From the NCBI RefSeq assembly GCF_025998175.1, contig NZ_AP026695.1, positions 1-64,000 of the forward strand: a DNA stretch of 64,000 nucleotides, written 5' to 3'. The stretch comes from Nitrosopumilus zosterae. Lineage in GTDB: Archaea; Thermoproteota; Nitrososphaeria; Nitrososphaerales; Nitrosopumilaceae. The notes under the pieces were generated by a model that was not told the DNA's origin, searched no databases, and saw only the letters and a program-made list of their open reading frames with translations. A program made the translations under genes and the position numbers. Below, piece after piece: positions 1 through 64,000 of this stretch (its first letter is position 1; each line of letters begins with the position of its first letter).

Positions 1-1212
1 TCCGAACCTACTAGTAAGATAACATCTGGAGAAGGAGTTAAAGGATACAATGCATTATTTTCTAGCCGTTTTAACAAACTAAAGCGAATTATTTCCGATA
101 GGCCAGAATCAAAAATGCTAAAATCTGCAGCTTCTGTGAAAACTGCAAAATCAGATGATGATATCTACGTGTGTGGTCTTGTCTCAACACGAAATTCTGA
201 AAGAAATATCACCAAACTGATCTTGGAGGATCCTTCAGGTTCTTTTGAAGGGATTATTTTCGATAATGAATTACAAAAGACAGCAAATGCTCTTTTGATG
301 GATCAGTTTGTCATGGCCAGAATCAGTTTAGGAAAGAATTCAGGCTATATTATCAAAGATTTGATTCTTCCAGATATTCCTGATCAGGCTAAAAATAAAT
401 CAGAATCTGAAGCATATGCTGTATTTCTTTCAGACCTACATATTGGAAGTAAGTACTTTATGGAAGATGAGTTTTCTGAATTTGTTTCTTGGTTATCAAG
501 TCCTGATCCAGTTGCAAGAAAAATTCGTTTTGTCCTAATAGGTGGAGATGTTGTAGATGGTGTTGGAATCTACCCTAATCAAGACAAAGAGTTAGTTTGT
601 CAAACTATTCAAAAGCAGTTAAAAAAGGTAGAGGAGTTAATTGATAAAATTCCAAAAAATATCAAAATTATCATTATGCCGGGAAATCATGATCCTGGAA
701 GAAGGGCTTTGCCTCAGCCAGCAATCCCAAAAAAATACAATTCTGGCTTATGGGAAAGGGAAAATGTAGTAATGGTTGGAAATCCAGCATTTGTATCATT
801 AAACGGTGTTAAAATCATGATGTTTCATGGCCAAAGTATTGATGATATTGTCAAGACTACACCTGGTCTAAGTTATGACAAACCGACTAATGTAATGCGA
901 CATCTTCTAAGAGCAAGACATCTTAGTCCAATTTATGGAAGTCAGACGCCAATAGCACCAGAGATGGAGGATCTTTTAGTAATTGAAGATATTCCAGATA
1001 TTTTTCACGTCGGCCATGTTCATAGAGCTGAATTAGATATGTACAAGGGAATTTTACTAGTTAATTCTGGTTCCTGGCAAAAACAGACACCCTTTCAAGC
1101 TAGTGTTGGAATGACTCCGAATCCAGGAATAGCTATTATGGTAAATCTAAAAACTTTTCAGGTTTTCCATGAAAATTATAGTTCAAATTCAGACAATGTC
1201 TTGCAAAGTTAA
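1..1212 (+). CDS. polB: DNA polymerase II (PolD) small subunit DP1, 5' end outside window
   Basis: Exonuclease/scaffold subunit of the archaeal family D replicative polymerase, partner of DP2 at 5481-8858. The frame is open from base 1, so the first ATG at 115 is internal and the gene is truncated by the window; 403 codons are visible. An OB-fold stretch (YVCGLVSTRN on) precedes a calcineurin-like phosphoesterase domain with its metal motifs in order: SDLHIGS, GGDVVDG, GNHD, HGQ and GHVH. All metal ligands are present, so 3'-5' exonuclease activity is expected from family knowledge. Its 3' end overlaps the convergent orc1/cdc6 gene by 24 bases. Identification is secure. Confidence 0.95.
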   Translation, partial: SEPTSKITSGEGVKGYNALFSSRFNKLKRIISDRPESKMLKSAASVKTAKSDDDIYVCGLVSTRNSERNITKLILEDPSGSFEGIIFDNELQKTANALLMDQFVMARISLGKNSGYIIKDLILPDIPDQAKNKSESEAYAVFLSDLHIGSKYFMEDEFSEFVSWLSSPDPVARKIRFVLIGGDVVDGVGIYPNQDKELVCQTIQKQLKKVEELIDKIPKNIKIIIMPGNHDPGRRALPQPAIPKKYNSGLWERENVVMVGNPAFVSLNGVKIMMFHGQSIDDIVKTTPGLSYDKPTNVMRHLLRARHLSPIYGSQTPIAPEMEDLLVIEDIPDIFHVGHVHRAELDMYKGILLVNSGSWQKQTPFQASVGMTPNPGIAIMVNLKTFQVFHENYSSNSDNVLQS

Positions 1213-2391
1213 ATCGTCTTTGAATGTTTTTTTTATCATTTCAGATGAGACAGTAAGTTTGTATTTTTTTGTCCTTCCATGAATTCCTTGGTGGATTAGT
1301 CTTCCAGTAATAATACCAGATAGTTCAATTTCGCTTAGCATTTGTGTGATTCTTCTTTGAGTTAGCTCGTCTCTCCCAACTATTTTACAGAGATTTTTGT
1401 ATGAAGAATATATTTCCCCTGTTGAAGAGCCGTTTGCCTTCATAATTGCTAGAATAAGCAATTTTTCATGGAGAGGATATGATTTGAGGGATGTTTCCTC
1501 CTTATTTTCTTCAATTTTTTGGGTGGCTTCCCTTACATGCTCAATTGTCACTTTTTCAGATTGTTGCCTCTCAGCAATCTCACCTGCTACACGAATTAGA
1601 TCAATTGCTCTTCTAGCATCACCGTGTTCTCCTCCTGCTAAGGCCGCACATAGATTTAGGGCTGGTTCTTCAACAGAATTCTCTATGAAGGATTCATGAA
1701 TCCTTTCTTCAAGAATTTTTTTAATTTGTTCTACATTATAGTTTGTAAATACTATCTCTTCTTCTCCAAGACTACTGATTACTCTAGGATCCAGTTTTTC
1801 TTTAAACGTCAAATCATTTGAAATTCCAACTAAGGTTAGAGACCCTTGTTTTATACGCTCATTTGCCCTTGTAAGTTGATATAAAATATCCTTACCGGTT
1901 TTAGCCACCAATTGAGCAAGATGATCAATCTCATCAATAACAAAAATGGCATTTAATTTTCCCTCATCTATTTTATTAAGCAATCTTTTGAAAACTTCAC
2001 TGGTAGCCAATCCACTTGATGGTAATTCCTTTTCAGATAGGTCTAATTGTCTGCCTAAACTTACCAATAATCCATAAAGGGTTGTTTCATCTTTGGAGTT
2101 TGAATATACTAATTTAATTGGAAAATTAGATTTTTCAACTCTTTCTTGAATTTTTGAGAGTACTTTTTTAACTACAAGTGTTTTTCCGGTTCCTGGTTTT
2201 CCATAAACCAGAAGATTAGATGGTCTGGATTGTTTTAGAATTGGTAATAATGATTGGGTAACTTTTTCTTGTTCAGAATTTCTATGAAGAATAGTATTTG
2301 GAATGTAAGTAAAATGTAAAATATCCCTATTTTTAATAATTGATTTTCCAGATTCCGCTGCATCAAGCATTCTATCTATAGGATCAGACAT
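1189..2391 (-). CDS. cdc6: Orc1/Cdc6 family replication initiator
   Basis: AAA+ origin-binding protein that marks the origin and recruits MCM. Counting from ATG 2391, Walker A (GKPGTGKT) lies at residues 64-71 and Walker B (DEID) at 153-156, followed by sensor 1 (LVGISND) and the sensor 2 region (GDARRAIDLIR). The C-terminal third is a winged helix ending KKYKL. Length (400 aa) is normal for the family. A GTG two codons upstream (2397) is an alternative start. The gene faces away from an AT-rich gap holding ORB-like repeats, which is the usual arrangement of archaeal origins, and it converges on the DP1 gene. Confidence 0.95.
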   Translation of the reverse strand: MSDPIDRMLDAAESGKSIIKNRDILHFTYIPNTILHRNSEQEKVTQSLLPILKQSRPSNLLVYGKPGTGKTLVVKKVLSKIQERVEKSNFPIKLVYSNSKDETTLYGLLVSLGRQLDLSEKELPSSGLATSEVFKRLLNKIDEGKLNAIFVIDEIDHLAQLVAKTGKDILYQLTRANERIKQGSLTLVGISNDLTFKEKLDPRVISSLGEEEIVFTNYNVEQIKKILEERIHESFIENSVEEPALNLCAALAGGEHGDARRAIDLIRVAGEIAERQQSEKVTIEHVREATQKIEENKEETSLKSYPLHEKLLILAIMKANGSSTGEIYSSYKNLCKIVGRDELTQRRITQMLSEIELSGIITGRLIHQGIHGRTKKYKLTVSSEMIKKTFKDDLTLQDIV

Positions 2392-2539
2392 ACTCACACA
2401 CCTTCATTTCCATTCAATACTAACATAATGATATCTGAATTAAGAGAGTATAGAATAGAATAGTTATTGTAGTTTAGTTTGTAATTAATTATTTTTAGTT
2501 AGTTTTAGATTTTCTTAAAAAAAATAAATTTTAAAAAAA

Positions 2540-2563
2540 TAGAGTGGAAATATTGGTGTGTGG
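2540..2563 (+). repeat. degenerate ORB-like box, inverted
   Basis: Contains AGAGTGGAAAT then TTGGTGTGTGGG on the plus strand, i.e. the box core in the opposite orientation to the two perfect copies with a weaker G-string. Inverted pairs of boxes flanking an AT-rich stretch are typical of archaeal origins. Confidence 0.5.
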
Positions 2564-2628
2564 GTTAATCCTAGAGTTAACAGTTTTGTTAATGAGATGT
2601 TAAGAAAAACCCAAAAAACACCATTTTA

Positions 2629-2651
2629 ACCCCTTTATTTCCACTCCAGGC
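2629..2651 (-). repeat. ORB-like origin box 1
   Basis: One of two perfect 23-base copies; the second starts 61 bases later. Read on the minus strand it contains GGAGTGGAAAT followed by AAAGGGGT, matching the layout of the archaeal origin recognition box (a TGGAAA-type core plus a G-string). Confidence 0.8.
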
Positions 2652-2689
2652 GTTAAGATAGGTGTTAACAATGTGAATATCGTCAAAAT

Positions 2690-2712
2690 ACCCCTTTATT
2701 TCCACTCCAGGC
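2690..2712 (-). repeat. ORB-like origin box 2
   Basis: Identical over 23 bases to the box at 2629-2651 and in the same orientation. The flanks of the two boxes differ, so conservation stops at the box, as for a protein-binding site. Confidence 0.8.
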
Positions 2713-2870
2713 ATAAAAATAACCATAAAATTGGTTATGTTTTTAGATAGTTGTTAATAACAAAAAATAGGCTAGGCGTGACCTAGGCAGTCAACGTTAA
2801 CAAACTAATTAGTTAACAAATATTCTGGGATCTATTGAACTGTTAATTGTTATTCCAATAGATCTCTAAG

Positions 2871-3272
2871 ATGACAAACAAACGAATTCGTATAGGTATG
2901 GAAGATTCAGATGGCGCAAAATATGATATTAAATTAGAGGGTAATGTGACTAGAGAAAAAGTTCTTAAAATATTTGAAATGATGGATTTGATGAATATTG
3001 AAGAACAATCTGAAACAACAAACATGGATTCTATGGGTTCAAAAATCTGGCATATTATTGACAAATTCTTCCCTATGGGTAAATTCACATCCACAAATAT
3101 TCTTGAAAAATATGAAGATGAATTTAATGAGCCTATAAAACTTAGTATAATTTCCACTTATTTATCAAGATTCTCTGCAAAAGGTAGGGTAAATAGAACT
3201 AGAACCGGTCGAGAATGGATTTATCAAACTATTAAAATTGGCCAAAAACACGAATTATTTTCTAAGAAATAG
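2871..3272 (+). CDS. small protein with probable C-terminal winged helix, next to the origin
   Basis: 133 aa, acidic N-terminal half and a basic C-terminal half. I do not recognise a named family. Residues about 50-125 look like a winged helix: a helix ending WHIIDKFFP, then ILEKYEDEF, a helix LSIISTYLSRF and a hairpin with GRVNRTRTGREWIYQ. Such a fold suggests DNA binding, by inference only. It is the first gene on the far side of the candidate origin from orc1/cdc6 and starts 158 bases after the last ORB-like box. Its last 11 bases overlap the end of the convergent AbrB-type gene. Confidence 0.75.
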   Translation: MTNKRIRIGMEDSDGAKYDIKLEGNVTREKVLKIFEMMDLMNIEEQSETTNMDSMGSKIWHIIDKFFPMGKFTSTNILEKYEDEFNEPIKLSIISTYLSRFSAKGRVNRTRTGREWIYQTIKIGQKHELFSKK

Positions 3273-3423
3273 TTACTTTTCTAATTAACAACCTATCTTT
3301 ACCAAGAATCACCTTGACGTATTCACCTTTCTGAATATCCATATATTTTCTAAATTGTTTAGGAATTGAAATTGTTCCTGCAGAAGTGATTTTCACTAAA
3401 ACTTCATTATCTTGTACAGACAT
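3262..3423 (-). CDS. AbrB/SpoVT-type (MazE-like) 53-aa DNA-binding protein
   Basis: A short gene: 53 codons from ATG 3423. The protein has the swapped-hairpin AbrB pattern: VLVKITSAGTISIPKQFRK, then YMDIQKGEYVKVILG and a basic tail. The core TSAGTISIPKQFRK is the standard loop-hinge signature (compare GRITIPKEIR in relatives). Such proteins act as dimeric transition-state regulators or antitoxins; there is no toxin gene beside it, so a regulator is more likely. Upstream (3424-3490) is almost pure A/T with near-palindromic TTATTAAATTATATAATTAA stretches, possibly its own operator. Confidence 0.8.
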   Translation of the reverse strand: MSVQDNEVLVKITSAGTISIPKQFRKYMDIQKGEYVKVILGKDRLLIRKVTIS

Positions 3424-3558
3424 AATAAGATTATAATTTAATAATATATATAATTTATTAAATTATATAATTAATATATTATAAGAAATTAAGGCTGTTT
3501 TTGAATGACTTGTAATAAAATATTATAAAATAAATTCCTAAAACATTTGAAATATTTT

Positions 3559-4161
3559 TTAAGCGATAGAATGCTTGGTTTGAACTTCTTCAACCTTTGC
3601 CAAACCCTTTTCAGTAATTGAATAAGTATATGGTTTTGATTCTGTATTTCTTTGGACATAACCATCTTCAAATAATTTCTTCATAAGTCTTGATGTGTGT
3701 TCTCTACTTCTCTTTAATGTGATTTGTATATCACGTGATGTCATAGCTTTGTTTGTGATTAGTTGCAACACATAGTTTGTTGGGTTTGAATGTTCTATAG
3801 GTGAAATATTAGGCACAGAAATTGGTTTTTCATGTTCAATTTTGGGGATAATTTGTTCCTCTACTAATTCCTCTTTTACATCACTTTTGGCTAGTTTTTC
3901 TAGAAATTGTTTTAGATCAATATCTGGATCTTCGGATTTTTCCTCAATTCCCTGTATTTCTAATGCATCCAGGCGTATTTTCATATCAATTAACTGTCTT
4001 TCATAATATTCTAGACGTTCAGATTGTGATGCATCAAACACTTCATTCTTATTTTTAATAAATGGTCTAATTTTATAGTAGATATACAATCCACCCAAAC
4101 CCACTATGAAGGCTAAAATCACACCTAAAATCACTTCAGGTTCAGGAATCTCTACTAACAT
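3559..4161 (-). CDS. membrane-anchored winged-helix transcriptional regulator
   Basis: 200 aa from ATG 4161 (a GTG at 4164 precedes it). One N-terminal membrane helix (VILGVILAFIVGLGGLYIYY, residues about 9-29), a charged coiled-coil linker, then a MarR/ArsR-like winged helix near residues 125-195 (MTSRDIQITLKRSREHTSRL, then a wing TESKPYTYSITEKG). A TATA-like GATAAAT about 27 bases before 4161 supports this start. The layout suggests a regulator tethered to the membrane that binds DNA; its ligand is unknown. It lies downstream of the 4289-4651 gene on the same strand, separated by a gap dense in TCAC motifs. Confidence 0.75.
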   Translation of the reverse strand: MLVEIPEPEVILGVILAFIVGLGGLYIYYKIRPFIKNKNEVFDASQSERLEYYERQLIDMKIRLDALEIQGIEEKSEDPDIDLKQFLEKLAKSDVKEELVEEQIIPKIEHEKPISVPNISPIEHSNPTNYVLQLITNKAMTSRDIQITLKRSREHTSRLMKKLFEDGYVQRNTESKPYTYSITEKGLAKVEEVQTKHSIA

Positions 4162-4408
4162 CACAACTTTAGCGCCTATGACGTGATTTATCGTGATTGA
4201 ACAATATTATTTCACACTTTAGATTAACTAACTCACACACTTTATCACAATAAAATCAAACAAGTTCAATTCACTATAATCACACATATCACATATTGCA
4301 TGCCTGTCGAACGAGCCTATCTATCACACTTATCACTTCATCTTCTCTTTCTGGGAAAATATCACTATCATTAATCACACTAATCTGTTCAGAGAGTTTC
4401 GATATCAC
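4161..4408. repeat. cluster of TCAC/GTGA motifs
   Basis: About fourteen TCAC or GTGA words in 248 bases, most as ATCACA or TTCACA: at 4161, 4212, 4233, 4245, 4271, 4280, 4289, 4324, 4333, 4362, 4375 and 4405, with inverted GTGA at 4183 and 4193. Roughly two would be expected by chance. The cluster covers the promoter of the membrane-anchored regulator and the 3' end of the next gene. It may be an array of binding sites for that regulator; this is inference. Confidence 0.45.
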
Positions 4409-4651
4409 ATCAATATCATCAGGCAAAAGTATGCCTAAACCACGTAAAAGTATGATTGAATAGAATAATCCAATTAATTTTTCTCTAGATTGCCCAACTT
4501 GTCGATAATAGGCTCCTTTAGTTATGGAAAAATCAGATTCTAAAAGATTCTTCTGATTTAAAATAATTTCAATTTGTCTTTCTGTAAATAGAGATTTTTT
4601 GATAATTTTACGTATAATATTGTTAAAATTAGATCTTTCTAATTCTGTCAT
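4289..4651 (-). CDS. conserved-type small protein of unknown function
   Basis: 120 aa from ATG 4651. An ATG at 4681 gives ten extra residues, but the only TATA-like box (CTTTAAAG, 4687-4694) is too close for that start, whereas it lies 39 bases before 4651. I do not recognise the family. The protein is mostly helical; residues 7-40 (NNIIRKIIKKSLFTERQIEI) resemble the HTH region of small DNA-binding proteins, and the C-terminal half carries repeated VI/SV dipeptides encoded by the GTGAT motifs. Divergent from GGGP synthase. Confidence 0.65.
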   Translation of the reverse strand: MTELERSNFNNIIRKIIKKSLFTERQIEIILNQKNLLESDFSITKGAYYRQVGQSREKLIGLFYSIILLRGLGILLPDDIDVISKLSEQISVINDSDIFPEREDEVISVIDRLVRQACNM

Positions 4652-4686
4652 AGCTATACAAATCTGTATACTGCATTCCAATTAAA

Positions 4687-4694
4687 CTTTAAAG
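4687..4694. promoter_or_regulatory. palindromic bidirectional TATA box CTTTAAAG
   Basis: A perfect 8-base palindrome between two divergent genes. Its centre is 25 bases before the GGGP synthase ATG (4716), right for a leaderless transcript, and 39 bases before ATG 4651 on the other strand. One box may serve both directions. Confidence 0.5.
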
Positions 4695-4715
4695 AGCCAT
4701 CTGCAAATTCATTTT

Positions 4716-5468
4716 ATGACTAAAAACCAAGTTGAAACGTTCCTAAAATCAGAATTAAAAAAGAAAAATGCGTTATTATTTGTATTAATCGATTCAGAAG
4801 TATCTAATCTTGATGAATCAGCCAAACTTGCCAAAGATGTTGAAAAGATAGGGGCATCAGCAATCTTGGTTGGTGGCTCCTCAGCCACTGATCAAATTGA
4901 GATGGCTCAAGTTGTCAAAGGAATAAAAAAAGGAATTAAAATTCCAATTATTCTGTTTCCTGGAAATGTTACTGGTGTTGTACCTGACGCAGATGCAATC
5001 TTGTTTAGTTCTTTAATGAATTCAGAAAATCCATACTTTATCACCCAAGCTCAAGCCTTAGGAGCTCCAAGCGTTCTAAAGTTTGGTTTGGAGCCACTTC
5101 CTACTGCCTATTTGGTAATAGGAGAAGGGACGTCTGCCTGGTTTGTAGGTGCAGCCAGAGGAATTCCATTTGAAAAACCAAAAATTGCGGCTGCATATGC
5201 ATTAGCTGCCCAATTCCTTGGCATGAGGTTTGTTTATTTGGAAGCAGGCTCAGGAGCAAAATCAAATGTTACTCCTGAGATGGTTAAAACTGTCAGACAT
5301 GCATTTAATGGATTTTTGATTGTTGGTGGGGGAATTAAAGATGTCAAAACAGCCGAAAGTTTAGTCAAAGCGGGGGCTGATGCTTTGGTTATTGGAACAT
5401 TCCTTGAAAAAGGTGGAAGTATCAAAAAACTCCAAGAAATAGCAAAAGTAATTCAAAGAAGCAAGTAA
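4716..5468 (+). CDS. geranylgeranylglyceryl phosphate synthase
   Basis: Makes the first ether bond of archaeal lipids by joining geranylgeranyl diphosphate to sn-glycerol-1-phosphate. The 250-aa protein is a TIM-barrel with the family landmarks: LIDSE (Asp26), LVGGSS (52-56), LFPGN (80-84), YLEAGSGA near 175 and VGGGIK plus GTFLEKGG for phosphate binding at the C-terminus. Full length. It sits 12 bases before the PolD large-subunit gene, probably co-transcribed, a pairing that links lipid synthesis to replication only by position. Confidence 0.93.
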   Translation: MTKNQVETFLKSELKKKNALLFVLIDSEVSNLDESAKLAKDVEKIGASAILVGGSSATDQIEMAQVVKGIKKGIKIPIILFPGNVTGVVPDADAILFSSLMNSENPYFITQAQALGAPSVLKFGLEPLPTAYLVIGEGTSAWFVGAARGIPFEKPKIAAAYALAAQFLGMRFVYLEAGSGAKSNVTPEMVKTVRHAFNGFLIVGGGIKDVKTAESLVKAGADALVIGTFLEKGGSIKKLQEIAKVIQRSK

Positions 5469-5480
5469 TAGGACAATATC

Positions 5481-8400
5481 ATGTCTGAAAACGACGCAAT
5501 TTCTCGTATTAGTGGAATTAAAATGCCAAATTATTATCTGGATTATTATACTGATCTTTCAACTTATACTTATTCGATTTTTGAACATGCTGCAAAGGCA
5601 AAATCTAGCTTGGTTGATTCTTCAGGAATAATTGAACCAAAAATTGCTTTTGATCTTGCAGATCGTGTTGCAAAAATGCACGAAATTGATATTGCTGATC
5701 CATTACGAGAACTTTTAAAAATTAATGGAAAAGAACTTTCTGCACTAATCCTTTCAAAAGAGATTGCCTTGGGAAAATACACTCTTCCTGATTCATCCAT
5801 GGAGGAAAGACTTGATCTAGCAGTTAGAGTTGGTTTAGCAATTGTAACTGAAGGAGTGACTATTGCACCATTGCAAGGTATTAGTGAAGTAAAAATCAAG
5901 AAAAACAAAGATGGCACAGAATATCTTTCCGTTTCCATTGCAGGACCTATGCGTTCAGCTGGTGGAACTGAGTCTGCTGTAACGATGCTGATTGCAGATC
6001 ATGTAAGGAAGGCCGCTGGATTAGCCAAATATCAAGCAAATTCATTTGATGATGAGACAGGCAGATTTGTAGAAGAATTAAGAATCTATGAAAGAGAAGC
6101 CAGCAGTTTTCAATTTCATATTTTAGATGAAGACATCGAACATGTAATATCTAATTTACCTGTAGAACTAGATGGAGTAGATACTGATCCTTATGAAGTT
6201 GTAAATCACAAATCCATGACTCGTATCAAAACTGATAGAGTTAGAGGTGGTGCATTACGTGTGTTAAATGATGGATTGATTGGCAGATCCAAAAAACTCC
6301 TCAAAAGAATTGAATTGTACAATTTAGATGGTTGGGAATGGCTTAATGATCTTAAAGGTGCAGTCCAGACTGGTGAGAATCAAGAAGATGCTGCTGCTAA
6401 GAGAATGCGTGAGGTAATTACTGGAAGATCAGTATTATCAATGCCCAACAAATTAGGCGGATTTCGATTAAGGTATGGAAGAGCATGTAACACAGGATTT
6501 GCAGCAGTTGGAATTCATCCTATAATTGCTGAAATTCTTGATCACACAGTAGCTGTTGGCACACAAATTAAAATTGACATTCCAGGAAAGGGAGCTACAG
6601 TTGCATTTGTTGATTCGATTGAAACACCAACTGTTCGTTTGAATAATGGAAATGTAATAAAAATTAAAGATGTAAAACATGCATTAGAACTAAAAAATGA
6701 AATTGAAAAAATACTACATCTAGGAGACATCCTAATTTCGTTTGGAGATTTTCTTGAAAATAATGCCCAACTAATACCATCCGCATATGTTGAAGAATTC
6801 TGGATTGAAGAATTAAAACAAAAAATTCAAAATGTAAAGTCTGACGTTCCATATCTGGAACAATTCCTAAATAAAACACCTTCAATCGACGAAGCGATAA
6901 AAATATCTCTTGATTTCAAAATTCCACTACATCCATACTATCTGTATTTTTGGGATAAAATTTCACATGAAGATCTTAGTGTGCTTCTAGAACCTACAAA
7001 AGTCAGTGCGGCATTAATTGAATACCCCTTAAAAACTAAAAAAATACTTGAAAACCTTGGCACTCCTCATACAGTTGAAAACCAAAAAATAATTTTAGAA
7101 AATCAAGAAGCAAAAATATTTTTTAACATATTATTTAGAGAAAAACCAACCATTGATGATTCATCTGTTCCTACAATAATTTCAAAGTCATCAGGAATCC
7201 AAATTAGAAACAAATTTTCTACTTCTGTTGGTGTTAGAATAGGAAGGCCTGAAAAAGCAGCTGCAAGACAGATGAAACCACCAACACACGTTTTATTTCC
7301 TGTCAGTGACAAAGGCGGACCTACAAGAGATATTCTCAAAGCATCTAAAAGTGAACACTTTTTTGCAAATATTTTCAATAGAATTTGTAATCAATGTAAC
7401 GAACCTTCAATTGGAATAAAATGTTCCAAGTGTGGTGTAAAAACAACAATTGCCTATAGGTGCACTAATTGTAGAGATACGCTGAATGAGCCGTTTTGTG
7501 AAAAATGTAAACGAAAAGCTCCTGCACATTCACATAAGGAATTTCCATTAAAGACAAGATTGTTTTTGGCTCAAGAGAAAATGGGACTTCGTGCAAAAGA
7601 GCCATTCAAAGGAGTAAAAGAATTAATTAATCAAGATAAAATTGCCGAACCTTTAGAAAAAGGATTAACACGGCAAAATTTTGGATTAACAACTTTCAAA
7701 GACGGTACTGTTAGGTTTGATGCAACAAATTCCCCCCTGACTCAATTCAAACCATCTTGGATTGGAACTTCAATTGAGAAACTAAAACAACTTGGATATT
7801 ATCATGATGTTGATGGAAATCCTCTTGAAAACTCAGATCAAATTGTAGAACTTCGTATGCAAGATGTGATAATTCCTTATGAAAGTGGGAAATATCTTGT
7901 TTCGACTTGCAAATACATTGATACTCTTTTACAGAAATTTTATGGTGTACCTCCATTTTATAATGTAAATAATTTCAAAGAATTGATTGGTCATCTGATT
8001 ATTGGTTTGGCACCTCATACTTCTGTTGGGATTGTAGGACGTATTATTGGATACACTGAAACTCATGTTTGCTTTGCAACACCAAACTGGCATTCAGCAA
8101 AAAGAAGGGATGCTGATGGTGATGCTGATTCTATAATGCTTCTTATGGATAGTTTACTAAATTTTTCAAGACAATTCCTTTCTGATAGAATTGGTGGATT
8201 AATGGATGCTCCATTACTTGTTCAACCATTAGTTTTGCCACACGAATCTCAACCACAGGCGCACAATCTTGAAGTTACAAAAATATTTCCTCTAGAATTT
8301 TATGAATCCACATTTCGTCAACTTAAAGCATCGGACATCACATCTGTTGATATTATAAAATCAAGGCTAGAAACTGAAAGACAATTTTATGATTATTTCT

Positions 8401-8858
8401 TTACACATTCAACTTCATCTCTAACCACATCAAAATCTCGTAGTGCATACTCCACTCTTGGTTCTATGCTAGATAAATTTGACATGCAAGTTAAAAATGC
8501 AGATTTGATTGATGCTGTAAATACCTCAGAAATTGTTTCAAATGTAATTTCAACACATCTTGTTCCAGATATTATGGGAAATCTTAGAGCATATGCAAGA
8601 CAAAACTTTAGGTGTACTGGATGTGGCAGATCTTATCGGAGAATGCCTCTTATTCAGACATGTATTTGTGGTCATAAACTGATTGCTACAATTACAAGGG
8701 GATCTGTAGAAAAATATCTCAAGCTTGCAAAAAGACTAGTTGAAAAATACGATGTTAGTGAATATCAACGAGGAAGAATTCATGCATTATCCGATGAAAT
8801 TGAACTGGTATTTGGTAAAAACAAAGGAGATCAATCACTACTTACTGATTATGCCTAA
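5481..8858 (+). CDS. polC: DNA polymerase II (PolD) large subunit DP2
   Basis: Catalytic subunit of the family D replicative polymerase. At 1125 aa it is full length and has no intein. The double-psi-barrel active-site acids are visible as DADGDAD at residues 877-883. Zinc modules are seen near 634-675 (CNQC, CSKC, CTNC, CEKC) and near 1044-1063 (CTGC, CICG). The N-terminal GPMRSAGGTESA motif at about 155 is also typical. It follows GGGP synthase by 12 bases and ends 2 bases before the convergent SHMT gene. The small subunit lies 4.3 kb upstream on the same strand, on the far side of the candidate origin. Confidence 0.97.
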   Translation: MSENDAISRISGIKMPNYYLDYYTDLSTYTYSIFEHAAKAKSSLVDSSGIIEPKIAFDLADRVAKMHEIDIADPLRELLKINGKELSALILSKEIALGKYTLPDSSMEERLDLAVRVGLAIVTEGVTIAPLQGISEVKIKKNKDGTEYLSVSIAGPMRSAGGTESAVTMLIADHVRKAAGLAKYQANSFDDETGRFVEELRIYEREASSFQFHILDEDIEHVISNLPVELDGVDTDPYEVVNHKSMTRIKTDRVRGGALRVLNDGLIGRSKKLLKRIELYNLDGWEWLNDLKGAVQTGENQEDAAAKRMREVITGRSVLSMPNKLGGFRLRYGRACNTGFAAVGIHPIIAEILDHTVAVGTQIKIDIPGKGATVAFVDSIETPTVRLNNGNVIKIKDVKHALELKNEIEKILHLGDILISFGDFLENNAQLIPSAYVEEFWIEELKQKIQNVKSDVPYLEQFLNKTPSIDEAIKISLDFKIPLHPYYLYFWDKISHEDLSVLLEPTKVSAALIEYPLKTKKILENLGTPHTVENQKIILENQEAKIFFNILFREKPTIDDSSVPTIISKSSGIQIRNKFSTSVGVRIGRPEKAAARQMKPPTHVLFPVSDKGGPTRDILKASKSEHFFANIFNRICNQCNEPSIGIKCSKCGVKTTIAYRCTNCRDTLNEPFCEKCKRKAPAHSHKEFPLKTRLFLAQEKMGLRAKEPFKGVKELINQDKIAEPLEKGLTRQNFGLTTFKDGTVRFDATNSPLTQFKPSWIGTSIEKLKQLGYYHDVDGNPLENSDQIVELRMQDVIIPYESGKYLVSTCKYIDTLLQKFYGVPPFYNVNNFKELIGHLIIGLAPHTSVGIVGRIIGYTETHVCFATPNWHSAKRRDADGDADSIMLLMDSLLNFSRQFLSDRIGGLMDAPLLVQPLVLPHESQPQAHNLEVTKIFPLEFYESTFRQLKASDITSVDIIKSRLETERQFYDYFFTHSTSSLTTSKSRSAYSTLGSMLDKFDMQVKNADLIDAVNTSEIVSNVISTHLVPDIMGNLRAYARQNFRCTGCGRSYRRMPLIQTCICGHKLIATITRGSVEKYLKLAKRLVEKYDVSEYQRGRIHALSDEIELVFGKNKGDQSLLTDYA

Positions 8859-8860
8859 AA

Positions 8861-10183
8861 CTATCTTAGTTTAACGTATTCGTAAGCCCCTAACTTGTTG
8901 TCAAAACAGAATTTAACTTTTTGAAAATTCTTTCTGAAAGATTTAACTTTTGAAAGTATTTTCTTTGGATCTTTTTTCTCAATCACAATATTTTTAATTA
9001 GAGATGCAATTTCCTCCATTTCATTTTTCTTCATTCCAAGTCGTGTAATTTCAGACACTCCTAATCTAATTCCACCTGGATGGAAATAATTTCGCCCAGC
9101 TTTGATATCTCCTGGAATCAGTTGTCTGTTAACAATAATGTTAGCTTTTTCTAAATCAGATTCTACCTTGCCGCCATCAGAATAATCTAAAACATTAACT
9201 GCAATCTGATGAGATTTTGTAAATCCTTTGTTTTCACCTAAAACTTTGAATCCCATATCACTTAGCGCATCAGCTAATGACTTTGCATTTTTTATTACTG
9301 CAGATGCATAATCCTTTCCAAATTCTAAAGCTTCCGCAAAAGTTACTGCCTTTCCTGCCATATGGTGAATGTGGTGACTACTTGTAAGACCTGGAAATGT
9401 TGCTTTTTTAATAACCTCTTCGTGCTTCTCTGAACCTAAAACAAGACCTCCTTGAGGTCCAAACAATGTTTTATGAGTACTCATAGTCATAGTATCTGCA
9501 CCTTCACGCAATGGATCTTGGAATTTGCCACCTGCAATTAATCCTGCTACATGAGCTGCATCATAATTAATGTGAATGTCGTAACTTTTTAGAAAATCTG
9601 ATAACTCTTTGACAGGATGTGGAAACAAGAATAGTGAACCGCCAAACATTGCCATTTTTGGAAGACGACTGTCTTTTTTTAACTCCATAATTTTTTGCTT
9701 GGTCTTGTCTACGTCAATTGTCATTTCTTCTGCATCAAATGGATAGAATTCAATTTCTAATCCATGAACTAAACCAGCAGTTCCAAAATGCTCTTTTTTA
9801 CCATGTGAAATATGACCTCCAGCAGGAATAGATGGTGCTAACATTATGTCGCCAGGATTAGTAAATGCAGAGTATATTGCTAGATTTGCAACTACTCCTG
9901 AAATTGGTCTTACATCGGCAAATTTTGCTTTGAATAATTTTTTAGCTAATTTCATACATTCAAACTCTACTTCATCAATGTACACACAACCTGCATAGAC
10001 TCTCTCCCCGGGCCATCCTTCAGCATACCTATTTCCAAAATCAGAAATGATTGCTTCACGTACAGCAGGACTTGGAATATTTTCACTTGCTATTAATGGA
10101 ATTGAATTTTCAAACCATTTGTGATGTTCCTTTAATTTTGTAAAAATTTTATCATAAGCTTCTCTATTTTGAGATTTGGCCAT
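8861..10183 (-). CDS. glyA: serine hydroxymethyltransferase
   Basis: PLP enzyme that interconverts serine and glycine and charges a one-carbon carrier. 440 aa from ATG 10183; an ATG nine bases upstream (10192) is less likely because the TTTAAA box at 10207-10212 lies 26 bases from 10183. Motifs: SENIPSPAVRE, a YAEGWPGERVYAG segment that contacts PLP, NYDAAHVAG, and the Schiff-base lysine in MSTHKTLFGPQGG. Divergent from the thermosome gene, with both promoters inside a 103-base gap. Confidence 0.95.
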   Translation of the reverse strand: MAKSQNREAYDKIFTKLKEHHKWFENSIPLIASENIPSPAVREAIISDFGNRYAEGWPGERVYAGCVYIDEVEFECMKLAKKLFKAKFADVRPISGVVANLAIYSAFTNPGDIMLAPSIPAGGHISHGKKEHFGTAGLVHGLEIEFYPFDAEEMTIDVDKTKQKIMELKKDSRLPKMAMFGGSLFLFPHPVKELSDFLKSYDIHINYDAAHVAGLIAGGKFQDPLREGADTMTMSTHKTLFGPQGGLVLGSEKHEEVIKKATFPGLTSSHHIHHMAGKAVTFAEALEFGKDYASAVIKNAKSLADALSDMGFKVLGENKGFTKSHQIAVNVLDYSDGGKVESDLEKANIIVNRQLIPGDIKAGRNYFHPGGIRLGVSEITRLGMKKNEMEEIASLIKNIVIEKKDPKKILSKVKSFRKNFQKVKFCFDNKLGAYEYVKLR

Positions 10184-10206
10184 ATTTTGCAACTTTATTT
10201 TCCCAA

Positions 10207-10212
10207 TTTAAA
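10207..10212 (-). promoter_or_regulatory. TATA-like box of glyA
   Basis: TTTAAA centred 26 bases upstream of ATG 10183; it decides that start over the upstream ATG at 10192. Confidence 0.5.
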
Positions 10213-10255
10213 AACACCGATAATAATCTAATTTTTCACATCTTAATCTGGAAGG

Positions 10256-10263
10256 TATAAAAG
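10256..10263 (+). promoter_or_regulatory. TATA box of the thermosome gene
   Basis: TATAAAAG, an excellent archaeal TATA box, centred 27 bases before ATG 10287, so the mRNA should be nearly leaderless. Confidence 0.65.
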
Positions 10264-10286
10264 GGGAATCTGGGGTTTTTGCAACT

Positions 10287-11999
10287 ATGGGTATGCAGGC
10301 TACTTCAAAGGGAACTATGCCGGTAGTATTGCTAAAAGAAGGTGGTTCGGAAACCAAAGGTCGAGAAGCACAAAAGAACAATATTGCTGCATCTAAAATT
10401 ATCGCCGAAATCGTTCATACCAGCTTAGGTCCTAGGGGAATGGATAAAATGTTAGTTGATTCCCTAGGTGATGTTACTATTACAAATGATGGGGCAACCA
10501 TCCTTAAAGAAATTGATGTTCAGCATCCAGCTGCAAAAATGCTCGTTGAAATTTCCAAAACTACGGATAATGAAGTTGGAGATGGAACAACATCTGCAGT
10601 AGTTTTAGCAGGTTCATTACTTGAGCATGCAGAATCATTAATCGATCAAGATGTGCATCCAACAATTATTGTTGATGGTTACAGAAAAGCTGCAAGAAAA
10701 GCTAAGGAATATCTTGAGAGTATTGCAGACAAAATTTCTGCCAATGACAAAAACATTTTAACCAAAATTGCAAAAACGTCAATGCAAACTAAACTTGTTA
10801 GAAAAGATGCTGATCAACTTGCAGAAATTATTGTAAAATCTGTACTTGCTGTTGTAGAAAAGAATGGTGAAAACTATGATGTTGACATTGATGATATTAA
10901 AGTAGAAAAGAAAGCAGGCGGATCTGTTAAAGATTCCATGATTATTCAAGGTATTGTACTTGATAAGGAAATAGTTCATGGCGGAATGCCAAGAAAAATA
11001 ACTGATGCTAAAATTGCTTTAATCAACACTGCATTAGAAATCAATAAAACTGAAACTGATGCTAAAATTAACATTTCAAATCCTCAACAACTGAAATCAT
11101 TTCTAGATGAAGAAAATAGAATGCTAAAAACTATGGTTGACAAAGTAATTGGTTCTGGAGCAAATGTGGTGTTATGTCAAAAAGGACTTGATGATATGGC
11201 ACAACATTATCTTGCAAAAGCAGGAATTATTGCAGTTAGAAGAATCAAAGAGAGTGATCTTACAAAACTTGCAAAAGCAACAGGTGCACGAATAGTGACA
11301 AATCTTGATGATCTCTTTGAAAAAGATCTGGGTAGTGCAGAAATTGTTGAAGAACGAAAAATTGAAGAAGATAAATGGGTATTCATTGAAGGATGCAAAC
11401 ATCCAAAGTCTGTTACATTACTTCTACGTGGTGGTTCACAAAGAGTGGTAGATGAAGTTGAACGTTCAGTCCATGATGCTCTTATGGTAGTAAAAGATGT
11501 TATTCTGAAACCAGAAATCGTTGCAGGTGGTGGTGCACCTGAAACATTTGCTGCAACAAAACTTAGAAGTTGGGCAAAATCATTAGAAGGAAGAGAGCAA
11601 TTAGCTGCAGAAAAATTTGCTGATGCTTTAGAATCAATTCCATTAGCACTTGCTGAAAATGCTGGAATGGATCCAATTGATACACTTACACTCCTTCGTT
11701 CAAAACAACAAAAGGGTGAAAAATGGACTGGAATTGATGTAATGAAAGGTAAGGTTGGAAATATGAAAACTAGTGATATTATTGAACCACTCGCAGTAAA
11801 ACTTCAGATAGTATCTGCAGCTTCTGAAGCTGCTTGTATGATTCTTAGAATAGATGACGTGATTGCCACTCAAAAATCTGGAGGAGGTCCACCTGGTGGA
11901 GAAGGTGGAATGCCACCTGGAATGGGTGGAATGCCACCTGGAATGGGTGGAATGCCACCTGGAATGGGTGGAATGCCTGATATGGGCGGAATGATGTAA
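10287..11999 (+). CDS. thermosome (group II chaperonin) subunit
   Basis: ATP-driven protein-folding chamber subunit, 570 aa. Seen: the ATP-binding [11 protein letters not shown] and [10 protein letters not shown] segments, [12 protein letters not shown] with the catalytic Asp, and the C-terminal VAGGGAPE motif. The tail holds a GGMPPGMGG-type repeat (about residues 540-570) typical of chaperonin tails that line the cavity; it is encoded by near-identical 24-base units, so its length may vary between strains. Strong TATA box upstream. Confidence 0.97.
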
Positions 12000-12054
12000 G
12001 CTAGTTTTAAAAATTTTTCAAAAGTTTATTTGATTACAATATTTACGAACAATA

Positions 12055-12333
12055 TTGAATAAAACGTCGTCCAAAATCCTAACAGGTTTCAAGTACATTT
12101 ACCTTGTTGCGTTCTTTGCATTGTTGGCAGGTTTTTTTCATCCGTTAATTACTAACACAAGTTTTGATAGTGTGATAATTGGAGTTTTGATATTGTTTGT
12201 AGGCCTTGCTGGAGGAATTTTACTCTATAAAGCTGCTACATCTGAAAAGAAACGAGAAATATTTCTTGGAGCAGGTTTTACATTAATGACAATTTCACTA
12301 TACTACATCATTGCAATTGCTGGAAGAATCTAA
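12055..12333 (+). CDS. small membrane protein, three transmembrane helices
   Basis: 92 aa, TTG start. Three hydrophobic segments at about 13-32, 38-58 and 70-90, separated by short loops with a charged SEKKRE turn. No family recognised. It follows the thermosome by 55 bases on the same strand, and its last four bases overlap the end of the convergent glnA gene. Confidence 0.6.
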   Translation: MNKTSSKILTGFKYIYLVAFFALLAGFFHPLITNTSFDSVIIGVLILFVGLAGGILLYKAATSEKKREIFLGAGFTLMTISLYYIIAIAGRI

Positions 12334-13790
12334 ACATCAAAGTATAGATAAAATTCATGCGGATGTGGCCTAATAGCTATTTCACGTTGGTCACGTCTTT
12401 CTAGCTCTATGATTTTATCAATTACGTCATTTGTGTAAATTGTGTTGAGGAATTTTCTATCACTTTCTAATTCATCCAAAGCTTCTCCAAGACTTTTTGG
12501 AAGAACACCTATTCCTCTTCTTGATCTATCTGATTTAGTCATCTTGAAAATATCGTCACGTACTTCATCTCCCGGATCCATTTTCTTTTTAATCCCATCC
12601 ATTCCAGCTGCAGTAACAGCTGCAAATACAAGATATGGATTTGATGAAGGATCAGGAGCTCTAAATTCCAGTCTTTTAAGATAAGAATAATTTTTCCCTT
12701 TTAGATGCTTTGGAACTCTTACAATAGCTGAACGATTTCCTGAACTCCAAGCGATATATGCTGGAGCTTCATAACCGGGTACTAATCTATGATATGAGTT
12801 AGTTGTAGGATTACATATTGCAGATAATGCTTTTGCGTGATTAATAATTCCGCCACAGAAATATCTCCCAATTTGACTCAATTCAATCTCATCATCAGGA
12901 TCAAAAAATGCATTTTCCTTTCCTTTCCATAAACTAACATTCACATGCATTCCAGAACCGGAATCCATCGCAATTGGTTTTGGCATCATTGTTGCTACTT
13001 TTCCATATTTTTGGGCAACATTTCTAATCACATACTTGTATGATTGCGCAGCATCAGCAGCATTTGTTAAATAATCGTATTTTATGTCAATTTCACATTG
13101 TCCAGCAGTCGCAACTTCATGATGATGATTGTCACATAAAATTCCAAAATTATTTTTAAGAATATTGACACATTCATTTCTATACGGAGTTAGAGTATCT
13201 GATGGTGTACTTGGATAGTACCCTTCTTGTAATCCCATTGGGTATCCATCACCTTCTTGACTCCATGGAGCTTCTTTTGATTCAATTGAATAGGATTGCC
13301 CTTTGTATGGAGTTAGAACATCCCAATGAACTCTATCAAAAACAAAGAACTCTACCTCTGGACCCCAAGTACTAAAATCAAATCCCTGCGATTTGATGTA
13401 TTCTTCAGCTTTTTGAGAAATTCCCCTTGGATCTCTAGATAATCTTCCTCTATTTTCCCCCCAGTAAATATCACAAAGAAGTCTGGCAGTTTTGTTTTCT
13501 GTCATCCAAGGAATTATTGCAAATGTATTTGGGTCTGGTTTTAAAAGCAGATCTGAATCATTAATATTGGCAAAACCTACTATGGACGAACCATCCAATT
13601 TTGGTAATCCGTCTCTCATCTGTTCAGGAGTAAACGTGTCTGCTGAAACTGTAGTATGATGAAAATGACCTGTTAACCCGGTAAATTGTAAATCGATAAA
13701 TTGGATACCTTCATGTTGAATTCTGGAGAAAACTTCATCTGGTGAATATGTTACTTGTATTGCTTTACCATGACTTACTTTATAGGGCAA
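12330..13790 (-). CDS. glnA: glutamine synthetase type I
   Basis: Joins ammonium to glutamate, the main entry of nitrogen in an ammonia oxidiser. 486 aa, a little longer than many GlnA proteins. Seen: DGSSI near 67-71, WGPEVEFFVFD, the HHHEVATAGQCEID segment, and NPTTNSYHRLVPGYEAP, which carries the ATP/glutamate-binding residues; RLEFRAPDPS follows. The likely start is TTG 13790. Divergent from the GINS gene. Confidence 0.96.
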   Translation of the reverse strand: MPYKVSHGKAIQVTYSPDEVFSRIQHEGIQFIDLQFTGLTGHFHHTTVSADTFTPEQMRDGLPKLDGSSIVGFANINDSDLLLKPDPNTFAIIPWMTENKTARLLCDIYWGENRGRLSRDPRGISQKAEEYIKSQGFDFSTWGPEVEFFVFDRVHWDVLTPYKGQSYSIESKEAPWSQEGDGYPMGLQEGYYPSTPSDTLTPYRNECVNILKNNFGILCDNHHHEVATAGQCEIDIKYDYLTNAADAAQSYKYVIRNVAQKYGKVATMMPKPIAMDSGSGMHVNVSLWKGKENAFFDPDDEIELSQIGRYFCGGIINHAKALSAICNPTTNSYHRLVPGYEAPAYIAWSSGNRSAIVRVPKHLKGKNYSYLKRLEFRAPDPSSNPYLVFAAVTAAGMDGIKKKMDPGDEVRDDIFKMTKSDRSRRGIGVLPKSLGEALDELESDRKFLNTIYTNDVIDKIIELERRDQREIAIRPHPHEFYLYFDV

Positions 13791-13844
13791 TTTTGTACTT
13801 CAATCAAACACAAATACATCCAGCATTTAAGGATTAGGTAAGAA

Positions 13845-14402
13845 ATGTCTGAATCAAATCAAATAGATGTCAATTCATTACACCATACAGTTTTACGAGA
13901 AATTGAAAATGACTCGTTGTTAGAAATTGATCCAAATTTTTATCGAGATCTTGCTGATTTCATAGGAAATTTAAGAAAACAAGAATTTGATGGTGTAGAA
14001 AGTAAAATTAAAGATACTATGATTGAAATGGTAACTGAACTATCATCACTATTGATAAACATCAGATTGGATAAAATTTTACACTCTTCTGAAATAGAAA
14101 TTGGATATCTTTTGGATGAAGAAAAATTCATTTTAGATTCCAAGGAGGAACAGAAAGAAAGAGTAGAAATGATAATTTCTGCAACGATTCATGGTAAATC
14201 AAAATTTCTTGAATCCTTAGCTCAAAATCACAAAACCAAAAAAATTGTTATTAGATTTCTCAACGAAGTAGATGAAATTGTTGGAGCAGATCTTGAAAAA
14301 TATGGTCCTTTCAAACCTGAAGATATTGCAACAATTCCATATGAAAATGCTCAAGCCTTAATTGCCAAAAACATTGCTACCAAAGTTCGTTGGGAAGATT
14401 AA
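13845..14402 (+). CDS. GINS complex subunit (Gins51-type)
   Basis: Part of the CMG replicative helicase with MCM and Cdc45/GAN. 185 aa: helical A domain first, then a small C-terminal B domain at about 137-182 with the diagnostic pattern IRFLNEVDEIVGADLEKYGP then EDIATIPYENAQALI. The order A-then-B fits the Sld5/Psf1 (Gins51) class. Followed 33 bases later by a small membrane protein gene. Confidence 0.85.
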   Translation: MSESNQIDVNSLHHTVLREIENDSLLEIDPNFYRDLADFIGNLRKQEFDGVESKIKDTMIEMVTELSSLLINIRLDKILHSSEIEIGYLLDEEKFILDSKEEQKERVEMIISATIHGKSKFLESLAQNHKTKKIVIRFLNEVDEIVGADLEKYGPFKPEDIATIPYENAQALIAKNIATKVRWED

Positions 14403-14435
14403 GTAGAAATTATGCCTGTTTTCTTTTGATATTAA

Positions 14436-14720
14436 ATGTCTCACACAGGCGTAGATGTAATAGATTTTTTATTTTACACAATTTATCCAGTAATTGGAAT
14501 TTTTACTGTTGAAGCCATTAGTAGATTAATCAAGGCTCCAAAATGGATAAAATTGTGGGTGCAAGCAGCTGTATCAATGGGTTTTGGAATATACTATTGG
14601 TTTGTTTTACCTGCACCACAAAATTTTCCATTAACCGCAATGGTGATGTTTGCACTTGCTATTGCACTAATTTATCAAGGAAGACGTGCAAAAATATCTC
14701 CTGATAAAAGTCCTTATTGA
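14436..14720 (+). CDS. small membrane protein, unknown function
   Basis: 94 aa with three hydrophobic stretches (about 8-27, 38-55 and 62-80) and a basic C-terminus. No family recognised. Same strand as GINS, likely co-transcribed; ends 2 bases before the convergent AN1 gene. Confidence 0.6.
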   Translation: MSHTGVDVIDFLFYTIYPVIGIFTVEAISRLIKAPKWIKLWVQAAVSMGFGIYYWFVLPAPQNFPLTAMVMFALAIALIYQGRRAKISPDKSPY

Positions 14721-14722
14721 TT

Positions 14723-14944
14723 TTAGAATCTTCCAAAAATACGTTTGAAAATATTAGGTTTGTTAGGTCCACCATCACGTATGACTTTTTTCTCACCAAA
14801 TCTTTGTGCTCTAATTTGGTTGAGTTTTACACATCTGTGTTCTTCAGGAAGTCTGTGTTCTGAACAAAATGGATCCTTACAATAATTACATTGAAAAGGC
14901 AAATCTGTTAAATCTCCACAATATGCACAATTTTCAGATTTCAT
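14723..14944 (-). CDS. AN1-type zinc finger protein
   Basis: 73 aa. All eight AN1 ligands are in place: C6, C9, C19, C22, C27, H30, H36 and C38 (CAYC, CNYC, FCSEH, HRC). AN1 fingers bind protein partners, in eukaryotes often in ubiquitin or stress pathways; the archaeal role is not known to me. The basic C-terminal tail is about 30 residues. Single gene, convergent with the membrane protein at 14436-14720. Confidence 0.85.
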   Translation of the reverse strand: MKSENCAYCGDLTDLPFQCNYCKDPFCSEHRLPEEHRCVKLNQIRAQRFGEKKVIRDGGPNKPNIFKRIFGRF

Positions 14945-15051
14945 AATTTTGTTACATGTTTTCTTTTAATAAATATGCCACTAGTTTGCTTAAAATTTGA
15001 TTTTTTAATGTCTAAACATTTTTACAATGATAACCTAGTAAGATAATTTAG

Positions 15052-15792
15052 ATGATTAAAGATAAAGTTGCAATTATTACTGGTGCAAGTAGTGGTATAG
15101 GTTTTGCAACTGCATTGGCATTATCAAAAGCAGGTGCTAAAGTTGCTATAGGAGCAAGAAGAGTTGATCGATTAGAAGAACTCGCCAAAAAAATTTCTAC
15201 TGATGGTGGTGAAGTATTTTTCCAAAAATTAGACGTAACTCAAAGAATTGAATGTGAAAATTTTGCTAACGCTGTTCTAGAAAAGTGGGGTTCCATTGAT
15301 ATTCTTGTAAATAATGCTGGTCTAATGCCCTTGAGCTTCTTCAAAAATCTAAAAATTGATGAATGGGATAGGATGATTGATGTAAATATTAAAGGCGTAT
15401 TATATTCCACAGCCTCAGTAATTTCTCATATGAAAGAGAAAAAATCCGGTCATATTGTTAATCTCTCATCTGTTGCTGGGAGAATTGTTTTTCCAGCTGG
15501 TAGTGTTTATTGTGCAACAAAACATGCTGTTGCAGCATTTAGTGAAGGATTAAGACAAGAATTCAGTGTGCGAACAAATATTCGAGTTACAAGTATTGAA
15601 CCTGGAGTTGTAGCAACAGAACTCAATGATACAATTACTGATGAATCATTACAAGGGTTTGTTCAAAATGCAAAAAAAATGGAGGCATTGCAAGCAGAAG
15701 ACATTGCAAATGCAATTCTATATGCAGTTGACTCTCCATCACATGTTAACGTTAATGAAATCTTGATAAGACCTACAACACAAGAACGATAA
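15052..15792 (+). CDS. short-chain dehydrogenase/reductase (SDR)
   Basis: 246-aa classical SDR. Nucleotide motif TGASSGIG at residues 10-17, NNAG near 88-91, catalytic Ser in NLSSVAG and YCATK with Tyr153 and Lys157. The GARRVD stretch after beta-2 suggests NADP(H). It resembles the serine 3-dehydrogenase/YdfG group, but the substrate cannot be read from the sequence. One base separates its stop from the next gene, so the two are co-transcribed. Confidence 0.9.
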   Translation: MIKDKVAIITGASSGIGFATALALSKAGAKVAIGARRVDRLEELAKKISTDGGEVFFQKLDVTQRIECENFANAVLEKWGSIDILVNNAGLMPLSFFKNLKIDEWDRMIDVNIKGVLYSTASVISHMKEKKSGHIVNLSSVAGRIVFPAGSVYCATKHAVAAFSEGLRQEFSVRTNIRVTSIEPGVVATELNDTITDESLQGFVQNAKKMEALQAEDIANAILYAVDSPSHVNVNEILIRPTTQER

Positions 15793-15793
15793 A

Positions 15794-16942
15794 TTGTTTA
15801 ATATTCCACACGTCGTAATTTTAGGAGGTGGTTTTGGTGGATTATCTGCTGCAAACGAATTAAGAAATTCTCTATCATCGTCACAAGTACAAATCACTGT
15901 AATTGATAAAAAGGATTGGTTTATGGTAGGTTTTGCAAAATTATGGATTATTAATGGAACTAGAACCTTTGAAAACTCAATTGGCTCGTTAAATAAATTA
16001 TTGAAAAAAGAAATCAATTTCATTAAAGATGAAATTTTGAAAATTGATCTTCAAAATAAAAATGTAAAAACCATATCTCACAATGTGTCATATGATTATC
16101 TGATAATCTCTATGGGTGCTATTTTAGCTCCACAAAAAATTCCTGGATTAGTAGAAAATGGATTAAATCTATATGATTACAATGATCTTTTAGAAATTCG
16201 TGATAGATTAGAAAGTATGGAATCTGGAAAAATTGCCATATCTATCATGGGAATGCCTTACAAGTGTCCACCTGCTCCATTTGAGGCAAGTTTGCTCATA
16301 GACTCTATGCTAAGAAAACGTGGAATACGTGATTCTATACAAATTGATTTTTACAGTCCTGCCCCTATAGCCCTACCAGCTGCCGGCCCTGAGGTAAGCA
16401 AACAAATTCTTGAACTTGTAAATTATGAAAAAATCATTTTTCATAGTTCATGTAAAATAAAATCCATTGAATCAAAAAAACTGATTTTTGAAAATAGCGA
16501 GGCTGATTTTGATTTACTTTTAGCAGTCCCACCTCATATAGCTCCAAAAGTAATTTATGATTCCGGATTAGCAACAGATCCGGGATTCATTTCAATTGAT
16601 AGAGATTGCAAGACATCTTTTGAAAATGTTTTTGCAATTGGTGATGTTACTAATTTAACAGTTTCAGAAACAATGGCAGTTCCAAAAGCTGGAATTTTTG
16701 CAGAAGGAGAAGGTATTACAGTTGCCAAGAACATAATTTCGAAAATTCAATCTAAAGAGGAATCTGAACTATTTGATGGAAAGGGTGGTTGTTTTATAGA
16801 ATCAGGTAGGAATACAGCTTCAATTATTGAAGTTGACATGTTTTCACATTCAAAACCTTCCACAAATCTTACAGAATCAACTTCAGATAATCTTTCTAAA
16901 AAAATAGAATTTGAAAAGGAAAGACTGTCAAAATGGTTATGA
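15794..16942 (+). CDS. SQR-like FAD/NAD-dependent oxidoreductase
   Basis: 382 aa, TTG start directly after the SDR stop. FAD-binding GGGFGG at 11-16, a second dinucleotide site, FAIGDVT near the C-terminus, and KCPPAPFE with Cys158, the hallmark of the sulfide:quinone reductase/flavocytochrome c sulfide dehydrogenase group. The other redox cysteine of true SQR is not obvious, so sulfide oxidation is uncertain; a membrane-associated NADH or quinone oxidoreductase is the alternative. No membrane helix seen. Confidence 0.8.
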   Translation: MFNIPHVVILGGGFGGLSAANELRNSLSSSQVQITVIDKKDWFMVGFAKLWIINGTRTFENSIGSLNKLLKKEINFIKDEILKIDLQNKNVKTISHNVSYDYLIISMGAILAPQKIPGLVENGLNLYDYNDLLEIRDRLESMESGKIAISIMGMPYKCPPAPFEASLLIDSMLRKRGIRDSIQIDFYSPAPIALPAAGPEVSKQILELVNYEKIIFHSSCKIKSIESKKLIFENSEADFDLLLAVPPHIAPKVIYDSGLATDPGFISIDRDCKTSFENVFAIGDVTNLTVSETMAVPKAGIFAEGEGITVAKNIISKIQSKEESELFDGKGGCFIESGRNTASIIEVDMFSHSKPSTNLTESTSDNLSKKIEFEKERLSKWL

Positions 16943-17152
16943 TCTATCCTGATCATCTTTTGTTTTAATGAGATGCTCCAAAATAGCTCTTACTTCAACT
17001 CCTAAATCTTGGGTATTTTCTGATAGATTCAACCTTTCGGGAATATTGTTTTTGAAATCTTCATCTAATAGTTCGATATTTCTTTTTTGAATACAATCAA
17101 GATGATCTTGATCAGTTGCAGAAATTTTATGACAAATATTACAAATCTTCAT
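16937..17152 (-). CDS. short protein with N-terminal zinc-type CxxC motif
   Basis: 71 aa. CNICHK at residues 4-9, a distant HLDC with Cys20, then a charged helical tail. The first 20 residues look like half of a zinc knuckle. Function unknown. It overlaps the end of the SQR-like gene by 6 bases and is divergent from tRNA-Pro. Confidence 0.6.
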   Translation of the reverse strand: MKICNICHKISATDQDHLDCIQKRNIELLDEDFKNNIPERLNLSENTQDLGVEVRAILEHLIKTKDDQDRS

Positions 17153-17208
17153 GAATTAGACTAATCAATACGACGATTTAATAATTTCATTTTAAGCTTC
17201 TGAGACAA

Positions 17209-17282
17209 GGGATTGTAGTCTAGCTTGGTATGATACTAGTCTGGGGGACTAGTGGTCGCAGGTTCAAATCCTGCCAATCCCA
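17209..17282 (+). tRNA. tRNA-Pro(GGG)
   Basis: Acceptor stem GGGATTG (17209-17215) pairs with CAATCCC (17275-17281), discriminator A at 17282. Anticodon stem CTAGT/ACTAG closes the loop CTGGGGG, giving anticodon GGG. T arm GCAGG-TTCAAAT-CCTGC. No intron. Its last 16 bases recur exactly at 19850-19865, marking it as an integration site. Confidence 0.95.
17267..17282 (+). repeat. attachment-site copy inside tRNA-Pro (attL)
   Basis: AATCCTGCCAATCCCA: the 3' end of tRNA-Pro up to and including the discriminator base. An exact copy lies at 19850-19865. A 16-base direct repeat ending at a tRNA terminus is the signature of tyrosine-recombinase integration. Confidence 0.75.
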
Positions 17283-17740
17283 CTTTATCAATCATTAAAA
17301 CAGTTCAAATCTTATAGGACTCAAACTAAATTATTCTTTTAAATACTCAAGGATTTCTTTGAGGCATATCGTCATACATCGTAATTTTGTCAATACGAGG
17401 ATCAACAATAGGAGTCTAATCTATAAAAAAGATAGAAAGAAAGGAGCTTTGTATGGAACAGCTATAGTAAGTGGGATAGGATTCATTGCTGATATTGTTT
17501 CAACATATAATAAATAAAAAAATTCATAATGTTTTGTTATTGATACCAAAATAGTTAGCAAAATAGTTTTAATTTTATAGAATTGCCCTAACACTTGTAA
17601 AACGACCATTTGGTGTGTGACTCAATTATCTCAAACATCTGTAAACCTCTTTGAACAAAAAATCTGCTTTTGGGATTCAGGCGTATGCGTATGTATATCT
17701 TGAAAATATGATTTAATTATTCAAAAAATTAATTGTTAAC
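17283..17740. other. 458-base gap before the antiporter
   Basis: No convincing gene. It contains the first copy of an imperfect 31-base repeat (17543-17573) and a plus-strand open frame without ATG (17359-17517). AT-rich, with nothing else recognised. Confidence 0.5.
17543..17573 (+). repeat. imperfect 31-base direct repeat, copy 1
   Basis: Begins ATACCAAAATAGTTAG and ends AGTTTTAAT; 26 of 31 bases match 19822-19852. The two copies lie upstream and downstream of the antiporter gene. Confidence 0.5.
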
Positions 17741-19522
17741 GTGGTTTCTGCAGAGATTACTGAGTTTATCTCGTTGCTTACTGTTCTCTTGGGTGGGGGG
17801 ATGATCGGTGCATGGTTAATGCACAAAATAAAATTCCCTACAATGATTGGTTTTATACTGATTGGAATCATAGCCGGTCCATTTGGTTTGGGGATAGTAA
17901 AAGATACTGAATTAATCAACCTTCTTGCAGAGTTTGGAATTGTGATTCTTTTGTTTGTAGTTGGACTAGAGTTTAGCTTAGAAAAACTGCGTCGTATTGG
18001 AAGTCAAGGAATATTGGTTGGAACTATTCAGCTCTCAATTGTCTTTTTCTTAGGTTATGTAACCGCACTTTCGTTTGGCTGGACGCACATAGAAGGCTTG
18101 TATCTTGGCAGCATTCTGTCAATTACCAGCACTGTTGTGTCGCTTCGACTCTTGCGTGACATGAATCTTGTCAAAACCAAAGAAATGGGAACCATAGTGA
18201 TGATACTGATCATTGAAGATTTGGCAGCAGTTCTTCTCTTGGCAGTTTTGGGAAACGTGTCAAAAGGTTCAGGATTTGAGATGTTTGATATTGGTATGAT
18301 GATTTTGCAAAGCATAGTATTCTTTGTCCTTGCTGTGGTTATTGGCACAAAGATAGTTCCAAAGATAATCGAATATGTAAGCAATATGAAAATGGAAGAG
18401 GCAGCATTCATTACGTCTCTTGCACTTGGATTTGGACTGGCGACCCTTGCTCATTTTATGGGATTGAGTACTGCAATTGGTGCATTTTTGATGGGCCTGA
18501 TAATAGCATCTTCCAAACAGTCAGAATCGATAATAAAAAAAATATTACCAATAAGGGATTTTTTTGGAGTGATATTTTTTGTATCCATAGGCATGTTGTT
18601 TAACATTTACTTGTTTCCCGAGGCAATATGGATTGCACTTCCAATAATTGCAATTGCGGTGTTTGGAAAGTTTCTGGGAAACTTTTTTGCAGCATCCATT
18701 GCAGGAAACAATCTGGTAAGTGCAGCTACAATTGCCACAGTCATGGTTCCCATTGCCGAATTTTCATTTATACTTGCAAAACAAGGGGTAGATACAGGAA
18801 GTCTCAGAGAATCCATATACCCTGTTATACTTTTGGTATCTCTTGGAACCATGTTTGTAATTCCTCTCTTGTTGAGAGTGACTCCCACATTAGCTGACTC
18901 ACGTTCAGCAATACCGATGGGATTTCTAAACTCAGTCTATATCACAGGACAGTTTTTCAGAAAGACGTTCTCAAACAGTTCTGATGGAGAGAGTCACATG
19001 TTAAACCAAATCTTCAAAAAATATGGGTCACGGTTTGTCGTAAATTTGGTGATAATCATAACCATACTTTCTGCAATGGATTATTTTGCACCAGAGATTG
19101 TAATGCTTCTTGAAGATCCAAACGTGCCATTCTTTATGGATTCATCAGTGTTTGTTTCAATCATCACTATTCTGCTTCTGGCTTATCCTGTCTTCTCTCT
19201 TGTGGGAAGAATGGAAAAAGTAGTTACAGCAATTTCAAATTCGATTACCATGAACATCGGCTCGCAGTCTACTGCAAAACCAGTACATAGGATAATCCGT
19301 AATATTTTATCTATTGGACTTGTACTGCTTCTGGTTGCAATATTCATAACATTTACCACTAAAATCGAAGACATCCCAAACATGCCAATCATAATATCTA
19401 CAATTGGACTGCTTATCTCAGCACCACTGATCTTGGACACGATCCTGACAGTTCAGAAAATCACTCACTCAAACATGGTTGGATTGTTAAGTGATGACGT
19501 AAATGAAGACAAAGATGAATGA
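17741..19522 (+). CDS. Kef-type cation/proton antiporter (CPA2)
   Basis: 593-aa membrane protein, GTG start. The N-terminal about 390 residues hold the CPA2 exchanger core of about twelve helices, with the IIEDLAAVLLLA segment (the paired acidic residue region) and GLSTAIGAFLMGLIIA. The C-terminal part carries extra membrane helices near 435-455, 475-490, 520-545 and 555-570, instead of the usual soluble TrkA-N domain. It should exchange Na+ or K+ for protons. It is the only substantial gene between the duplicated tRNA-Pro ends, and it is richer in GC and in CTG/ATA codons than its neighbours, suggesting acquisition by transfer. Confidence 0.85.
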   Translation: MVSAEITEFISLLTVLLGGGMIGAWLMHKIKFPTMIGFILIGIIAGPFGLGIVKDTELINLLAEFGIVILLFVVGLEFSLEKLRRIGSQGILVGTIQLSIVFFLGYVTALSFGWTHIEGLYLGSILSITSTVVSLRLLRDMNLVKTKEMGTIVMILIIEDLAAVLLLAVLGNVSKGSGFEMFDIGMMILQSIVFFVLAVVIGTKIVPKIIEYVSNMKMEEAAFITSLALGFGLATLAHFMGLSTAIGAFLMGLIIASSKQSESIIKKILPIRDFFGVIFFVSIGMLFNIYLFPEAIWIALPIIAIAVFGKFLGNFFAASIAGNNLVSAATIATVMVPIAEFSFILAKQGVDTGSLRESIYPVILLVSLGTMFVIPLLLRVTPTLADSRSAIPMGFLNSVYITGQFFRKTFSNSSDGESHMLNQIFKKYGSRFVVNLVIIITILSAMDYFAPEIVMLLEDPNVPFFMDSSVFVSIITILLLAYPVFSLVGRMEKVVTAISNSITMNIGSQSTAKPVHRIIRNILSIGLVLLLVAIFITFTTKIEDIPNMPIIISTIGLLISAPLILDTILTVQKITHSNMVGLLSDDVNEDKDE

Positions 19523-19636
19523 TTCTGTTATTGTGTTGGTTTTAAGACTGTCTTCTTAGTTCTACATCTAACCGTAAAGGTATCTTTAACATGATTCCTG
19601 CATTGTGGTTAAATACAAATTTTGTATAATGGAACC

Positions 19637-19735
19637 ATGTTCCAATCCATTACTAAAAAGATATTCAAAATAATTCAAAATCAGTGGGATCAGTTAGAGG
19701 ATCCTGACCAAGAATGGATAGAACTAGAAGAATAA
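19637..19735 (+). CDS. possible 32-aa acidic miniprotein
   Basis: ATG to TAA frame coding 32 residues: a basic amphipathic start (SITKKIFKIIQN) followed by an acidic, tryptophan-containing end (WDQLEDPDQEWIELEE). A TTAAATA stretch lies about 26 bases upstream. The biased, structured composition suggests it may be real. No family known to me. It lies inside the putative element, after the antiporter. Confidence 0.35.
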   Translation: MFQSITKKIFKIIQNQWDQLEDPDQEWIELEE

Positions 19736-19821
19736 TTGACCTATACGATACTATCTTGATTTTGTTCTAAAGGTTTGATCAAGTATTGCTAACCATATTC
19801 GACATGCAAACCTGCCTAATG

Positions 19822-19852
19822 GTACCAAAATAGTTGGTAAACAAGTTTTAAT
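19822..19852 (+). repeat. imperfect 31-base direct repeat, copy 2
   Basis: GTACCAAAATAGTTGG to AGTTTTAAT; 26 of 31 bases match 17543-17573. Its last three bases run into the second copy of the tRNA-Pro end. Confidence 0.5.
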
Positions 19853-19865
19853 CCTGCCAATCCCA
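19850..19865 (+). repeat. duplicated tRNA-Pro 3' end (attR)
   Basis: Exact 16-base copy of 17267-17282. The stop codon of the convergent kinase gene begins at the very next base, 19866, so the kinase gene was left intact. Confidence 0.75.
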
Positions 19866-20627
19866 TCATAATTTTAGAGTTTTTAGTAATTTTTCAAAAC
19901 TTTCTCTTGTTTTTTCTTGTTTGTATTGTTTTAACGCACTAATTATTTGATCTTTAGATGAATTCCTGTAAATTTTTTGAGCTTTTTTAGCTATTCCTGA
20001 ACCAATGAAAAATGCTTGAGTAATTGATGTAACATTTGATGGTCTTCTCTTAGTGCTAGAACTTTCAAAATCAATAAGGGTCGATTTTGTCTTACTTACT
20101 ATAACATGTTTGGATATATTACTTAATTCACCATGATCAAAACCTAATTGATCCAACCTATAACAATCTTCCAAAATTTTTCTGATTGTAGACTTTAATT
20201 TTTTTGCACTACCAACACCTTTTAACAAATAAACCCAATCACTGATTTTAACTCCTTCAAGATATTCCATCACAAGAAAATTTTTACTCGATTCTAACAT
20301 TTTTGGCCCAACATTTACAGAATTTACTAATTTCAATAAATCAGCTTCATTTTTCATTTCTTTTCTTTGAGAATCAGTTCTTCTAATTTTTAATGCAACC
20401 AATTTATTATTTTTTTTTGCTAGAACTACAACACCTACATATCCCTTACCCAAAATAGACAAGCTACCAATTGTTGTAGGACCCACAAATGAAATTGATT
20501 TTATTTTTAATTTTTCTAATTCATTAATTCTTGATTTTATTTGACGACTAGTAGCTTTTGGATATCCAAGAATTTTTGAGTATGGCTCATCAGAAAATTT
20601 CTTAATTGAAATAAATGAGTGTTCCAT
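19866..20627 (-). CDS. predicted Ser/Thr protein kinase (COG2112 type)
   Basis: 253 aa. Reduced kinase fold: glycine loop LGKGYVGVVV near 59-68, ATP lysine in VALKIRR, LVMEYLEG hinge, catalytic-loop equivalent FDHGELS and LIDFES in place of DFG. An N-terminal helical extension (KATSRQIKSRINELEKLKI) resembles a wHTH, as in RIO-type kinases. The gene overlaps the cca gene by 26 bases and is probably translated with it. Substrate unknown; RNA-processing genes next door suggest an RNA-linked role. Confidence 0.75.
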   Translation of the reverse strand: MEHSFISIKKFSDEPYSKILGYPKATSRQIKSRINELEKLKIKSISFVGPTTIGSLSILGKGYVGVVVLAKKNNKLVALKIRRTDSQRKEMKNEADLLKLVNSVNVGPKMLESSKNFLVMEYLEGVKISDWVYLLKGVGSAKKLKSTIRKILEDCYRLDQLGFDHGELSNISKHVIVSKTKSTLIDFESSSTKRRPSNVTSITQAFFIGSGIAKKAQKIYRNSSKDQIISALKQYKQEKTRESFEKLLKTLKL

Positions 20628-21933
20628 CTGTTGAAATCAACTCACTTGCAGCCTCTTTAATTGATTTGCTTAAATTTTTCTTTCCTACTGAAATCTTGTA
20701 ACCTCGTTTAAAGTCACTTTGTAGACCTTTTGGTATGCATGTCTGAAGATTTTTTTTCAAAAACTCTGACATAAATTTAATGGCATCTACGTGCTTTCTC
20801 TTTTCCAATGAAATTATTTTTCCATTATTTCCTACCCACATTAATTCTGAATTTTTAAGATTTTTAGAAATAAAGCTCTTGGAACTATCTTCTCTAAAAA
20901 AATCTGGTCCGTTCTTTGAGTATATTTGAACAATTTTTGAAGATTCTAAGAAGAAAAAGAGATAAACTTCCTTTTGTTGATCTGTATACGATTTACTTCT
21001 TAGTACATTAAATCCCGCTAATTCTAATTGCGTTGACAATGATGAAGTTGCTCTTTTAATTTGTCCCCAAATTATATCTGGACTTCTAATTTTAAAATTA
21101 AATTTAATTACTAACAAATTTTCCCAATATTTTTTTGATGTTCTTAATTTTTTATTCTTAAAGAATGTTAATGTTGCTTTGTCTTTAAAAGCTCTACAAA
21201 TAAGAATAAATTTTCCAATGTTCTCGTTAGATATCGCAGCAGCCAAATTTCTGTTACTATCAATGGGATCAATCACAACAATTGGTGTTTCAAAATTCTT
21301 TGAAGTTTTTCCTATCACTTGATTTTCTTTAATTTGTGAGATTGATTTTATAACATTTTCAAAACTTCCAAAATGTAAAATCAAAACTTCTGATACATAT
21401 CCGCTTAAACCTTGTTTTGCAATTTCTGCACCGTAAATATTATTTGATTTTAGAAATGTTTTTAGAACTCTTACCTCATTCTTCATTTTTAATGTCAATG
21501 ATTTTTGCATAAATTTTGTATGAAAAGTAGATCTATCTGCAGAACTTTTCCATTCACCGATTTTTACATCATAAAATGGTACAACATTGATTTTAGTATT
21601 GTTAATTTTAGCTTCAACATATGGATGTTCTGAGTATCTGACATATGGAGAATATTCTTTTAATGAAGCAAAACCAATCTTTTTTGAAATTTTTTCAAAC
21701 TTTTCTTCAGAAGTAGATTTTTTGAATCTGACAAAAATATCAATATCTGCATCTTTTGATAACCAAGTACCTTTTGCATATGATCCTCCAAATTCCAATC
21801 CTATGACTTCTGGAAATTTTCCAATTTCTCTTTCTACTAACTTGAATGCTAAATCAGCAATTTTCTTTTTTGATTGCTCAATCACTTTAGATGGGATTAC
21901 ATCTTTGGTAACTTTGTTAATTACTTGATTCAT
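20602..21933 (-). CDS. cca: CCA-adding tRNA nucleotidyltransferase (archaeal class I)
   Basis: Adds or repairs the 3' CCA of tRNA, needed because the tRNA genes here lack an encoded CCA. 443 aa, normal length. Active site: GGSYAKGTWL followed by DADIDIFVRF, with the two metal-binding aspartates, and a third carboxylate further on in INVVPFYDV. Middle and tail domains follow the archaeal pattern. Overlaps kinase (downstream) and thpR (upstream), forming a three-gene operon. Confidence 0.93.
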   Translation of the reverse strand: MNQVINKVTKDVIPSKVIEQSKKKIADLAFKLVEREIGKFPEVIGLEFGGSYAKGTWLSKDADIDIFVRFKKSTSEEKFEKISKKIGFASLKEYSPYVRYSEHPYVEAKINNTKINVVPFYDVKIGEWKSSADRSTFHTKFMQKSLTLKMKNEVRVLKTFLKSNNIYGAEIAKQGLSGYVSEVLILHFGSFENVIKSISQIKENQVIGKTSKNFETPIVVIDPIDSNRNLAAAISNENIGKFILICRAFKDKATLTFFKNKKLRTSKKYWENLLVIKFNFKIRSPDIIWGQIKRATSSLSTQLELAGFNVLRSKSYTDQQKEVYLFFFLESSKIVQIYSKNGPDFFREDSSKSFISKNLKNSELMWVGNNGKIISLEKRKHVDAIKFMSEFLKKNLQTCIPKGLQSDFKRGYKISVGKKNLSKSIKEAASELISTDGTLIYFN

Positions 21934-22472
21934 TTTTTAGCTTTAATCTCCTCCAAATCCGAATAAATTGGTCCACTAAATGTAAGTTCACTTTTTTTCA
22001 ATTTGAAACTAGTTATTTCTTGAATGCCAAAGTCTATCATTTTTTGACTATCCAATTCTTTTGTTATATCTCCTATCTTCTTTTTAATCCTAAATACTGT
22101 AATGTGTGGTTTGAATGGTTTGTCAGGAGAAAATCCTAATGGTTCTAAGACTTTCTCTACTTTTTTTGCTAACTGAGTTAACATATTGCCTCCATTTTCA
22201 TCCGTACCTATCCAAACCACTCTTGGAAATTTAGGTTTCGGGAATGCACCAATTCCTATCAAATTAATATTAAAATTTGAAAACTCTATTGTATTAAGAG
22301 CATGAATAATTTTCTTAGATGTTTCGTCTGAAATTTCACCTAAAAATTGTAATGTAAAATGCAAATTTTTCACATCAATAGGTTTTGCATCGATCTTGAT
22401 TTTATTTTGAATATTTTTTATAGAATCAATTACTTTATTATTTGAAATTTCTATTGCTACAAAAGTTCGCAT
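21930..22472 (-). CDS. thpR: RNA 2',3'-cyclic phosphodiesterase (LigT/ThpR family)
   Basis: 180 aa from ATG 22472. The frame opens at 22541, but the family starts with MRTFVAIEI and a TATA-like ATTATAAAG lies about 27 bases before 22472. Both 2H motifs are present: HFT at 38-40 (LHFTLQFLG) and HITVFRI in the C-terminal half. The enzyme opens 2',3'-cyclic phosphates on RNA ends. Its stop overlaps the cca start. Confidence 0.9.
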   Translation of the reverse strand: MRTFVAIEISNNKVIDSIKNIQNKIKIDAKPIDVKNLHFTLQFLGEISDETSKKIIHALNTIEFSNFNINLIGIGAFPKPKFPRVVWIGTDENGGNMLTQLAKKVEKVLEPLGFSPDKPFKPHITVFRIKKKIGDITKELDSQKMIDFGIQEITSFKLKKSELTFSGPIYSDLEEIKAKK

Positions 22473-22544
22473 CACAACATTCTTTGATATATCTTTATAA
22501 TAATTTCCGGTAACTTCATAGACGAGTCTTTTTTCTGACATGTA

Positions 22545-23093
22545 TTGGCAAAACTAATTGTATGCCTAACAGGCATGCCTGGTGCAGGAAAATCTACTAT
22601 TGCTGAAGGTTTGAAATCAAAAGGATATGATATCATCAATATGGGGAATGCTGTAAGAGAAGAAGCAAAAAAAAGAAATTTAGAATTAACTAGAGCAAAT
22701 CTTGGCAAATTAATGCTTGAATTAAGAGAACAGAACGGTCCTGGTGCAGTAGCAGAATTAGTAAAACCACAAATAGAATCATCCACATCAAATGTGATAC
22801 TAATAGATGGAGTAAGATCAAATGATGAAATTCAAGTCCTAAAAAAATTTGGTACTGTTAAACTATTAGCAATTCATGCTTCAACTGATACAAGATTTGA
22901 CTTTCTACAAAAAAGAGGAAGATCCGATGATCCACAAACAAAAGAACACTTTGATGAAAGAGATAATCGTGAATTAGGAGTAGGCATAAGCAATTCAATT
23001 GCTTTGTCAGATTACGCAATTTCTAATATTGGTTTGACAAAAGATGAATTAATCCACATTGCTTATGAAATTATACAAAGTTGGATAGAATGA
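22545..23093 (+). CDS. UPF0200 family nucleotide kinase-like protein
   Basis: 182 aa, TTG start. P-loop GMPGAGKST at residues 10-18, adenylate-kinase/dephospho-CoA-kinase-like fold with a lid around RGRSDDPQTKEHFDERD. The group is COG0237-related; the true substrate is unproven. It overlaps the next gene in an ATGA, a UPF0200-UPF0201 pair that is fused in some archaea, which implies a shared function. Confidence 0.85.
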   Translation: MAKLIVCLTGMPGAGKSTIAEGLKSKGYDIINMGNAVREEAKKRNLELTRANLGKLMLELREQNGPGAVAELVKPQIESSTSNVILIDGVRSNDEIQVLKKFGTVKLLAIHASTDTRFDFLQKRGRSDDPQTKEHFDERDNRELGVGISNSIALSDYAISNIGLTKDELIHIAYEIIQSWIE

Positions 23094-23488
23094 AAACTCC
23101 TGATATTAACTGCAAAATTCAAATGATTACTCCATTGAATTCATCTGAAAATTCTGAAAAAGTAAAAAAAGCAATTTCAAATATTTTTCCATATTCAACA
23201 ATTAATTCTGACTCTTTCACAATTTCTGCACAATCAAAAGAATTACGATCATTTGAAAAAATTTATGAAGTAATTCATTCAAAAAAATCTCAAAACACCT
23301 ATCGCAGATATTTAGAAAGAAATTTAGATAATAATACAACGTGGTTTTATCTCAACAAGCAGGCAGCCTTTGTTGAACAAATAGCAATTTGTGAAGAAGA
23401 AGGTGAATCTCCATTGGGACCGATCAAAGTAATCATTGCTTCGTCTAATATTGATGAAATAATTGATTGGATTGTTTTTGGGAATTAA
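23090..23488 (+). CDS. UPF0201 family protein
   Basis: 132 aa from ATG 23090, which overlaps the preceding stop as ATGA; a TTG at 23081 is the less likely alternative. Compact alpha/beta protein with conserved TYRRYLERN and NKQAAFVEQIAI and ending GPIKVIIAS near the C-terminus. The family is archaeal and related to the ribosomal-protein-L5-like RNA-binding fold. Function unknown. Confidence 0.85.
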   Translation: MKTPDINCKIQMITPLNSSENSEKVKKAISNIFPYSTINSDSFTISAQSKELRSFEKIYEVIHSKKSQNTYRRYLERNLDNNTTWFYLNKQAAFVEQIAICEEEGESPLGPIKVIIASSNIDEIIDWIVFGN

Positions 23489-23572
23489 TCAAACTTGGTT
23501 AAGAAAATTAACTCAATATTGACTATTTTTTTTAGTTTGAATCTAAAATCATTTTTTTAGAATAATTATAAA

Positions 23573-24316
23573 ATGTTCATAAAATTAGGCATAATTGCAG
23601 GCATTTTGATATTGGGAGGCATGATATTTTCTAATGAGATTGGTGTCTTATTTCCTACCACTTCTGCTAGTGTAATTGATTCTTTAAAAAATGACGTGTC
23701 TAATTTTGGTTCGAAAGCATCAGCTTCAGTAGAACAAAGAATTGATGGGTCTGTTGATAAAATTATAGATAAAACAGGCAATACTATCTCTAATGAAATT
23801 ACTCAAACAGGGGAGAAAATTTCCAATGAAATATCTGATGTAAAAGAGTCCTCCCAAAAAATCTTGAAGGAAGAAATCTCTAATTTTAATCCAATTGAAT
23901 CTGTTAAGAAGATTTTTTCAACTAACTCAACTTCACAAAATTCAAAATCGATTGGCTCATCCGTTTCATCACCCCCAATTAATCCTACCACAGTACAAAC
24001 AAATTCTCCAATAACATATGAAACACTTTCTTTATCAACAAAACAGCAATCTGATGATAATATTCTTCTTCATTATTCTGATTCAAGTGGAAAAACAAAC
24101 AGCGTTAATGTTATAATTAGAACTGCCGAAAAAGAAATTTTTTCTGGTACTTATTTTACTTCAATGTTTGAAACTACTCTAAATGATGCTTCTGGAATTC
24201 CTTATTTTGTAGATATGATTATTGATCATCAAGACTATGGATTAGTTTCATCATCAGTGTTTAATCCCGGCGATTCTTCTGATTCAAACATTAATGGTGT
24301 ATTTTCACAAAAATAA
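23573..24316 (+). CDS. exported or membrane-anchored protein with coiled coil
   Basis: 247 aa. N-terminal membrane helix or signal anchor (IIAGILILGGMIFS), then a long amphipathic helical region (residues 40-115) with SNEI repeats, a Ser/Thr/Pro-rich spacer (about 120-150) and a C-terminal globular beta domain (SGKTNSVNVIIRTAEKEIF). It looks like a stalked surface protein. No named family recognised. Convergent with the Sir2 gene. Confidence 0.6.
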   Translation: MFIKLGIIAGILILGGMIFSNEIGVLFPTTSASVIDSLKNDVSNFGSKASASVEQRIDGSVDKIIDKTGNTISNEITQTGEKISNEISDVKESSQKILKEEISNFNPIESVKKIFSTNSTSQNSKSIGSSVSSPPINPTTVQTNSPITYETLSLSTKQQSDDNILLHYSDSSGKTNSVNVIIRTAEKEIFSGTYFTSMFETTLNDASGIPYFVDMIIDHQDYGLVSSSVFNPGDSSDSNINGVFSQK

Positions 24317-24317
24317 T

Positions 24318-25040
24318 CTATTTATTTTTAAACAATGATACAAATTCAGGTAAAGAAATTGTACCTGTATTTCTTATAACCAAAGTCATTTCTGGTGATA
24401 TTTCAGTATTATCTGGATTAATTTCTATTAATAATGCATTATTTTGTTTTGCATAGATTGGTAATGTATTTGCAGGTGATACCACAAGTGATGTTCCAAC
24501 TATTACCATTAAATCACATTGACTGGCATAAATCATAGCTTTTTGCCAAACATCTTGTGGTAAAGATTCTCCAAACCATACTACATCAGGTCTTAGAATA
24601 TTCCCACATTTACACAAAGGTAGAATTTCTGAAATTTCTGATGTTATCTCTTCATTAAAATTACAAACCGAACATTTGATCTTAATGATACTTCCATGCA
24701 ATTCTAAAACTTCTGAACTCCCTGCTTTTTGATGCAACCCATCAATATTTTGAGTCAAAACAACAACTTTGACATATTTTTCTAGTTCCGCAATTGCTTT
24801 ATGACCAAGATTTGGTTGTGCTGCAAAAATGTTCTTCCTTCTTTCATTATACCACTCCCAAACTAATTTTGGATTATCATAAAATGCATCGATTGTTGCT
24901 AGTTTCATAGAGTCGTGATTTTTCCATAATCCATCTTTTCCTCTGAATGTAGGAATTCCACTTTCTTGAGAAATTCCCGCACCTGTTACAAATACAACTT
25001 TTTTGATATTCTTAATTTGATCTTTGATTAATTCAAACAT
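24318..25040 (-). CDS. cobB: Sir2-type NAD-dependent protein deacylase
   Basis: 240 aa. NAD motif GAGISQESGIPTFRG near 21-35, catalytic TQNIDGLHQKAGS, zinc cysteines CSVC and CKCG, VVWFGESLP and VVGTSLVV. Removes acetyl groups from proteins such as chromatin protein Alba, by family knowledge. Last gene of the tight minus-strand run prs-trmG10-rnz-sir2, starting one base after rnz. Confidence 0.93.
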   Translation of the reverse strand: MFELIKDQIKNIKKVVFVTGAGISQESGIPTFRGKDGLWKNHDSMKLATIDAFYDNPKLVWEWYNERRKNIFAAQPNLGHKAIAELEKYVKVVVLTQNIDGLHQKAGSSEVLELHGSIIKIKCSVCNFNEEITSEISEILPLCKCGNILRPDVVWFGESLPQDVWQKAMIYASQCDLMVIVGTSLVVSPANTLPIYAKQNNALLIEINPDNTEISPEMTLVIRNTGTISLPEFVSLFKNK

Positions 25041-25041
25041 T

Positions 25042-25941
25042 TTATCTTATTTCTATTTCTAAAAGATCTCGCGCAGTTATTACTGAACTATGGATTTTTT
25101 TTGCTTCTTCTAAATGTCCATTTTCATCTTTGTATCTTGCTGAAAAATGTGTTAAGATTAAATTTTTTACTTTTGCATTTTTTGCTATAGTAGCAGCTTG
25201 TTTTGCAGTAGAATGACATGTATCTTGTGCTCTTTGTTTCTCTTCATCTAAAAACGTAGAATCAAAAACTAAATAATCACAATTTTCAAAAAATAGTTCT
25301 AATTCTTTAGTAGGCATTGTATCACCTGAAATACCAATTTTTTTACCAGGACGTTTTTCTCCCAATACCTGTTCTGGTTTTATTGTTTTTCCATTGATTT
25401 CTATTTCATGTCCATTTTGTAATTTATGCCATAAATCACCTTCAGGAATTCCTAATTTTTTTGCTTCATCAATGTTGAATCTTCCCGGCTTATCTTTTTC
25501 TTCAAATAAATATGAAAATGCTGTTATTGAATGATTTGCTTTGCATGTATAAATTGAAAATTTTTTATCTTCAAAAACTTTACCTTCTTTGATAATTGTA
25601 ATTAATACAGGAAAAGACAATCCGAAATTTAACACCTTGATGTTTGCAGCTATAAATTCTTCAATTCCATTTGGTCCAAAAATTTCTAAAATTTCTGTTC
25701 TATTTTGCATTGACATTGTTTGTAATAATCCTAGAATTCCAACACAATGATCTCCATGTAGATGTGTAACAAACACCTTCATTTTTTTATTCCATCCCAA
25801 ACCAGATTTCATATAGGAAATTTGTGCAGCTTCTCCTGCATCAAACATTAAAATTTCACCGTCTCTTTCTAGACAGATACAAGATAAACCTCTATTCTCT
25901 GTAGGTTGTGCGGCTGATGTTCCTAAGAATACAAGTTTCAT
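25042..25941 (-). CDS. rnz: ribonuclease Z
   Basis: tRNA 3'-trailer endonuclease of the metallo-beta-lactamase fold, 299 aa. Zinc motif [10 protein letters not shown], then [14 protein letters not shown], and LTHFSARY near the C-terminus. The start ATG overlaps the TGA of the methyltransferase gene. Together with cca 3 kb away it completes tRNA 3'-end maturation. Confidence 0.93.
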
Positions 25942-26885
25942 TTTATCAAAATTGTCCTAGTCAAGCTTTTATGCCTATAGATTTCATATTTTTTTAATCC
26001 CTTTAATTTCAATTTATTATCTAATTCTTTTTTGTACATAACTGCAACTTTTTTGCGTTTAGGAAGAATTGAGAAAAACTTCTTTAAGATTACCTCTGGG
26101 TTTTCTGATGTTTTTGAAGATCTTCCATATGGTAAATCAGTAACAATTCCATCAAACTCATCAGATATTTCTACTAATTCTTGAAAATCTGTGTTCAAAA
26201 TTCTCGATTTATACCCATTTACCTTGAGATTTTCTTTTGAAATTGCACACATTTTTTCATCAAAATCTAACCCAATTGCATTAATTCCCATGGATTCAGC
26301 CTCTAAGAGAGTTGTGCCTGTACCGCAAAATGGATCACATACAGTTTCTCCCTCCTTCATTCCTGCTAAGTTAATCATAGCTCTAGTCAATTTCCAATCT
26401 AATTCATGAGGATATTTAGTGACCTTTTTTGGTTTATTCTCTTCTTTGATTCTCTTTGAGAATCCAAAAAAATTTTCTTTATCAGTAAAAATCAGATATA
26501 CAGTAATGTCGGGATCTTCTAATTTCACTTTTGCATTAGAAAATTTTGAAATCATATCTCCCATCGATCTCTCTAATTCAGAGATATTGAATTGATTTAA
26601 TGATAAATTTATTATTCTACAAACAAAGGTTTTAGCATTTTTTAATACACCTAAATTTTCCTCATCTAAAAATAAGCCAGACATCTTTCTTAAAATTTGA
26701 CCAGAAATTTTTACAAATGATGCACGTTTAGTAATTTTTTCCCAATTAGTTTTTGATTGTATAATTATCAAATTTGAAATAATTTTGATCTTAGAAAACC
26801 TATCATACATTTTAGATAATGCAATTATTTCATCAGTTGCAAGTTCAAGATGATCTTTAGATAGAATAAAAAAATTTTCTGGCAT
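25938..26885 (-). CDS. tRNA (guanine10-N2)-methyltransferase, Trm11/TrmG10 type
   Basis: 315 aa. N-terminal THUMP-like region and C-terminal Rossmann methyltransferase with [17 protein letters not shown] for SAM and DLPYGRSS, the DPPY-like N2-guanine signature of Trm-G10. Its first base overlaps the stop of prs. The N-terminal part is weakly conserved by eye, so the precise target (G10) is inferred. Confidence 0.85.
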
Positions 26886-27763
26886 TATATTATTGCCTTT
26901 GCAATTGTATTTGAAACATCCACTATTGATGTTTTACCTGGAATTGTATTTGCACTAACGATTTTTGTTACTCCTGCTTTCATAATTTTATTTCTTGCAT
27001 CATTCATTAATAGAGCATGTGTACAGGCAACATAAACTCTGTTGCATTTTTGTTTTTTAAGAAATTGCGTAGCCTTAACTATACTACCTCCAGTGCTAAT
27101 CATATCATCAACTAAAATTAGATCTCTTCCTAAAACATTAACATTTTTAGTTTGAATCTTAACCTTGCCTGTTTTTCTATCTCTTTTTTTCTCTAAAGCA
27201 ATGTATTCTGAACCAAATTCCTGTGCAAATTCCTGTGCTCTTTTTTTCCCACCCTGATCAGGTGATACAATTAAAGGATTTTTTAGGCTCAATTTCTTAA
27301 AATATTGTACCAAATCTGGAATAGCAGTTAGATTTTTTGTTTTTATTGTAAAGTACTTGAATCCAATTAAACTGTGAATATCAACAGCAATAACTTCTGA
27401 TGCGCCAGCACCCTTGAATAACTTACCAATAACTTTCATTGTAACAATTTCCCCCGGCAAAAATTCTCTATCCTGTCTTGCATATCCCATGTATGGAATC
27501 ACGGCAATTACTTGGGATGAAACTTCTCTAGCTTTTGAAATCAAAGATAATGCTTGAATCAAATTAGTATCTACAGGCGGATAGATTGATTGTACTACAA
27601 CAGATTTCTTTTTAGATAACTTACCATTTAGGGTAATCTTACTTTCCCCATCGGCAAAAACTCTGATCTCTGATCTTACAAGATTTGCCTTTATTTTTTT
27701 TGATAGTTTTCTTGCTAAATTTTCTGATGATTTTCCTGAAATTATTGATATGTTACTCAACAA
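26885..27763 (-). CDS. prs: ribose-phosphate pyrophosphokinase
   Basis: Makes PRPP from ribose-5-phosphate and ATP for nucleotide, histidine and NAD synthesis. 292 aa, archaeal length. Seen: DGES near 39-42, YMGYARQDREF, the SPDQGG segment and the PRPP loop DLILVDDMISTGGS. Start is TTG 27763 or the next TTG at 27760. First gene of the run with the tRNA-processing genes. Confidence 0.94.
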   Translation of the reverse strand: MLSNISIISGKSSENLARKLSKKIKANLVRSEIRVFADGESKITLNGKLSKKKSVVVQSIYPPVDTNLIQALSLISKAREVSSQVIAVIPYMGYARQDREFLPGEIVTMKVIGKLFKGAGASEVIAVDIHSLIGFKYFTIKTKNLTAIPDLVQYFKKLSLKNPLIVSPDQGGKKRAQEFAQEFGSEYIALEKKRDRKTGKVKIQTKNVNVLGRDLILVDDMISTGGSIVKATQFLKKQKCNRVYVACTHALLMNDARNKIMKAGVTKIVSANTIPGKTSIVDVSNTIAKAII

Positions 27764-27802
27764 GAAAATGAAATCTGATGGGATTCTTAAGTTTTGAGAA
27801 GA

Positions 27803-29551
27803 TCAATCCTCTCCACTACCATGACCAATATCCCCAACACCGAATTCATCTACGATCTTGTTTCTTGCCTCATCAAGTTGTTTAATTTCCTCATCCTCAC
27901 GTTTTTCATCACCCTGATACACTGTTCTAATTGGCCATGGAATTCTAATATCATATTTTTTGAATTCTTCATACATAATTATTCTGATATCTGTTTTAGT
28001 TTTGAATTGTGCACCATAATCTCTAACATAGACCCATAATGAAAAATCCAGTGATGAATCATTAAATTTGTTGAATCTTACTATGGGTTGATTTATGTCT
28101 ATATGGATATCTTTATCACATCCACAACTTGGTTTGTTGTTATCCAAGTATGGGCATCTTTGCTGTCTAACTAGATGTTTTCCTTTTTCATCTATTACTT
28201 CTTTCATTGCACGTTTACCGATCTTTACTAAAATTGCAGCAACTTGTTTAGGGTTGTTGAGATAAGAAACTCCAACTTCAACAATTGCAGGAACCATTTT
28301 GATTTCCTTTGAATAATTAATAATTTGAGAATTAACTAGCTGTCTGGTGGGAATTATTGCATAGGATTCATTCAATGCATCACGAATGAATGTAACTCTT
28401 GGTGTAATTTTGTGAACATATCCGTTATACCCAGTATCCAGCTGTACACGCTCACCTTCAGCAAAAATCTTATCTTTTCTAATCAAAATATATGCAAAAT
28501 AATTTTGCATGGTTTCTTGTAATGCTAATCCTATACCAATTGCTAATCCTCCTGTTGCTGTTGCTAGTATGATCAAATCTATTCCCCACCAACTAATTAC
28601 ACCAAGAACTACCGCAACAAATATTCCAATAGGTAAAATCTGCGAAATAGATTTCGGAAGATCTTTCCTTTTTCGTTTTGCATATCCTGGTGGTTTTGTT
28701 CCAGGAACTATTGGATCAAACCCGTCAAATCTTTTTTCTTCTCTCCATGTATCTATGGGAAAAATCTCTTCAAGAACTTGTCCAGGCTTTAGCTTTTTTC
28801 CTGATTCATTATTTCCAGTAACACAATCATTGTAATATTTCAGATATTTTCCTCTTTCAGATTTTTTCCATTCTTCAAATGGATCTTTAATTAACTGTTC
28901 ATAACTTCCAATTGGTAATCCTTTTGTTGTTCTAAATTCCTCAAGAAGTTTCATACCTTCTTTTGTTTTCAGATTTCTTGTAAATTCCTCTTCTATCATT
29001 TCATCTGGTGTATTTCTTGGAGGAACCCATTTGTAGAATTTATGAAAAAGATCCCCCTCATCATCTGGGAATCCATGTAATTCCTTCCAAGCTTCAAAGT
29101 CTTCCTTTTCTAAAGTAGATTTTTCTTTTTTACCAAGAGCTACTGGAATTAAATGTGCAATAGAATATCCTATGACAAGAATATTTATTGTGTTTAGGAT
29201 CTTTGCAAATGTTTCACTGGGAGTCAAATTTCCATCTTGATATAACGATATATCGTTTTCAAATAGAGCAAATGACTGGATGTACAAATTTACTGATGTA
29301 ATTAGAATAATGGCAAAAAAAGGTAAAACAGCAACTCTTAGAAATCTTGAAAGATGTGGTCGCACATAATTCAGTCGCTGTTTTTTAACCCATTTTGAAA
29401 ATGTACGGTAGATTATTGCAATTCCGATTATGCCTACAATTAATACAATAAATGCCGCTTGAAGCGATTCAGATGAATTGAGTAATTGAGAAATACTCTC
29501 AAACTGACCTACCTGACTTGAAACTGCATCAATAATTTCATCTTCAGCCAT
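27803..29551 (-). CDS. MscS-type mechanosensitive ion channel
   Basis: 582 aa. Three to five membrane helices: about 32-50, 70-90, 120-140, 320-345 and the pore helix near 335-360 (ATATGGLAIGIGLALQETMQ), rich in Gly/Ala as in MscS TM3. A hydrophilic insert of about 170 residues (150-320) lies between the membrane parts. The C-terminal beta domain has ERVQLDTGYNGYVHKI, and a Cys-rich loop follows (CPYLDNN, CGCDKD). Relieves osmotic pressure. Confidence 0.85.
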   Translation of the reverse strand: MAEDEIIDAVSSQVGQFESISQLLNSSESLQAAFIVLIVGIIGIAIIYRTFSKWVKKQRLNYVRPHLSRFLRVAVLPFFAIILITSVNLYIQSFALFENDISLYQDGNLTPSETFAKILNTINILVIGYSIAHLIPVALGKKEKSTLEKEDFEAWKELHGFPDDEGDLFHKFYKWVPPRNTPDEMIEEEFTRNLKTKEGMKLLEEFRTTKGLPIGSYEQLIKDPFEEWKKSERGKYLKYYNDCVTGNNESGKKLKPGQVLEEIFPIDTWREEKRFDGFDPIVPGTKPPGYAKRKRKDLPKSISQILPIGIFVAVVLGVISWWGIDLIILATATGGLAIGIGLALQETMQNYFAYILIRKDKIFAEGERVQLDTGYNGYVHKITPRVTFIRDALNESYAIIPTRQLVNSQIINYSKEIKMVPAIVEVGVSYLNNPKQVAAILVKIGKRAMKEVIDEKGKHLVRQQRCPYLDNNKPSCGCDKDIHIDINQPIVRFNKFNDSSLDFSLWVYVRDYGAQFKTKTDIRIIMYEEFKKYDIRIPWPIRTVYQGDEKREDEEIKQLDEARNKIVDEFGVGDIGHGSGED

Positions 29552-29683
29552 TTAGATCACTGTTTGTATTTGTTTCTAGAATACATAGGTTTAACATGAA
29601 TTATTATCACTGTTAGAATTTTTTATTAAACTATTATAAAATTTTAAATTTTTTACGCATAAAAAAACCTGTAACCTTTAACA

Positions 29684-29710
29684 ATGGCAATTACACTACT
29701 AACTAGGTGA
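29684..29710 (+). CDS. possible 8-codon leader peptide before the KamA-like gene
   Basis: ATG to TGA frame of eight codons (MAITLLTR). Its stop overlaps the GTG start of the next gene as GTGA, the layout of translational coupling. A CATAAAAA box lies about 22 bases upstream. Weakly supported. Confidence 0.3.
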   Translation: MAITLLTR

Positions 29711-31071
29711 CCTACCAAGAAACAATTTGGGATGATACACCATCTTTAAAATCATACACATTGTCAAATTTTCGAACCCTACCTCAAATTCAGACTCTTG
29801 GAGAAGAAGCTCAATTTGAGATGGAAGTTGTTGGAAATGTTTTACCTTTTAAAGCAAACAACTATGTTGTTGAACAACTAATTGATTGGAATAATATCCC
29901 TAATGATCCTATGTTTGTTCTAACTTTTCCTCAAAAAGGAATGTTAAAACCGGAACATTATGAAAAAATGGCAACTGCTTTAAAAAATAATTTAGATAAA
30001 AAAGAAATTGCATCTATTGCAAATGAAATTCGTTTGCAATTAAATCCGCACCCTGCAGGACAAATGGAACTAAATGTACCAACATTAAAAGATGGCACTA
30101 AATTGTATGGGATGCAACACAAATACAAAGAAACTTGTCTTTTCTTTCCAAGCCAAAGCCAAACATGTCATGCATATTGCAGCTTTTGTTTTAGATGGCC
30201 ACAATTTGTAGGAATGGACGAAATGAAATTTGCAATGCAAGAAGGAGAACAACTAGTACAATATGTTAGAGAACATCCAGAAATTAGCGATGTTTTGTTT
30301 ACTGGTGGCGATCCTATGATTATGAAGGCAAAAATTTTCTCAAAATATGTTGATGTTTTATTAGATGCAAAACTTCCAAATCTCAAAACAATCAGGATTG
30401 GAACAAAGGCATTATCATATTGGCCATACAAATTTTTGACTGATTCTGATTCTCAAGAAATGTTGGATGTATTTCGAAAAATTGTTGATAGTGAAATTCA
30501 TCTTGCAATAATGGGTCACTTTAACCATCTGAATGAATTATCAACTGATGCAGTAAAAAATGCAATTAAACAAATAAGATCAACTGGAGCAATTATTAGA
30601 ACACAATCTCCTCTTTTAGCACACATCAATGATGATGCTGAAATGTGGGCAAAAATGTGGACCAAACAGGTTCAATTGGGATGTATTCCATATTACATGT
30701 TTGTAGTAAGGGACACTGGTGCTCAACACTACTTTGGAGTTCCATTAGTAGAGGCATATCAAATTTTCAAAAAAGCATATTCTTCAGTCAGTGGATTAGC
30801 AAGGACTGTTCGTGGACCTAGCATGTCTGCAACTCCAGGCAAAGTACATGTTATTGGAACTGCCGATTTACATGATCAAAAAGTGATTGTTTTGAGATTT
30901 TTACAAGGGAGAAATCCTGACTGGGTACAAATTCCCTTTTTTGCAAAATATGATGAACACGCAATTTGGTTAGATGATTTAAAGCCTGCATTAACTGAAA
31001 AATTCTTCTTTGATGAAGAGATGAAAAATTTCAAAAAATCAAATCCTATAGATGACTATCCTGAATCTTAG
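29707..31071 (+). CDS. KamA-family radical SAM aminomutase-like protein
   Basis: 454 aa. The iron-sulfur/SAM motif is CxxxCxxC at residues 154-161 (CHAYCSFC), followed by FTGGDPM, typical of the lysine/glutamate 2,3-aminomutase group. GTG 29707 is the start, since the codon before it is an in-frame TAG. Compared with true lysine 2,3-aminomutase the neighbourhood lacks the beta-lysine acetyltransferase, so the substrate is open. A beta-amino acid osmolyte or an EpmB-like role would be guesses. Confidence 0.8.
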   Translation: MTYQETIWDDTPSLKSYTLSNFRTLPQIQTLGEEAQFEMEVVGNVLPFKANNYVVEQLIDWNNIPNDPMFVLTFPQKGMLKPEHYEKMATALKNNLDKKEIASIANEIRLQLNPHPAGQMELNVPTLKDGTKLYGMQHKYKETCLFFPSQSQTCHAYCSFCFRWPQFVGMDEMKFAMQEGEQLVQYVREHPEISDVLFTGGDPMIMKAKIFSKYVDVLLDAKLPNLKTIRIGTKALSYWPYKFLTDSDSQEMLDVFRKIVDSEIHLAIMGHFNHLNELSTDAVKNAIKQIRSTGAIIRTQSPLLAHINDDAEMWAKMWTKQVQLGCIPYYMFVVRDTGAQHYFGVPLVEAYQIFKKAYSSVSGLARTVRGPSMSATPGKVHVIGTADLHDQKVIVLRFLQGRNPDWVQIPFFAKYDEHAIWLDDLKPALTEKFFFDEEMKNFKKSNPIDDYPES

Positions 31072-31125
31072 AATTTATCTGCGGAGATTAATAGAAGGTT
31101 TTTAAAATCAGATTAATATTTTTTA

Positions 31126-31767
31126 GTGTTGAAAACAAAACTCTTGTTATTATTTTTATTAATTACTCCAAGCATAACTGGAATTACATATGGACATACA
31201 GTTGATTCTGTAGGTGAATATAGAGTAGAAATAGGTTGGATGAATGAACCAGTAGTTTCCGGAGAAACTAATGCAATTGAATTCTATGTTAGCCCACTAG
31301 AACCTGGATTAGAACTTAAAGATCAAGTTTTCAAAAATGGGATTACAGATTTAAAAAAGTCAATTAAAATAAAATTAATCTACAAAGATGAAAGTATAAC
31401 ACTTCCTTTATCTCCTGATCATAACATTCCTGGAAAATATCATGCATTTATCAATCCAACTATTTCAGGATTCTACCAAGCGAATATTTTAGGAACAATT
31501 GAAGATACTCCAATCAGTTTGTCAATGCATCCGCCCAAAGTTGAAGAACGTGCTTACATTGAGTTTCCTGAACCATCCGATCTCACATTAACTCAAATAA
31601 TTGATGGACACACTACATTAATTGGAGATATTAATGATTTGAAAGAATCCGTTAGTTCTCTTGAAGAATCAAAACAACAAATGAATGTTGGATATATTGG
31701 TATTGGAATAGGTCTAATTGCTATTGTAATTGCTATTTTGTCTCTTGTAAAATCCAAAAAGAATTAA
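31126..31767 (+). CDS. exported, C-terminally anchored protein, CopC/YtkA-like
   Basis: 213 aa, TTG start. Signal peptide (LLLLFLLITPSITGITYG), an immunoglobulin-like beta domain from about 24 to 150 that begins HTVDSVGEYRVEIGW, a short coiled coil and a C-terminal membrane helix (about 190-209). The mature N-terminal histidine resembles copper-binding CopC-type proteins, but a full ligand set cannot be confirmed. Ends overlapping the convergent antiporter gene by 4 bases. Confidence 0.65.
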   Translation: MLKTKLLLLFLLITPSITGITYGHTVDSVGEYRVEIGWMNEPVVSGETNAIEFYVSPLEPGLELKDQVFKNGITDLKKSIKIKLIYKDESITLPLSPDHNIPGKYHAFINPTISGFYQANILGTIEDTPISLSMHPPKVEERAYIEFPEPSDLTLTQIIDGHTTLIGDINDLKESVSSLEESKQQMNVGYIGIGIGLIAIVIAILSLVKSKKN

Positions 31768-32999
31768 CTAGAATTTGATATCTCATCATTTTTTTCAAAA
31801 GAACGTCTTAGTAATATTGGTCCAATAATAATCGTGCCTAGTATTACAAAAATCAATGTGGAGAAAATACTTTCTGAGATAATTCCATAAGACAATCCTA
31901 ATCCTGCAGTAATAAATGCAATCTCGCCTCTTACAATCATTCCGTATCCTATTCGTAGACCTTTGTTCTTATTTTTGAGTAGAATTACTGCTGGAATGCC
32001 AGAACCCAGAATTTTTCCAAGAACAGCAATTATCAAAATTATTACAAATAAGACTAGATCCACATTCAAAATATTTGAAATGTCTACGTGTGTGCCAATT
32101 ATTGCAAAGAAAAAAGGTGCAAAAATAATTTGCAATCTGCCAATAAATTCTTTAACTTGATTAGATAGCTTTGAATCTGCAAGCCCCATTCCTGCAGCAA
32201 AAGCTCCAACTATTGGATTAAGTCCTATACTTGCAGCAATTGCAGCTACACCAAATGCTGAACCTAATGCGGTTGCTTGTTTAGTACCACGAGATTCAAG
32301 CGAGTTAGGTCTCATAGTTGCTACAGCATGAACTATCTTGGGAAGTAAAAATACAGAACCTAAGAGAAGAACAACCCACAAAATCAATGATTCTGATATC
32401 TCAAACAATACCAACTCGACAGATGGTAATGAGTGTGCAATTACAATTGAAATAATGGATGATAGAATTGCCAATCCTAAGACATCATCAAATACTGCGG
32501 CATTAACCAAAATATTCCCTTCTTGAGTTTTTTCTTTTCCTAACTCATCCAAAATTGTTACAGCTGCTGCGATACTTGTAGCACTCAATGTTGCACCAAT
32601 GACCATTGCGACTATCCAATCAATTCCAAGTAAAACAGAAATTCCATATCCTAGAATTAAAGGAACTATGACTCCTGCTGTACCGACTATCAAAGATTGA
32701 ATTCCTGCTTGTTTTAAACTAGAAAAAGGAAAATGAAGACCAGCTGAAAATAAAATTAAAATTCCTGCAATTTGCCAAAATGATAACATTAATTCATTTA
32801 ACTCTACAATTGGTCTATCAGAGAATTGTATCAATCCACCTAATGCAAATGGACTTAAAATTATTCCACCAATTACAAAACCGATTATTTCAGAAATTCC
32901 AAAATGTTTACAAATTTTTCCAAGTAACATTGAAGGAATCACTAAAACCAGAATTCCAACCAATGTTGGAATCGCATCAAATTCTGTAACCATGGTCAT
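31764..32999 (-). CDS. CPA2 Na+/H+ antiporter
   Basis: 411 aa, about twelve membrane helices. Core motif AAVFDDVLGLAIL around residue 168 with the paired aspartates of electrogenic CPA exchangers, unlike the ED pair of the Kef-type gene at 17741. NPIVGAFAAGMGLA follows. Composition matches its neighbours, so this looks like the native exchanger. Tail short, without TrkA domains. Confidence 0.87.
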   Translation of the reverse strand: MTMVTEFDAIPTLVGILVLVIPSMLLGKICKHFGISEIIGFVIGGIILSPFALGGLIQFSDRPIVELNELMLSFWQIAGILILFSAGLHFPFSSLKQAGIQSLIVGTAGVIVPLILGYGISVLLGIDWIVAMVIGATLSATSIAAAVTILDELGKEKTQEGNILVNAAVFDDVLGLAILSSIISIVIAHSLPSVELVLFEISESLILWVVLLLGSVFLLPKIVHAVATMRPNSLESRGTKQATALGSAFGVAAIAASIGLNPIVGAFAAGMGLADSKLSNQVKEFIGRLQIIFAPFFFAIIGTHVDISNILNVDLVLFVIILIIAVLGKILGSGIPAVILLKNKNKGLRIGYGMIVRGEIAFITAGLGLSYGIISESIFSTLIFVILGTIIIGPILLRRSFEKNDEISNSS

Positions 33000-33036
33000 T
33001 AAAATTGGCTTGAATTATTAAAACTAATTTTGAAAA

Positions 33037-34341
33037 TCAGTTTTGAGATATGTTAGGAGAATTAGTCGTGGAATTTTTAGAAATTCTATAGAAAACTGCA
33101 CCTATTCCAATAATTGTTAATCCCACAAGCACAACTTCGATCTCAAATTGAAATCCCATGTAAATTGAAATTCCTAATCCAAATAATGGTAAAATGGGAA
33201 ATTTACCAATATTTATGGGAACTTTGAATTTTCGTTCAACATTAGGTTCTGTATAACGTAAAACAATCACTGCTAAATTCACTGCAGCAAAAGTTATGAC
33301 TATTGCAAAAACTGTGATGTTTGCAACAATTACAATATCTCCAATTAATGTGAAAAGCGTTGAAATAATCAAAATCATTACAACTGCTATCCAAGGAGTT
33401 TTTGTTTTAAAATGAATTTTTCCTAATATAGAAGGAAATACTTTTTCTCTTGCCATGCCATAAAACATTCTAGATCCTGCAACAAGTGTAATCAAAACAG
33501 TATTGGTTATGGCAAAAAGAGCAATTGATGAAAGTAAGATATGTGCTTCTGAACCTAATCCTCTTTCAGCAACCAACGATATTGGAGCAGATGAAGTTGC
33601 AAGTTCCTCCCAATTCACTACACGCACTACGGCTAAAGAAACTAGAATGTATATTGTGCCCGAAATTAAAACTGATAAAATTATTGCTTTAGGAATTGTT
33701 TTTTTAGGCTTTCTTACCTCTTCAGCAATGTTTGCCATATCTTCAAATCCAATAAATGCAAAAAATATCAAAACAAATACAATAGCAACACCCGTAAATC
33801 CTGATGGACTTTCAAGGTAATTTACTGGTTCTGGATTACTGAATGTAAAACCAATTATAATTATTAATATTAATCCCGAAGCTTCTATTATTGTAAAGAT
33901 AGTATTTGTCCATGATGATTCTCTAATTCCTATAAAATTCACAATTGATAGAATAACTAATAATCCTATAGCAGAAATAATTATTGGAATATCTACAAAT
34001 TCGGCAAAATATCCACCAAATCCTAACGCAACTGTTGCAGCAGTAATAATAGATGTAATTACTGTTAGCCATCCTATAAGAAATGCAAAAAAATTATTTT
34101 TGAAAGCATTTTTAATAAAAATATATTCTGCAGCAGCTTTTGGAAATACTGATGATAATTCTGCATAACTAAATCCTGCAAACAACGCAACAATTGAACC
34201 TAAAGCAAACGAAATCCATACAGCATCTCCTGCAATACCTGTAGCTTCTCCAATTAGGACATAGATGCCAGCACCTAAAATCAAACCAACACCATACATG
34301 GTAAGATGAAAAAGCCCCATGTGACGTTTTAATTCAGACAT
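33037..34341 (-). CDS. APC-family amino acid permease
   Basis: 434 aa with about twelve membrane helices. Substrate-site motif GVGLILGAGIYVLIGEATG in TM1 (residues 17-35) and FIGFEDMANIAEEV near TM6 are typical of the basic/neutral amino acid APC transporters. No ligand can be named. It lies 11 bases downstream of the VIT-type gene on the same strand, so both may be co-transcribed. Confidence 0.87.
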   Translation of the reverse strand: MSELKRHMGLFHLTMYGVGLILGAGIYVLIGEATGIAGDAVWISFALGSIVALFAGFSYAELSSVFPKAAAEYIFIKNAFKNNFFAFLIGWLTVITSIITAATVALGFGGYFAEFVDIPIIISAIGLLVILSIVNFIGIRESSWTNTIFTIIEASGLILIIIIGFTFSNPEPVNYLESPSGFTGVAIVFVLIFFAFIGFEDMANIAEEVRKPKKTIPKAIILSVLISGTIYILVSLAVVRVVNWEELATSSAPISLVAERGLGSEAHILLSSIALFAITNTVLITLVAGSRMFYGMAREKVFPSILGKIHFKTKTPWIAVVMILIISTLFTLIGDIVIVANITVFAIVITFAAVNLAVIVLRYTEPNVERKFKVPINIGKFPILPLFGLGISIYMGFQFEIEVVLVGLTIIGIGAVFYRISKNSTTNSPNISQN

Positions 34342-34352
34342 GATCCCAAATA

Positions 34353-35036
34353 CTAAGAAATCAGAAAATTTAATCCATATCCTATTATGTATGCAACACC
34401 TGCTGCAAGTCCACCAATGATTAATGTGATAATTCCTGAACGAAGCATAGAATGCCGAACAATTTTTCCTTTGAACATACCTACTAGAAAAAATGCTAAA
34501 AGAACAGATATAGTAGAATAAATAAATGCATCCGAGTTTGATTCAATACCAATCATTAAAAAAATCATGAATGGGAGTAATGGAATTAATCCAATTAAAT
34601 TAAAACCAACAAAAGTACTTACAGAACTTTCAAGTGGATTCTTTTCATCATCAATTAATCCCAGTTCTTCTTTCATCATTGTATCTATCCAAACTTTTCT
34701 TCTAGATGTAATTATTCGAACAACATCTTCCAGCAATTCATCCTTGAATCCCTTTTCCTTGTAAATCTCTCTAATTTCATCTCTTTCTTGTTCCTCCAAA
34801 TTATCGATCTCCCATTCTTCTTGTCTTCTCTTCATTTGAACAAATTCATTTCGTGCCTTTGATGCTTGATAATTTGAAGTAGCCATTGAAAATCCATCTG
34901 CAAACAAATTTGCAAATCCTAGAATTATAATAACTCCTGGGGACAACGATGCACCAACTACTCCTGCAACTATCGCAAAAGTCGTTACTGCCCCATCAAT
35001 TGAGCCATAAATAAAATCATCAAAATGCCATTTCAT
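34353..35036 (-). CDS. VIT1/CCC1-family iron/manganese transporter
   Basis: 227 aa. N-terminal helix FIYGSIDGAVTTFAIVAGV and LGFANLFADGFSMATSNY match the VIT family, followed by the acidic cytosolic metal-binding domain (EEWEIDNLEEQERDEIREIY) and three C-terminal helices. Likely exports or sequesters Fe2+ or Mn2+. Divergent from UspA. Confidence 0.87.
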   Translation of the reverse strand: MKWHFDDFIYGSIDGAVTTFAIVAGVVGASLSPGVIIILGFANLFADGFSMATSNYQASKARNEFVQMKRRQEEWEIDNLEEQERDEIREIYKEKGFKDELLEDVVRIITSRRKVWIDTMMKEELGLIDDEKNPLESSVSTFVGFNLIGLIPLLPFMIFLMIGIESNSDAFIYSTISVLLAFFLVGMFKGKIVRHSMLRSGIITLIIGGLAAGVAYIIGYGLNFLIS

Positions 35037-35167
35037 ATTGATGCAAGATCTCTTGTTATCTTAGTTATTGACATTCTTTTTTTTGAGAAATTTTTTGTAT
35101 AAAAACTAAAGTATAATTTCCATTTTTGATTATATTTTAGAATTTCAATACTGGGAATAATGGCTCT

Positions 35168-35175
35168 TTTTATAT
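35168..35175 (+). promoter_or_regulatory. TATA box of uspA-like gene
   Basis: TTTATATT-type box centred about 26 bases before ATG 35198, predicting a leaderless mRNA. Confidence 0.5.
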
Positions 35176-35197
35176 TGAAGAGTTCTGAATTTTAAAC

Positions 35198-35620
35198 ATG
35201 GCTAAATTCAATAAAATTCTAGTACCTCTTGATGGTTCTGCAAACTCAATTAGAGGATTAGATAGAGCTATTGACATTGCTAAAGGTGGTAACGCTGAAA
35301 TAACTGGATTCTATGTTTTTCATTTACCATTAACAGCAGGAATAAAATATACACAAAAAATGAAAGATGACGCACAGAAAAAAGCTGTCAAAGCAATTGG
35401 CCCTGCAATGAATAGAGCTCAAAAGGCTGGTGCTACATTCAAATACAAAACAGGCGGCGGTCATACCGGATCTGAAATTGTCAAATTTGCACAAAATGGA
35501 AAATTTGACATGATAGTAATTGGTGCACGAGGTATGGGTGGTGCAAAGGAAGCATTCCTTGGAAGTACCTCAAACTATGTAATGCATAAAACAAAGATTC
35601 CTGTATTAGTAGTAAAATAG
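35198..35620 (+). CDS. universal stress protein (UspA family)
   Basis: 140 aa. VPLDGSANSIRGLDRAI at the N-terminus and the ATP-binding signature GARGMGGAKEAFLGSTSNYV (G-2x-G-9x-G-S/T) near 108-127, so it belongs to the ATP-binding class. Single gene; induced role under stress inferred from the family. Confidence 0.93.
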   Translation: MAKFNKILVPLDGSANSIRGLDRAIDIAKGGNAEITGFYVFHLPLTAGIKYTQKMKDDAQKKAVKAIGPAMNRAQKAGATFKYKTGGGHTGSEIVKFAQNGKFDMIVIGARGMGGAKEAFLGSTSNYVMHKTKIPVLVVK

Positions 35621-35721
35621 TTCCTTCCTAACTTTTTCCATTTTTTCATATCATTGATATTCTATACGTAACAACCTACAAGTATAAGGAATATGAAAAA
35701 TTAATTTTGATGGTGTAAAAC

Positions 35722-36873
35722 ATGGTGGAAAATAATTATGATATTTTAGGGATTGTTGAAGGATCAACAGAAAAGGAAATTCGTGATGCATTTAGACGAT
35801 TAGCTCTTCAATTTCATTCAGATCGTGGGGGAGAAAACGATCAATTTATCAAAATTAAACAGGCATACGAAGATCTCAAAATTGGTAAAAAGTATCCTGA
35901 TACGGACATTGAAAAAATAAAAAATTCAAGGGTATATTCTGGTGATTCAGAAGCTGATATTAGAAGAAAAAATCAGATCTTAGGTCAAGAACTATCTAAA
36001 GAAATGAAAACTGCCGAAGAATGGGCATCTGCTTTGAACAGATCAAATATGACTGGTAGAAAATTATTTGGTTCAAAAACTCTTGGAGAAATTGAACTTG
36101 AACGAAAAGCAAATGGCGCTTTATCAATCAAAGGAAATTTCATGGCTGGAAGTCTTACTTATGATGGTCCTATCATTATGCAAGGTAGTATTACAAGTCC
36201 ATCATGGACACAGGAGTTTAAAACAAACATCCATCTTACTTCTGGAGATTTCAAATTTCTGGATCCTATAGAAAATAAATATAGAATTGATAATGGTGCT
36301 ACAATTATTGTCGATAATGGAAATATAGTAGTTGGAAATGTTTTTGGTAGGAAATTTAGAGTAGAGGATCCTGAAGGAAAAGTTGGAGTATTTCAAATTC
36401 AAGAACACAGAACACATCTTTCAGCTCCTAAAGGAAAAATCATTGCTGAAAATCTTGTAAATACTGTATCAATTGATGCAGATTCTGTAATTGTTCTTAA
36501 TGTGGAAGATGATGTGATGATATCTGCACGTGAAATATTATTTTATGGAGGAAAATTCACCTATGATTCTTTAATTGAATTAAAAAATGGTGGTTCAATA
36601 CGATTTTTTGAGAATTTTTCAATTCAAGGATTAAGTGGTGATGCTATTATCCAACTTGAAAATGGTAAAAAAATTCGTTTATTTGATCTAAAAACCAAAA
36701 AAATCCGAGATTTATCTGATGAGTATGTGCCTAATAAAGAAAATTATGGTAAAGAAGATACAATGGTAGGACATGGATTTACAATTACTTATGATATGTT
36801 AAATAATATCTCAAAAAAACCAACTAAAAAACAAAAAAGTTGGACATCTAAATTTAGTTTTTCAAAAAAATAA
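35722..36873 (+). CDS. J-domain-like protein with altered HPD motif and beta-rich tail
   Basis: 383 aa. Residues 4-60 form a J domain (YDILGIVEGSTEKEIRDAFR, then FHSDRGG), but the invariant His-Pro-Asp is His32-Ser33-Asp34. Residues about 100-340 form a repetitive beta-rich region of alternating hydrophobic and Gly/Asn turns, resembling a beta-helix. Stimulation of DnaK is doubtful without HPD. No dnaK or grpE nearby. The tail matches no family I recognise. Confidence 0.7.
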   Translation: MVENNYDILGIVEGSTEKEIRDAFRRLALQFHSDRGGENDQFIKIKQAYEDLKIGKKYPDTDIEKIKNSRVYSGDSEADIRRKNQILGQELSKEMKTAEEWASALNRSNMTGRKLFGSKTLGEIELERKANGALSIKGNFMAGSLTYDGPIIMQGSITSPSWTQEFKTNIHLTSGDFKFLDPIENKYRIDNGATIIVDNGNIVVGNVFGRKFRVEDPEGKVGVFQIQEHRTHLSAPKGKIIAENLVNTVSIDADSVIVLNVEDDVMISAREILFYGGKFTYDSLIELKNGGSIRFFENFSIQGLSGDAIIQLENGKKIRLFDLKTKKIRDLSDEYVPNKENYGKEDTMVGHGFTITYDMLNNISKKPTKKQKSWTSKFSFSKK

Positions 36874-36906
36874 TTAACTAATGCATCTAAATCACTGTAA
36901 ATTTAA

Positions 36907-38682
36907 TTAGAGATTATTTTTTCCAAAACTATCTAATCCTTTTCTTCTAACTTCGAAAACATTGTAATCATATTTCTGTTTTAGTTCAATGACACATAAC
37001 TCGACAAAATCATATTCTGTAAGCTTTTTTACCATTTTATAGAAATTTTCACCAATTACGAAGCTGTTTCTTGAACAAAGAGAATTAATTTTGAAACAAC
37101 GATTAACCGTAGGGCCAAAAATATCACTAATATTAGAAGTAGTGCTTTCAGCTACCTTTACAGAACCATATGTTACACTAATTTTGTAATCTAATTTAGG
37201 CAAGTTTTCAGCTGTAAGTTGTTTTTGTAATTCACCATGCGATTCAATCATGAATAAACAACATTCTAAAATGTTTTTCAATACTTTGTCATCTTTTATA
37301 TCGACATTTGAAAATCTAAACATCAATGCATCTCCAATATTTTTTACTACTTGACCATTGTATTTTTGAATAATTTTTGCCATGAAATTTAGAAAGATTT
37401 CATATAACTTGGTAATATCCTGATCAGATAATTTAGATGATATTCTAGTAGAATCAGACATATCAATTACACCAACACAATCATTTTGTTCATGTTGAGA
37501 AAATTTCAACAGCATATCGCCCTCAAGCTGTTTGATAACCTCTTCTTTCTGTTTAATTTCAATTAATGATTCTTGTAGTTTTTGTGCCATGGAATCAAAT
37601 GCATTAGATAATTCCCCAATTTCATCACCTGTTTTTATATTGGTTCTTACATCAAAGTTTCCACTTGAAATTTTATTTGCAGCATTTTTTAATTTAATTA
37701 ATGGTCTTGAAAGAGATTTTGATATTCCAAAAGCAACAATTCCCATGACTAAAGTAATCACAATTCCTGTTTCGAGAATTCTTTCCTGTAGAATTATTAT
37801 TGGCTTTTCTACTTCTGCCTCATCAATTTCAACTAGTAAAACAATCCCTAAATCATCTGCACAATAAGATGACCCAAAGATTGGAACTCCTCTATAATCT
37901 GTGTAGAATCCGATATATTCTTCATCTTCGTTGAAACATTTTTGAACTCCTAATGTATCCACTTTTTGTTGAAAAACTGCATTTTCAAAAAATCTAGATT
38001 CAGATAACATCAAATACTGATTATTTACTATGTATACTTCTCCTGTTTCTCCTAATCCACTTTTATTTATCAAAATATTATCTATCGAGGCTGTTCTCAT
38101 TCTTGAAATTATCACTCCTATTGGTTCATCATTTTTTTTACTATCATCAGCAAAAACTGGTGAAACTACAATCATTTTTTTACCAGATTCAGCTGGCTCA
38201 AATTCAATAAAAGATTCTTTCATACCTCTTTTAAAAAATGGATTTTCACTAAAGTCTGTATCAGCATTTCCCACAAGAGAAAAGAAAATTTTTCCATTGG
38301 CACCAATTATCTTTACGTCCTCAAATCCAATTGAAAATCCAATTAATTCTTGAAATGCTTGAATTTGAATTAAGAAGTCTCTACGATTATTTTCTTTTAA
38401 TCCTTGAAACTCATTTTCAGAAGATTGATTCATTTCAGAAATCAAAAATTGAATCATTGGATCACTTGCAAGAATATTATTTTGTTCTATTCTTGATTCA
38501 AAAAGTAATCTAAGCGTATCTCCACGTACTGTTGATTCCCCAAGTAATTGATCTCCTGCTCTCTGTTTTAGAATTTGATCAGCGTAATTGAAACTAAGAA
38601 ATCCTGTGATTGAAAGAGCAACTACTGACACAATCAGTACCAATATGATGAGTTTTTTTCCAAGATTAAATGAGATTGGCAT
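36907..38682 (-). CDS. Cache-HAMP-class III nucleotidyl cyclase
   Basis: 591 aa. Membrane helix 10-31, extracellular double-Cache-like sensor domain 32-300, second helix about 304-322, HAMP 322-375, coiled coil, and a class III cyclase domain about 402-560. Metal aspartates are visible in GVIDMSDS (Asp407) and KNIGDALMF (Asp451); the FGPTVNRCFKIN helix replaces the usual VNxAaR, so the transition-state arginine is shifted or lost. It should turn an external signal into cAMP or a related nucleotide; the activity needs proof. Confidence 0.82.
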   Translation of the reverse strand: MPISFNLGKKLIILVLIVSVVALSITGFLSFNYADQILKQRAGDQLLGESTVRGDTLRLLFESRIEQNNILASDPMIQFLISEMNQSSENEFQGLKENNRRDFLIQIQAFQELIGFSIGFEDVKIIGANGKIFFSLVGNADTDFSENPFFKRGMKESFIEFEPAESGKKMIVVSPVFADDSKKNDEPIGVIISRMRTASIDNILINKSGLGETGEVYIVNNQYLMLSESRFFENAVFQQKVDTLGVQKCFNEDEEYIGFYTDYRGVPIFGSSYCADDLGIVLLVEIDEAEVEKPIIILQERILETGIVITLVMGIVAFGISKSLSRPLIKLKNAANKISSGNFDVRTNIKTGDEIGELSNAFDSMAQKLQESLIEIKQKEEVIKQLEGDMLLKFSQHEQNDCVGVIDMSDSTRISSKLSDQDITKLYEIFLNFMAKIIQKYNGQVVKNIGDALMFRFSNVDIKDDKVLKNILECCLFMIESHGELQKQLTAENLPKLDYKISVTYGSVKVAESTTSNISDIFGPTVNRCFKINSLCSRNSFVIGENFYKMVKKLTEYDFVELCVIELKQKYDYNVFEVRRKGLDSFGKNNL

Positions 38683-38824
38683 TTTTATTCTATTGTTTTT
38701 ATAAGAATATCAAGGCTTCTAAGATTCTTGTGCATTATACATGTGAATGTTCTTTGAATTGATATTACTTCTCATCTATGAAAAAAACATCAATATTTAA
38801 TTAATGAATTAATGATTCTAAAAT

Positions 38825-39817
38825 GTGAAGTTTCTAATTTTCTCAATAATTTTAGGTATTTTAGTCTCAACTTCTACTGTTTTTGCAGATGAATACGTAA
38901 TTGATATTCCATTAGGAGCATACAATCCTGAATTAAATACTCCGGCAGAAGTATGGTATGATCCTCCACAACTGTATGCTACAGTTGGTGATACCATTAC
39001 TTGGTATAACGATGACAAGGAAGGTCACACAGTTACCAGTGGAGAAGGATCTGGAAGGTTTGGATGGATGAGCGATAACTTTGGAACTCCTAATGGAATC
39101 TTTGATAGTGGTAGATTCATGCCAGGAGAATCATGGTCTTACAAATTTGAAGAATCTGGTACATTTTCATATTATTGTACTATCCATCCTTGGATGGAAG
39201 GTGTTTTAATTATTGAAAAAGCAATTCCAAATTACCCTCATGATGCAACTGGTGCAAAAATTGAATTTCCATTACTTCAATATACTCCAGATTTAGGTAT
39301 AGAAGTTAACCTTTCATGGGATCCACCTGTGATCAAAACTCATGAAAAAGTACAATTTGTATATCAATTCTATGATCCTCAAACAAATTCTAATCTTGCA
39401 GAAATGAAATACAATTTTGTTATATTCCAAAATGGAAAAGAAATTTTTCGAGATGAAGGACTAAGTCAAATTGGTGGTGACTATAGAAATTTTGTCTTTA
39501 GTGATTCTGGTTCAATCATTATAAGAATCGAAGGGATTCATACACCATCGATCTTTGCAGAGGAAAGTGTAACTGTATTTGGAAACATAGAAAGTAAAGA
39601 ACAAAGATCAGTTGATTTTACAACTGCTGTATATGATAATCCAGAAAAAACTACTCATGAAACCTATCATACAAAACCTGCTCAAAGATTAACAACTTAT
39701 TATGAATTAATGTTAGTAATCATTTTAGTTCCTGGGATTTTGTTTATTGGAGCAATGATTTGGTTAAAGAAAAAACCAAATACTCGACAAGAAAATTCTG
39801 GTGCTGTTAAAATCTAA
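38825..39817 (+). CDS. membrane-anchored cupredoxin (plastocyanin-like)
   Basis: 330 aa, GTG start. Signal peptide 1-21, cupredoxin domain 25-132 with type 1 copper ligands His68, Cys118, His121 and Met124 (EGHT, YYCTIHPWMEG), a second beta domain 140-260 and a C-terminal membrane helix about 293-314. Ammonia-oxidising archaea use such blue copper proteins as extracellular electron carriers. A partner oxidase is not in the window. Confidence 0.9.
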   Translation: MKFLIFSIILGILVSTSTVFADEYVIDIPLGAYNPELNTPAEVWYDPPQLYATVGDTITWYNDDKEGHTVTSGEGSGRFGWMSDNFGTPNGIFDSGRFMPGESWSYKFEESGTFSYYCTIHPWMEGVLIIEKAIPNYPHDATGAKIEFPLLQYTPDLGIEVNLSWDPPVIKTHEKVQFVYQFYDPQTNSNLAEMKYNFVIFQNGKEIFRDEGLSQIGGDYRNFVFSDSGSIIIRIEGIHTPSIFAEESVTVFGNIESKEQRSVDFTTAVYDNPEKTTHETYHTKPAQRLTTYYELMLVIILVPGILFIGAMIWLKKKPNTRQENSGAVKI

Positions 39818-39852
39818 AATAATAAAAAGAAATTAAAAATTGTTGAATTAAT

Positions 39853-40152
39853 CTAATCGATTAATTCGGTCCAACCTTTGACGAAGACTGAATTCTTGTA
39901 GAGTGGAACTGGTTGTCCAACAGTAAAGTCCATTGGTCTCATCCAAAAGATTGCTTTTGTTGGGCATACACCGATGCATGCACCATCAGAAATACATCTT
40001 TCTGGGTAGAAAACAAATGCTTTACCTCTCTTCCAGCCTTCAACTGGTTTTACTCTAAGGACATCTGGGCCTAATGTTGTACAGATTTCTACACATAGTG
40101 CACATCCGATACACATTTGTTCGCTGATGTCTGGAATAATTCCTACTGGCAT
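39853..40152 (-). CDS. dicluster ferredoxin with Asp in one cluster motif
   Basis: 99 aa. First cluster: C14, C17, C20, C24 (CIGCALCVEIC). Second motif: C53, C59, C63-Pro, with Asp56 where the second cysteine should be (CISDGAC). This C-x2-D-x2-C arrangement occurs in ferredoxins that carry an Asp-ligated 4Fe or a 3Fe cluster. Low-potential electron carrier. Upstream lies a tandem repeat that could be its operator. Confidence 0.9.
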   Translation of the reverse strand: MPVGIIPDISEQMCIGCALCVEICTTLGPDVLRVKPVEGWKRGKAFVFYPERCISDGACIGVCPTKAIFWMRPMDFTVGQPVPLYKNSVFVKGWTELID

Positions 40153-40205
40153 AACAAAATAAAATCTTGATTTGTTCTTAATATAATTTACCTAAAAATT
40201 TCGTC

Positions 40206-40239
40206 TTATAACGGCGTTTCATATTTTATAACGGCGTTT
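40206..40239. promoter_or_regulatory. tandem 14-base repeat, likely operator upstream of ferredoxin
   Basis: TTATAACGGCGTTT occurs at 40206-40219 and again at 40226-40239. The start-to-start distance is 20 bases, about two helical turns. Both lie upstream of the ferredoxin TATA region (about 40180), placing them where archaeal activators bind. Confidence 0.6.
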
Positions 40240-40246
40240 GAAATCT

Positions 40247-40261
40247 GATCGTAATGCGATC
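40247..40261. repeat. short inverted repeat GATCG-CGATC
   Basis: GATCG(TAATG)CGATC, perfect 5-base arms with a 5-base loop. It overlaps the stop codon of the minus-strand gene 40260-40871 and sits 8 bases from the tandem operator-like repeat. Confidence 0.35.
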
Positions 40262-40871
40262 AAATCTTTTCAATTTTGAATGCTTTTGAATTAGAGCCTT
40301 CCATAGTAAAAATCATGTAATTTGGATTTTTTTTAATAAAATAAACACCTGTTTTTTTTGATTTTATGATCTGTTTTCCTCCTGGTGATATAACCCATCC
40401 TAAATTTTCTTTCCTTCTTGCCATTCCAGTGACTATTACTGATGAATTTGTTTGATTGGCAAGAGATGATAGTAACATAATACATGAATTGACAAATCTC
40501 GCAGATTCAAGATCATCAAACATATTGTATACTCCATTAAACGAATCAATTACAACTAAAAACTTCTCTTTTGAAACTTTGGAAATAATTTCAACTAACT
40601 TCTTTTCCCAGTTTTCCTTTTCTGGATGAAAAATTATTACATTATTTTTTTTCTTTATCATGCCAGATTCAACATATCCAGTATAAAGTAAATCCAAATC
40701 TACGTAGATTGTTAAGATTTCAATCGAATTCATTAATCTATAAAGAAATTCTGCCTTGTGAAATGGTTCAGAACATAAAACTAAACTTGGAATATTTGAC
40801 TCAAATTCGTTTTTAATATGTTCAAAACTATTATCTAAAATCAGCTCAGAACTTTTATCCAACACCATCAT
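40260..40871 (-). CDS. degenerate RecA/KaiC-like ATPase-fold protein
   Basis: 203 aa. Strand-helix order and a Walker B-like KFLVVIDSFNG (about 103-113) followed by SSLANQTNSSVIVTG match the RecA/RadB/KaiC superfamily, but there is no Walker A loop at the expected place (SLVLCSEPFHKAEFLYR). It probably does not hydrolyse ATP and may be a structural or regulatory homologue. Start ATG 40871 or 40868; divergent from a class V aminotransferase with 20 bases between. Confidence 0.6.
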   Translation of the reverse strand: MMVLDKSSELILDNSFEHIKNEFESNIPSLVLCSEPFHKAEFLYRLMNSIEILTIYVDLDLLYTGYVESGMIKKKNNVIIFHPEKENWEKKLVEIISKVSKEKFLVVIDSFNGVYNMFDDLESARFVNSCIMLLSSLANQTNSSVIVTGMARRKENLGWVISPGGKQIIKSKKTGVYFIKKNPNYMIFTMEGSNSKAFKIEKI

Positions 40872-40891
40872 AGCATTTTACAGATATAATA

Positions 40892-42043
40892 ATGAATTTA
40901 ACATCAAAAGATATTTCAGATGATTTTCCAGATTCAAACAAAATCTATCTAAATAATGCATCAGTATCTTTGATGCCTTCTCAAAGCATAGATGATATGA
41001 AAGAATTTCTAATATCATACAACTCTATAGGTCCTGACTCTAAGGATTCAGAACCATTTGTTGCTGAAAAACTCCAGAATGTTAGAAAGATAATTGCAAA
41101 AATCATATCATGTCAACCTGACGAAGTAGTTCTTACTCAAAGTACAACTGATGGAATAAATTTTGTTGCAAATGGTATCTCTTTTGATGATAAATCCAAC
41201 ATCATCCTTCGTGGTATGGGGCATGAACATCATGCAAACTATTATCCATGGTTACAACTCAAAGACAAAATCTCAATAAAAAATCTGCCTATAGATAAAG
41301 ATGGTTTTTTCAAATTACACGATTTAGAATATTTCATTGATGATAATACAAAACTAGTAATACTTAGTCATGCACTATATAACACTGGCTCAATATTACC
41401 TGTTGAAAAAATCGGAAAAATTCTTGATAATAAAATTCCATTTTTTCTTGACAGTGCACAAACTATAGGATGTATTGGTGAAATTGATGTATCTAAAATT
41501 AGATGTAATTTCATGTCCTTTAATGGTTCAAAATGGCTTTGTGGTCCAATGGGAACTGGACTATTTTATTGTAGTAGAAAGTCAAGTGAATTGCTAAAAC
41601 CTATGACTATTGGAGGTGAATCAGCAATAATTTACGATGAAACTAACCTTGCTTTCAAAGAACTGCCAGACAAATTTCAAACAGGTTTTAGAAATTATGT
41701 TGGGATAGTTGGTTTAGAATCATCTGTAAGATATTTGCTGAATTTTGGAATGAAAAATATTCGTGAAAAAAATCTATATCTTTCAAACCTATTCAGAGAA
41801 GAATTATCAAAAATTCCAAATATCATTTTGCATGGACCTGATGATCCAAATCATAGAACTAGTATTGTGTCTTTTAATCTCAAAGGACAGGACTCGCAAG
41901 AAATAGTAGACAAACTTGAGAAACAAAATATTGTTTTAGCAGTAAGGGAAATTATGAACCAAAAAATTATCCGAGCATCCCCTCACTTTTTTAATACTGA
42001 ATCTGAAATGCTTCAGACAATTGATGCGATAAAGAAATTATAG
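40892..42043 (+). CDS. class V aminotransferase (cysteine desulfurase-like)
   Basis: 383-aa PLP enzyme. YLNNASVSLMP at the N-terminus, TQSTTDGINFV, DSAQTIG for PLP contact and the lysine in FNGSKWLCGPMG. It lacks an evident active-site cysteine loop of true SufS/IscS, so it is closer to the isopenicillin-N epimerase-like or Csd-like subgroup. Substrate unknown. Ends 6 bases inside the convergent Lrp-type gene. Confidence 0.83.
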   Translation: MNLTSKDISDDFPDSNKIYLNNASVSLMPSQSIDDMKEFLISYNSIGPDSKDSEPFVAEKLQNVRKIIAKIISCQPDEVVLTQSTTDGINFVANGISFDDKSNIILRGMGHEHHANYYPWLQLKDKISIKNLPIDKDGFFKLHDLEYFIDDNTKLVILSHALYNTGSILPVEKIGKILDNKIPFFLDSAQTIGCIGEIDVSKIRCNFMSFNGSKWLCGPMGTGLFYCSRKSSELLKPMTIGGESAIIYDETNLAFKELPDKFQTGFRNYVGIVGLESSVRYLLNFGMKNIREKNLYLSNLFREELSKIPNIILHGPDDPNHRTSIVSFNLKGQDSQEIVDKLEKQNIVLAVREIMNQKIIRASPHFFNTESEMLQTIDAIKKL

Positions 42044-42316
42044 ATTTTCTTGTTCTTCAATTACCATCATGGTCAATGTTGATTGAACTTTACTAATTTT
42101 TCTGACTTTGTTGGTGATAATTGTACGTAATTTTTCAGAGTCATCCGAAGTTAATTTCAAGACAATATCATATACACCATAGACTCCTTGAACCTCATAT
42201 TTTACATCCTCATCTGCAAGAATTTGTTTGACTTCGGCAATTATTGATTCATCTGATCCTAAATCAGAATTTAATAGAACATATGCAGTAGGCACAGGTT
42301 GATTTTCATCAAACAC
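42038..42316 (-). CDS. stand-alone Lrp/AsnC ligand-binding (RAM) domain protein
   Basis: 92 aa, GTG start. Only the RAM-type ferredoxin-like domain is present (PTAYVLLNSDLGSDESI, then VYGVYDIVLKLTSDD); the HTH half of Lrp is missing. Such proteins bind amino acids as oligomers and modulate full-length Lrp proteins. Possible partner: other Lrp genes outside the window. Confidence 0.83.
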   Translation of the reverse strand: MFDENQPVPTAYVLLNSDLGSDESIIAEVKQILADEDVKYEVQGVYGVYDIVLKLTSDDSEKLRTIITNKVRKISKVQSTLTMMVIEEQENL

Positions 42317-42370
42317 TATTTAACTTTTCATAGTTAAAAAACTGATTAATTACCAACAGATAATATCGAT

Positions 42371-43012
42371 ATGAAACCTATAGATCTTACACTTACAATA
42401 TCAAAATCCATTCCAAGTTTTCCTGGTTCCCCAAAACCTCAATTCATTTTATGGTCTGACATCAAAGATGATGGATATAATCTTGAATTGTTATTCCTAA
42501 GTTCTCACACTGGAACTCATATTGATGCACCATATCATTTTGTTAAAAACGGTATCAAAATCCATCAAATTCCACTTGATAGGTTAATTGGTAAAGCTAT
42601 TCTAATTAAACTCAAAAAACTCAAAAATTCCCAAATAACAAAACAAGATATCATGATATTTGAAAAAAACAATGGCATAATCCCAAATCATTCGTCAGTC
42701 TTCTTTTTTACTCAATGGCAAAAAAATCTACAAAAAGAGAATTATTTCACTGAAAATCCTGGACTAAACAAATCAGCTGCAAATTATCTTATATCAAAGA
42801 AGATCAATTTAGTTGGCATAGATTCTCCAAGTATAGATCTAGGAAATGATTCATCTTTTCCTGTTCACCATATTCTCTCAAAAAACAATATTTTGATTGT
42901 AGAAAATTTAACAAATTTGAATAAGATTTCTTCTATAGAATTCAACTTTACAATTCTTCCATTAAAACTTAAAGATGCAACAGGTTCACCTGTTAGAGCA
43001 TTAGCATCATGA
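42371..43012 (+). CDS. cyclase family hydrolase (kynurenine formamidase-like)
   Basis: 213 aa. Metal-binding signature HTGTHIDAPYHF near 55-66 and the D-x-PS-x-D motif GIDSPSIDLG near 152-161, as in the arylformamidase/cyclase family. N-terminal IDLTLTIS matches. The substrate is unknown; archaea here have no obvious tryptophan degradation genes. Precedes the phosphatase gene on the same strand. Confidence 0.85.
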   Translation: MKPIDLTLTISKSIPSFPGSPKPQFILWSDIKDDGYNLELLFLSSHTGTHIDAPYHFVKNGIKIHQIPLDRLIGKAILIKLKKLKNSQITKQDIMIFEKNNGIIPNHSSVFFFTQWQKNLQKENYFTENPGLNKSAANYLISKKINLVGIDSPSIDLGNDSSFPVHHILSKNNILIVENLTNLNKISSIEFNFTILPLKLKDATGSPVRALAS

Positions 43013-43064
43013 CTTTTCTCTTAATTTCGCAATGCTAAAAATACAGCAAATTACATTGCATAAT

Positions 43065-43559
43065 ATGAGTAAACCTGGTAATCTTTGGAGAAAAGTTCAT
43101 GGCAGAATTACAAAAAAACCTACAAACTTTTCTTGGTTAATTGAAGAAAAATTAGCTGGTTCAGGAATTCCCACTAGTTTTGATGAATTTAATTGGCTTT
43201 TAGATCAAGGAGTAAAATCAATTGTTACTATGACTGAGAATGCTTTACCTGATAATTGGATACAAGATATTGGTTATCTACATGTTCCAACTCCCGATCT
43301 TACTGCTCCTGATATGGACAAAATAGATCTAGCAGTAGATTTTATTCATGAGCAAATTAAAAACAACCAATCTGTAATGGTTCATTGTGCTGCTGGAATG
43401 GGGAGAGCAGGTACAATCCTTGCATGTTATTTTGTAAAATATAAAAATTTCACAGCAAACGATGCAATTAAAAAAATACGTGATGAAAGACCTGGATCTA
43501 TTCAATCTGAAGTACAAGAACTAGCTATTGGTTTTTATGAAAAACATGTGAGAAACTAG
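43065..43559 (+). CDS. dual-specificity protein phosphatase
   Basis: 164 aa from ATG 43065. A longer frame opens at ATG 43032, but a TATA-like CTAAAAATA at 43035-43043 lies 26 bases before 43065. Active site HCAAGMGRAG (Cys-x5-Arg) near 108-117, with the general acid Asp in PTPDLTAPD. Member of the atypical DUSP/archaeal PTP group; dephosphorylates phospho-Tyr or Ser/Thr, or RNA 5' ends in some relatives. Confidence 0.88.
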   Translation: MSKPGNLWRKVHGRITKKPTNFSWLIEEKLAGSGIPTSFDEFNWLLDQGVKSIVTMTENALPDNWIQDIGYLHVPTPDLTAPDMDKIDLAVDFIHEQIKNNQSVMVHCAAGMGRAGTILACYFVKYKNFTANDAIKKIRDERPGSIQSEVQELAIGFYEKHVRN

Positions 43560-43560
43560 T

Positions 43561-43707
43561 TTAAACAAATTCAGAAACTAATTTTCCATCTACAACTTTA
43601 ATTTTCAAAGTTTTATTTTCTTGGAAAATCAAAGTAAGATCTCCATCTGAATCAGGATCTTCAACTTTTACAAGTTCTAACATTTTGATTGCATCAAATT
43701 TTTCCAT
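43561..43707 (-). CDS. 48-aa protein, paralogue of its upstream neighbour
   Basis: A short gene from ATG 43707, 48 residues. It shares the pattern M-x-K-(F/Y)-D ... VE-(D/E)-PD-x2-D ... L-x-IK-x-VDGK with the gene at 43718-43870, so the two arose by duplication. Predicted fold: a small beta sheet made of three or four strands. It follows its neighbour by 10 bases. Function unknown. Confidence 0.65.
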   Translation of the reverse strand: MEKFDAIKMLELVKVEDPDSDGDLTLIFQENKTLKIKVVDGKLVSEFV

Positions 43708-43717
43708 TCATATTCAC

Positions 43718-43870
43718 CTATTCTGGAATTGATACGGTCTCAATTTTTCCATCAACTGCCTTGATAAACAAAAACCTGTTGTCTTTTAAGATAAAGGTAA
43801 TTCCATCTTCTTTATCTGGTTCTTCAACTTCAAGAACTGGTTGTCCTAACAGACCATCGTATTTTGCCAT
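43718..43870 (-). CDS. 50-aa protein, first of a tandem paralogous pair
   Basis: ATG 43870 to TAG 43718, 50 residues. Same family pattern as the gene at 43561-43707 (VEEPDKEDGITFIL, then LFIKAVDGK). Acidic middle, beta-rich. The pair is probably one transcript, and both stay in frame over their full length, which argues against chance open frames. Function unknown. Confidence 0.65.
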   Translation of the reverse strand: MAKYDGLLGQPVLEVEEPDKEDGITFILKDNRFLFIKAVDGKIETVSIPE

Positions 43871-43900
43871 ATTAATTACCCAAAAAAGTTCCTTATATCC

Positions 43901-44437
43901 CTAATTGATGATTATTTCAATTTCGCCGGAGCCGTTCTTAATACTGCCTGTTTCTGTATAGTCATGTTTTTGCCATGATGCAAATGCTTCAGCACTAATC
44001 TTGTGTTTTCCTTTTCCCAAATCTGATGCTTTGAAAACAAATTTTTCATCAAAGTCAAAAAGCTCTTGTCTCACTTCTTCTTCAGTTAGTCTGATAAATG
44101 GCTCAAAATTTTTAGCTACTTGAACCCAAATTCTTCTATCTTTCATTGGATTGACAAGTTTAGGATTCCTTGTCCAAAATATAGATGCCTTTCTGTAAGT
44201 ATCAATAGTCCGCCCCAATTCCTTCTTTCTGAATCCGCCTGATGTCAATTTTACCCCATATTTCATCTTGAATGAAACATCATTATTGTTGTAGGCTTTG
44301 GTCCAATTTGCTTCATTGAAGGCATTTCTGAGGTCTCCTTCAACTGAAAATTGGACATTAATCACTACATTTTCATCAGATGAGTACTCATCCTTAGAAT
44401 TTACTAGTTTTATATCTGAAATCCTACTTTCTCCCAT
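43901..44437 (-). CDS. conserved-type beta-rich cytoplasmic protein, unknown function
   Basis: 178 aa without signal peptide or membrane helix. It reads as an Ig-like or carbohydrate-module-like beta sandwich: RISDIKLVNSKDEYSSDENV at the start and GKHKISAEAFASWQKHDYTE near the end. A central helix-rich part includes FIRLTEEEVRQELFDFDEKF. No family recognised. Divergent from rpoL, and 30 bases upstream of the short paralogous pair on its strand. Confidence 0.6.
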   Translation of the reverse strand: MGESRISDIKLVNSKDEYSSDENVVINVQFSVEGDLRNAFNEANWTKAYNNNDVSFKMKYGVKLTSGGFRKKELGRTIDTYRKASIFWTRNPKLVNPMKDRRIWVQVAKNFEPFIRLTEEEVRQELFDFDEKFVFKASDLGKGKHKISAEAFASWQKHDYTETGSIKNGSGEIEIIIN

Positions 44438-44488
44438 TCTTACCGCTCATAATGATTTATATCCGCAATAAGTGCTTTTTCTGAATAC

Positions 44489-44767
44489 ATGAACGCACAA
44501 GTGATCAGTTCTGAACCCAAAGAAATCAGCCTTTCAATCACTGAAACTGACATAGGAATTTTATACATTATTCAACACGAACTCCTAAAAGGATCAAATA
44601 TTGACTTTGCAGGAGTTATAGTCAAACATCCACTCACCAATGAATGCTGGATGAGAATTAATTCCAGTACAAAACCGCTAGGAGAAATTAAAAAAGCAAC
44701 AGATTCCGCAATAAAAATGGCAGAAGAGCTCAAACAATTATTTAATTCTAAGATTAAGGTAAATTAG
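44489..44767 (+). CDS. rpoL: RNA polymerase subunit L (Rpb11)
   Basis: 92 aa. The Rpb11/AC19 fold with the D/L heterodimer signature: LYIIQHELLKGSNIDFAGVI then VKHPLTNECWMRI. It pairs with RpoD to nucleate the archaeal polymerase. One base separates its stop from tfs, so the two are co-transcribed. Confidence 0.93.
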   Translation: MNAQVISSEPKEISLSITETDIGILYIIQHELLKGSNIDFAGVIVKHPLTNECWMRINSSTKPLGEIKKATDSAIKMAEELKQLFNSKIKVN

Positions 44768-44768
44768 A

Positions 44769-45086
44769 TTGAAATTTTGCCCCAAATGTGAGGTCAAATT
44801 AAAAAAGGGTACTTTAGGCCTTGAATGCTCTAAATGTGGTTATATAGAAGGACAAAAAGCCAAAGAAACAAAAAAAATTATTGATGAGGACGAACCAGAT
44901 TTTTCACTTTTAGCTTTTGAAGGAAATGAAGGCGAAGACACTAATCCAACGATCAAATTAGAATGTGAAAAATGCGGTCATGATGAGGCAGTTTGGTGGA
45001 TGTTTCAAACCAGAAGTGCAGACGAACCCACAACTAGATTTTACCGTTGTCAGAAATGTAAATACACTTGGCGTGATTACGCATAA
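44769..45086 (+). CDS. tfs: transcription factor S
   Basis: 105 aa, TTG start. N-terminal zinc ribbon C4, C7, C20, C23 and C-terminal TFIIS-type ribbon C66, C69, C94, C97 with the catalytic Asp85-Glu86 that enters the polymerase funnel. Promotes RNA cleavage by backtracked polymerase. Sits between rpoL and pcna on one strand. Confidence 0.94.
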   Translation: MKFCPKCEVKLKKGTLGLECSKCGYIEGQKAKETKKIIDEDEPDFSLLAFEGNEGEDTNPTIKLECEKCGHDEAVWWMFQTRSADEPTTRFYRCQKCKYTWRDYA

Positions 45087-45120
45087 CGTTTAACTGGAAC
45101 TTTAAGACAAGAAAATTGAT

Positions 45121-45867
45121 TTGACTTTTGGGGCAAAAACAAGTGGTTCAGATGATCTAAAGGCAATTATTTCTGCAATATCTACACTTGTTGAAGAAGC
45201 TACATTTGTTGCAACAGCAGAAGGAATAACTTTTAGAGGTATGGATCCATCACACGTTGCACTAATTGATATATCCTGGCCAAATTCTGCATTTGAAAAA
45301 TACGAATGTGATAGTGATATTAAATTTGGAGTAAGAATAGATGAGTTCTCAAAACTTATCAAAAGAGCAGACAAAAAAGATAGTATAGAAATTAGTATAT
45401 CTGAACAAAACATGTTACTTGTTACAGTTGGAAAAAATAAAAAATACAAAATGCGATTAATTGAAAGTTCTGCAACAGATACTCCTTTACCAAAAATTCC
45501 ATATGATTCTAAAATTATATTATCTTCTTCAAAGTTTGATAAAATTCTAGGAGATGTACAAGTAGTCTCAGACTATTTGACAATTCATACTACTGATTCA
45601 AAAGGTGACTTTTCAGGCAAAGGTGATTCTGGAGAGGTAGTAATTGAACTGGAAAAAGAAGACGAAGAGATTGAAGAAATTTCTTCAAAAGAGGACAGCA
45701 TTGGAACTTACAGCCTTGAATATCTTAATCCTGTAGTCAAGGCAGTAGGTACGACTGTAGGCTTTATTACATGTGAGTTTTCAAGCGCAAAACCACTTAG
45801 AATTGAATTCAAAGTAGCAAATATTGGCAGAATTCACTTCTATTTGGCACCACGCGTAGAAAGTTAA
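45121..45867 (+). CDS. pcn: DNA sliding clamp PCNA
   Basis: 248 aa, TTG start. Typical two-domain clamp subunit: FRGMDPSHVALIDISWP near 40-56, an interdomain region, a highly acidic loop EKEDEEIEEISSKED near 178-192, and the C-terminal strand end HFYLAPRVES. Processivity factor for PolD; 34 bases after tfs. Confidence 0.95.
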   Translation: MTFGAKTSGSDDLKAIISAISTLVEEATFVATAEGITFRGMDPSHVALIDISWPNSAFEKYECDSDIKFGVRIDEFSKLIKRADKKDSIEISISEQNMLLVTVGKNKKYKMRLIESSATDTPLPKIPYDSKIILSSSKFDKILGDVQVVSDYLTIHTTDSKGDFSGKGDSGEVVIELEKEDEEIEEISSKEDSIGTYSLEYLNPVVKAVGTTVGFITCEFSSAKPLRIEFKVANIGRIHFYLAPRVES

Positions 45868-45902
45868 AGCATTTAAAGATTAACTAATTCAAGTACTTTG
45901 AA

Positions 45903-47306
45903 TTGAGACTTGTAATAAAATATGGTGGAACATCAATTTCTGCTTCCAAAGATATCCAAGCTATTGCCAAACACATTAACTCATTATCAAAGAAGCATCA
46001 AATTGTGGTTGTTTGTTCTGCAACAAGTGGGACAACAGATGATCTAATAGAGATCTCCGAATCCATAAAAAAAGAAAATAAATCAAAAGCTGAACAGCTT
46101 GCATCAAAGATTACTAATAGACATAAACAACTAGCAAAACAAACAATCAAAAAACCTGATCTGCAAAAAAAATTATTAAGAAAATTAGATGAAGATTTTA
46201 CAGAACTTCTTTCATTAATTGATGGAATGGTTTTACTTGGTGAGGTTACATCCCGATCAATGGACTATCTAATTTCATTTGGTGAAAGACTATCAATTAA
46301 ATTAGTTTCATCAGCAATAAATGATTCAGGCAAAAAATCAATTCCTCTTACTGGAAAAGAAGTTGGAATAATTACTGATTCTAATTTTGGTGAATCAAAA
46401 CCATTAATGGATACAACTAGACTTAGAGTTTCAAAAACAATAGATGATCTGTTTTCAAAGAAAACAATTCCTGTAGTTGGAGGATTTGCTGGTGCAGATC
46501 AACATGGGCACGTAACTACATTTGGTAGGGGGGGTTCTGATTATTCTGCAACAACTATTGGTTCTTGCATAAAAGCAGACGAGATCTGGTTGATGAGTGA
46601 TGTAGATGGATTAATGACTGCTGATCCAAAAATTGTAAAGAATGCAAAATTACTCAAAGAGGTATCGTACATTGAAGCAATAGAAATGGCAATGTTTGGT
46701 GCAAAACAGATCCACCCAAGAACATTTGAGCCACTACTTTCAAAGAAAATTCCAATGAAGATCAGAAATTCCTTTAATACAAAAAATGAGGGAACATTAG
46801 TAACCGTATCCCCATCAGAGTCTTCAAAAAATACTGTAAAATGCGTAAGCAATGTCCAAAATAATGGGTTAATAGATATCCGAGGAGGCAGTATGGTTGG
46901 AACGCCCGGAACTGCAGCTAAAATATTTGAAACTTTGGCAAAATCGGGAATCAATGTGATGATGATATCTCAAAATCCCTCAGAATCCAGCATTACTATT
47001 GTAGTCAAGAACACTGATCTTGATAAAGCAGTAAGTGCATTAGAGATGGAATTACTAGGAAAAATCATCAAAAAATTAGAAATTACTACTAATGTCGCAA
47101 TTATTGCATTAATTGGTTCAGGAATGAGAGGAACAGTAGGAGTTGCTTCAAGAGTATTCGGCGCAATAGAGAAAAATAAAATCAACATATCAATGATAAC
47201 CCAAGGATCATCAGAACTCAATCTGGCATTCGTGGTAAAAAATTCTGATACAAATACTGCAGTACGTGCATTACATGATGCATTTGAACTTGATAAAATC
47301 AATTAA
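45903..47306 (+). CDS. lysC: aspartate kinase
   Basis: First enzyme of threonine, methionine and lysine synthesis. 467 aa, TTG start. N-terminal KYGGTSI, the GRGGSDYSATTIG nucleotide motif near 204-216, and two C-terminal ACT domains (IDIRGGSMVGTPGTAAKIFE, then ALIGSGMRGTVGVASRVF), which imply feedback control by threonine or lysine. Same strand as pcna, 36 bases later. Confidence 0.94.
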   Translation: MRLVIKYGGTSISASKDIQAIAKHINSLSKKHQIVVVCSATSGTTDDLIEISESIKKENKSKAEQLASKITNRHKQLAKQTIKKPDLQKKLLRKLDEDFTELLSLIDGMVLLGEVTSRSMDYLISFGERLSIKLVSSAINDSGKKSIPLTGKEVGIITDSNFGESKPLMDTTRLRVSKTIDDLFSKKTIPVVGGFAGADQHGHVTTFGRGGSDYSATTIGSCIKADEIWLMSDVDGLMTADPKIVKNAKLLKEVSYIEAIEMAMFGAKQIHPRTFEPLLSKKIPMKIRNSFNTKNEGTLVTVSPSESSKNTVKCVSNVQNNGLIDIRGGSMVGTPGTAAKIFETLAKSGINVMMISQNPSESSITIVVKNTDLDKAVSALEMELLGKIIKKLEITTNVAIIALIGSGMRGTVGVASRVFGAIEKNKINISMITQGSSELNLAFVVKNSDTNTAVRALHDAFELDKIN

Positions 47307-47340
47307 GACAAATCATTTAAGGGCATAAACACAATCATAC

Positions 47341-48807
47341 TTGTTGAATAAACTAATTGTTTTTCTAGTAATTGGAATTTTTACGATTGGTATAATTTCT
47401 ATATCTACTATATCTGATCAATTTGCAAACGCAGGTTCCACGAAAAAAGTTCACTTTACTCAAACTATAACATCTTCTCAAGATCCCGGACAAGGACATG
47501 AAAATCATCAGTTAGCACTAATTCTTTCTCCAAATGAAGGCACCTTATATGATGGTTCTATGACATTCACCTCAAGTGATCCCGTTCAGATAGTTGTTTT
47601 ACATGAAATCACTTCACAGGACGCAAAAGGCCAACCAACATGGACAGTTGACGGAAAAACAGTTTATGGATTATCTTTAATTGATTTAAAGGAAAAATCA
47701 GGTTCTTTTGAATTTACAGGCGCTGCACTTGCATTACATTCTCCAAATTCAAAAGAATTCACTTCAACAGTAAGTGTAGATGGTTGGATACGGGGACAGC
47801 CTACTGAAGTGATAATGCAAAAAATTGAATTAGAAAAAGAAGATCCATCATTATTTCTTTCAAGGGCTAATGTTCCAGCTACAATTCCAATGCATAAAGG
47901 AATCTATAATGGGAATCAAGTTCTATACATTATAACTGATGGAAGTGATGAAGATTTTGCAAAAACTATTTCAGGAAAACAAGGATGGAATGTTGAAGTT
48001 GCTTCAGCTATTTCAAACATACCAGAAAATACCCTACAAAAAATATTCATTTTTAAAAATGGCGTAAAAGGTGACGGAATATACGGATTTCAAAATGAAG
48101 TTTTTTCTAGTACACCTTCACAAGAATCTCAATACAGTGCATTAAATTCTGTAATTGAAGTTACATGGAAAAAAGGACAAAAAGAAACAATATTTGAATC
48201 TGCAACCGACATTATCACTGCTCAAGAAAACGGACGTATAGAGTTTGATGAAACAGGAATTGTCCTTAACACTCCTCAAATTACTTGGCCAGATGGAACT
48301 ATGAAGGTACGTTCTGACAAAGAAATTTTTGATGATATGCAGTATGGTGGAGGACAAATAATTGAAATCAATAAAGAAGAAATGACTGTGACTTTTGTTG
48401 CACATAGAGGTTGGGGACCTGATGGAAGAACAATTTACTATATTGTTACTGATGCTACTCCTTTAGGACCTGCAGAGACAATGGGTGTAGTTTCATCACC
48501 AACTTCTGCAAATCTTATTGCACATTCTGGCGCAGTTGATCTTTTCCAATTTAAAAATGGAATCAAAGGATCTGGTCCATTAGGATATCAAGCAGGAATT
48601 GCAGGCGCTGCACTTGATGATAAAAATTACAGTCCGATGTGGCGAATTTATCTGGTTGAATGGAATGATCCAGAATCAGCTAAAATTTTGGAGACAAAAG
48701 CCGACATTGATTCATTTCGTGCTGATGGTTTACTTTCTGTTAGTATTGCAAGACCGCTAAACAGCGATCATATAGTTAATTGCCCATTCATAGATCCATT
48801 CCAATAG
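47341..48807 (+). CDS. exported DUF7482-type protein with two internal repeats
   Basis: 488 aa, TTG start. N-terminal signal or anchor (about 5-28). Two copies of a domain: residues about 195-330 (QVLYIITDGSDEDF, FKNGVKGDGIYGFQ) and 360-485 (TIYYIVTDATPLGP, FKNGIKGSGPLGYQ). The second ends in HIVNCPFIDPF. I associate this pattern with a thaumarchaeal domain of unknown function, but cannot check. Extracellular location is likely. No metal motif certain beyond scattered His residues. Confidence 0.7.
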   Translation: MLNKLIVFLVIGIFTIGIISISTISDQFANAGSTKKVHFTQTITSSQDPGQGHENHQLALILSPNEGTLYDGSMTFTSSDPVQIVVLHEITSQDAKGQPTWTVDGKTVYGLSLIDLKEKSGSFEFTGAALALHSPNSKEFTSTVSVDGWIRGQPTEVIMQKIELEKEDPSLFLSRANVPATIPMHKGIYNGNQVLYIITDGSDEDFAKTISGKQGWNVEVASAISNIPENTLQKIFIFKNGVKGDGIYGFQNEVFSSTPSQESQYSALNSVIEVTWKKGQKETIFESATDIITAQENGRIEFDETGIVLNTPQITWPDGTMKVRSDKEIFDDMQYGGGQIIEINKEEMTVTFVAHRGWGPDGRTIYYIVTDATPLGPAETMGVVSSPTSANLIAHSGAVDLFQFKNGIKGSGPLGYQAGIAGAALDDKNYSPMWRIYLVEWNDPESAKILETKADIDSFRADGLLSVSIARPLNSDHIVNCPFIDPFQ

Positions 48808-48849
48808 AATTATCACTAAAGGGATAAATTACTTGGCAAAAAAATTATT

Positions 48850-49650
48850 TTGAAATTGCCTGGTAAACTCTACATTGTTGGTGTTGGTCCTGGACATCAT
48901 GATCACATGACATTTAGAGCCAAAGAAGTAATTGAAGAAAGTGATACAATCGTTGGTTATGAAACATATGTAAATTTAGTTCAAGATCTAATTGAAGGAA
49001 AAACCGTTTATCGTTATGCAATGACACAAGAAGTTGAAAGAGCTCATCAGTGTATTGACCTTGCGAAATCTGGAAAAATTGTTTCACTAGTATCAAGTGG
49101 TGATCCTGGAATTTATGGAATGGCTGGATTAATTTATGAAACACTTGCAGAATCAAATTGGAATCCAAAAGATGGTCTGCAAGTAGAAATTATTCCAGGC
49201 GTATCTGCACTTAATTCGTGTGCATCAATTATTGGCTCACCATTAATGACTGATTTTGCAGTAGTTAGTATGAGTGACTTACTAGTTCCATGGGAAATTA
49301 TTGAGAAAAGAGTTGAAGCAGCAGCACAAGGTGATTTCGTAATTGTCATTTATAATCCAGCAAGTAAGAAAAGAATTCATCAATTACAAGATACAAGGAA
49401 AATTCTTCTAAAATATAGAAAACCCACAACCCCTGTTGCAATAATTAAAGGCGCATTTAGAGAATCAGAAACAATTGTTATGACTGATTTGGAAAACTTG
49501 CCTAATCATTCTGACAAATTAGGAATGATTAGCACTGTAATTATTGGAAATTCATCTACATACACTTACAAAGATTTGATGATAAATCCAAGAGGATACA
49601 AATCAAAATACAATTTAGAAGAACAAACAAATCCTGATCTTAAAGTTTAG
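48850..49650 (+). CDS. cobJ: precorrin-3B C17-methyltransferase
   Basis: SAM-dependent ring-contraction step of cobalamin synthesis. 266 aa, TTG start. Tetrapyrrole methylase landmarks: LYIVGVGPGHHDHMT, SSGDPGIYGMAG, EIIPGVSALNSCASIIG, VIYNPASKKR. Ends overlapping the convergent tyrS by 4 bases. With bluB 11 kb downstream it supports full B12 synthesis in this organism. Confidence 0.93.
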   Translation: MKLPGKLYIVGVGPGHHDHMTFRAKEVIEESDTIVGYETYVNLVQDLIEGKTVYRYAMTQEVERAHQCIDLAKSGKIVSLVSSGDPGIYGMAGLIYETLAESNWNPKDGLQVEIIPGVSALNSCASIIGSPLMTDFAVVSMSDLLVPWEIIEKRVEAAAQGDFVIVIYNPASKKRIHQLQDTRKILLKYRKPTTPVAIIKGAFRESETIVMTDLENLPNHSDKLGMISTVIIGNSSTYTYKDLMINPRGYKSKYNLEEQTNPDLKV

Positions 49651-50735
49651 AAACTTTTTCGTATAGCATCATTAACTTCTTCGCTTAGATTTAGCTTTTC
49701 TCTAATAGGAGAAATCACTTTAACCAAATAATTTCCAACTGTTTGTTTCAAATCTCCTGGATGAAGTTTCTTTTGAGCAAAATCTGTTTCTAGTTGTTCA
49801 TAATTAGTATATGATACATTTCCACCGAATTTTTCAGGCCTCTCTACTTTTATTTCATCAAAATCATGAAAGATTACAGTTCTTGCAATCTCTAGCAATG
49901 GGTTATTTTCAATATTTGCTTCTTCACACCATGCCTTGCTAATCTTTTTCATAATTTCATCATCCGTATTATGAATAAAGATACCTGAATTTGGATCAGA
50001 TTTGCTCATTTTGCCTAATATTTGAGAATCACTTGTATCTACAGGTTTTGACAGTCCAGGCAATAGCTTATGATGTATTGCGACAGGAACTTTCCATTTC
50101 ATTTTAGGAAAAATCTCTCGAACTAACATGTGGATTTTTCTTTGATCCATTCCGGCATGAGCAATGTCTACATCCAATGAGTGAATATCTACTGCTTGCA
50201 TTGCAGGGTATAGTAATTTGGCCAAGTCAATTTTTTTATCATCTTCTGAACGTCCCATAATTGTTAGAGTTCTCATAGTTCTTGCAATTGACATATGTTT
50301 TGTAAATTTCACAAGTTCAGACCAGTATTCAGCTTTTTCTTCATACAATTTTGAACCTAAAACAATCTTTGCTTCTGGACAAACTAACTTGAATGCATCT
50401 TGATAATATTTTGAAACTTTTGATATTGTTTCCCAATCTCCACCTAACTTATCATTAATCAACGTGTGCCAATCTGCAAGAAATACTGTGCATTTAACAC
50501 CTGCTTTAACAAAGTCATTAATTTTCAAACCTGTGCTGATTAAACTACCAAGGTGTAAAAAACCAGATATTTCAAGTCCAATGTAATGTTTTGGTGATGA
50601 ATTTGATTTGAATAATTCAATTAACTCATCATGAGTTACTACCTCTTCGGTTGGTGGTCGTTCAATCAGATCTATTTTTTCTGTAATATCCAAATCAAAA
50701 CAACTTTTATGATCTAAACGTATAAAGTTATTCAA
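49647..50735 (-). CDS. tyrS: tyrosyl-tRNA synthetase
   Basis: Class Ic aminoacyl-tRNA synthetase, 362 aa. HIGH equivalent HLGS in ISGFLHLGS near 58-66, tyrosine-recognition helix AHAGMDQRKIHMLVRE, and LGKMSKSDPNSG. Short archaeal form without the bacterial S4 domain. Confidence 0.94.
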   Translation of the reverse strand: MNNFIRLDHKSCFDLDITEKIDLIERPPTEEVVTHDELIELFKSNSSPKHYIGLEISGFLHLGSLISTGLKINDFVKAGVKCTVFLADWHTLINDKLGGDWETISKVSKYYQDAFKLVCPEAKIVLGSKLYEEKAEYWSELVKFTKHMSIARTMRTLTIMGRSEDDKKIDLAKLLYPAMQAVDIHSLDVDIAHAGMDQRKIHMLVREIFPKMKWKVPVAIHHKLLPGLSKPVDTSDSQILGKMSKSDPNSGIFIHNTDDEIMKKISKAWCEEANIENNPLLEIARTVIFHDFDEIKVERPEKFGGNVSYTNYEQLETDFAQKKLHPGDLKQTVGNYLVKVISPIREKLNLSEEVNDAIRKSF

Positions 50736-50773
50736 AAATTCTAGATGAATTTAGAAACTTTGAATATGAGACA

Positions 50774-50998
50774 ATGTCTATTCTCTTTATGACTCTTGAA
50801 GATGGATTAAATTTGATAGAAAATTACAAGAAAGCACTTCAAAAATTCCTAGATACATTACCTGAACAATCTGTTCAATTAGGCTCAGAAATGATCCAAA
50901 CTCTTACAATGAATTCTAAAAATGAAATGAAAAACTTGGACGCTATTGAAAAAGCATTAAAAAAACCACCACAATACGAATCTGGTTTATCAGAATAA
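50774..50998 (+). CDS. small helical protein, unknown function
   Basis: 74 aa from ATG 50774; an ATG five codons in (50789) is an alternative. Predicted all-helical (LEDGLNLIENYKKALQKFLD, then a second helix). No family recognised. Divergent from tyrS with 38 bases between. Confidence 0.55.
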   Translation: MSILFMTLEDGLNLIENYKKALQKFLDTLPEQSVQLGSEMIQTLTMNSKNEMKNLDAIEKALKKPPQYESGLSE

Positions 50999-51009
50999 TT
51001 TTCAAAATT

Positions 51010-51198
51010 TTATTTGCAATTCTTTTTGTGTTTTCTTAATTCCTCTTGAGTATCAAATTCAGTTCCACATATTCTACATTTTTCTTTTTTCTTATTGTGT
51101 GCCTTTTCGTTATGTTTCTTTAATCTTTCAGAATCAGAAAGAACTGTTCCACACTTTTTACATTTTAATTGATTACTACTAGACCCAAATAATCCCAT
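51010..51198 (-). CDS. double C2H2-type zinc finger miniprotein
   Basis: 62 aa from ATG 51198 (a GTG at 51213 is the longer option). First finger CKKC-x12-H-x4-H, a true C2H2; second finger CRIC-x12-H-x3-C, a C2HC variant. Such short C2H2 proteins bind nucleic acid or proteins in archaea and their viruses. Single gene. Confidence 0.8.
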   Translation of the reverse strand: MGLFGSSSNQLKCKKCGTVLSDSERLKKHNEKAHNKKKEKCRICGTEFDTQEELRKHKKNCK

Positions 51199-51252
51199 GT
51201 CGAAAGTATTCACGCATACTAGAAATAGTTTTTTTGAATAATGCTGAATTGC

Positions 51253-51843
51253 CTACTCTGCTTCAGATATATCCAGGCTTTTTCTAGGCTTTATACTAAG
51301 ATAAAATGCATGGGCGCTGATGATAAACGCTGCAAGAAATACCTTAGTTGCAAAAACCAAATTCCACGGTCTGTCAGGATCTGGATATGCAACTGATAGT
51401 CTATCTATATCTGGAACCATTCCATCGATAATTCCTGCTGTCATTTGTGCATTTAATACTGTAAAATTGTATATTACCTCATAAAGTGTAATAATTGAAA
51501 ATCCCAGTAACATTAACTGAAGCAACGCCATCTTTATTCCAACAATTTTATTTCCTGCAGTTCTCCTCCAACCTATTCTTGAAACACAATACCATCCAAT
51601 AATTGTAGAAAAAAATATCCATGTAGATACTCTTGCAAAATTTTCAAATGGGATTGTAGTATTGTGAATAGCCTCTCCCATCACATAGGTTCCATTTTCC
51701 ATCCATTCTATCATAGTAACATATACGCCAAAAACAAGAGATGACAACATTATGAATCCACAAATATAGAAAACATACAGATAGACTTTGTAACCTGAAT
51801 CTGTTTTCTCAAGATGACGTGGTTTCATAATGCCGTTTGCCAA
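51253..51843 (-). CDS. four-helix membrane protein, unknown function
   Basis: 196 aa. Membrane helices at about 22-44, 72-90, 104-126 and 162-182, with a loop of about 30 residues between the first two and one of about 35 (AGIIDGMVPDIDRLSVAYPD) between the last two. No family recognised; the pattern resembles cytochrome b561-like or DUF2231-like bundles, but the heme histidines are absent. Single gene, divergent from the DegT gene. Confidence 0.65.
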   Translation of the reverse strand: MANGIMKPRHLEKTDSGYKVYLYVFYICGFIMLSSLVFGVYVTMIEWMENGTYVMGEAIHNTTIPFENFARVSTWIFFSTIIGWYCVSRIGWRRTAGNKIVGIKMALLQLMLLGFSIITLYEVIYNFTVLNAQMTAGIIDGMVPDIDRLSVAYPDPDRPWNLVFATKVFLAAFIISAHAFYLSIKPRKSLDISEAE

Positions 51844-51910
51844 ATTTTGAAATATAAAAATTCATGTTTCATCGATGAGATTTATAGACTAGTTATAAAC
51901 AGCATTACTG

Positions 51911-52993
51911 TTGAAGATTGCAATTAACATCCCAATCGTAGGCAAAGAAGAGATATCTGCTGTTACTAATATTCTAAAAAATGGTGCTTTAACCTCCTCT
52001 GCTAGTCAGGGTGGAAAACATGTTCAAGACTTTGAAAGAACTGCGGCTTCTTTTGTTAAATCGAAATATGCTATTGCAGTAAATTCAGGAACAGCTGCAC
52101 TACAGGCAGCTTTACACGCATTAGACATTAAAAAAGGAGACGAAGTTTTAGTTCCATCATTTACCTTTGTTGCTACTGCAAATGCTGTTATTTCAACTGG
52201 AGCTAAACCTATTTTTGTTGATATTTTAAAAGAAAATTATACAATTAATCCAGATGATCTAGAAAAAAAGATTAACAAAAAAACTCGTGCTATTATCCCG
52301 GTGCACCTATATGGAAATGCAGCACATGTGGAAAGACTTTCTGAAATTTCTAAAAAACATAATCTTCCAATCATTGAAGATTCTGCACAATCATTAGGAA
52401 CAACTTACAAGGGAAAACATACTGGTACTTTCTTTGAAATGGGTTGTTATAGCATGTATCCTGCAAAGGTAATGACTTCAGGCGAAGGCGGATTTGTTGT
52501 CACTAATAATAAAAAACTTCGAGACAAGCTATTGATGATTAGAAATCATGGAATGGTTCATGGATATGATACTAGAATCTTTGGACTAAACTTACGATTA
52601 CCCGAAATTAATGCCGCAATTGCAACTGTTCAAATGAAAAAACTTCCAAACTTTTTAAAATCCAGAAAAAAAAATGCAGAACTATTATCAAAACTGATCT
52701 CTGATCTAAAACTTGTACTTCCTAAGCAAAGAAAAAATGAAAATGTAAATTGGTATCTTTATACAATTGCTATTGAAAAACGTGATAAAATTTTGAAAAA
52801 ACTCAATGAAAAAGGAATTGGCGCTGCATCTTATTATCCAACACCAGTTCACAAAACTCCATTTTACAAGCTAAAAACTAAACTTCCTGTTACAGACTGG
52901 GCTGCCTCGCATGTACTTTCTTTACCTATTCATCCGGGTGTGACTCAAAAAAATATTGAATTCATTGCAAAAATACTGCATGAAATACTATGA
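51911..52993 (+). CDS. DegT/DnrJ/EryC1/StrS sugar aminotransferase
   Basis: 360 aa, TTG start. PLP enzyme that aminates keto-sugars of surface polysaccharides or glycans. VNSGTAALQAAL, PSFTFVATANAV, IEDSAQSLG and the PLP lysine Lys186 in SMYPAKVMTSGEGG are all standard. Its TGA overlaps the ATG of the MtrA-like gene, so the two are translationally coupled, an unexpected partner. Confidence 0.92.
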   Translation: MKIAINIPIVGKEEISAVTNILKNGALTSSASQGGKHVQDFERTAASFVKSKYAIAVNSGTAALQAALHALDIKKGDEVLVPSFTFVATANAVISTGAKPIFVDILKENYTINPDDLEKKINKKTRAIIPVHLYGNAAHVERLSEISKKHNLPIIEDSAQSLGTTYKGKHTGTFFEMGCYSMYPAKVMTSGEGGFVVTNNKKLRDKLLMIRNHGMVHGYDTRIFGLNLRLPEINAAIATVQMKKLPNFLKSRKKNAELLSKLISDLKLVLPKQRKNENVNWYLYTIAIEKRDKILKKLNEKGIGAASYYPTPVHKTPFYKLKTKLPVTDWAASHVLSLPIHPGVTQKNIEFIAKILHEIL

Positions 52994-53466
52994 ATGCTAT
53001 AGGCGAAATAATTGGAGAACTCTGCAAGGCTATTTTACCTATACCTGAAGAATATTTCACTGGAAATCCTAACTCATCTATAGCGATTTGCACCCTTTCT
53101 AGCATAGATTTACTCAAAAAATTTTCCAATTCTGAAATACTAGATGATATTGCTATAGTAGGACGTCTGTTATCTGAAAATAAAGGAATTGATTCAATCA
53201 TTGAATATGTAAATAGTAATCAAAAAATTAAAACCATCATAGTTTGTGGAAAAGAAGTTTGGGGTCATAAATCTGGGGATTCATTATTTCAATTACATAA
53301 AAATGGAATTGATAAAAATTTTAAGATAATTAATTCTTCTAGTCCTGATCCATATCTTACAGTTTCTGAATCTAAAATAAAATATTTTCAAAATAATGTT
53401 AAACTTGTAAATTTAATTAACGAAACTGATTATGAAACAATTCTAACCAAAATCAGATTTTTCTAG
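52990..53466 (+). CDS. MtrA-like domain protein (methyltransferase subunit A homologue)
   Basis: 158 aa, soluble. The pattern IAICTLSS, IVGRLLSENKGIDSIIEYV, KTIIVCGKEVWGHKSGDSL matches the corrinoid-binding domain of tetrahydromethanopterin S-methyltransferase subunit A, including the GH pair with His93 where MtrA has its cobalt ligand. The C-terminal membrane anchor of methanogen MtrA is missing. Not methanogenic here; a corrinoid carrier or sensor is the inference. Ends overlapping the convergent gene by 4 bases. Confidence 0.8.
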   Translation: MNAIGEIIGELCKAILPIPEEYFTGNPNSSIAICTLSSIDLLKKFSNSEILDDIAIVGRLLSENKGIDSIIEYVNSNQKIKTIIVCGKEVWGHKSGDSLFQLHKNGIDKNFKIINSSSPDPYLTVSESKIKYFQNNVKLVNLINETDYETILTKIRFF

Positions 53467-53798
53467 TAACCATTCCTCTGCCTTTCTCTGTTGATTTCAT
53501 TTTTCTTTTTGTATTCATCCACAATGTCGTCTGGTGTAAGATTGAGTTCAAGTGATGCTTGAACAACAAAATGCCATATGTCAATTAATTCTTCTCTAGC
53601 TTCAGCTTCGTTAAATTGTGTTGGTGTTTTCCACCATTTCCAATTTGTAGTTCTTTGCAGCTCTACTGCTTCATGCATAATTGCAGTACATAATGCAGAA
53701 ACTCTTCCTTCGGAATCTTTTGGATATCTATCCAAATTCATCATTTCAGATAACCCTTTTTGAAGTTTGAATATTGTATCTAACCTGTCTTCAGACAT
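53463..53798 (-). CDS. dimeric dUTPase/MazG-like nucleotide pyrophosphatase
   Basis: 111 aa from ATG 53798; a TTG four codons earlier is possible. All-alpha NTP pyrophosphatase with IMHEAVELQRTTNWKWWK and AREELIDIWHFVVQAS, the two acidic metal helices of the dUTPase_2 family. Likely cleans dUTP or a related nucleotide. Confidence 0.8.
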   Translation of the reverse strand: MSEDRLDTIFKLQKGLSEMMNLDRYPKDSEGRVSALCTAIMHEAVELQRTTNWKWWKTPTQFNEAEAREELIDIWHFVVQASLELNLTPDDIVDEYKKKNEINRERQRNGY

Positions 53799-53849
53799 TT
53801 CTTGTGTCAAGGATAAACTAATTTGAGAAATTATTGAACTTAAGTCTTT

Positions 53850-54743
53850 TTAGAAGCGGATCATTTTTTCATAAATTTTAACTCGTTTTGAAATATCCTC
53901 ATTTTTGATCTTTAGTAGTCCATCTAATCCATATTTTTCAACTGCAAAAGATCCTAACACATTTCCATACACAACTGCTTTTTTTATTTCAGACATGCTA
54001 GTTGATTTCTTACTTGCAAGATATCCTATCATTGCCCCTGCAAATGAATCTCCTGCTCCTGTAGGATCTACTACATCTTCTAACGAAAAACCTGCTGTTG
54101 GAAAAATCACATCATCATAAAACATCAAGGATCCATGCTCACCTTTTTTGATAATTACGTATTTTGCCCCCCAATTCATCATTTTTTTTGCACATTTAAT
54201 CAAGTTGAATTCTTTGGTAAGGAGTTTAGCCTCTTCATCATTAATTACTACTGCATCAACAGCTTTTATCATTTTAATGACTGCATCTCGCTTGGTCGAA
54301 ATCCAAAAATCTATAGTATCACACATTGAAAATTTTACTTTATCAAATTCTTTGATTAGTGATGTATTTTGTTCAGGATCATTATTTGCTAGATATACAA
54401 ATTGAGATTTTCTATAATCTTCAGGTACAGCTGGTTTAAAGTCAGCTAATACATTTAATTCTGTTTTTAAGGTTGATCTAGTACTTAGTGTGTTATCATA
54501 ACTTCCATCATAGCGAAATGTTTTACCTTCTTTAATAGTAAATCCTTGTAAATCCAGACGTTTGGATAAGATATCGTGATGTCGTTTTGGAAAATCTTTA
54601 CCAACTACTGCAATCAATCCTGTCTTTACAAAATTACTAGCTGATATCGCAGCAAAAGTTGCTGCACCCCCTAAAACATTTTTCAACGTTTTTTTTGGAG
54701 TTCTAATTGTATCTAATGCTGTTGAACCAAAAACAGTAAGCAT
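53850..54743 (-). CDS. PfkB-family carbohydrate/nucleoside kinase
   Basis: 297 aa from ATG 54743. LGGAATFAAI at the N-terminus and catalytic DPTGAGDSFAGAMIG near 232-246, of the ribokinase fold. NDEEAK and the GNVLGSFAVEKYG end also match. Nucleoside, ribose or ADP-dependent sugar specificity cannot be read. Confidence 0.88.
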   Translation of the reverse strand: MLTVFGSTALDTIRTPKKTLKNVLGGAATFAAISASNFVKTGLIAVVGKDFPKRHHDILSKRLDLQGFTIKEGKTFRYDGSYDNTLSTRSTLKTELNVLADFKPAVPEDYRKSQFVYLANNDPEQNTSLIKEFDKVKFSMCDTIDFWISTKRDAVIKMIKAVDAVVINDEEAKLLTKEFNLIKCAKKMMNWGAKYVIIKKGEHGSLMFYDDVIFPTAGFSLEDVVDPTGAGDSFAGAMIGYLASKKSTSMSEIKKAVVYGNVLGSFAVEKYGLDGLLKIKNEDISKRVKIYEKMIRF

Positions 54744-54754
54744 TAACAAAGAAA

Positions 54755-55207
54755 TTAATTTTGATGTATAAATTCTCTTGCTTGTTCTTCTGTTGGATAA
54801 TAAACAAATGGGACATCAATAGATGTTATCCATAAATCATATTTTGTAATGCCAGTAATTTTTACTGATTCAGATTCTGCATTATCATTTGAATCTGTAT
54901 GGAATGTGCCTTTTACATGACTACTATCTAATGGATACAATGTGAATGACTCTAGTTTACCTTTTCCTATCATTTCTTCATTTGAAATAACAAAGAATTC
55001 TGTTTCACCTGCAGTCATGATTAATAATGATGGATTCTTAAATTCTAATTCTATGTTATAGTTTGAAGTCTCATCATTTTGGTGTAATAATTCACTCTGA
55101 GAAACACTTACTCCTATTTGTGATGCAGAAGCATATTGTGAATATCCAAAAATACTCATTCCTAATACAAAGAGCACAAATAAACCGCCTTTTTTGGATG
55201 ACTTCAT
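54755..55207 (-). CDS. exported LEA14/WHy-like protein
   Basis: 150 aa. Signal peptide (GGLFVLFVLGMSIFGYSQYASA), then a beta domain with IELEFKNPSLLIMTAGETEF, which recalls the WHy/LEA14 fold, also seen in the gene at 60700-61194. Eleven bases separate it from the PfkB kinase ORF. Family assignment is tentative. Confidence 0.55.
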   Translation of the reverse strand: MKSSKKGGLFVLFVLGMSIFGYSQYASASQIGVSVSQSELLHQNDETSNYNIELEFKNPSLLIMTAGETEFFVISNEEMIGKGKLESFTLYPLDSSHVKGTFHTDSNDNAESESVKITGITKYDLWITSIDVPFVYYPTEEQAREFIHQN

Positions 55208-55338
55208 GACTAGTAATTACAAAATTGCATTTTAACTAAAAAGGGAAAAAATACCAATAAATTGTGTAAAAGTTTTGATCTACTCTTTAAGCTCCTTAGA
55301 GCTAACAGAATAAATCAAAATTAAACAATAATTTTTTG

Positions 55339-55824
55339 TTGGCTAGAATTAAAGTAAAGATAGGCGAAAACGAAATTGAAGTCGATTCTAGAGATTTTTA
55401 TGTTGATAATCAAACTTTAGGTGAAATAATTGACAGTATTTCAAATCATTTACCAGAAAACCAGGCAAAAATTGTTTATGAAACAGAACTCATTCCAAAA
55501 CCATCTGAAATCAAACAAGACAATCAATACGGTTTGGAATATTTGGATAATGCTGAGGTAAGTGAACCAGAATTTGATGAACCACAATACATTACTTCTA
55601 ATGAAATCAAATCAAAATTAAGAATTTTAGAAACGAGTCGATTTTTTGATTCCCCAAGAACAGTGACTGAAACTGTTCAACAACTTAGAGAATATGGTTG
55701 GTCTGCTAGTCCTTTGGATGTCTCAAAAGCTTTGGCCAAGATGGCCTCAAACAAAGAAATTATGAAAAATTCTTATGAAAATAGAACTCATTACTTTGTT
55801 GAAGAAGCATTAGTTGCTAACTAG
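55339..55824 (+). CDS. protein with C-terminal winged-helix-like domain
   Basis: 161 aa from TTG 55339 (TTG 55336 is equally possible). N-terminal beta-grasp-like 40 residues (RIKVKIGENEIEVDSRDFYV), an acidic linker and a C-terminal helical domain (SRFFDSPRTVTETVQQLREY, then SPLDVSKALAKMASNKEIMK) that resembles a winged helix with a replication- or resolvase-like wHTH. Function unknown; overlaps the zinc-ribbon gene by 8 bases. Confidence 0.6.
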   Translation: MARIKVKIGENEIEVDSRDFYVDNQTLGEIIDSISNHLPENQAKIVYETELIPKPSEIKQDNQYGLEYLDNAEVSEPEFDEPQYITSNEIKSKLRILETSRFFDSPRTVTETVQQLREYGWSASPLDVSKALAKMASNKEIMKNSYENRTHYFVEEALVAN

Positions 55825-56005
55825 AATAATTACATTTTTCACAAATTGAAAAAGTTTCGCCATCTAAGTGATCAAAATGTGTATTGCATTGATTACATGT
55901 ATGATGCATATCAAAATATCCATCCTTCTCAATTTCACTTATTCTATTAGATTCAAGATCAGTGCCATTACACTTTATGCAATGACAGCCACATTTGATT
56001 TTCAT
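55817..56005 (-). CDS. Cys-rich zinc-ribbon protein
   Basis: 62 aa from ATG 56005, with eight or more cysteines arranged CGCHCIKC, CNQC and CEKC plus His residues (HHTC, HFDHLDG). At least two zinc sites. A longer frame from 56044 seems unlikely, since TTGTATAGG about 26 bases before 56005 is a plausible TATA box. Head to head with another zinc-ribbon gene at 56044. Confidence 0.7.
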   Translation of the reverse strand: MKIKCGCHCIKCNGTDLESNRISEIEKDGYFDMHHTCNQCNTHFDHLDGETFSICEKCNYSS

Positions 56006-56043
56006 CCGATATTCATGTATATATCCAATACCTATACAAATCA

Positions 56044-56199
56044 TTGGAAAAGAAAAGGGAAATTCCTATAGAAATTGATGATCATTTCAAGCTTTTTGGA
56101 AAAGAACCGTGGGAAGTAGATTACGGTGAAAAATGCCCTGTTTGTGAGGTTAGGATCGATGAATATGGTTTTTGTTCATGTGGTTCTAGCGGAGATTAA
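56044..56199 (+). CDS. 51-aa zinc-ribbon miniprotein
   Basis: TTG 56044 to TAA 56199. Acidic N-terminal part (EIPIEIDDHFKLFG) and a C-terminal ribbon with CPVC and CSC, four cysteines in all (C31, C34, C44, C46). A TATATA box at 56016-56022 is 24 bases upstream, matching a leaderless start. It overlaps the end of the next minus-strand gene by 14 bases. Unknown role. Confidence 0.6.
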   Translation: MEKKREIPIEIDDHFKLFGKEPWEVDYGEKCPVCEVRIDEYGFCSCGSSGD

Positions 56200-57082
56200 C
56201 TTTTCTAATTAATGGAGTAATAACAATTATCAAGAATCCCATTGCCAATGGAGCTATTATTGGAAATTCAGGAACCACAGTAGTTCCAATAATTGTCACT
56301 TCTCCTGTAGTTTCAGGTCTTATGTTAAGCCATACGTGAGTTCCATTGTTGATATATTGATTAAAGTAAATTTTTTCATCATCAAGAAATACTGCATATG
56401 GTCCCCATAACAATTCTAATGGGATTATTGTAGTAACAAACCTATTCTTTTCAGAAACATCAAATGTAATGCTCTTTGTTGGTTGATCAAAAACAAATCC
56501 GTCTATATTCGAATGACTTCTAATCTCTACAAGAAATTCTTTATCTTCCCATTTTATGTTTTGATAAATTTTTGGTTCATTAATGGAGTATTCCAAAATC
56601 ATTTGACATCCATGACATGTTATTCCTTTTTTTTCATCAAGATATATTGGTCTTTCATTTGCAAATATCAAATCAGCTTCTTCAGGTAAAATAAAAGAAG
56701 TTGTTTCAAGATATCTAAAACTCCATGTCCATACATTATCTTTTTTAGAAATTGCATGATCAAGATCATACTCTACAATAGAATTATTATCAGATGGAAA
56801 AATCAATATTCCTGCATTATCGCCAATAACAGAGAATTGTTTTTCTTCTCCTTTTTCATTTGTTACTGATAAATTTGAAACTGTTCCGTAAATTAACTCA
56901 ACTTGTTTTGGCAAATCGGTTTTACTTATAACATGCTTCACATGCACATCTCCTACTGAATTTATTACTATTTCAACAGATTTTTGTGAGGCTTTTTCAC
57001 CAAACGAAATTTGAGCGTCAATTGTAGGAATAATTGAAATTATTAATAAAATTACTAAAAATCCAAAGATCTTACTATTCAT
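56186..57082 (-). CDS. exported protein with PEF-CTERM-like C-terminal anchor
   Basis: 298 aa. Signal peptide (KIFGFLVILLIISIIPTIDA), beta-rich extracellular body with Cys-x-x-Cys near 155-158 (ITCHGCQM), and a C-terminal VVPEFPIIAPLAMGFLIIVI hydrophobic segment with basic end RKVNLR. The PEF-hydrophobic-basic order is the archaeal sorting signal called PEF-CTERM, read by an archaeosortase. No archaeosortase lies in the window. Confidence 0.65.
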   Translation of the reverse strand: MNSKIFGFLVILLIISIIPTIDAQISFGEKASQKSVEIVINSVGDVHVKHVISKTDLPKQVELIYGTVSNLSVTNEKGEEKQFSVIGDNAGILIFPSDNNSIVEYDLDHAISKKDNVWTWSFRYLETTSFILPEEADLIFANERPIYLDEKKGITCHGCQMILEYSINEPKIYQNIKWEDKEFLVEIRSHSNIDGFVFDQPTKSITFDVSEKNRFVTTIIPLELLWGPYAVFLDDEKIYFNQYINNGTHVWLNIRPETTGEVTIIGTTVVPEFPIIAPLAMGFLIIVITPLIRKVNLR

Positions 57083-57559
57083 TTATTCCACAGTTACATG
57101 AACCATTTGTGCTTTTTCCAAAGGACAATCATTTCCGTCTCTTTGAAGATTCACGATTTTATCTGCAACATCCATGCCTTCTGTCACTTCTCCAAACACA
57201 GTATATTGCCTATCTAAGAATGCACTATCAGTGGTAACAATGAAAAACTGAGAACCCGCACTATCTGGATCTTGTGATCTAGCCATAGATACTATGCCTC
57301 GTAAATGCGATCTTGAATTAAATTCTGCCTTGATATTATATCCTGGTCCTCCCATCCCCCATGATCCTTTGTTATCCGTTTTTGTGTTGGGATCTCCTCC
57401 TTGTATCATAAATCCAGGAATGACTCTATGAAATAGAGTGCCATCGTAAAATCCATCCTTAGCTAATTTTTCAAAATTTCTAACTGTCTCAGGTGCTAAT
57501 TCAGGTAGAAGTTTAAATGCAATCTTTCCAAAATTTGTTTCAATATTTACATTACTCAA
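57083..57559 (-). CDS. cyclophilin-type peptidyl-prolyl isomerase
   Basis: 158 aa, TTG start. FHRVIPGFMIQGGDP with the catalytic Arg and Phe, GIVSMARSQDPDSAGSQFFI, and VFGEVTEGMDVADKI. Cytoplasmic (no signal). Catalyses proline isomerisation. Precedes the PEF-CTERM-like gene by a single base on the same strand. Confidence 0.94.
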   Translation of the reverse strand: MSNVNIETNFGKIAFKLLPELAPETVRNFEKLAKDGFYDGTLFHRVIPGFMIQGGDPNTKTDNKGSWGMGGPGYNIKAEFNSRSHLRGIVSMARSQDPDSAGSQFFIVTTDSAFLDRQYTVFGEVTEGMDVADKIVNLQRDGNDCPLEKAQMVHVTVE

Positions 57560-57563
57560 TATG

Positions 57564-57592
57564 GACTCTTTTATCGTCTTATCATAAGAGTC
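57564..57592. promoter_or_regulatory. inverted repeat around the cyclophilin promoter
   Basis: GACTCTT (57564-57570) and AAGAGTC (57586-57592), 7-base perfect arms 15 bases apart, straddling the TATA-like region upstream of the TTG start at 57559. Possible operator. Confidence 0.3.
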
Positions 57593-57806
57593 TTTTGTGA
57601 ATTCTGATTTAAAAAATTAATTTTATATTTTAAGTATGTTGGAAAATTCATATCAATCAGTACGTTTTTCGTTGATAATTTTTTTAGGTGTGGACTTTGA
57701 AAAAATTATTATTTTTTCAAAACAGAAAATCAGAATTTCTTATATGTTATTTTTTAGAATTTGAAAAGTTATAGTCTTATATAGAACAATTAAAGTTTAG
57801 AATCTG

Positions 57807-58037
57807 TTGAATCGTACAAACCAAAGCACGATAATTAAAGAAGCAATTAATTCTTATCTTGACAAAGGGGTAACGGACAAACAAGATATCTACACCAAAG
57901 TAGTTGATGAACTTGGTGTTCCAAGACCAACTGTAAGAAGAGTTGCAAGAGATCTACGAACTGAACTATTGCAAAAAATCCAAATCTTACAATCCGATAT
58001 GCCCAAAGTATCTACAACCTCTGAAGAAGACGAATAA
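57807..58037 (+). CDS. small HTH protein
   Basis: 76 aa, TTG start. Residues about 5-55 contain a helix-turn-helix (TIIKEAINSYLDKG, then YTKVVDELGVPRPTVRRVAR), reminiscent of the HTH of recombinases or MarR proteins. Acidic tail. Acts on DNA by inference. Single gene upstream of a coiled-coil membrane protein. Confidence 0.7.
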   Translation: MNRTNQSTIIKEAINSYLDKGVTDKQDIYTKVVDELGVPRPTVRRVARDLRTELLQKIQILQSDMPKVSTTSEEDE

Positions 58038-58064
58038 ATTCGGCTCCTTTTTCTTTTTAATTAT

Positions 58065-58083
58065 AATACCATTTTGTGGTATT
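58065..58083. repeat. inverted repeat in the gap before 58123
   Basis: AATACCA(TTTTG)TGGTATT: perfect 7-base arms with a 5-base loop. Either a terminator hairpin for the HTH gene or an operator for the next gene, whose TATA box (TTATAAATA) lies at 58096-58104. Confidence 0.35.
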
Positions 58084-58122
58084 CAGCATTACTGTTATAA
58101 ATAATGAATTTTTTAAATTATT

Positions 58123-58590
58123 ATGGGATATTTGGGCAACCACCTGGCCACTGTTTCCACAGGAATATTTGCAGCCGTACTTACAGGACTTTGGGCATTT
58201 TGGGATTTATCACCAATACTAGATTTCATATTTCTGATGGCAGTTCCAATAACATGGTTTTTGACATTTACATGTTGGATATCACAAAAAAGTACTGACT
58301 ATATGCATAAACATGCATCATCTCATGCTCAAACTGAAAAAAAAAGCTTGAGTAGCTCACAAACAATTCAAACAACAACCAGTGGTAATCAAGTTACTCT
58401 TTCAGAAATTAAACAAATTCAATCAGAATTATCTACAGAGCTTAACAACCTAAAAGAATCTGTAAAACTAAAAGATGGTGAAATTGAAAGATTAAACCAA
58501 GAAATTTCTAATTTACAAACACTTGTTCAAATCGAATCATTAAAAACCGAATTGGCTAATTTGAAAATGCTAGCATCTAAAAGAAAATAA
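58123..58590 (+). CDS. membrane protein with two helices and C-terminal coiled coil
   Basis: 155 aa from ATG 58123. Two hydrophobic segments (about 12-30 and 33-52), a His/Ser-rich linker and a long coiled coil (residues about 90-150: ELSTELNNLKESVKLKDGEI) ending in a basic tail. Predicted cytoplasmic coiled coil on a membrane hairpin. No family recognised. Confidence 0.65.
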   Translation: MGYLGNHLATVSTGIFAAVLTGLWAFWDLSPILDFIFLMAVPITWFLTFTCWISQKSTDYMHKHASSHAQTEKKSLSSSQTIQTTTSGNQVTLSEIKQIQSELSTELNNLKESVKLKDGEIERLNQEISNLQTLVQIESLKTELANLKMLASKRK

Positions 58591-58601
58591 AATTTCAAGA
58601 T

Positions 58602-58724
58602 CTAATTTTTACAATGAGAGCACTCTATACCGTGATTTTCCTTACAACCCGGGCAACTAACAGCTCCTCCATAATGACATTTACAAGAACACAATTCAGT
58701 AAGATCCTTTTTCAAACTTAACAA
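58602..58724 (-). CDS. 40-aa Cys-rich zinc-binding miniprotein
   Basis: TTG 58724 to TAG 58602. Seven cysteines and three histidines in 40 residues: C12, C14, C16 (CSCKCH), C24-x2-C27 (CPGC), H31, C35-x2-C38 (CSHC). Regular spacing argues that it is coding. A TTG at 58715 would give a slightly shorter protein. No family recognised. Confidence 0.6.
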   Translation of the reverse strand: MLSLKKDLTELCSCKCHYGGAVSCPGCKENHGIECSHCKN

Positions 58725-59155
58725 TATACATATGATGATGTTATTATTTGATTCTTCTATTTTTAAGACAAATCAATTAAAAATCTCTAATTCAAATCAT
58801 TATTCAATCTCAAATCTATTTTACAAATATTACATTACATATGTTAATTATTAATTTCTTTTATGAATCAATTTTTAGAAATAAATGAACAATTCTGGAG
58901 AAATAAATTATAATTTTTCAAAATCTCTAACCTCAAATTCATCTATCCTAAAATAATCAGTTATCAAAATAATCACTAATAGAAAACACATTTTCATTTT
59001 GATAATTATTCAAATTTTTTGAATATTTTATTTATAATTCAAAATATTTGTACACCAATTTTATCAAAACCTATTGAAATGTTGTCGAAAAATTTGCAAT
59101 TAAAAATCATATTATAAAATAATTTTTTGGCATGATTATTTTATAAGATCTAATC
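58725..59155. other. 431-base AT-rich gap without a gene
   Basis: No open frame of interest in either strand. A/T runs dominate. It contains one clear hairpin (59112-59146). Nothing else was recognised. Confidence 0.6.
59112..59146 (-). terminator. 12-bp hairpin downstream of flavodoxin-fold reductase
   Basis: TTATAAAATAAT (59112-59123) and ATTATTTTATAA (59135-59146) pair perfectly over 12 bases with an 11-base loop. It begins 10 bases after the minus-strand gene 59156-59680 ends, the position of a terminator; an operator is the alternative. Confidence 0.5.
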
Positions 59156-59680
59156 CTATCGTAATTTAGATCCCATTGCTAAAGTTTCATCCACCATCTC
59201 TTTTAGTCGATTCTGTGCATCTGTATCTAACATGTTATTTTCCTTAACTGAATCTGTAGTTAAAAATACCGCCTTTGGATTCGTTATTACTCTAAAATAT
59301 GATAATAACTGAGTTATTAACGTCTGGACGTCTATAAAACCAATACTTCCAGAAGCTAAAATTGTTATTCCTGCAACTTTTCCGGCCGTTTTTTTATAAT
59401 TGATATATTCAAATAAATTTTTCAATGACGAACTAAAAAATGAATTATAGATTGGTGATCCAATTAACCATACATCTGCATCCATTATGTCATTTGCTGC
59501 GGTCTTTGTAGCTTCATTATATTCTTCATCTGGTCCTCTGTAACATTCAATCTGACCTTCTGATAAATTAATTAATTTCGTTTCTTGATTTTTTGATTTT
59601 GCATAATCATAAACATATTTCATAACAATTTGTGTATTAGCATTCTTTCTTGGACTGCCTGAAATAACTACAACCTTCAT
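59156..59680 (-). CDS. NAD(P)H-dependent FMN reductase (flavodoxin fold)
   Basis: 174 aa. FMN phosphate loop SGSPRKNANTQI at 7-18, then DVWLIGSPIYNSFFSSSLKN for flavin contact and ITILASGSIG. CYRGPDEE carries one cysteine. Typical of iron-sulfur flavoprotein/azoreductase-like NADPH:FMN reductases. Donor and acceptor unknown. Confidence 0.88.
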   Translation of the reverse strand: MKVVVISGSPRKNANTQIVMKYVYDYAKSKNQETKLINLSEGQIECYRGPDEEYNEATKTAANDIMDADVWLIGSPIYNSFFSSSLKNLFEYINYKKTAGKVAGITILASGSIGFIDVQTLITQLLSYFRVITNPKAVFLTTDSVKENNMLDTDAQNRLKEMVDETLAMGSKLR

Positions 59681-59727
59681 GTATCAAGAAATTTGTTTCT
59701 GTATTTAAGTTTCCATTAATTTTTAAG

Positions 59728-59820
59728 CGGGCTTGGAGGGCTTCGATCCCTCGACCTGTAACTTAGGAGGCTACTGCGCTATCCATGTTGCGCGTCAAAT
59801 TGACTCTGCGCCACAAGCCC
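59728..59820 (-). tRNA. tRNA-Arg(CCT) with probable D-loop intron
   Basis: Minus strand: acceptor GGGCTTG pairs with CAAGCCC; anticodon stem GTAGC/GTTAC encloses CTCCTAA, anticodon CCT; T arm GAGGG/CCCTC. The D stem GCGC/GCGC encloses 28 bases rather than about 10. Removing 18 bases (59788-59805) leaves the canonical D loop AGCATGGATA. GCGC helix and GTCA/TGAC hairpin flank the cut sites, like a bulge-helix-bulge. Intron placement is inferred. Confidence 0.85.
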
Positions 59821-59844
59821 AGCAAAAAAAATACTCTTAATTAT

Positions 59845-60555
59845 TTAAGCGTAATCAAGATTGTCCTTGATCATTTTTTGAATATTTTTCCAATTGTTAT
59901 TTTCTTTATCATTCCACTTTTCAAAATATACAACATCTTTCAATTCTAGTCTTGGTAACCATCCAGCAGTTTCAAGATCTGGTTTTTCTGCAAAATCATC
60001 AACATAACCTAAACACAAGTATGCAACAGGAATTACATGTTCGGGCAACTCTAAAACTTCTTTTAGAGTTTCATTTGATAGTATGCTTACCCAACCAAGA
60101 CCTACTCCTTCAGTTCTTGCTGATAACCATAAATTCTGAATTGCACAGCACACACTGTAAAGACCTGCCTCAGGAATACTTGATCTACCAATCACAAATG
60201 GTCCAAATTTTGTAGGATCATATGTTACACACAAATTTACAGGAGATTCTGAAATTCCCTCTAACTTGAATGAAAGATATTTTGATCTTTTTGGCTCTTC
60301 AATCAATTGTGATGAACGTTTTTTTTCATCCTGAAAAGATTCTTTTATCTTCTTTTTTGTTTGATCATCTTTAATTAAAATAAAATTCCATGGTTGTGAA
60401 AATCCAACTGATGGAGCATGATGTGCAGCATGAAGAATTTTTGATAAAATCTCATCTTCTATAGGTTTGGAGGTAAAATGAGATCTTACATCTCGTCTTG
60501 AATAAATTGCCTTATAGAAGCCTCGTTTTTCATCTTCGGTAAAATCATCTGTCAA
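59845..60555 (-). CDS. bluB: 5,6-dimethylbenzimidazole synthase
   Basis: Makes the lower ligand of cobalamin from reduced FMN. 236 aa nitroreductase-fold. The family end GWVSILSNETLKEVLELPEH and VAYLCLGYVDDFAEKPDLET, plus YSRRDVRSHFTSKPI and HHAPSVGFSQPWNF, identify BluB rather than a generic nitroreductase. Lies between tRNA-Arg and tRNA-Val, separate from cobJ. Confidence 0.93.
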   Translation of the reverse strand: MTDDFTEDEKRGFYKAIYSRRDVRSHFTSKPIEDEILSKILHAAHHAPSVGFSQPWNFILIKDDQTKKKIKESFQDEKKRSSQLIEEPKRSKYLSFKLEGISESPVNLCVTYDPTKFGPFVIGRSSIPEAGLYSVCCAIQNLWLSARTEGVGLGWVSILSNETLKEVLELPEHVIPVAYLCLGYVDDFAEKPDLETAGWLPRLELKDVVYFEKWNDKENNNWKNIQKMIKDNLDYA

Positions 60556-60622
60556 TATATTTCTCCTTTATTCTTCTTTTGTTAAACGTTAATAATGTCA
60601 ATCTTTAGTTTTGTACTTCATT

Positions 60623-60696
60623 GGGCCGGTAGTCTAGCTGGTTAGGATACCGCCTCGACACGGCGGTGATCGTGAGTTCGAATCTCACTCGGCCCA
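60623..60696 (+). tRNA. tRNA-Val(GAC) with C33
   Basis: Acceptor GGGCCGG pairs with TCGGCCC (last pair G-T); anticodon stem CCGCC/GGCGG encloses TCGACAC, anticodon GAC. Position 33 reads C instead of the near-universal T. The variable loop is short, which excludes Ser(CGA). T arm GTGAG/CTCAC. No intron, no encoded CCA. Confidence 0.92.
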
Positions 60697-60699
60697 TTT

Positions 60700-61194
60700 T
60701 TAATAACCAGTTTTGAATTCTTTCTGTGCTTCGCTCCAAGAAGATTGAGTAGTAATACTTCCTTCAGCACTAAAACTAGTGATTTTATTATCTATTATTG
60801 CTTCATAAATTTCTGTATTGACATCGTCTTTACTTAAAACAAATGTATTTTTCAAAGGAATTTCGGCACCTGAACTAAACAAAGCCCTTCCAGGCAATGC
60901 AATATCTGCCGTAGAATAAATTCCAGAACCTAATAATGTTTCATCCCCATAAAGATTGTATTCTATTACTGAAACTGTAAATGTTTTATCACTTGGATTT
61001 TTTACTAGAAATGTCACTTCAAATTTTGCTTGATTATTTATTGAACTAACATCTATCAATTCCACATTTGTTAATTCAATCTCAACTTGATCAAGATCTA
61101 CATTATCAAGACTAGCATAATAGACAATTCCTCCCATTAATCCTAAAACTCCAATTACTGCTGCATAAACTGTCGTCTTGCTTTGAAGAGCCAT
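60700..61194 (-). CDS. LEA14-like (WHy domain) membrane-anchored protein
   Basis: 164 aa. N-terminal anchor (VYAAVIGVLGLMGGIVYYAS), then the WHy domain (about 40-140) with VELIDVSSINNQAKFEVTFL and IEYNLYGDETLLGSG, as in LEA14 proteins of desiccation and stress. Faces outward. Convergent with tRNA-Val, 3 bases apart. Confidence 0.78.
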   Translation of the reverse strand: MALQSKTTVYAAVIGVLGLMGGIVYYASLDNVDLDQVEIELTNVELIDVSSINNQAKFEVTFLVKNPSDKTFTVSVIEYNLYGDETLLGSGIYSTADIALPGRALFSSGAEIPLKNTFVLSKDDVNTEIYEAIIDNKITSFSAEGSITTQSSWSEAQKEFKTGY

Positions 61195-61275
61195 TCCATT
61201 GTCTCAGATCATAAATAACTAAAAAACGTTATCAAGATCCAAATACATAATATTTAATCAGAAATATCATTATCT

Positions 61276-61773
61276 ATGACTGCATTAGAACAAGCAATTC
61301 TTACATGGATACATCTTGTTTCAGCTGCAATATGGGTAGGTGGTTCACTTTTCATTGGAATTGTTTTTTCTCCACTTCTAAAAACTATGACTAGTTCTCT
61401 TGAAGAAAGAATGCAAATTATGATTCGTGTAGGAAGACGATTTAACAAAATTGCTGTTCCCTCATTAATTATTTTGATGGCTACTGGATTATACAGTTCG
61501 CATATGTTACTTGGTAAACCTGATTTACTTGTTGCAACAAGCTATGGAACATTTCTTATTATTAAAATAATTCTTGTTATTGCGTTAATAATTACATATG
61601 CAATACATGTTAGAGTAATTCGTAAAGACATTGAAGAAAAAATAATGTCAAACCAAATGCCTGAATCTCAAATTCAAAAATTAAGAAAAAAAATTATTAT
61701 TCTTGGAGAAATTACTGTAGTGTTATCAGTGGCAATTTTATTTTTTGCATCTTTACTTGATGCTGGAGTTTGA
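61276..61773 (+). CDS. CopD-like four-helix membrane protein
   Basis: 165 aa, ATG 61276. Four membrane helices with WIHLVSAAIWVGGSLFIGIV in the first (CopD motif HxxxxxxWxGG), MATGLY in the second. Related to the copper-resistance protein CopD family; conserved His for metal or heme. Copper is central to ammonia oxidisers. Convergent with rtcA (21-base overlap). Confidence 0.83.
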   Translation: MTALEQAILTWIHLVSAAIWVGGSLFIGIVFSPLLKTMTSSLEERMQIMIRVGRRFNKIAVPSLIILMATGLYSSHMLLGKPDLLVATSYGTFLIIKIILVIALIITYAIHVRVIRKDIEEKIMSNQMPESQIQKLRKKIIILGEITVVLSVAILFFASLLDAGV

Positions 61774-62778
61774 TATTCCCTCAACAATTACTTCAAAACC
61801 ATTAGTTAACTTCCCAACCCCATATTTACAACCTGTAATTTTTGACGTCACAAACAAATTTGTCTCCAAATGTTTTGTAATGTCTTTTATCAAAAATGTA
61901 GTTTTTCTAGGACCTAGGCTTGCAGGAACTACAAGCATATCTGCTAAATTTTCATCCACGCTTTGTAAATTATTAATAAATTTATCAAAGTCCAAATCAA
62001 AACTTTGTGTTTTTTTATTAAATAACGAATCTACTCCAATAATGGAATTTTCATCAATACTGTAAATTAATAATGATGCACCAGAATCTATTGCATCTTC
62101 ATTTTTAGTTTCTGTTTCTACATTAAAATTTTCGTCTGATAACTTTTTTTTGATTCGTTTAATTTCATTTCTAATTATTTCAATCGGGATTTTTGAGAAC
62201 GTACAAATTAATTTTACATTATTTGTTTTTCTTTTTGAAAATAATATTGATTTCAAACGAGAAGGATATACTTGTAATTTTACTTCTCCACCTCCTTTGG
62301 GATAATAGCCTCGTTTAATTAATTGAAGAGAAAATTCTATGCCCATTCTTGAATATGCTTCTTTTAGAATATGCTGTGTATACTCAAAAGAAGGACTCCA
62401 AGGAACATCTGTGCCTCCCTTAATTGTTAAACTTAATTTTTTTTGGGATATTGCAACTACCGGAATCAATACTTGTAAAATTAAAGTAATACTTCCAGCA
62501 GTACCTACATCTTCACTTAATTCTAAATTATCAAGATCTCTTGGAATGAACTTTAATTCTGTAGAACCTATTTCTGCTCCAATTACTTTTGCATTTGAAA
62601 TTTTCTGAAGAATTTTAACAGCTGTTAGATGTTGTGGTCTTAATCCAGGAACTTTTCTGTTTTTTCTTATATTTTCTAAATGAATTGATTGTTTTGTAAT
62701 ACATGCAAGTGTAATTGCTGAACGTATTATTTGACCTCCTCCTTCACCAAACTCTCCATTAATTTTCAAAAAATTCAT
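61753..62778 (-). CDS. rtcA: RNA 3'-terminal phosphate cyclase
   Basis: Forms 2',3'-cyclic phosphates at RNA ends. 341 aa from ATG 62778 (GTG 62790 is an alternative). NGEFGEGGGQIIRSAITLAC, RPQHLTAVKIL, IRRGYYPKGGG-like YYPKGGGEV and the C-terminal DITKHLETN with the likely catalytic His. Complements ThpR, which opens such ends, 40 kb away. Confidence 0.92.
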   Translation of the reverse strand: MNFLKINGEFGEGGGQIIRSAITLACITKQSIHLENIRKNRKVPGLRPQHLTAVKILQKISNAKVIGAEIGSTELKFIPRDLDNLELSEDVGTAGSITLILQVLIPVVAISQKKLSLTIKGGTDVPWSPSFEYTQHILKEAYSRMGIEFSLQLIKRGYYPKGGGEVKLQVYPSRLKSILFSKRKTNNVKLICTFSKIPIEIIRNEIKRIKKKLSDENFNVETETKNEDAIDSGASLLIYSIDENSIIGVDSLFNKKTQSFDLDFDKFINNLQSVDENLADMLVVPASLGPRKTTFLIKDITKHLETNLFVTSKITGCKYGVGKLTNGFEVIVEGISNSSIK

Positions 62779-62841
62779 AGTTTTTTTCACCAAGTACTCT
62801 TTATGATACTTTTTTTACAAAGAAATTTTCTATATTTTTGT

Positions 62842-63336
62842 ATGAATGGATTGTTAATAGGACGATTCCAGCCTTTTCACTTGGGTCATCTTGAGGCATT
62901 ACGATTTGCACTATCTAAAGTAGATAGATTATGGATAGGTTTGGGCAGCTCAAATAAACCTACAGAAAAAAACAATCCATTTTCTGCAGAAGAACGAAGA
63001 GAAATGATTCTTTCATCAATTAATGATTCTATGAAAAAGCGAATTTCAATTTATTTTATTCCTGATTTGGATAATCATGTTAAATGGATTGAGAAAATAG
63101 ATACTATTGTACCTAAATTTGATATAGTTTTTTCTAATGATGAATTAACAAATCATCTGTATTCTAAAAGAACAGTCAAAGTAGTTCCAATTCCATTTTT
63201 GAAAAGAAATGAATTATCTGGAACCAATATTAGAAATTTGATAATTAGCGATCAAAAATGGGATCATCTTGTTCCTGAAGGGACAAAAAATTTTTTGATA
63301 AACACTAGCGCCAATGATCGTTTAAAAAATCTCTAA
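62842..63336 (+). CDS. nadM: nicotinamide-nucleotide adenylyltransferase
   Basis: NAD synthesis. 164 aa from ATG 62842; the long frame from 62731 only overlaps rtcA. GRFQPFHLGHLEAL holds the HxGH nucleotidyltransferase motif and ELSGTNIRNLI the C-terminal ISTTxxR-like motif. Confidence 0.93.
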   Translation: MNGLLIGRFQPFHLGHLEALRFALSKVDRLWIGLGSSNKPTEKNNPFSAEERREMILSSINDSMKKRISIYFIPDLDNHVKWIEKIDTIVPKFDIVFSNDELTNHLYSKRTVKVVPIPFLKRNELSGTNIRNLIISDQKWDHLVPEGTKNFLINTSANDRLKNL

Positions 63337-63375
63337 TTATAAATAAACCCCATAACACACTGTGATAGATAACAT

Positions 63376-64000
63376 ATGGAATATCTTTCAATGCTTCCAG
63401 GTCCAACAAATGTACCTAATAGAGTAATGAGAGCAATGCTTGCACCTATTATTAATCACAGAAGTGATGATTTTGTTGAATTATACACTGACGTAGTAGA
63501 AAAAACTCAACAAGTATTTGAAACACAAAATGATATCGTTGCTTTATCTGCATCTGGAACTGGTGCTGTTGAAGCTGGTGTTGTAAATTTAGTTAAAAAA
63601 GGTGATAAAATCATAATTCCTGTAAATGGAGAATTTAGTAACAGATTAGCACAACTAATTGAAGGACAAGGAGCTAATGTTGTTAAACTACAAACTCCAC
63701 CTGGAGAAAATGCAACTTTTGATCAAGTAAAAGAAGCATTTGACAATAATAAAGATGTTAAAGCATTCTACGTTGTTCACAATGAAACTTCTACTGGTAC
63801 AATGGTAAATTATCTTGATAAAGTGTCTGATTTGACATCTAGAAATGACGCATTCTATGTTGTAGATTCTGTTTCATTGCTTGGTGGTGCTCAATTACCA
63901 GTGGATAAATGGAATATTGATGTATGTATGACTGGCGCACAAAAAGCAATTGCAGCTCCACCAGGCATTTCACCAATATCTGTTAGTGCTAAAGCCAAAA
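63376..64000 (+). CDS. class V aminotransferase (alanine-glyoxylate/serine-pyruvate type), 3' end outside window
   Basis: 208 codons to the window edge. MEYLSMLPGPTNVPNRVM and HRSDDFVELY at the start, ALSASGTGAVEAGVVNLV, VVDSVSLLGG for PLP, and the lysine in TGAQKAIAAPPG. Close in type to alanine-glyoxylate transaminase. Same strand as nadM, 39 bases later. Confidence 0.9.
   Translation, partial: MEYLSMLPGPTNVPNRVMRAMLAPIINHRSDDFVELYTDVVEKTQQVFETQNDIVALSASGTGAVEAGVVNLVKKGDKIIIPVNGEFSNRLAQLIEGQGANVVKLQTPPGENATFDQVKEAFDNNKDVKAFYVVHNETSTGTMVNYLDKVSDLTSRNDAFYVVDSVSLLGGAQLPVDKWNIDVCMTGAQKAIAAPPGISPISVSAKAK

Follow-up and report, generated by a model that had tools for sequence, protein, structure and literature searches.

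An integrase-less insertion carrying a CPA2-type antiporter gene at tRNA-Pro(GGG) of Nitrosopumilus zosterae

An antiporter gene of Nitrosopumilus zosterae lies within a segment that entered the 3' end of the tRNA-Pro(GGG) gene by site-specific integration with duplication of the att core, later than the split of this archaeon from its closest relative. The segment was found in the 64,000-nucleotide stretch of DNA that was analysed, referred to here as the window. It is probably a non-autonomous integrative cassette, deleted for its integrase and moved in trans by a related integrase, that brought a CPA2-type antiporter to this site. The features of the locus are as follows.

17209..17282, + strand: tRNA-Pro(GGG), the integration target; its 3' end forms the attachment site on the left (ARAGORN; Rfam RF00005, 63.6 bits)
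17267..17282, + strand: attL core AATCCTGCCAATCCCA, exact repeat, identical to the empty-site sequence in the closest relative (G172)
17283..17322, + strand: left end of the element, containing the conserved box ATCATTAAAACAGTTCAAATCTTATAGGACTC; same post-core junction in G114:C113
17545..17589, + strand: internal right-end copy, two 12-mer arms and then a degenerate core (83% repeat of the right end; pattern with 0 mismatches)
17741..19522, + strand: cargo, CPA2-type monovalent cation/proton antiporter, 593 aa, GTG start (PF00999, E=1e-57)
19637..19735, + strand: 32-aa orphan ORF (MFQSITKK...), not known to be a gene; no relative in any locus compared
19817..19849, + strand: right end, 12-mers ACCAAAATAGTT (19824-19835) and GGTAAACAAGTT (19836-19847) against the core; putative integrase arm sites
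19850..19865, + strand: attR core AATCCTGCCAATCCCA, exact repeat
19866..20627, - strand: bud32-like kinase, intact, flanking the insertion (Pfam Pkinase/RIO1 matches)

The core AATCCTGCCAATCCCA constitutes the last 16 bases of tRNA-Pro(GGG), the 3' end of which is placed at 17282 by Infernal and at 17283 by ARAGORN. The first-pass annotation had reported that this tRNA end recurs 2.6 kb on, and exact copies are indeed present at 17267-17282 and 19850-19865; no third mismatch-free copy exists in the 1.775-Mb single-contig genome, in which other near matches carry a mismatch. The inserted unit between the cores amounts to 2,583 bp. The stop codon of bud32 (TCA on the + strand) starts at 19866, the first base past the repeat, in agreement with the earlier statement that the kinase gene had been left intact. 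That no integrase is visible also held: the element encodes no complete integrase, there is no integrase ORF within 17283-19849, and the content is limited to the antiporter and orphan short ORFs. The conserved ends of the element had been overlooked, namely a box at 17290-17322, tandem arm repeats at 19824-19847 and an internal copy of the latter at 17545-17568.

Comparison of the tRNA-Pro-to-kinase interval among relatives had been proposed in the first-pass annotation. This was done for 60 other genomes of the genus, one per species, and the closest relative, like most congeners, proved to have an exact empty site. The site is unoccupied in 55 of the 60, among them G172, which is 98% identical to the window in bud32 and in the CCA enzyme and 97% identical in the upstream oxidoreductase. 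The tRNA end stands directly against the bud32 stop, with zero bases between, in 47 genomes; 18-99 bp separate the two in 6/60, and the tRNA-Pro at the site is degenerate in 2/60. The empty site in G172 reads AATCCTGCCAATCCCA followed by TTATAATTTTAG, while the window after the insert reads AATCCTGCCAATCCCA followed by TCATAATTTTAG; therefore, integration occurred with core duplication after the split from G172. With border repeats of the tRNA 3' end and a precise empty site in a close relative, the insertion belongs with the tRNA-gene site-specific integrated elements.

At the five other tRNA-Pro sites (5/60), inserts of 1.2-3.2 kb carry different cargo:

G133, 2,915 bp: multicopper oxidase, winged-helix regulator, small membrane protein
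G103, 3,157 bp: N-terminal integrase fragment, orotate phosphoribosyltransferase, other ORFs
G178, 1,312 bp: 76-aa integrase fragment and other coding sequence
G142, 1,230 bp: 61-aa ORF, internal att copy, membrane protein
G138, 2,302 bp: methyltransferase-like and kelch-like proteins (judged from their sequences)

None of these five inserts contains an intact integrase or the antiporter. The tRNA-Pro site has been reused by different cargos. Some other loci depart from the usual arrangement. The bud32-side tRNA-Pro(GGG) is degenerate or truncated, without an insertion, at L090 (G110; 8735-8815) and L190 (G113), and in other genera (L250 of G071, L252 of G039 and L253 of G022) about 1-3 kb separates tRNA-Pro from bud32. 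At L174 (G025:C1; 11786-11865), a right end and core precede ~37 bp matching the 3' end of the G025 bud32, a gene that is itself on a different contig from this right end; an imprecise excision that took host DNA along is a possible origin of this arrangement.

The right end shows what the element has in common with others. Tandem 12-mers abutting the att core, ACCAAAATAGTY and RSCAAAATAGTT, are a family feature, and in our alignment (A1) the consensus is ACCAAAATARTY and then RSCAAAATAGTT, abutting TTAATCC of the core; the right ends of G138, G142 and G178 are more degenerate than this consensus. Searches with the pattern, allowing up to 2 mismatches, found 10 matches in 7 of 250 genomes of the family, and the reversed-pattern control found 0. 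Two of the matches are in the window, one at the true end (19824-19852) and one at the internal copy (17545-17573); the latter suggests that two cassettes accreted in tandem at the site. The same arms occur in an element of ~11.8 kb at tRNA-Val in G018, which has an intact tyrosine integrase and ends in ACCAAAATAGTC followed by ACCAAAAACCTT beside its own core, an architecture like that of the window right end. The window element and an integrase-bearing relative thus have their right end in common, and the 12-mers are presumably integrase arm sites. A second integrase clade, which includes the window genome's own enzyme near 579 kb, has candidate ends of another type, TGCGTCCATTTT.... We considered whether the right end might be a degenerate copy of tRNA-Pro, as CTAATTGGTA resembles the D-arm; the tRNA-Val element has the 12-mers without CTAATTGGTA. 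The right ends fold no better than shuffled sequences (z between -0.99 and 0.54). At L170 (G165; about 5202-6552), a 1.27-kb element at tRNA-Val(TAC) has a truncated integrase of the G018-type clade and degenerate versions of the same arms, and is a miniature member at a second tRNA.

The left end is less uniform. The window sequence right after the core is CTTTATCAATCATTAAAACAGTTCAAATCTTATAGGACTC, and this junction recurs in G114:C113 with a different cargo; a longer version is found in G142, G138 and G169, and the box is absent from the G133 element. G114 and G169 show a right end, then a core, then a left end, the arrangement expected of tandem cassettes. The same cargo start, ATCTTGGAAAATAAAACATCACAGCAACACC, adjoins this junction at L261/L277 (G169:C47) and L131 (G114:C113), and both contigs apparently hold tandem cassette arrays. 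Solitary copies of the box are found between genes as well, with 14 matches in 10 genomes as against 1 in the control, and for this reason the box says less about common descent than the right end does. In part of the genus, 1-3 copies per genome are found of a dispersed intergenic repeat, CACTAAACCAGTTCAAATCTTATAGGATTC, which corresponds to the cassette left-end box and has a near-palindromic core (L254, L255, L259, L260, L262, L264-L267, L275 and L277); a small hairpin precedes some of these copies, e.g. GACCCTTTGACGGTC. The box core is not the 3' end of any tRNA found near the box matches in nine genomes. That the box is purely an integrase remnant was considered, and is weakened by the intergenic copies that occur without integrase sequence.

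What integrase sequence there is at tRNA-Pro belongs to one class. The members there carry at most N-terminal fragments of a G018-class integrase: the G103 fragment shares 68% identity with the N-terminus of the intact integrase of G137 and 64% with that of G018, and the G103 type is also represented by the G178 fragment and by a pseudogene in G114:C57. This pseudogene lies with a CDF-type transporter on the minus strand, outside any tRNA gene (L132; 8700-12270), at what we read as a secondary site; the core there seems to be divided between the two ends and may mark the crossover point. No intact tRNA-Pro-specific integrase was found in the 250 family genomes or in IMG/VR, and viral contigs gave no match to the right-end pattern and none to the integrase N-terminus. 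The first-pass annotation had also suggested a search for a matching integrase elsewhere in the genome. Other tyrosine recombinases are present, but the one at tRNA-Val belongs to another clade and its candidate right end is not the same, and the window genome has no integrase of the matching clade. This second integrated element, at tRNA-Val(CAC) near 579,000-600,000 of G000:C1 (L114, L203), encodes an intact tyrosine integrase, and two candidate copies of att lie 18 and 21 kb further along. An SSV-type (suicidal) element, in which attP splits the integrase gene, is not indicated, there being no PF16795 match in the genome and no integrase part at the right end.

The cargo protein matches PF00999 with 196 bits (cut-off 26), which places it in CPA2, and TIGR00932 with 187 bits, below the 238-bit cut-off. 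Among solved structures, those nearest to it are of NapA-type Na+/H+ antiporters (4BWZ, E=1e-40). It is not a KefB/KefC potassium efflux protein by the models for these, which extend over a C-terminal ligand-binding domain and which it matches in the membrane part only (114 bits versus cut-offs of 752-804), and it has no TrkA-N domain. A role in ion or pH homeostasis is plausible from its family. The first-pass annotation had drawn attention to the high GC content of this gene, and the value of 38.4% does exceed those of neighbouring genes (bud32 27.4%, CCA enzyme 27.9%, upstream oxidoreductase 31.9%). As evidence of foreign origin this is weak, and we rejected composition as proof: glnA, also in the window, has 35.9%, and the orthologues (33-43%) exceed the GC of their flanks in many hosts, mostly by a few points, so GC content by itself does not demonstrate a foreign source.

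Full-length orthologues of the antiporter are patchy (22 of 95 genomes of the genus), and none of those examined is at tRNA-Pro. In the antiporter tree, the window protein groups with a fragment from G146 (81% identity) and then with the G172 copy (77-78%), with SH-aLRT values of 91 and 99, whereas host relatedness has the reverse order (Bud32 98% for G172 versus 80% for G146). The G172 copy lies at another locus, and its 20-kb surroundings contain no tRNA. A phylogeny was among the checks suggested at the outset, and it is discordant with host relatedness; horizontal acquisition is the simplest reading. A search of genome contigs with the antiporter gave three matches, all thaumarchaeal.

The preferred account may be outlined as follows. 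The starting molecule would have been a circular DNA on which the antiporter gene was accompanied by flanking arm sites and by an attP core identical to the 16 final bases of tRNA-Pro. A tyrosine integrase would have recombined this circle into the 3' end of tRNA-Pro(GGG); the empty sites show that the tRNA was regenerated and the core duplicated. A relative, either resident in the same cell or newly arriving, probably provided the enzyme in trans. That the enzyme came from a relative is argued by the lack of an integrase in the element and by a right end that is that of an integrase-bearing family, and its action in trans by the common ends of unrelated cargos and the absence of an intact integrase from every tRNA-Pro member. 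Two cassettes would have accreted at the site, and the cargo would add a monovalent cation/proton antiporter to the host.

The first-pass annotation had left the choice between a mobilised cassette and a decayed element. Under decay, a larger element equipped with an integrase of its own would have entered tRNA-Pro; deletions at the site would then have removed that gene and most others, so that the antiporter and the att repeats survived. Archaeal elements that lack an integrase are by default explained in the literature as having lost it after they integrated (PMC8371274), decay does happen at this site, as the truncated integrase genes of G103 and G178 attest, and the internal right-end copy in the window has a degenerate core. 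Yet the two 16-bp cores in the window have not diverged from each other, and the insertion postdates the G172 split, so there was little time for decay. Moreover, all six inserts at tRNA-Pro (6/6) are small and without an intact integrase, the left-end junction is identical in G114:C113 at another place, and the same compact ends flank unrelated cargos. Because these ends are shared in several species, the cassette is favoured and decay in place is rather unlikely.

Two further readings were weighed. The antiporter might have stood beside tRNA-Pro from an early date, inherited vertically and lost from other species, with a coincidental 16-bp repeat. Its occurrence in 22 genomes of the genus would suit such descent, but the reading requires base-exact loss of the segment in many species and chance repetition of a 16-mer that has no further perfect copy in the genome, no examined orthologue occupies the site, and the exact empty site in G172 contradicts it; it is extremely improbable. 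The units might also form a dedicated archaeal cassette system, recombinase-less and with a conserved right end of 12-mer arms and core, in which the left-end box would be an arm-plus-core-like site (CACYAAAMCARTT and CAAATCTTATAGGATTC) dispersed in intergenic DNA of the genus. Cargo would be gained or exchanged by site-specific recombination at the boxes, and helper integrases would deliver the units to tRNA-Pro and to secondary sites. We hold this reading to be doubtful.

A CIME, or cis-mobilizable element, of bacteria is an att-flanked unit without a recombinase gene. Tycheposons of Prochlorococcus are tRNA-associated and cargo-carrying elements of streamlined marine microbes, some of them presumably helper-dependent, and are defined by a tyrosine recombinase plus replication and packaging modules in marine bacteria; by that definition the window element is set apart, since its host is archaeal and no such modules are present in it. 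Bacterial hitcher elements depend on helpers and accrete at one site (PMC11389934). The window element resembles CIMEs and hitchers as an att-flanked unit without recombination or transfer genes, but it is archaeal, with ~1-3 kb per unit, and its mobilisation by a helper is putative. Thaumarchaeal cryptic integrated elements (CIEs), described by Krupovic et al. in 2019, target tRNA 3' ends, have att sites with a median of 17 bp, are as small as 2.6 kb, carry cargo that includes transporters and multicopper oxidases, and are known to integrate in tandem (PMC6563490). Our element agrees in its tRNA target, 16-bp att, size and type of cargo; CIEs are recognised largely by their integrase (PMC6563490), which this element does not encode. 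A right end common to different cargos and movement in trans are absent from the CIE account as far as its available text extends (PMC6563490). Thus, the element fits the CIEs in these respects, yet lacks their class-defining integrase and acts like a CIME or hitcher element. Integron gene cassettes and CALINs have been reported in archaea (PMC9668308). They resemble the window element in that units without a recombinase hold variable cargo, at times in head-to-tail order, and are moved by an integrase that is encoded elsewhere; in contrast, the window right ends have no attC-like folding, the target is a tRNA, and the integrase relatives are of the mobile-element type rather than IntI. No earlier description of this insertion was found in searches of open-licence papers.

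Movement in trans, for which the common ends argue, can now be tested against the usual explanation of loss after integration, and the right-end signature makes such cassettes searchable. Surveys keyed to integrases would miss them, and hence counts of mobile elements in Thaumarchaeota may be too low. Although the genomes of ammonia-oxidizing archaea are small, closely related species are not alike in their transporters and copper enzymes. If the reading given here is true, these organisms would have a compact means of gaining such genes in integrase-less cassettes of 1-3 kb that have their ends in common and bring different cargo to one tRNA.
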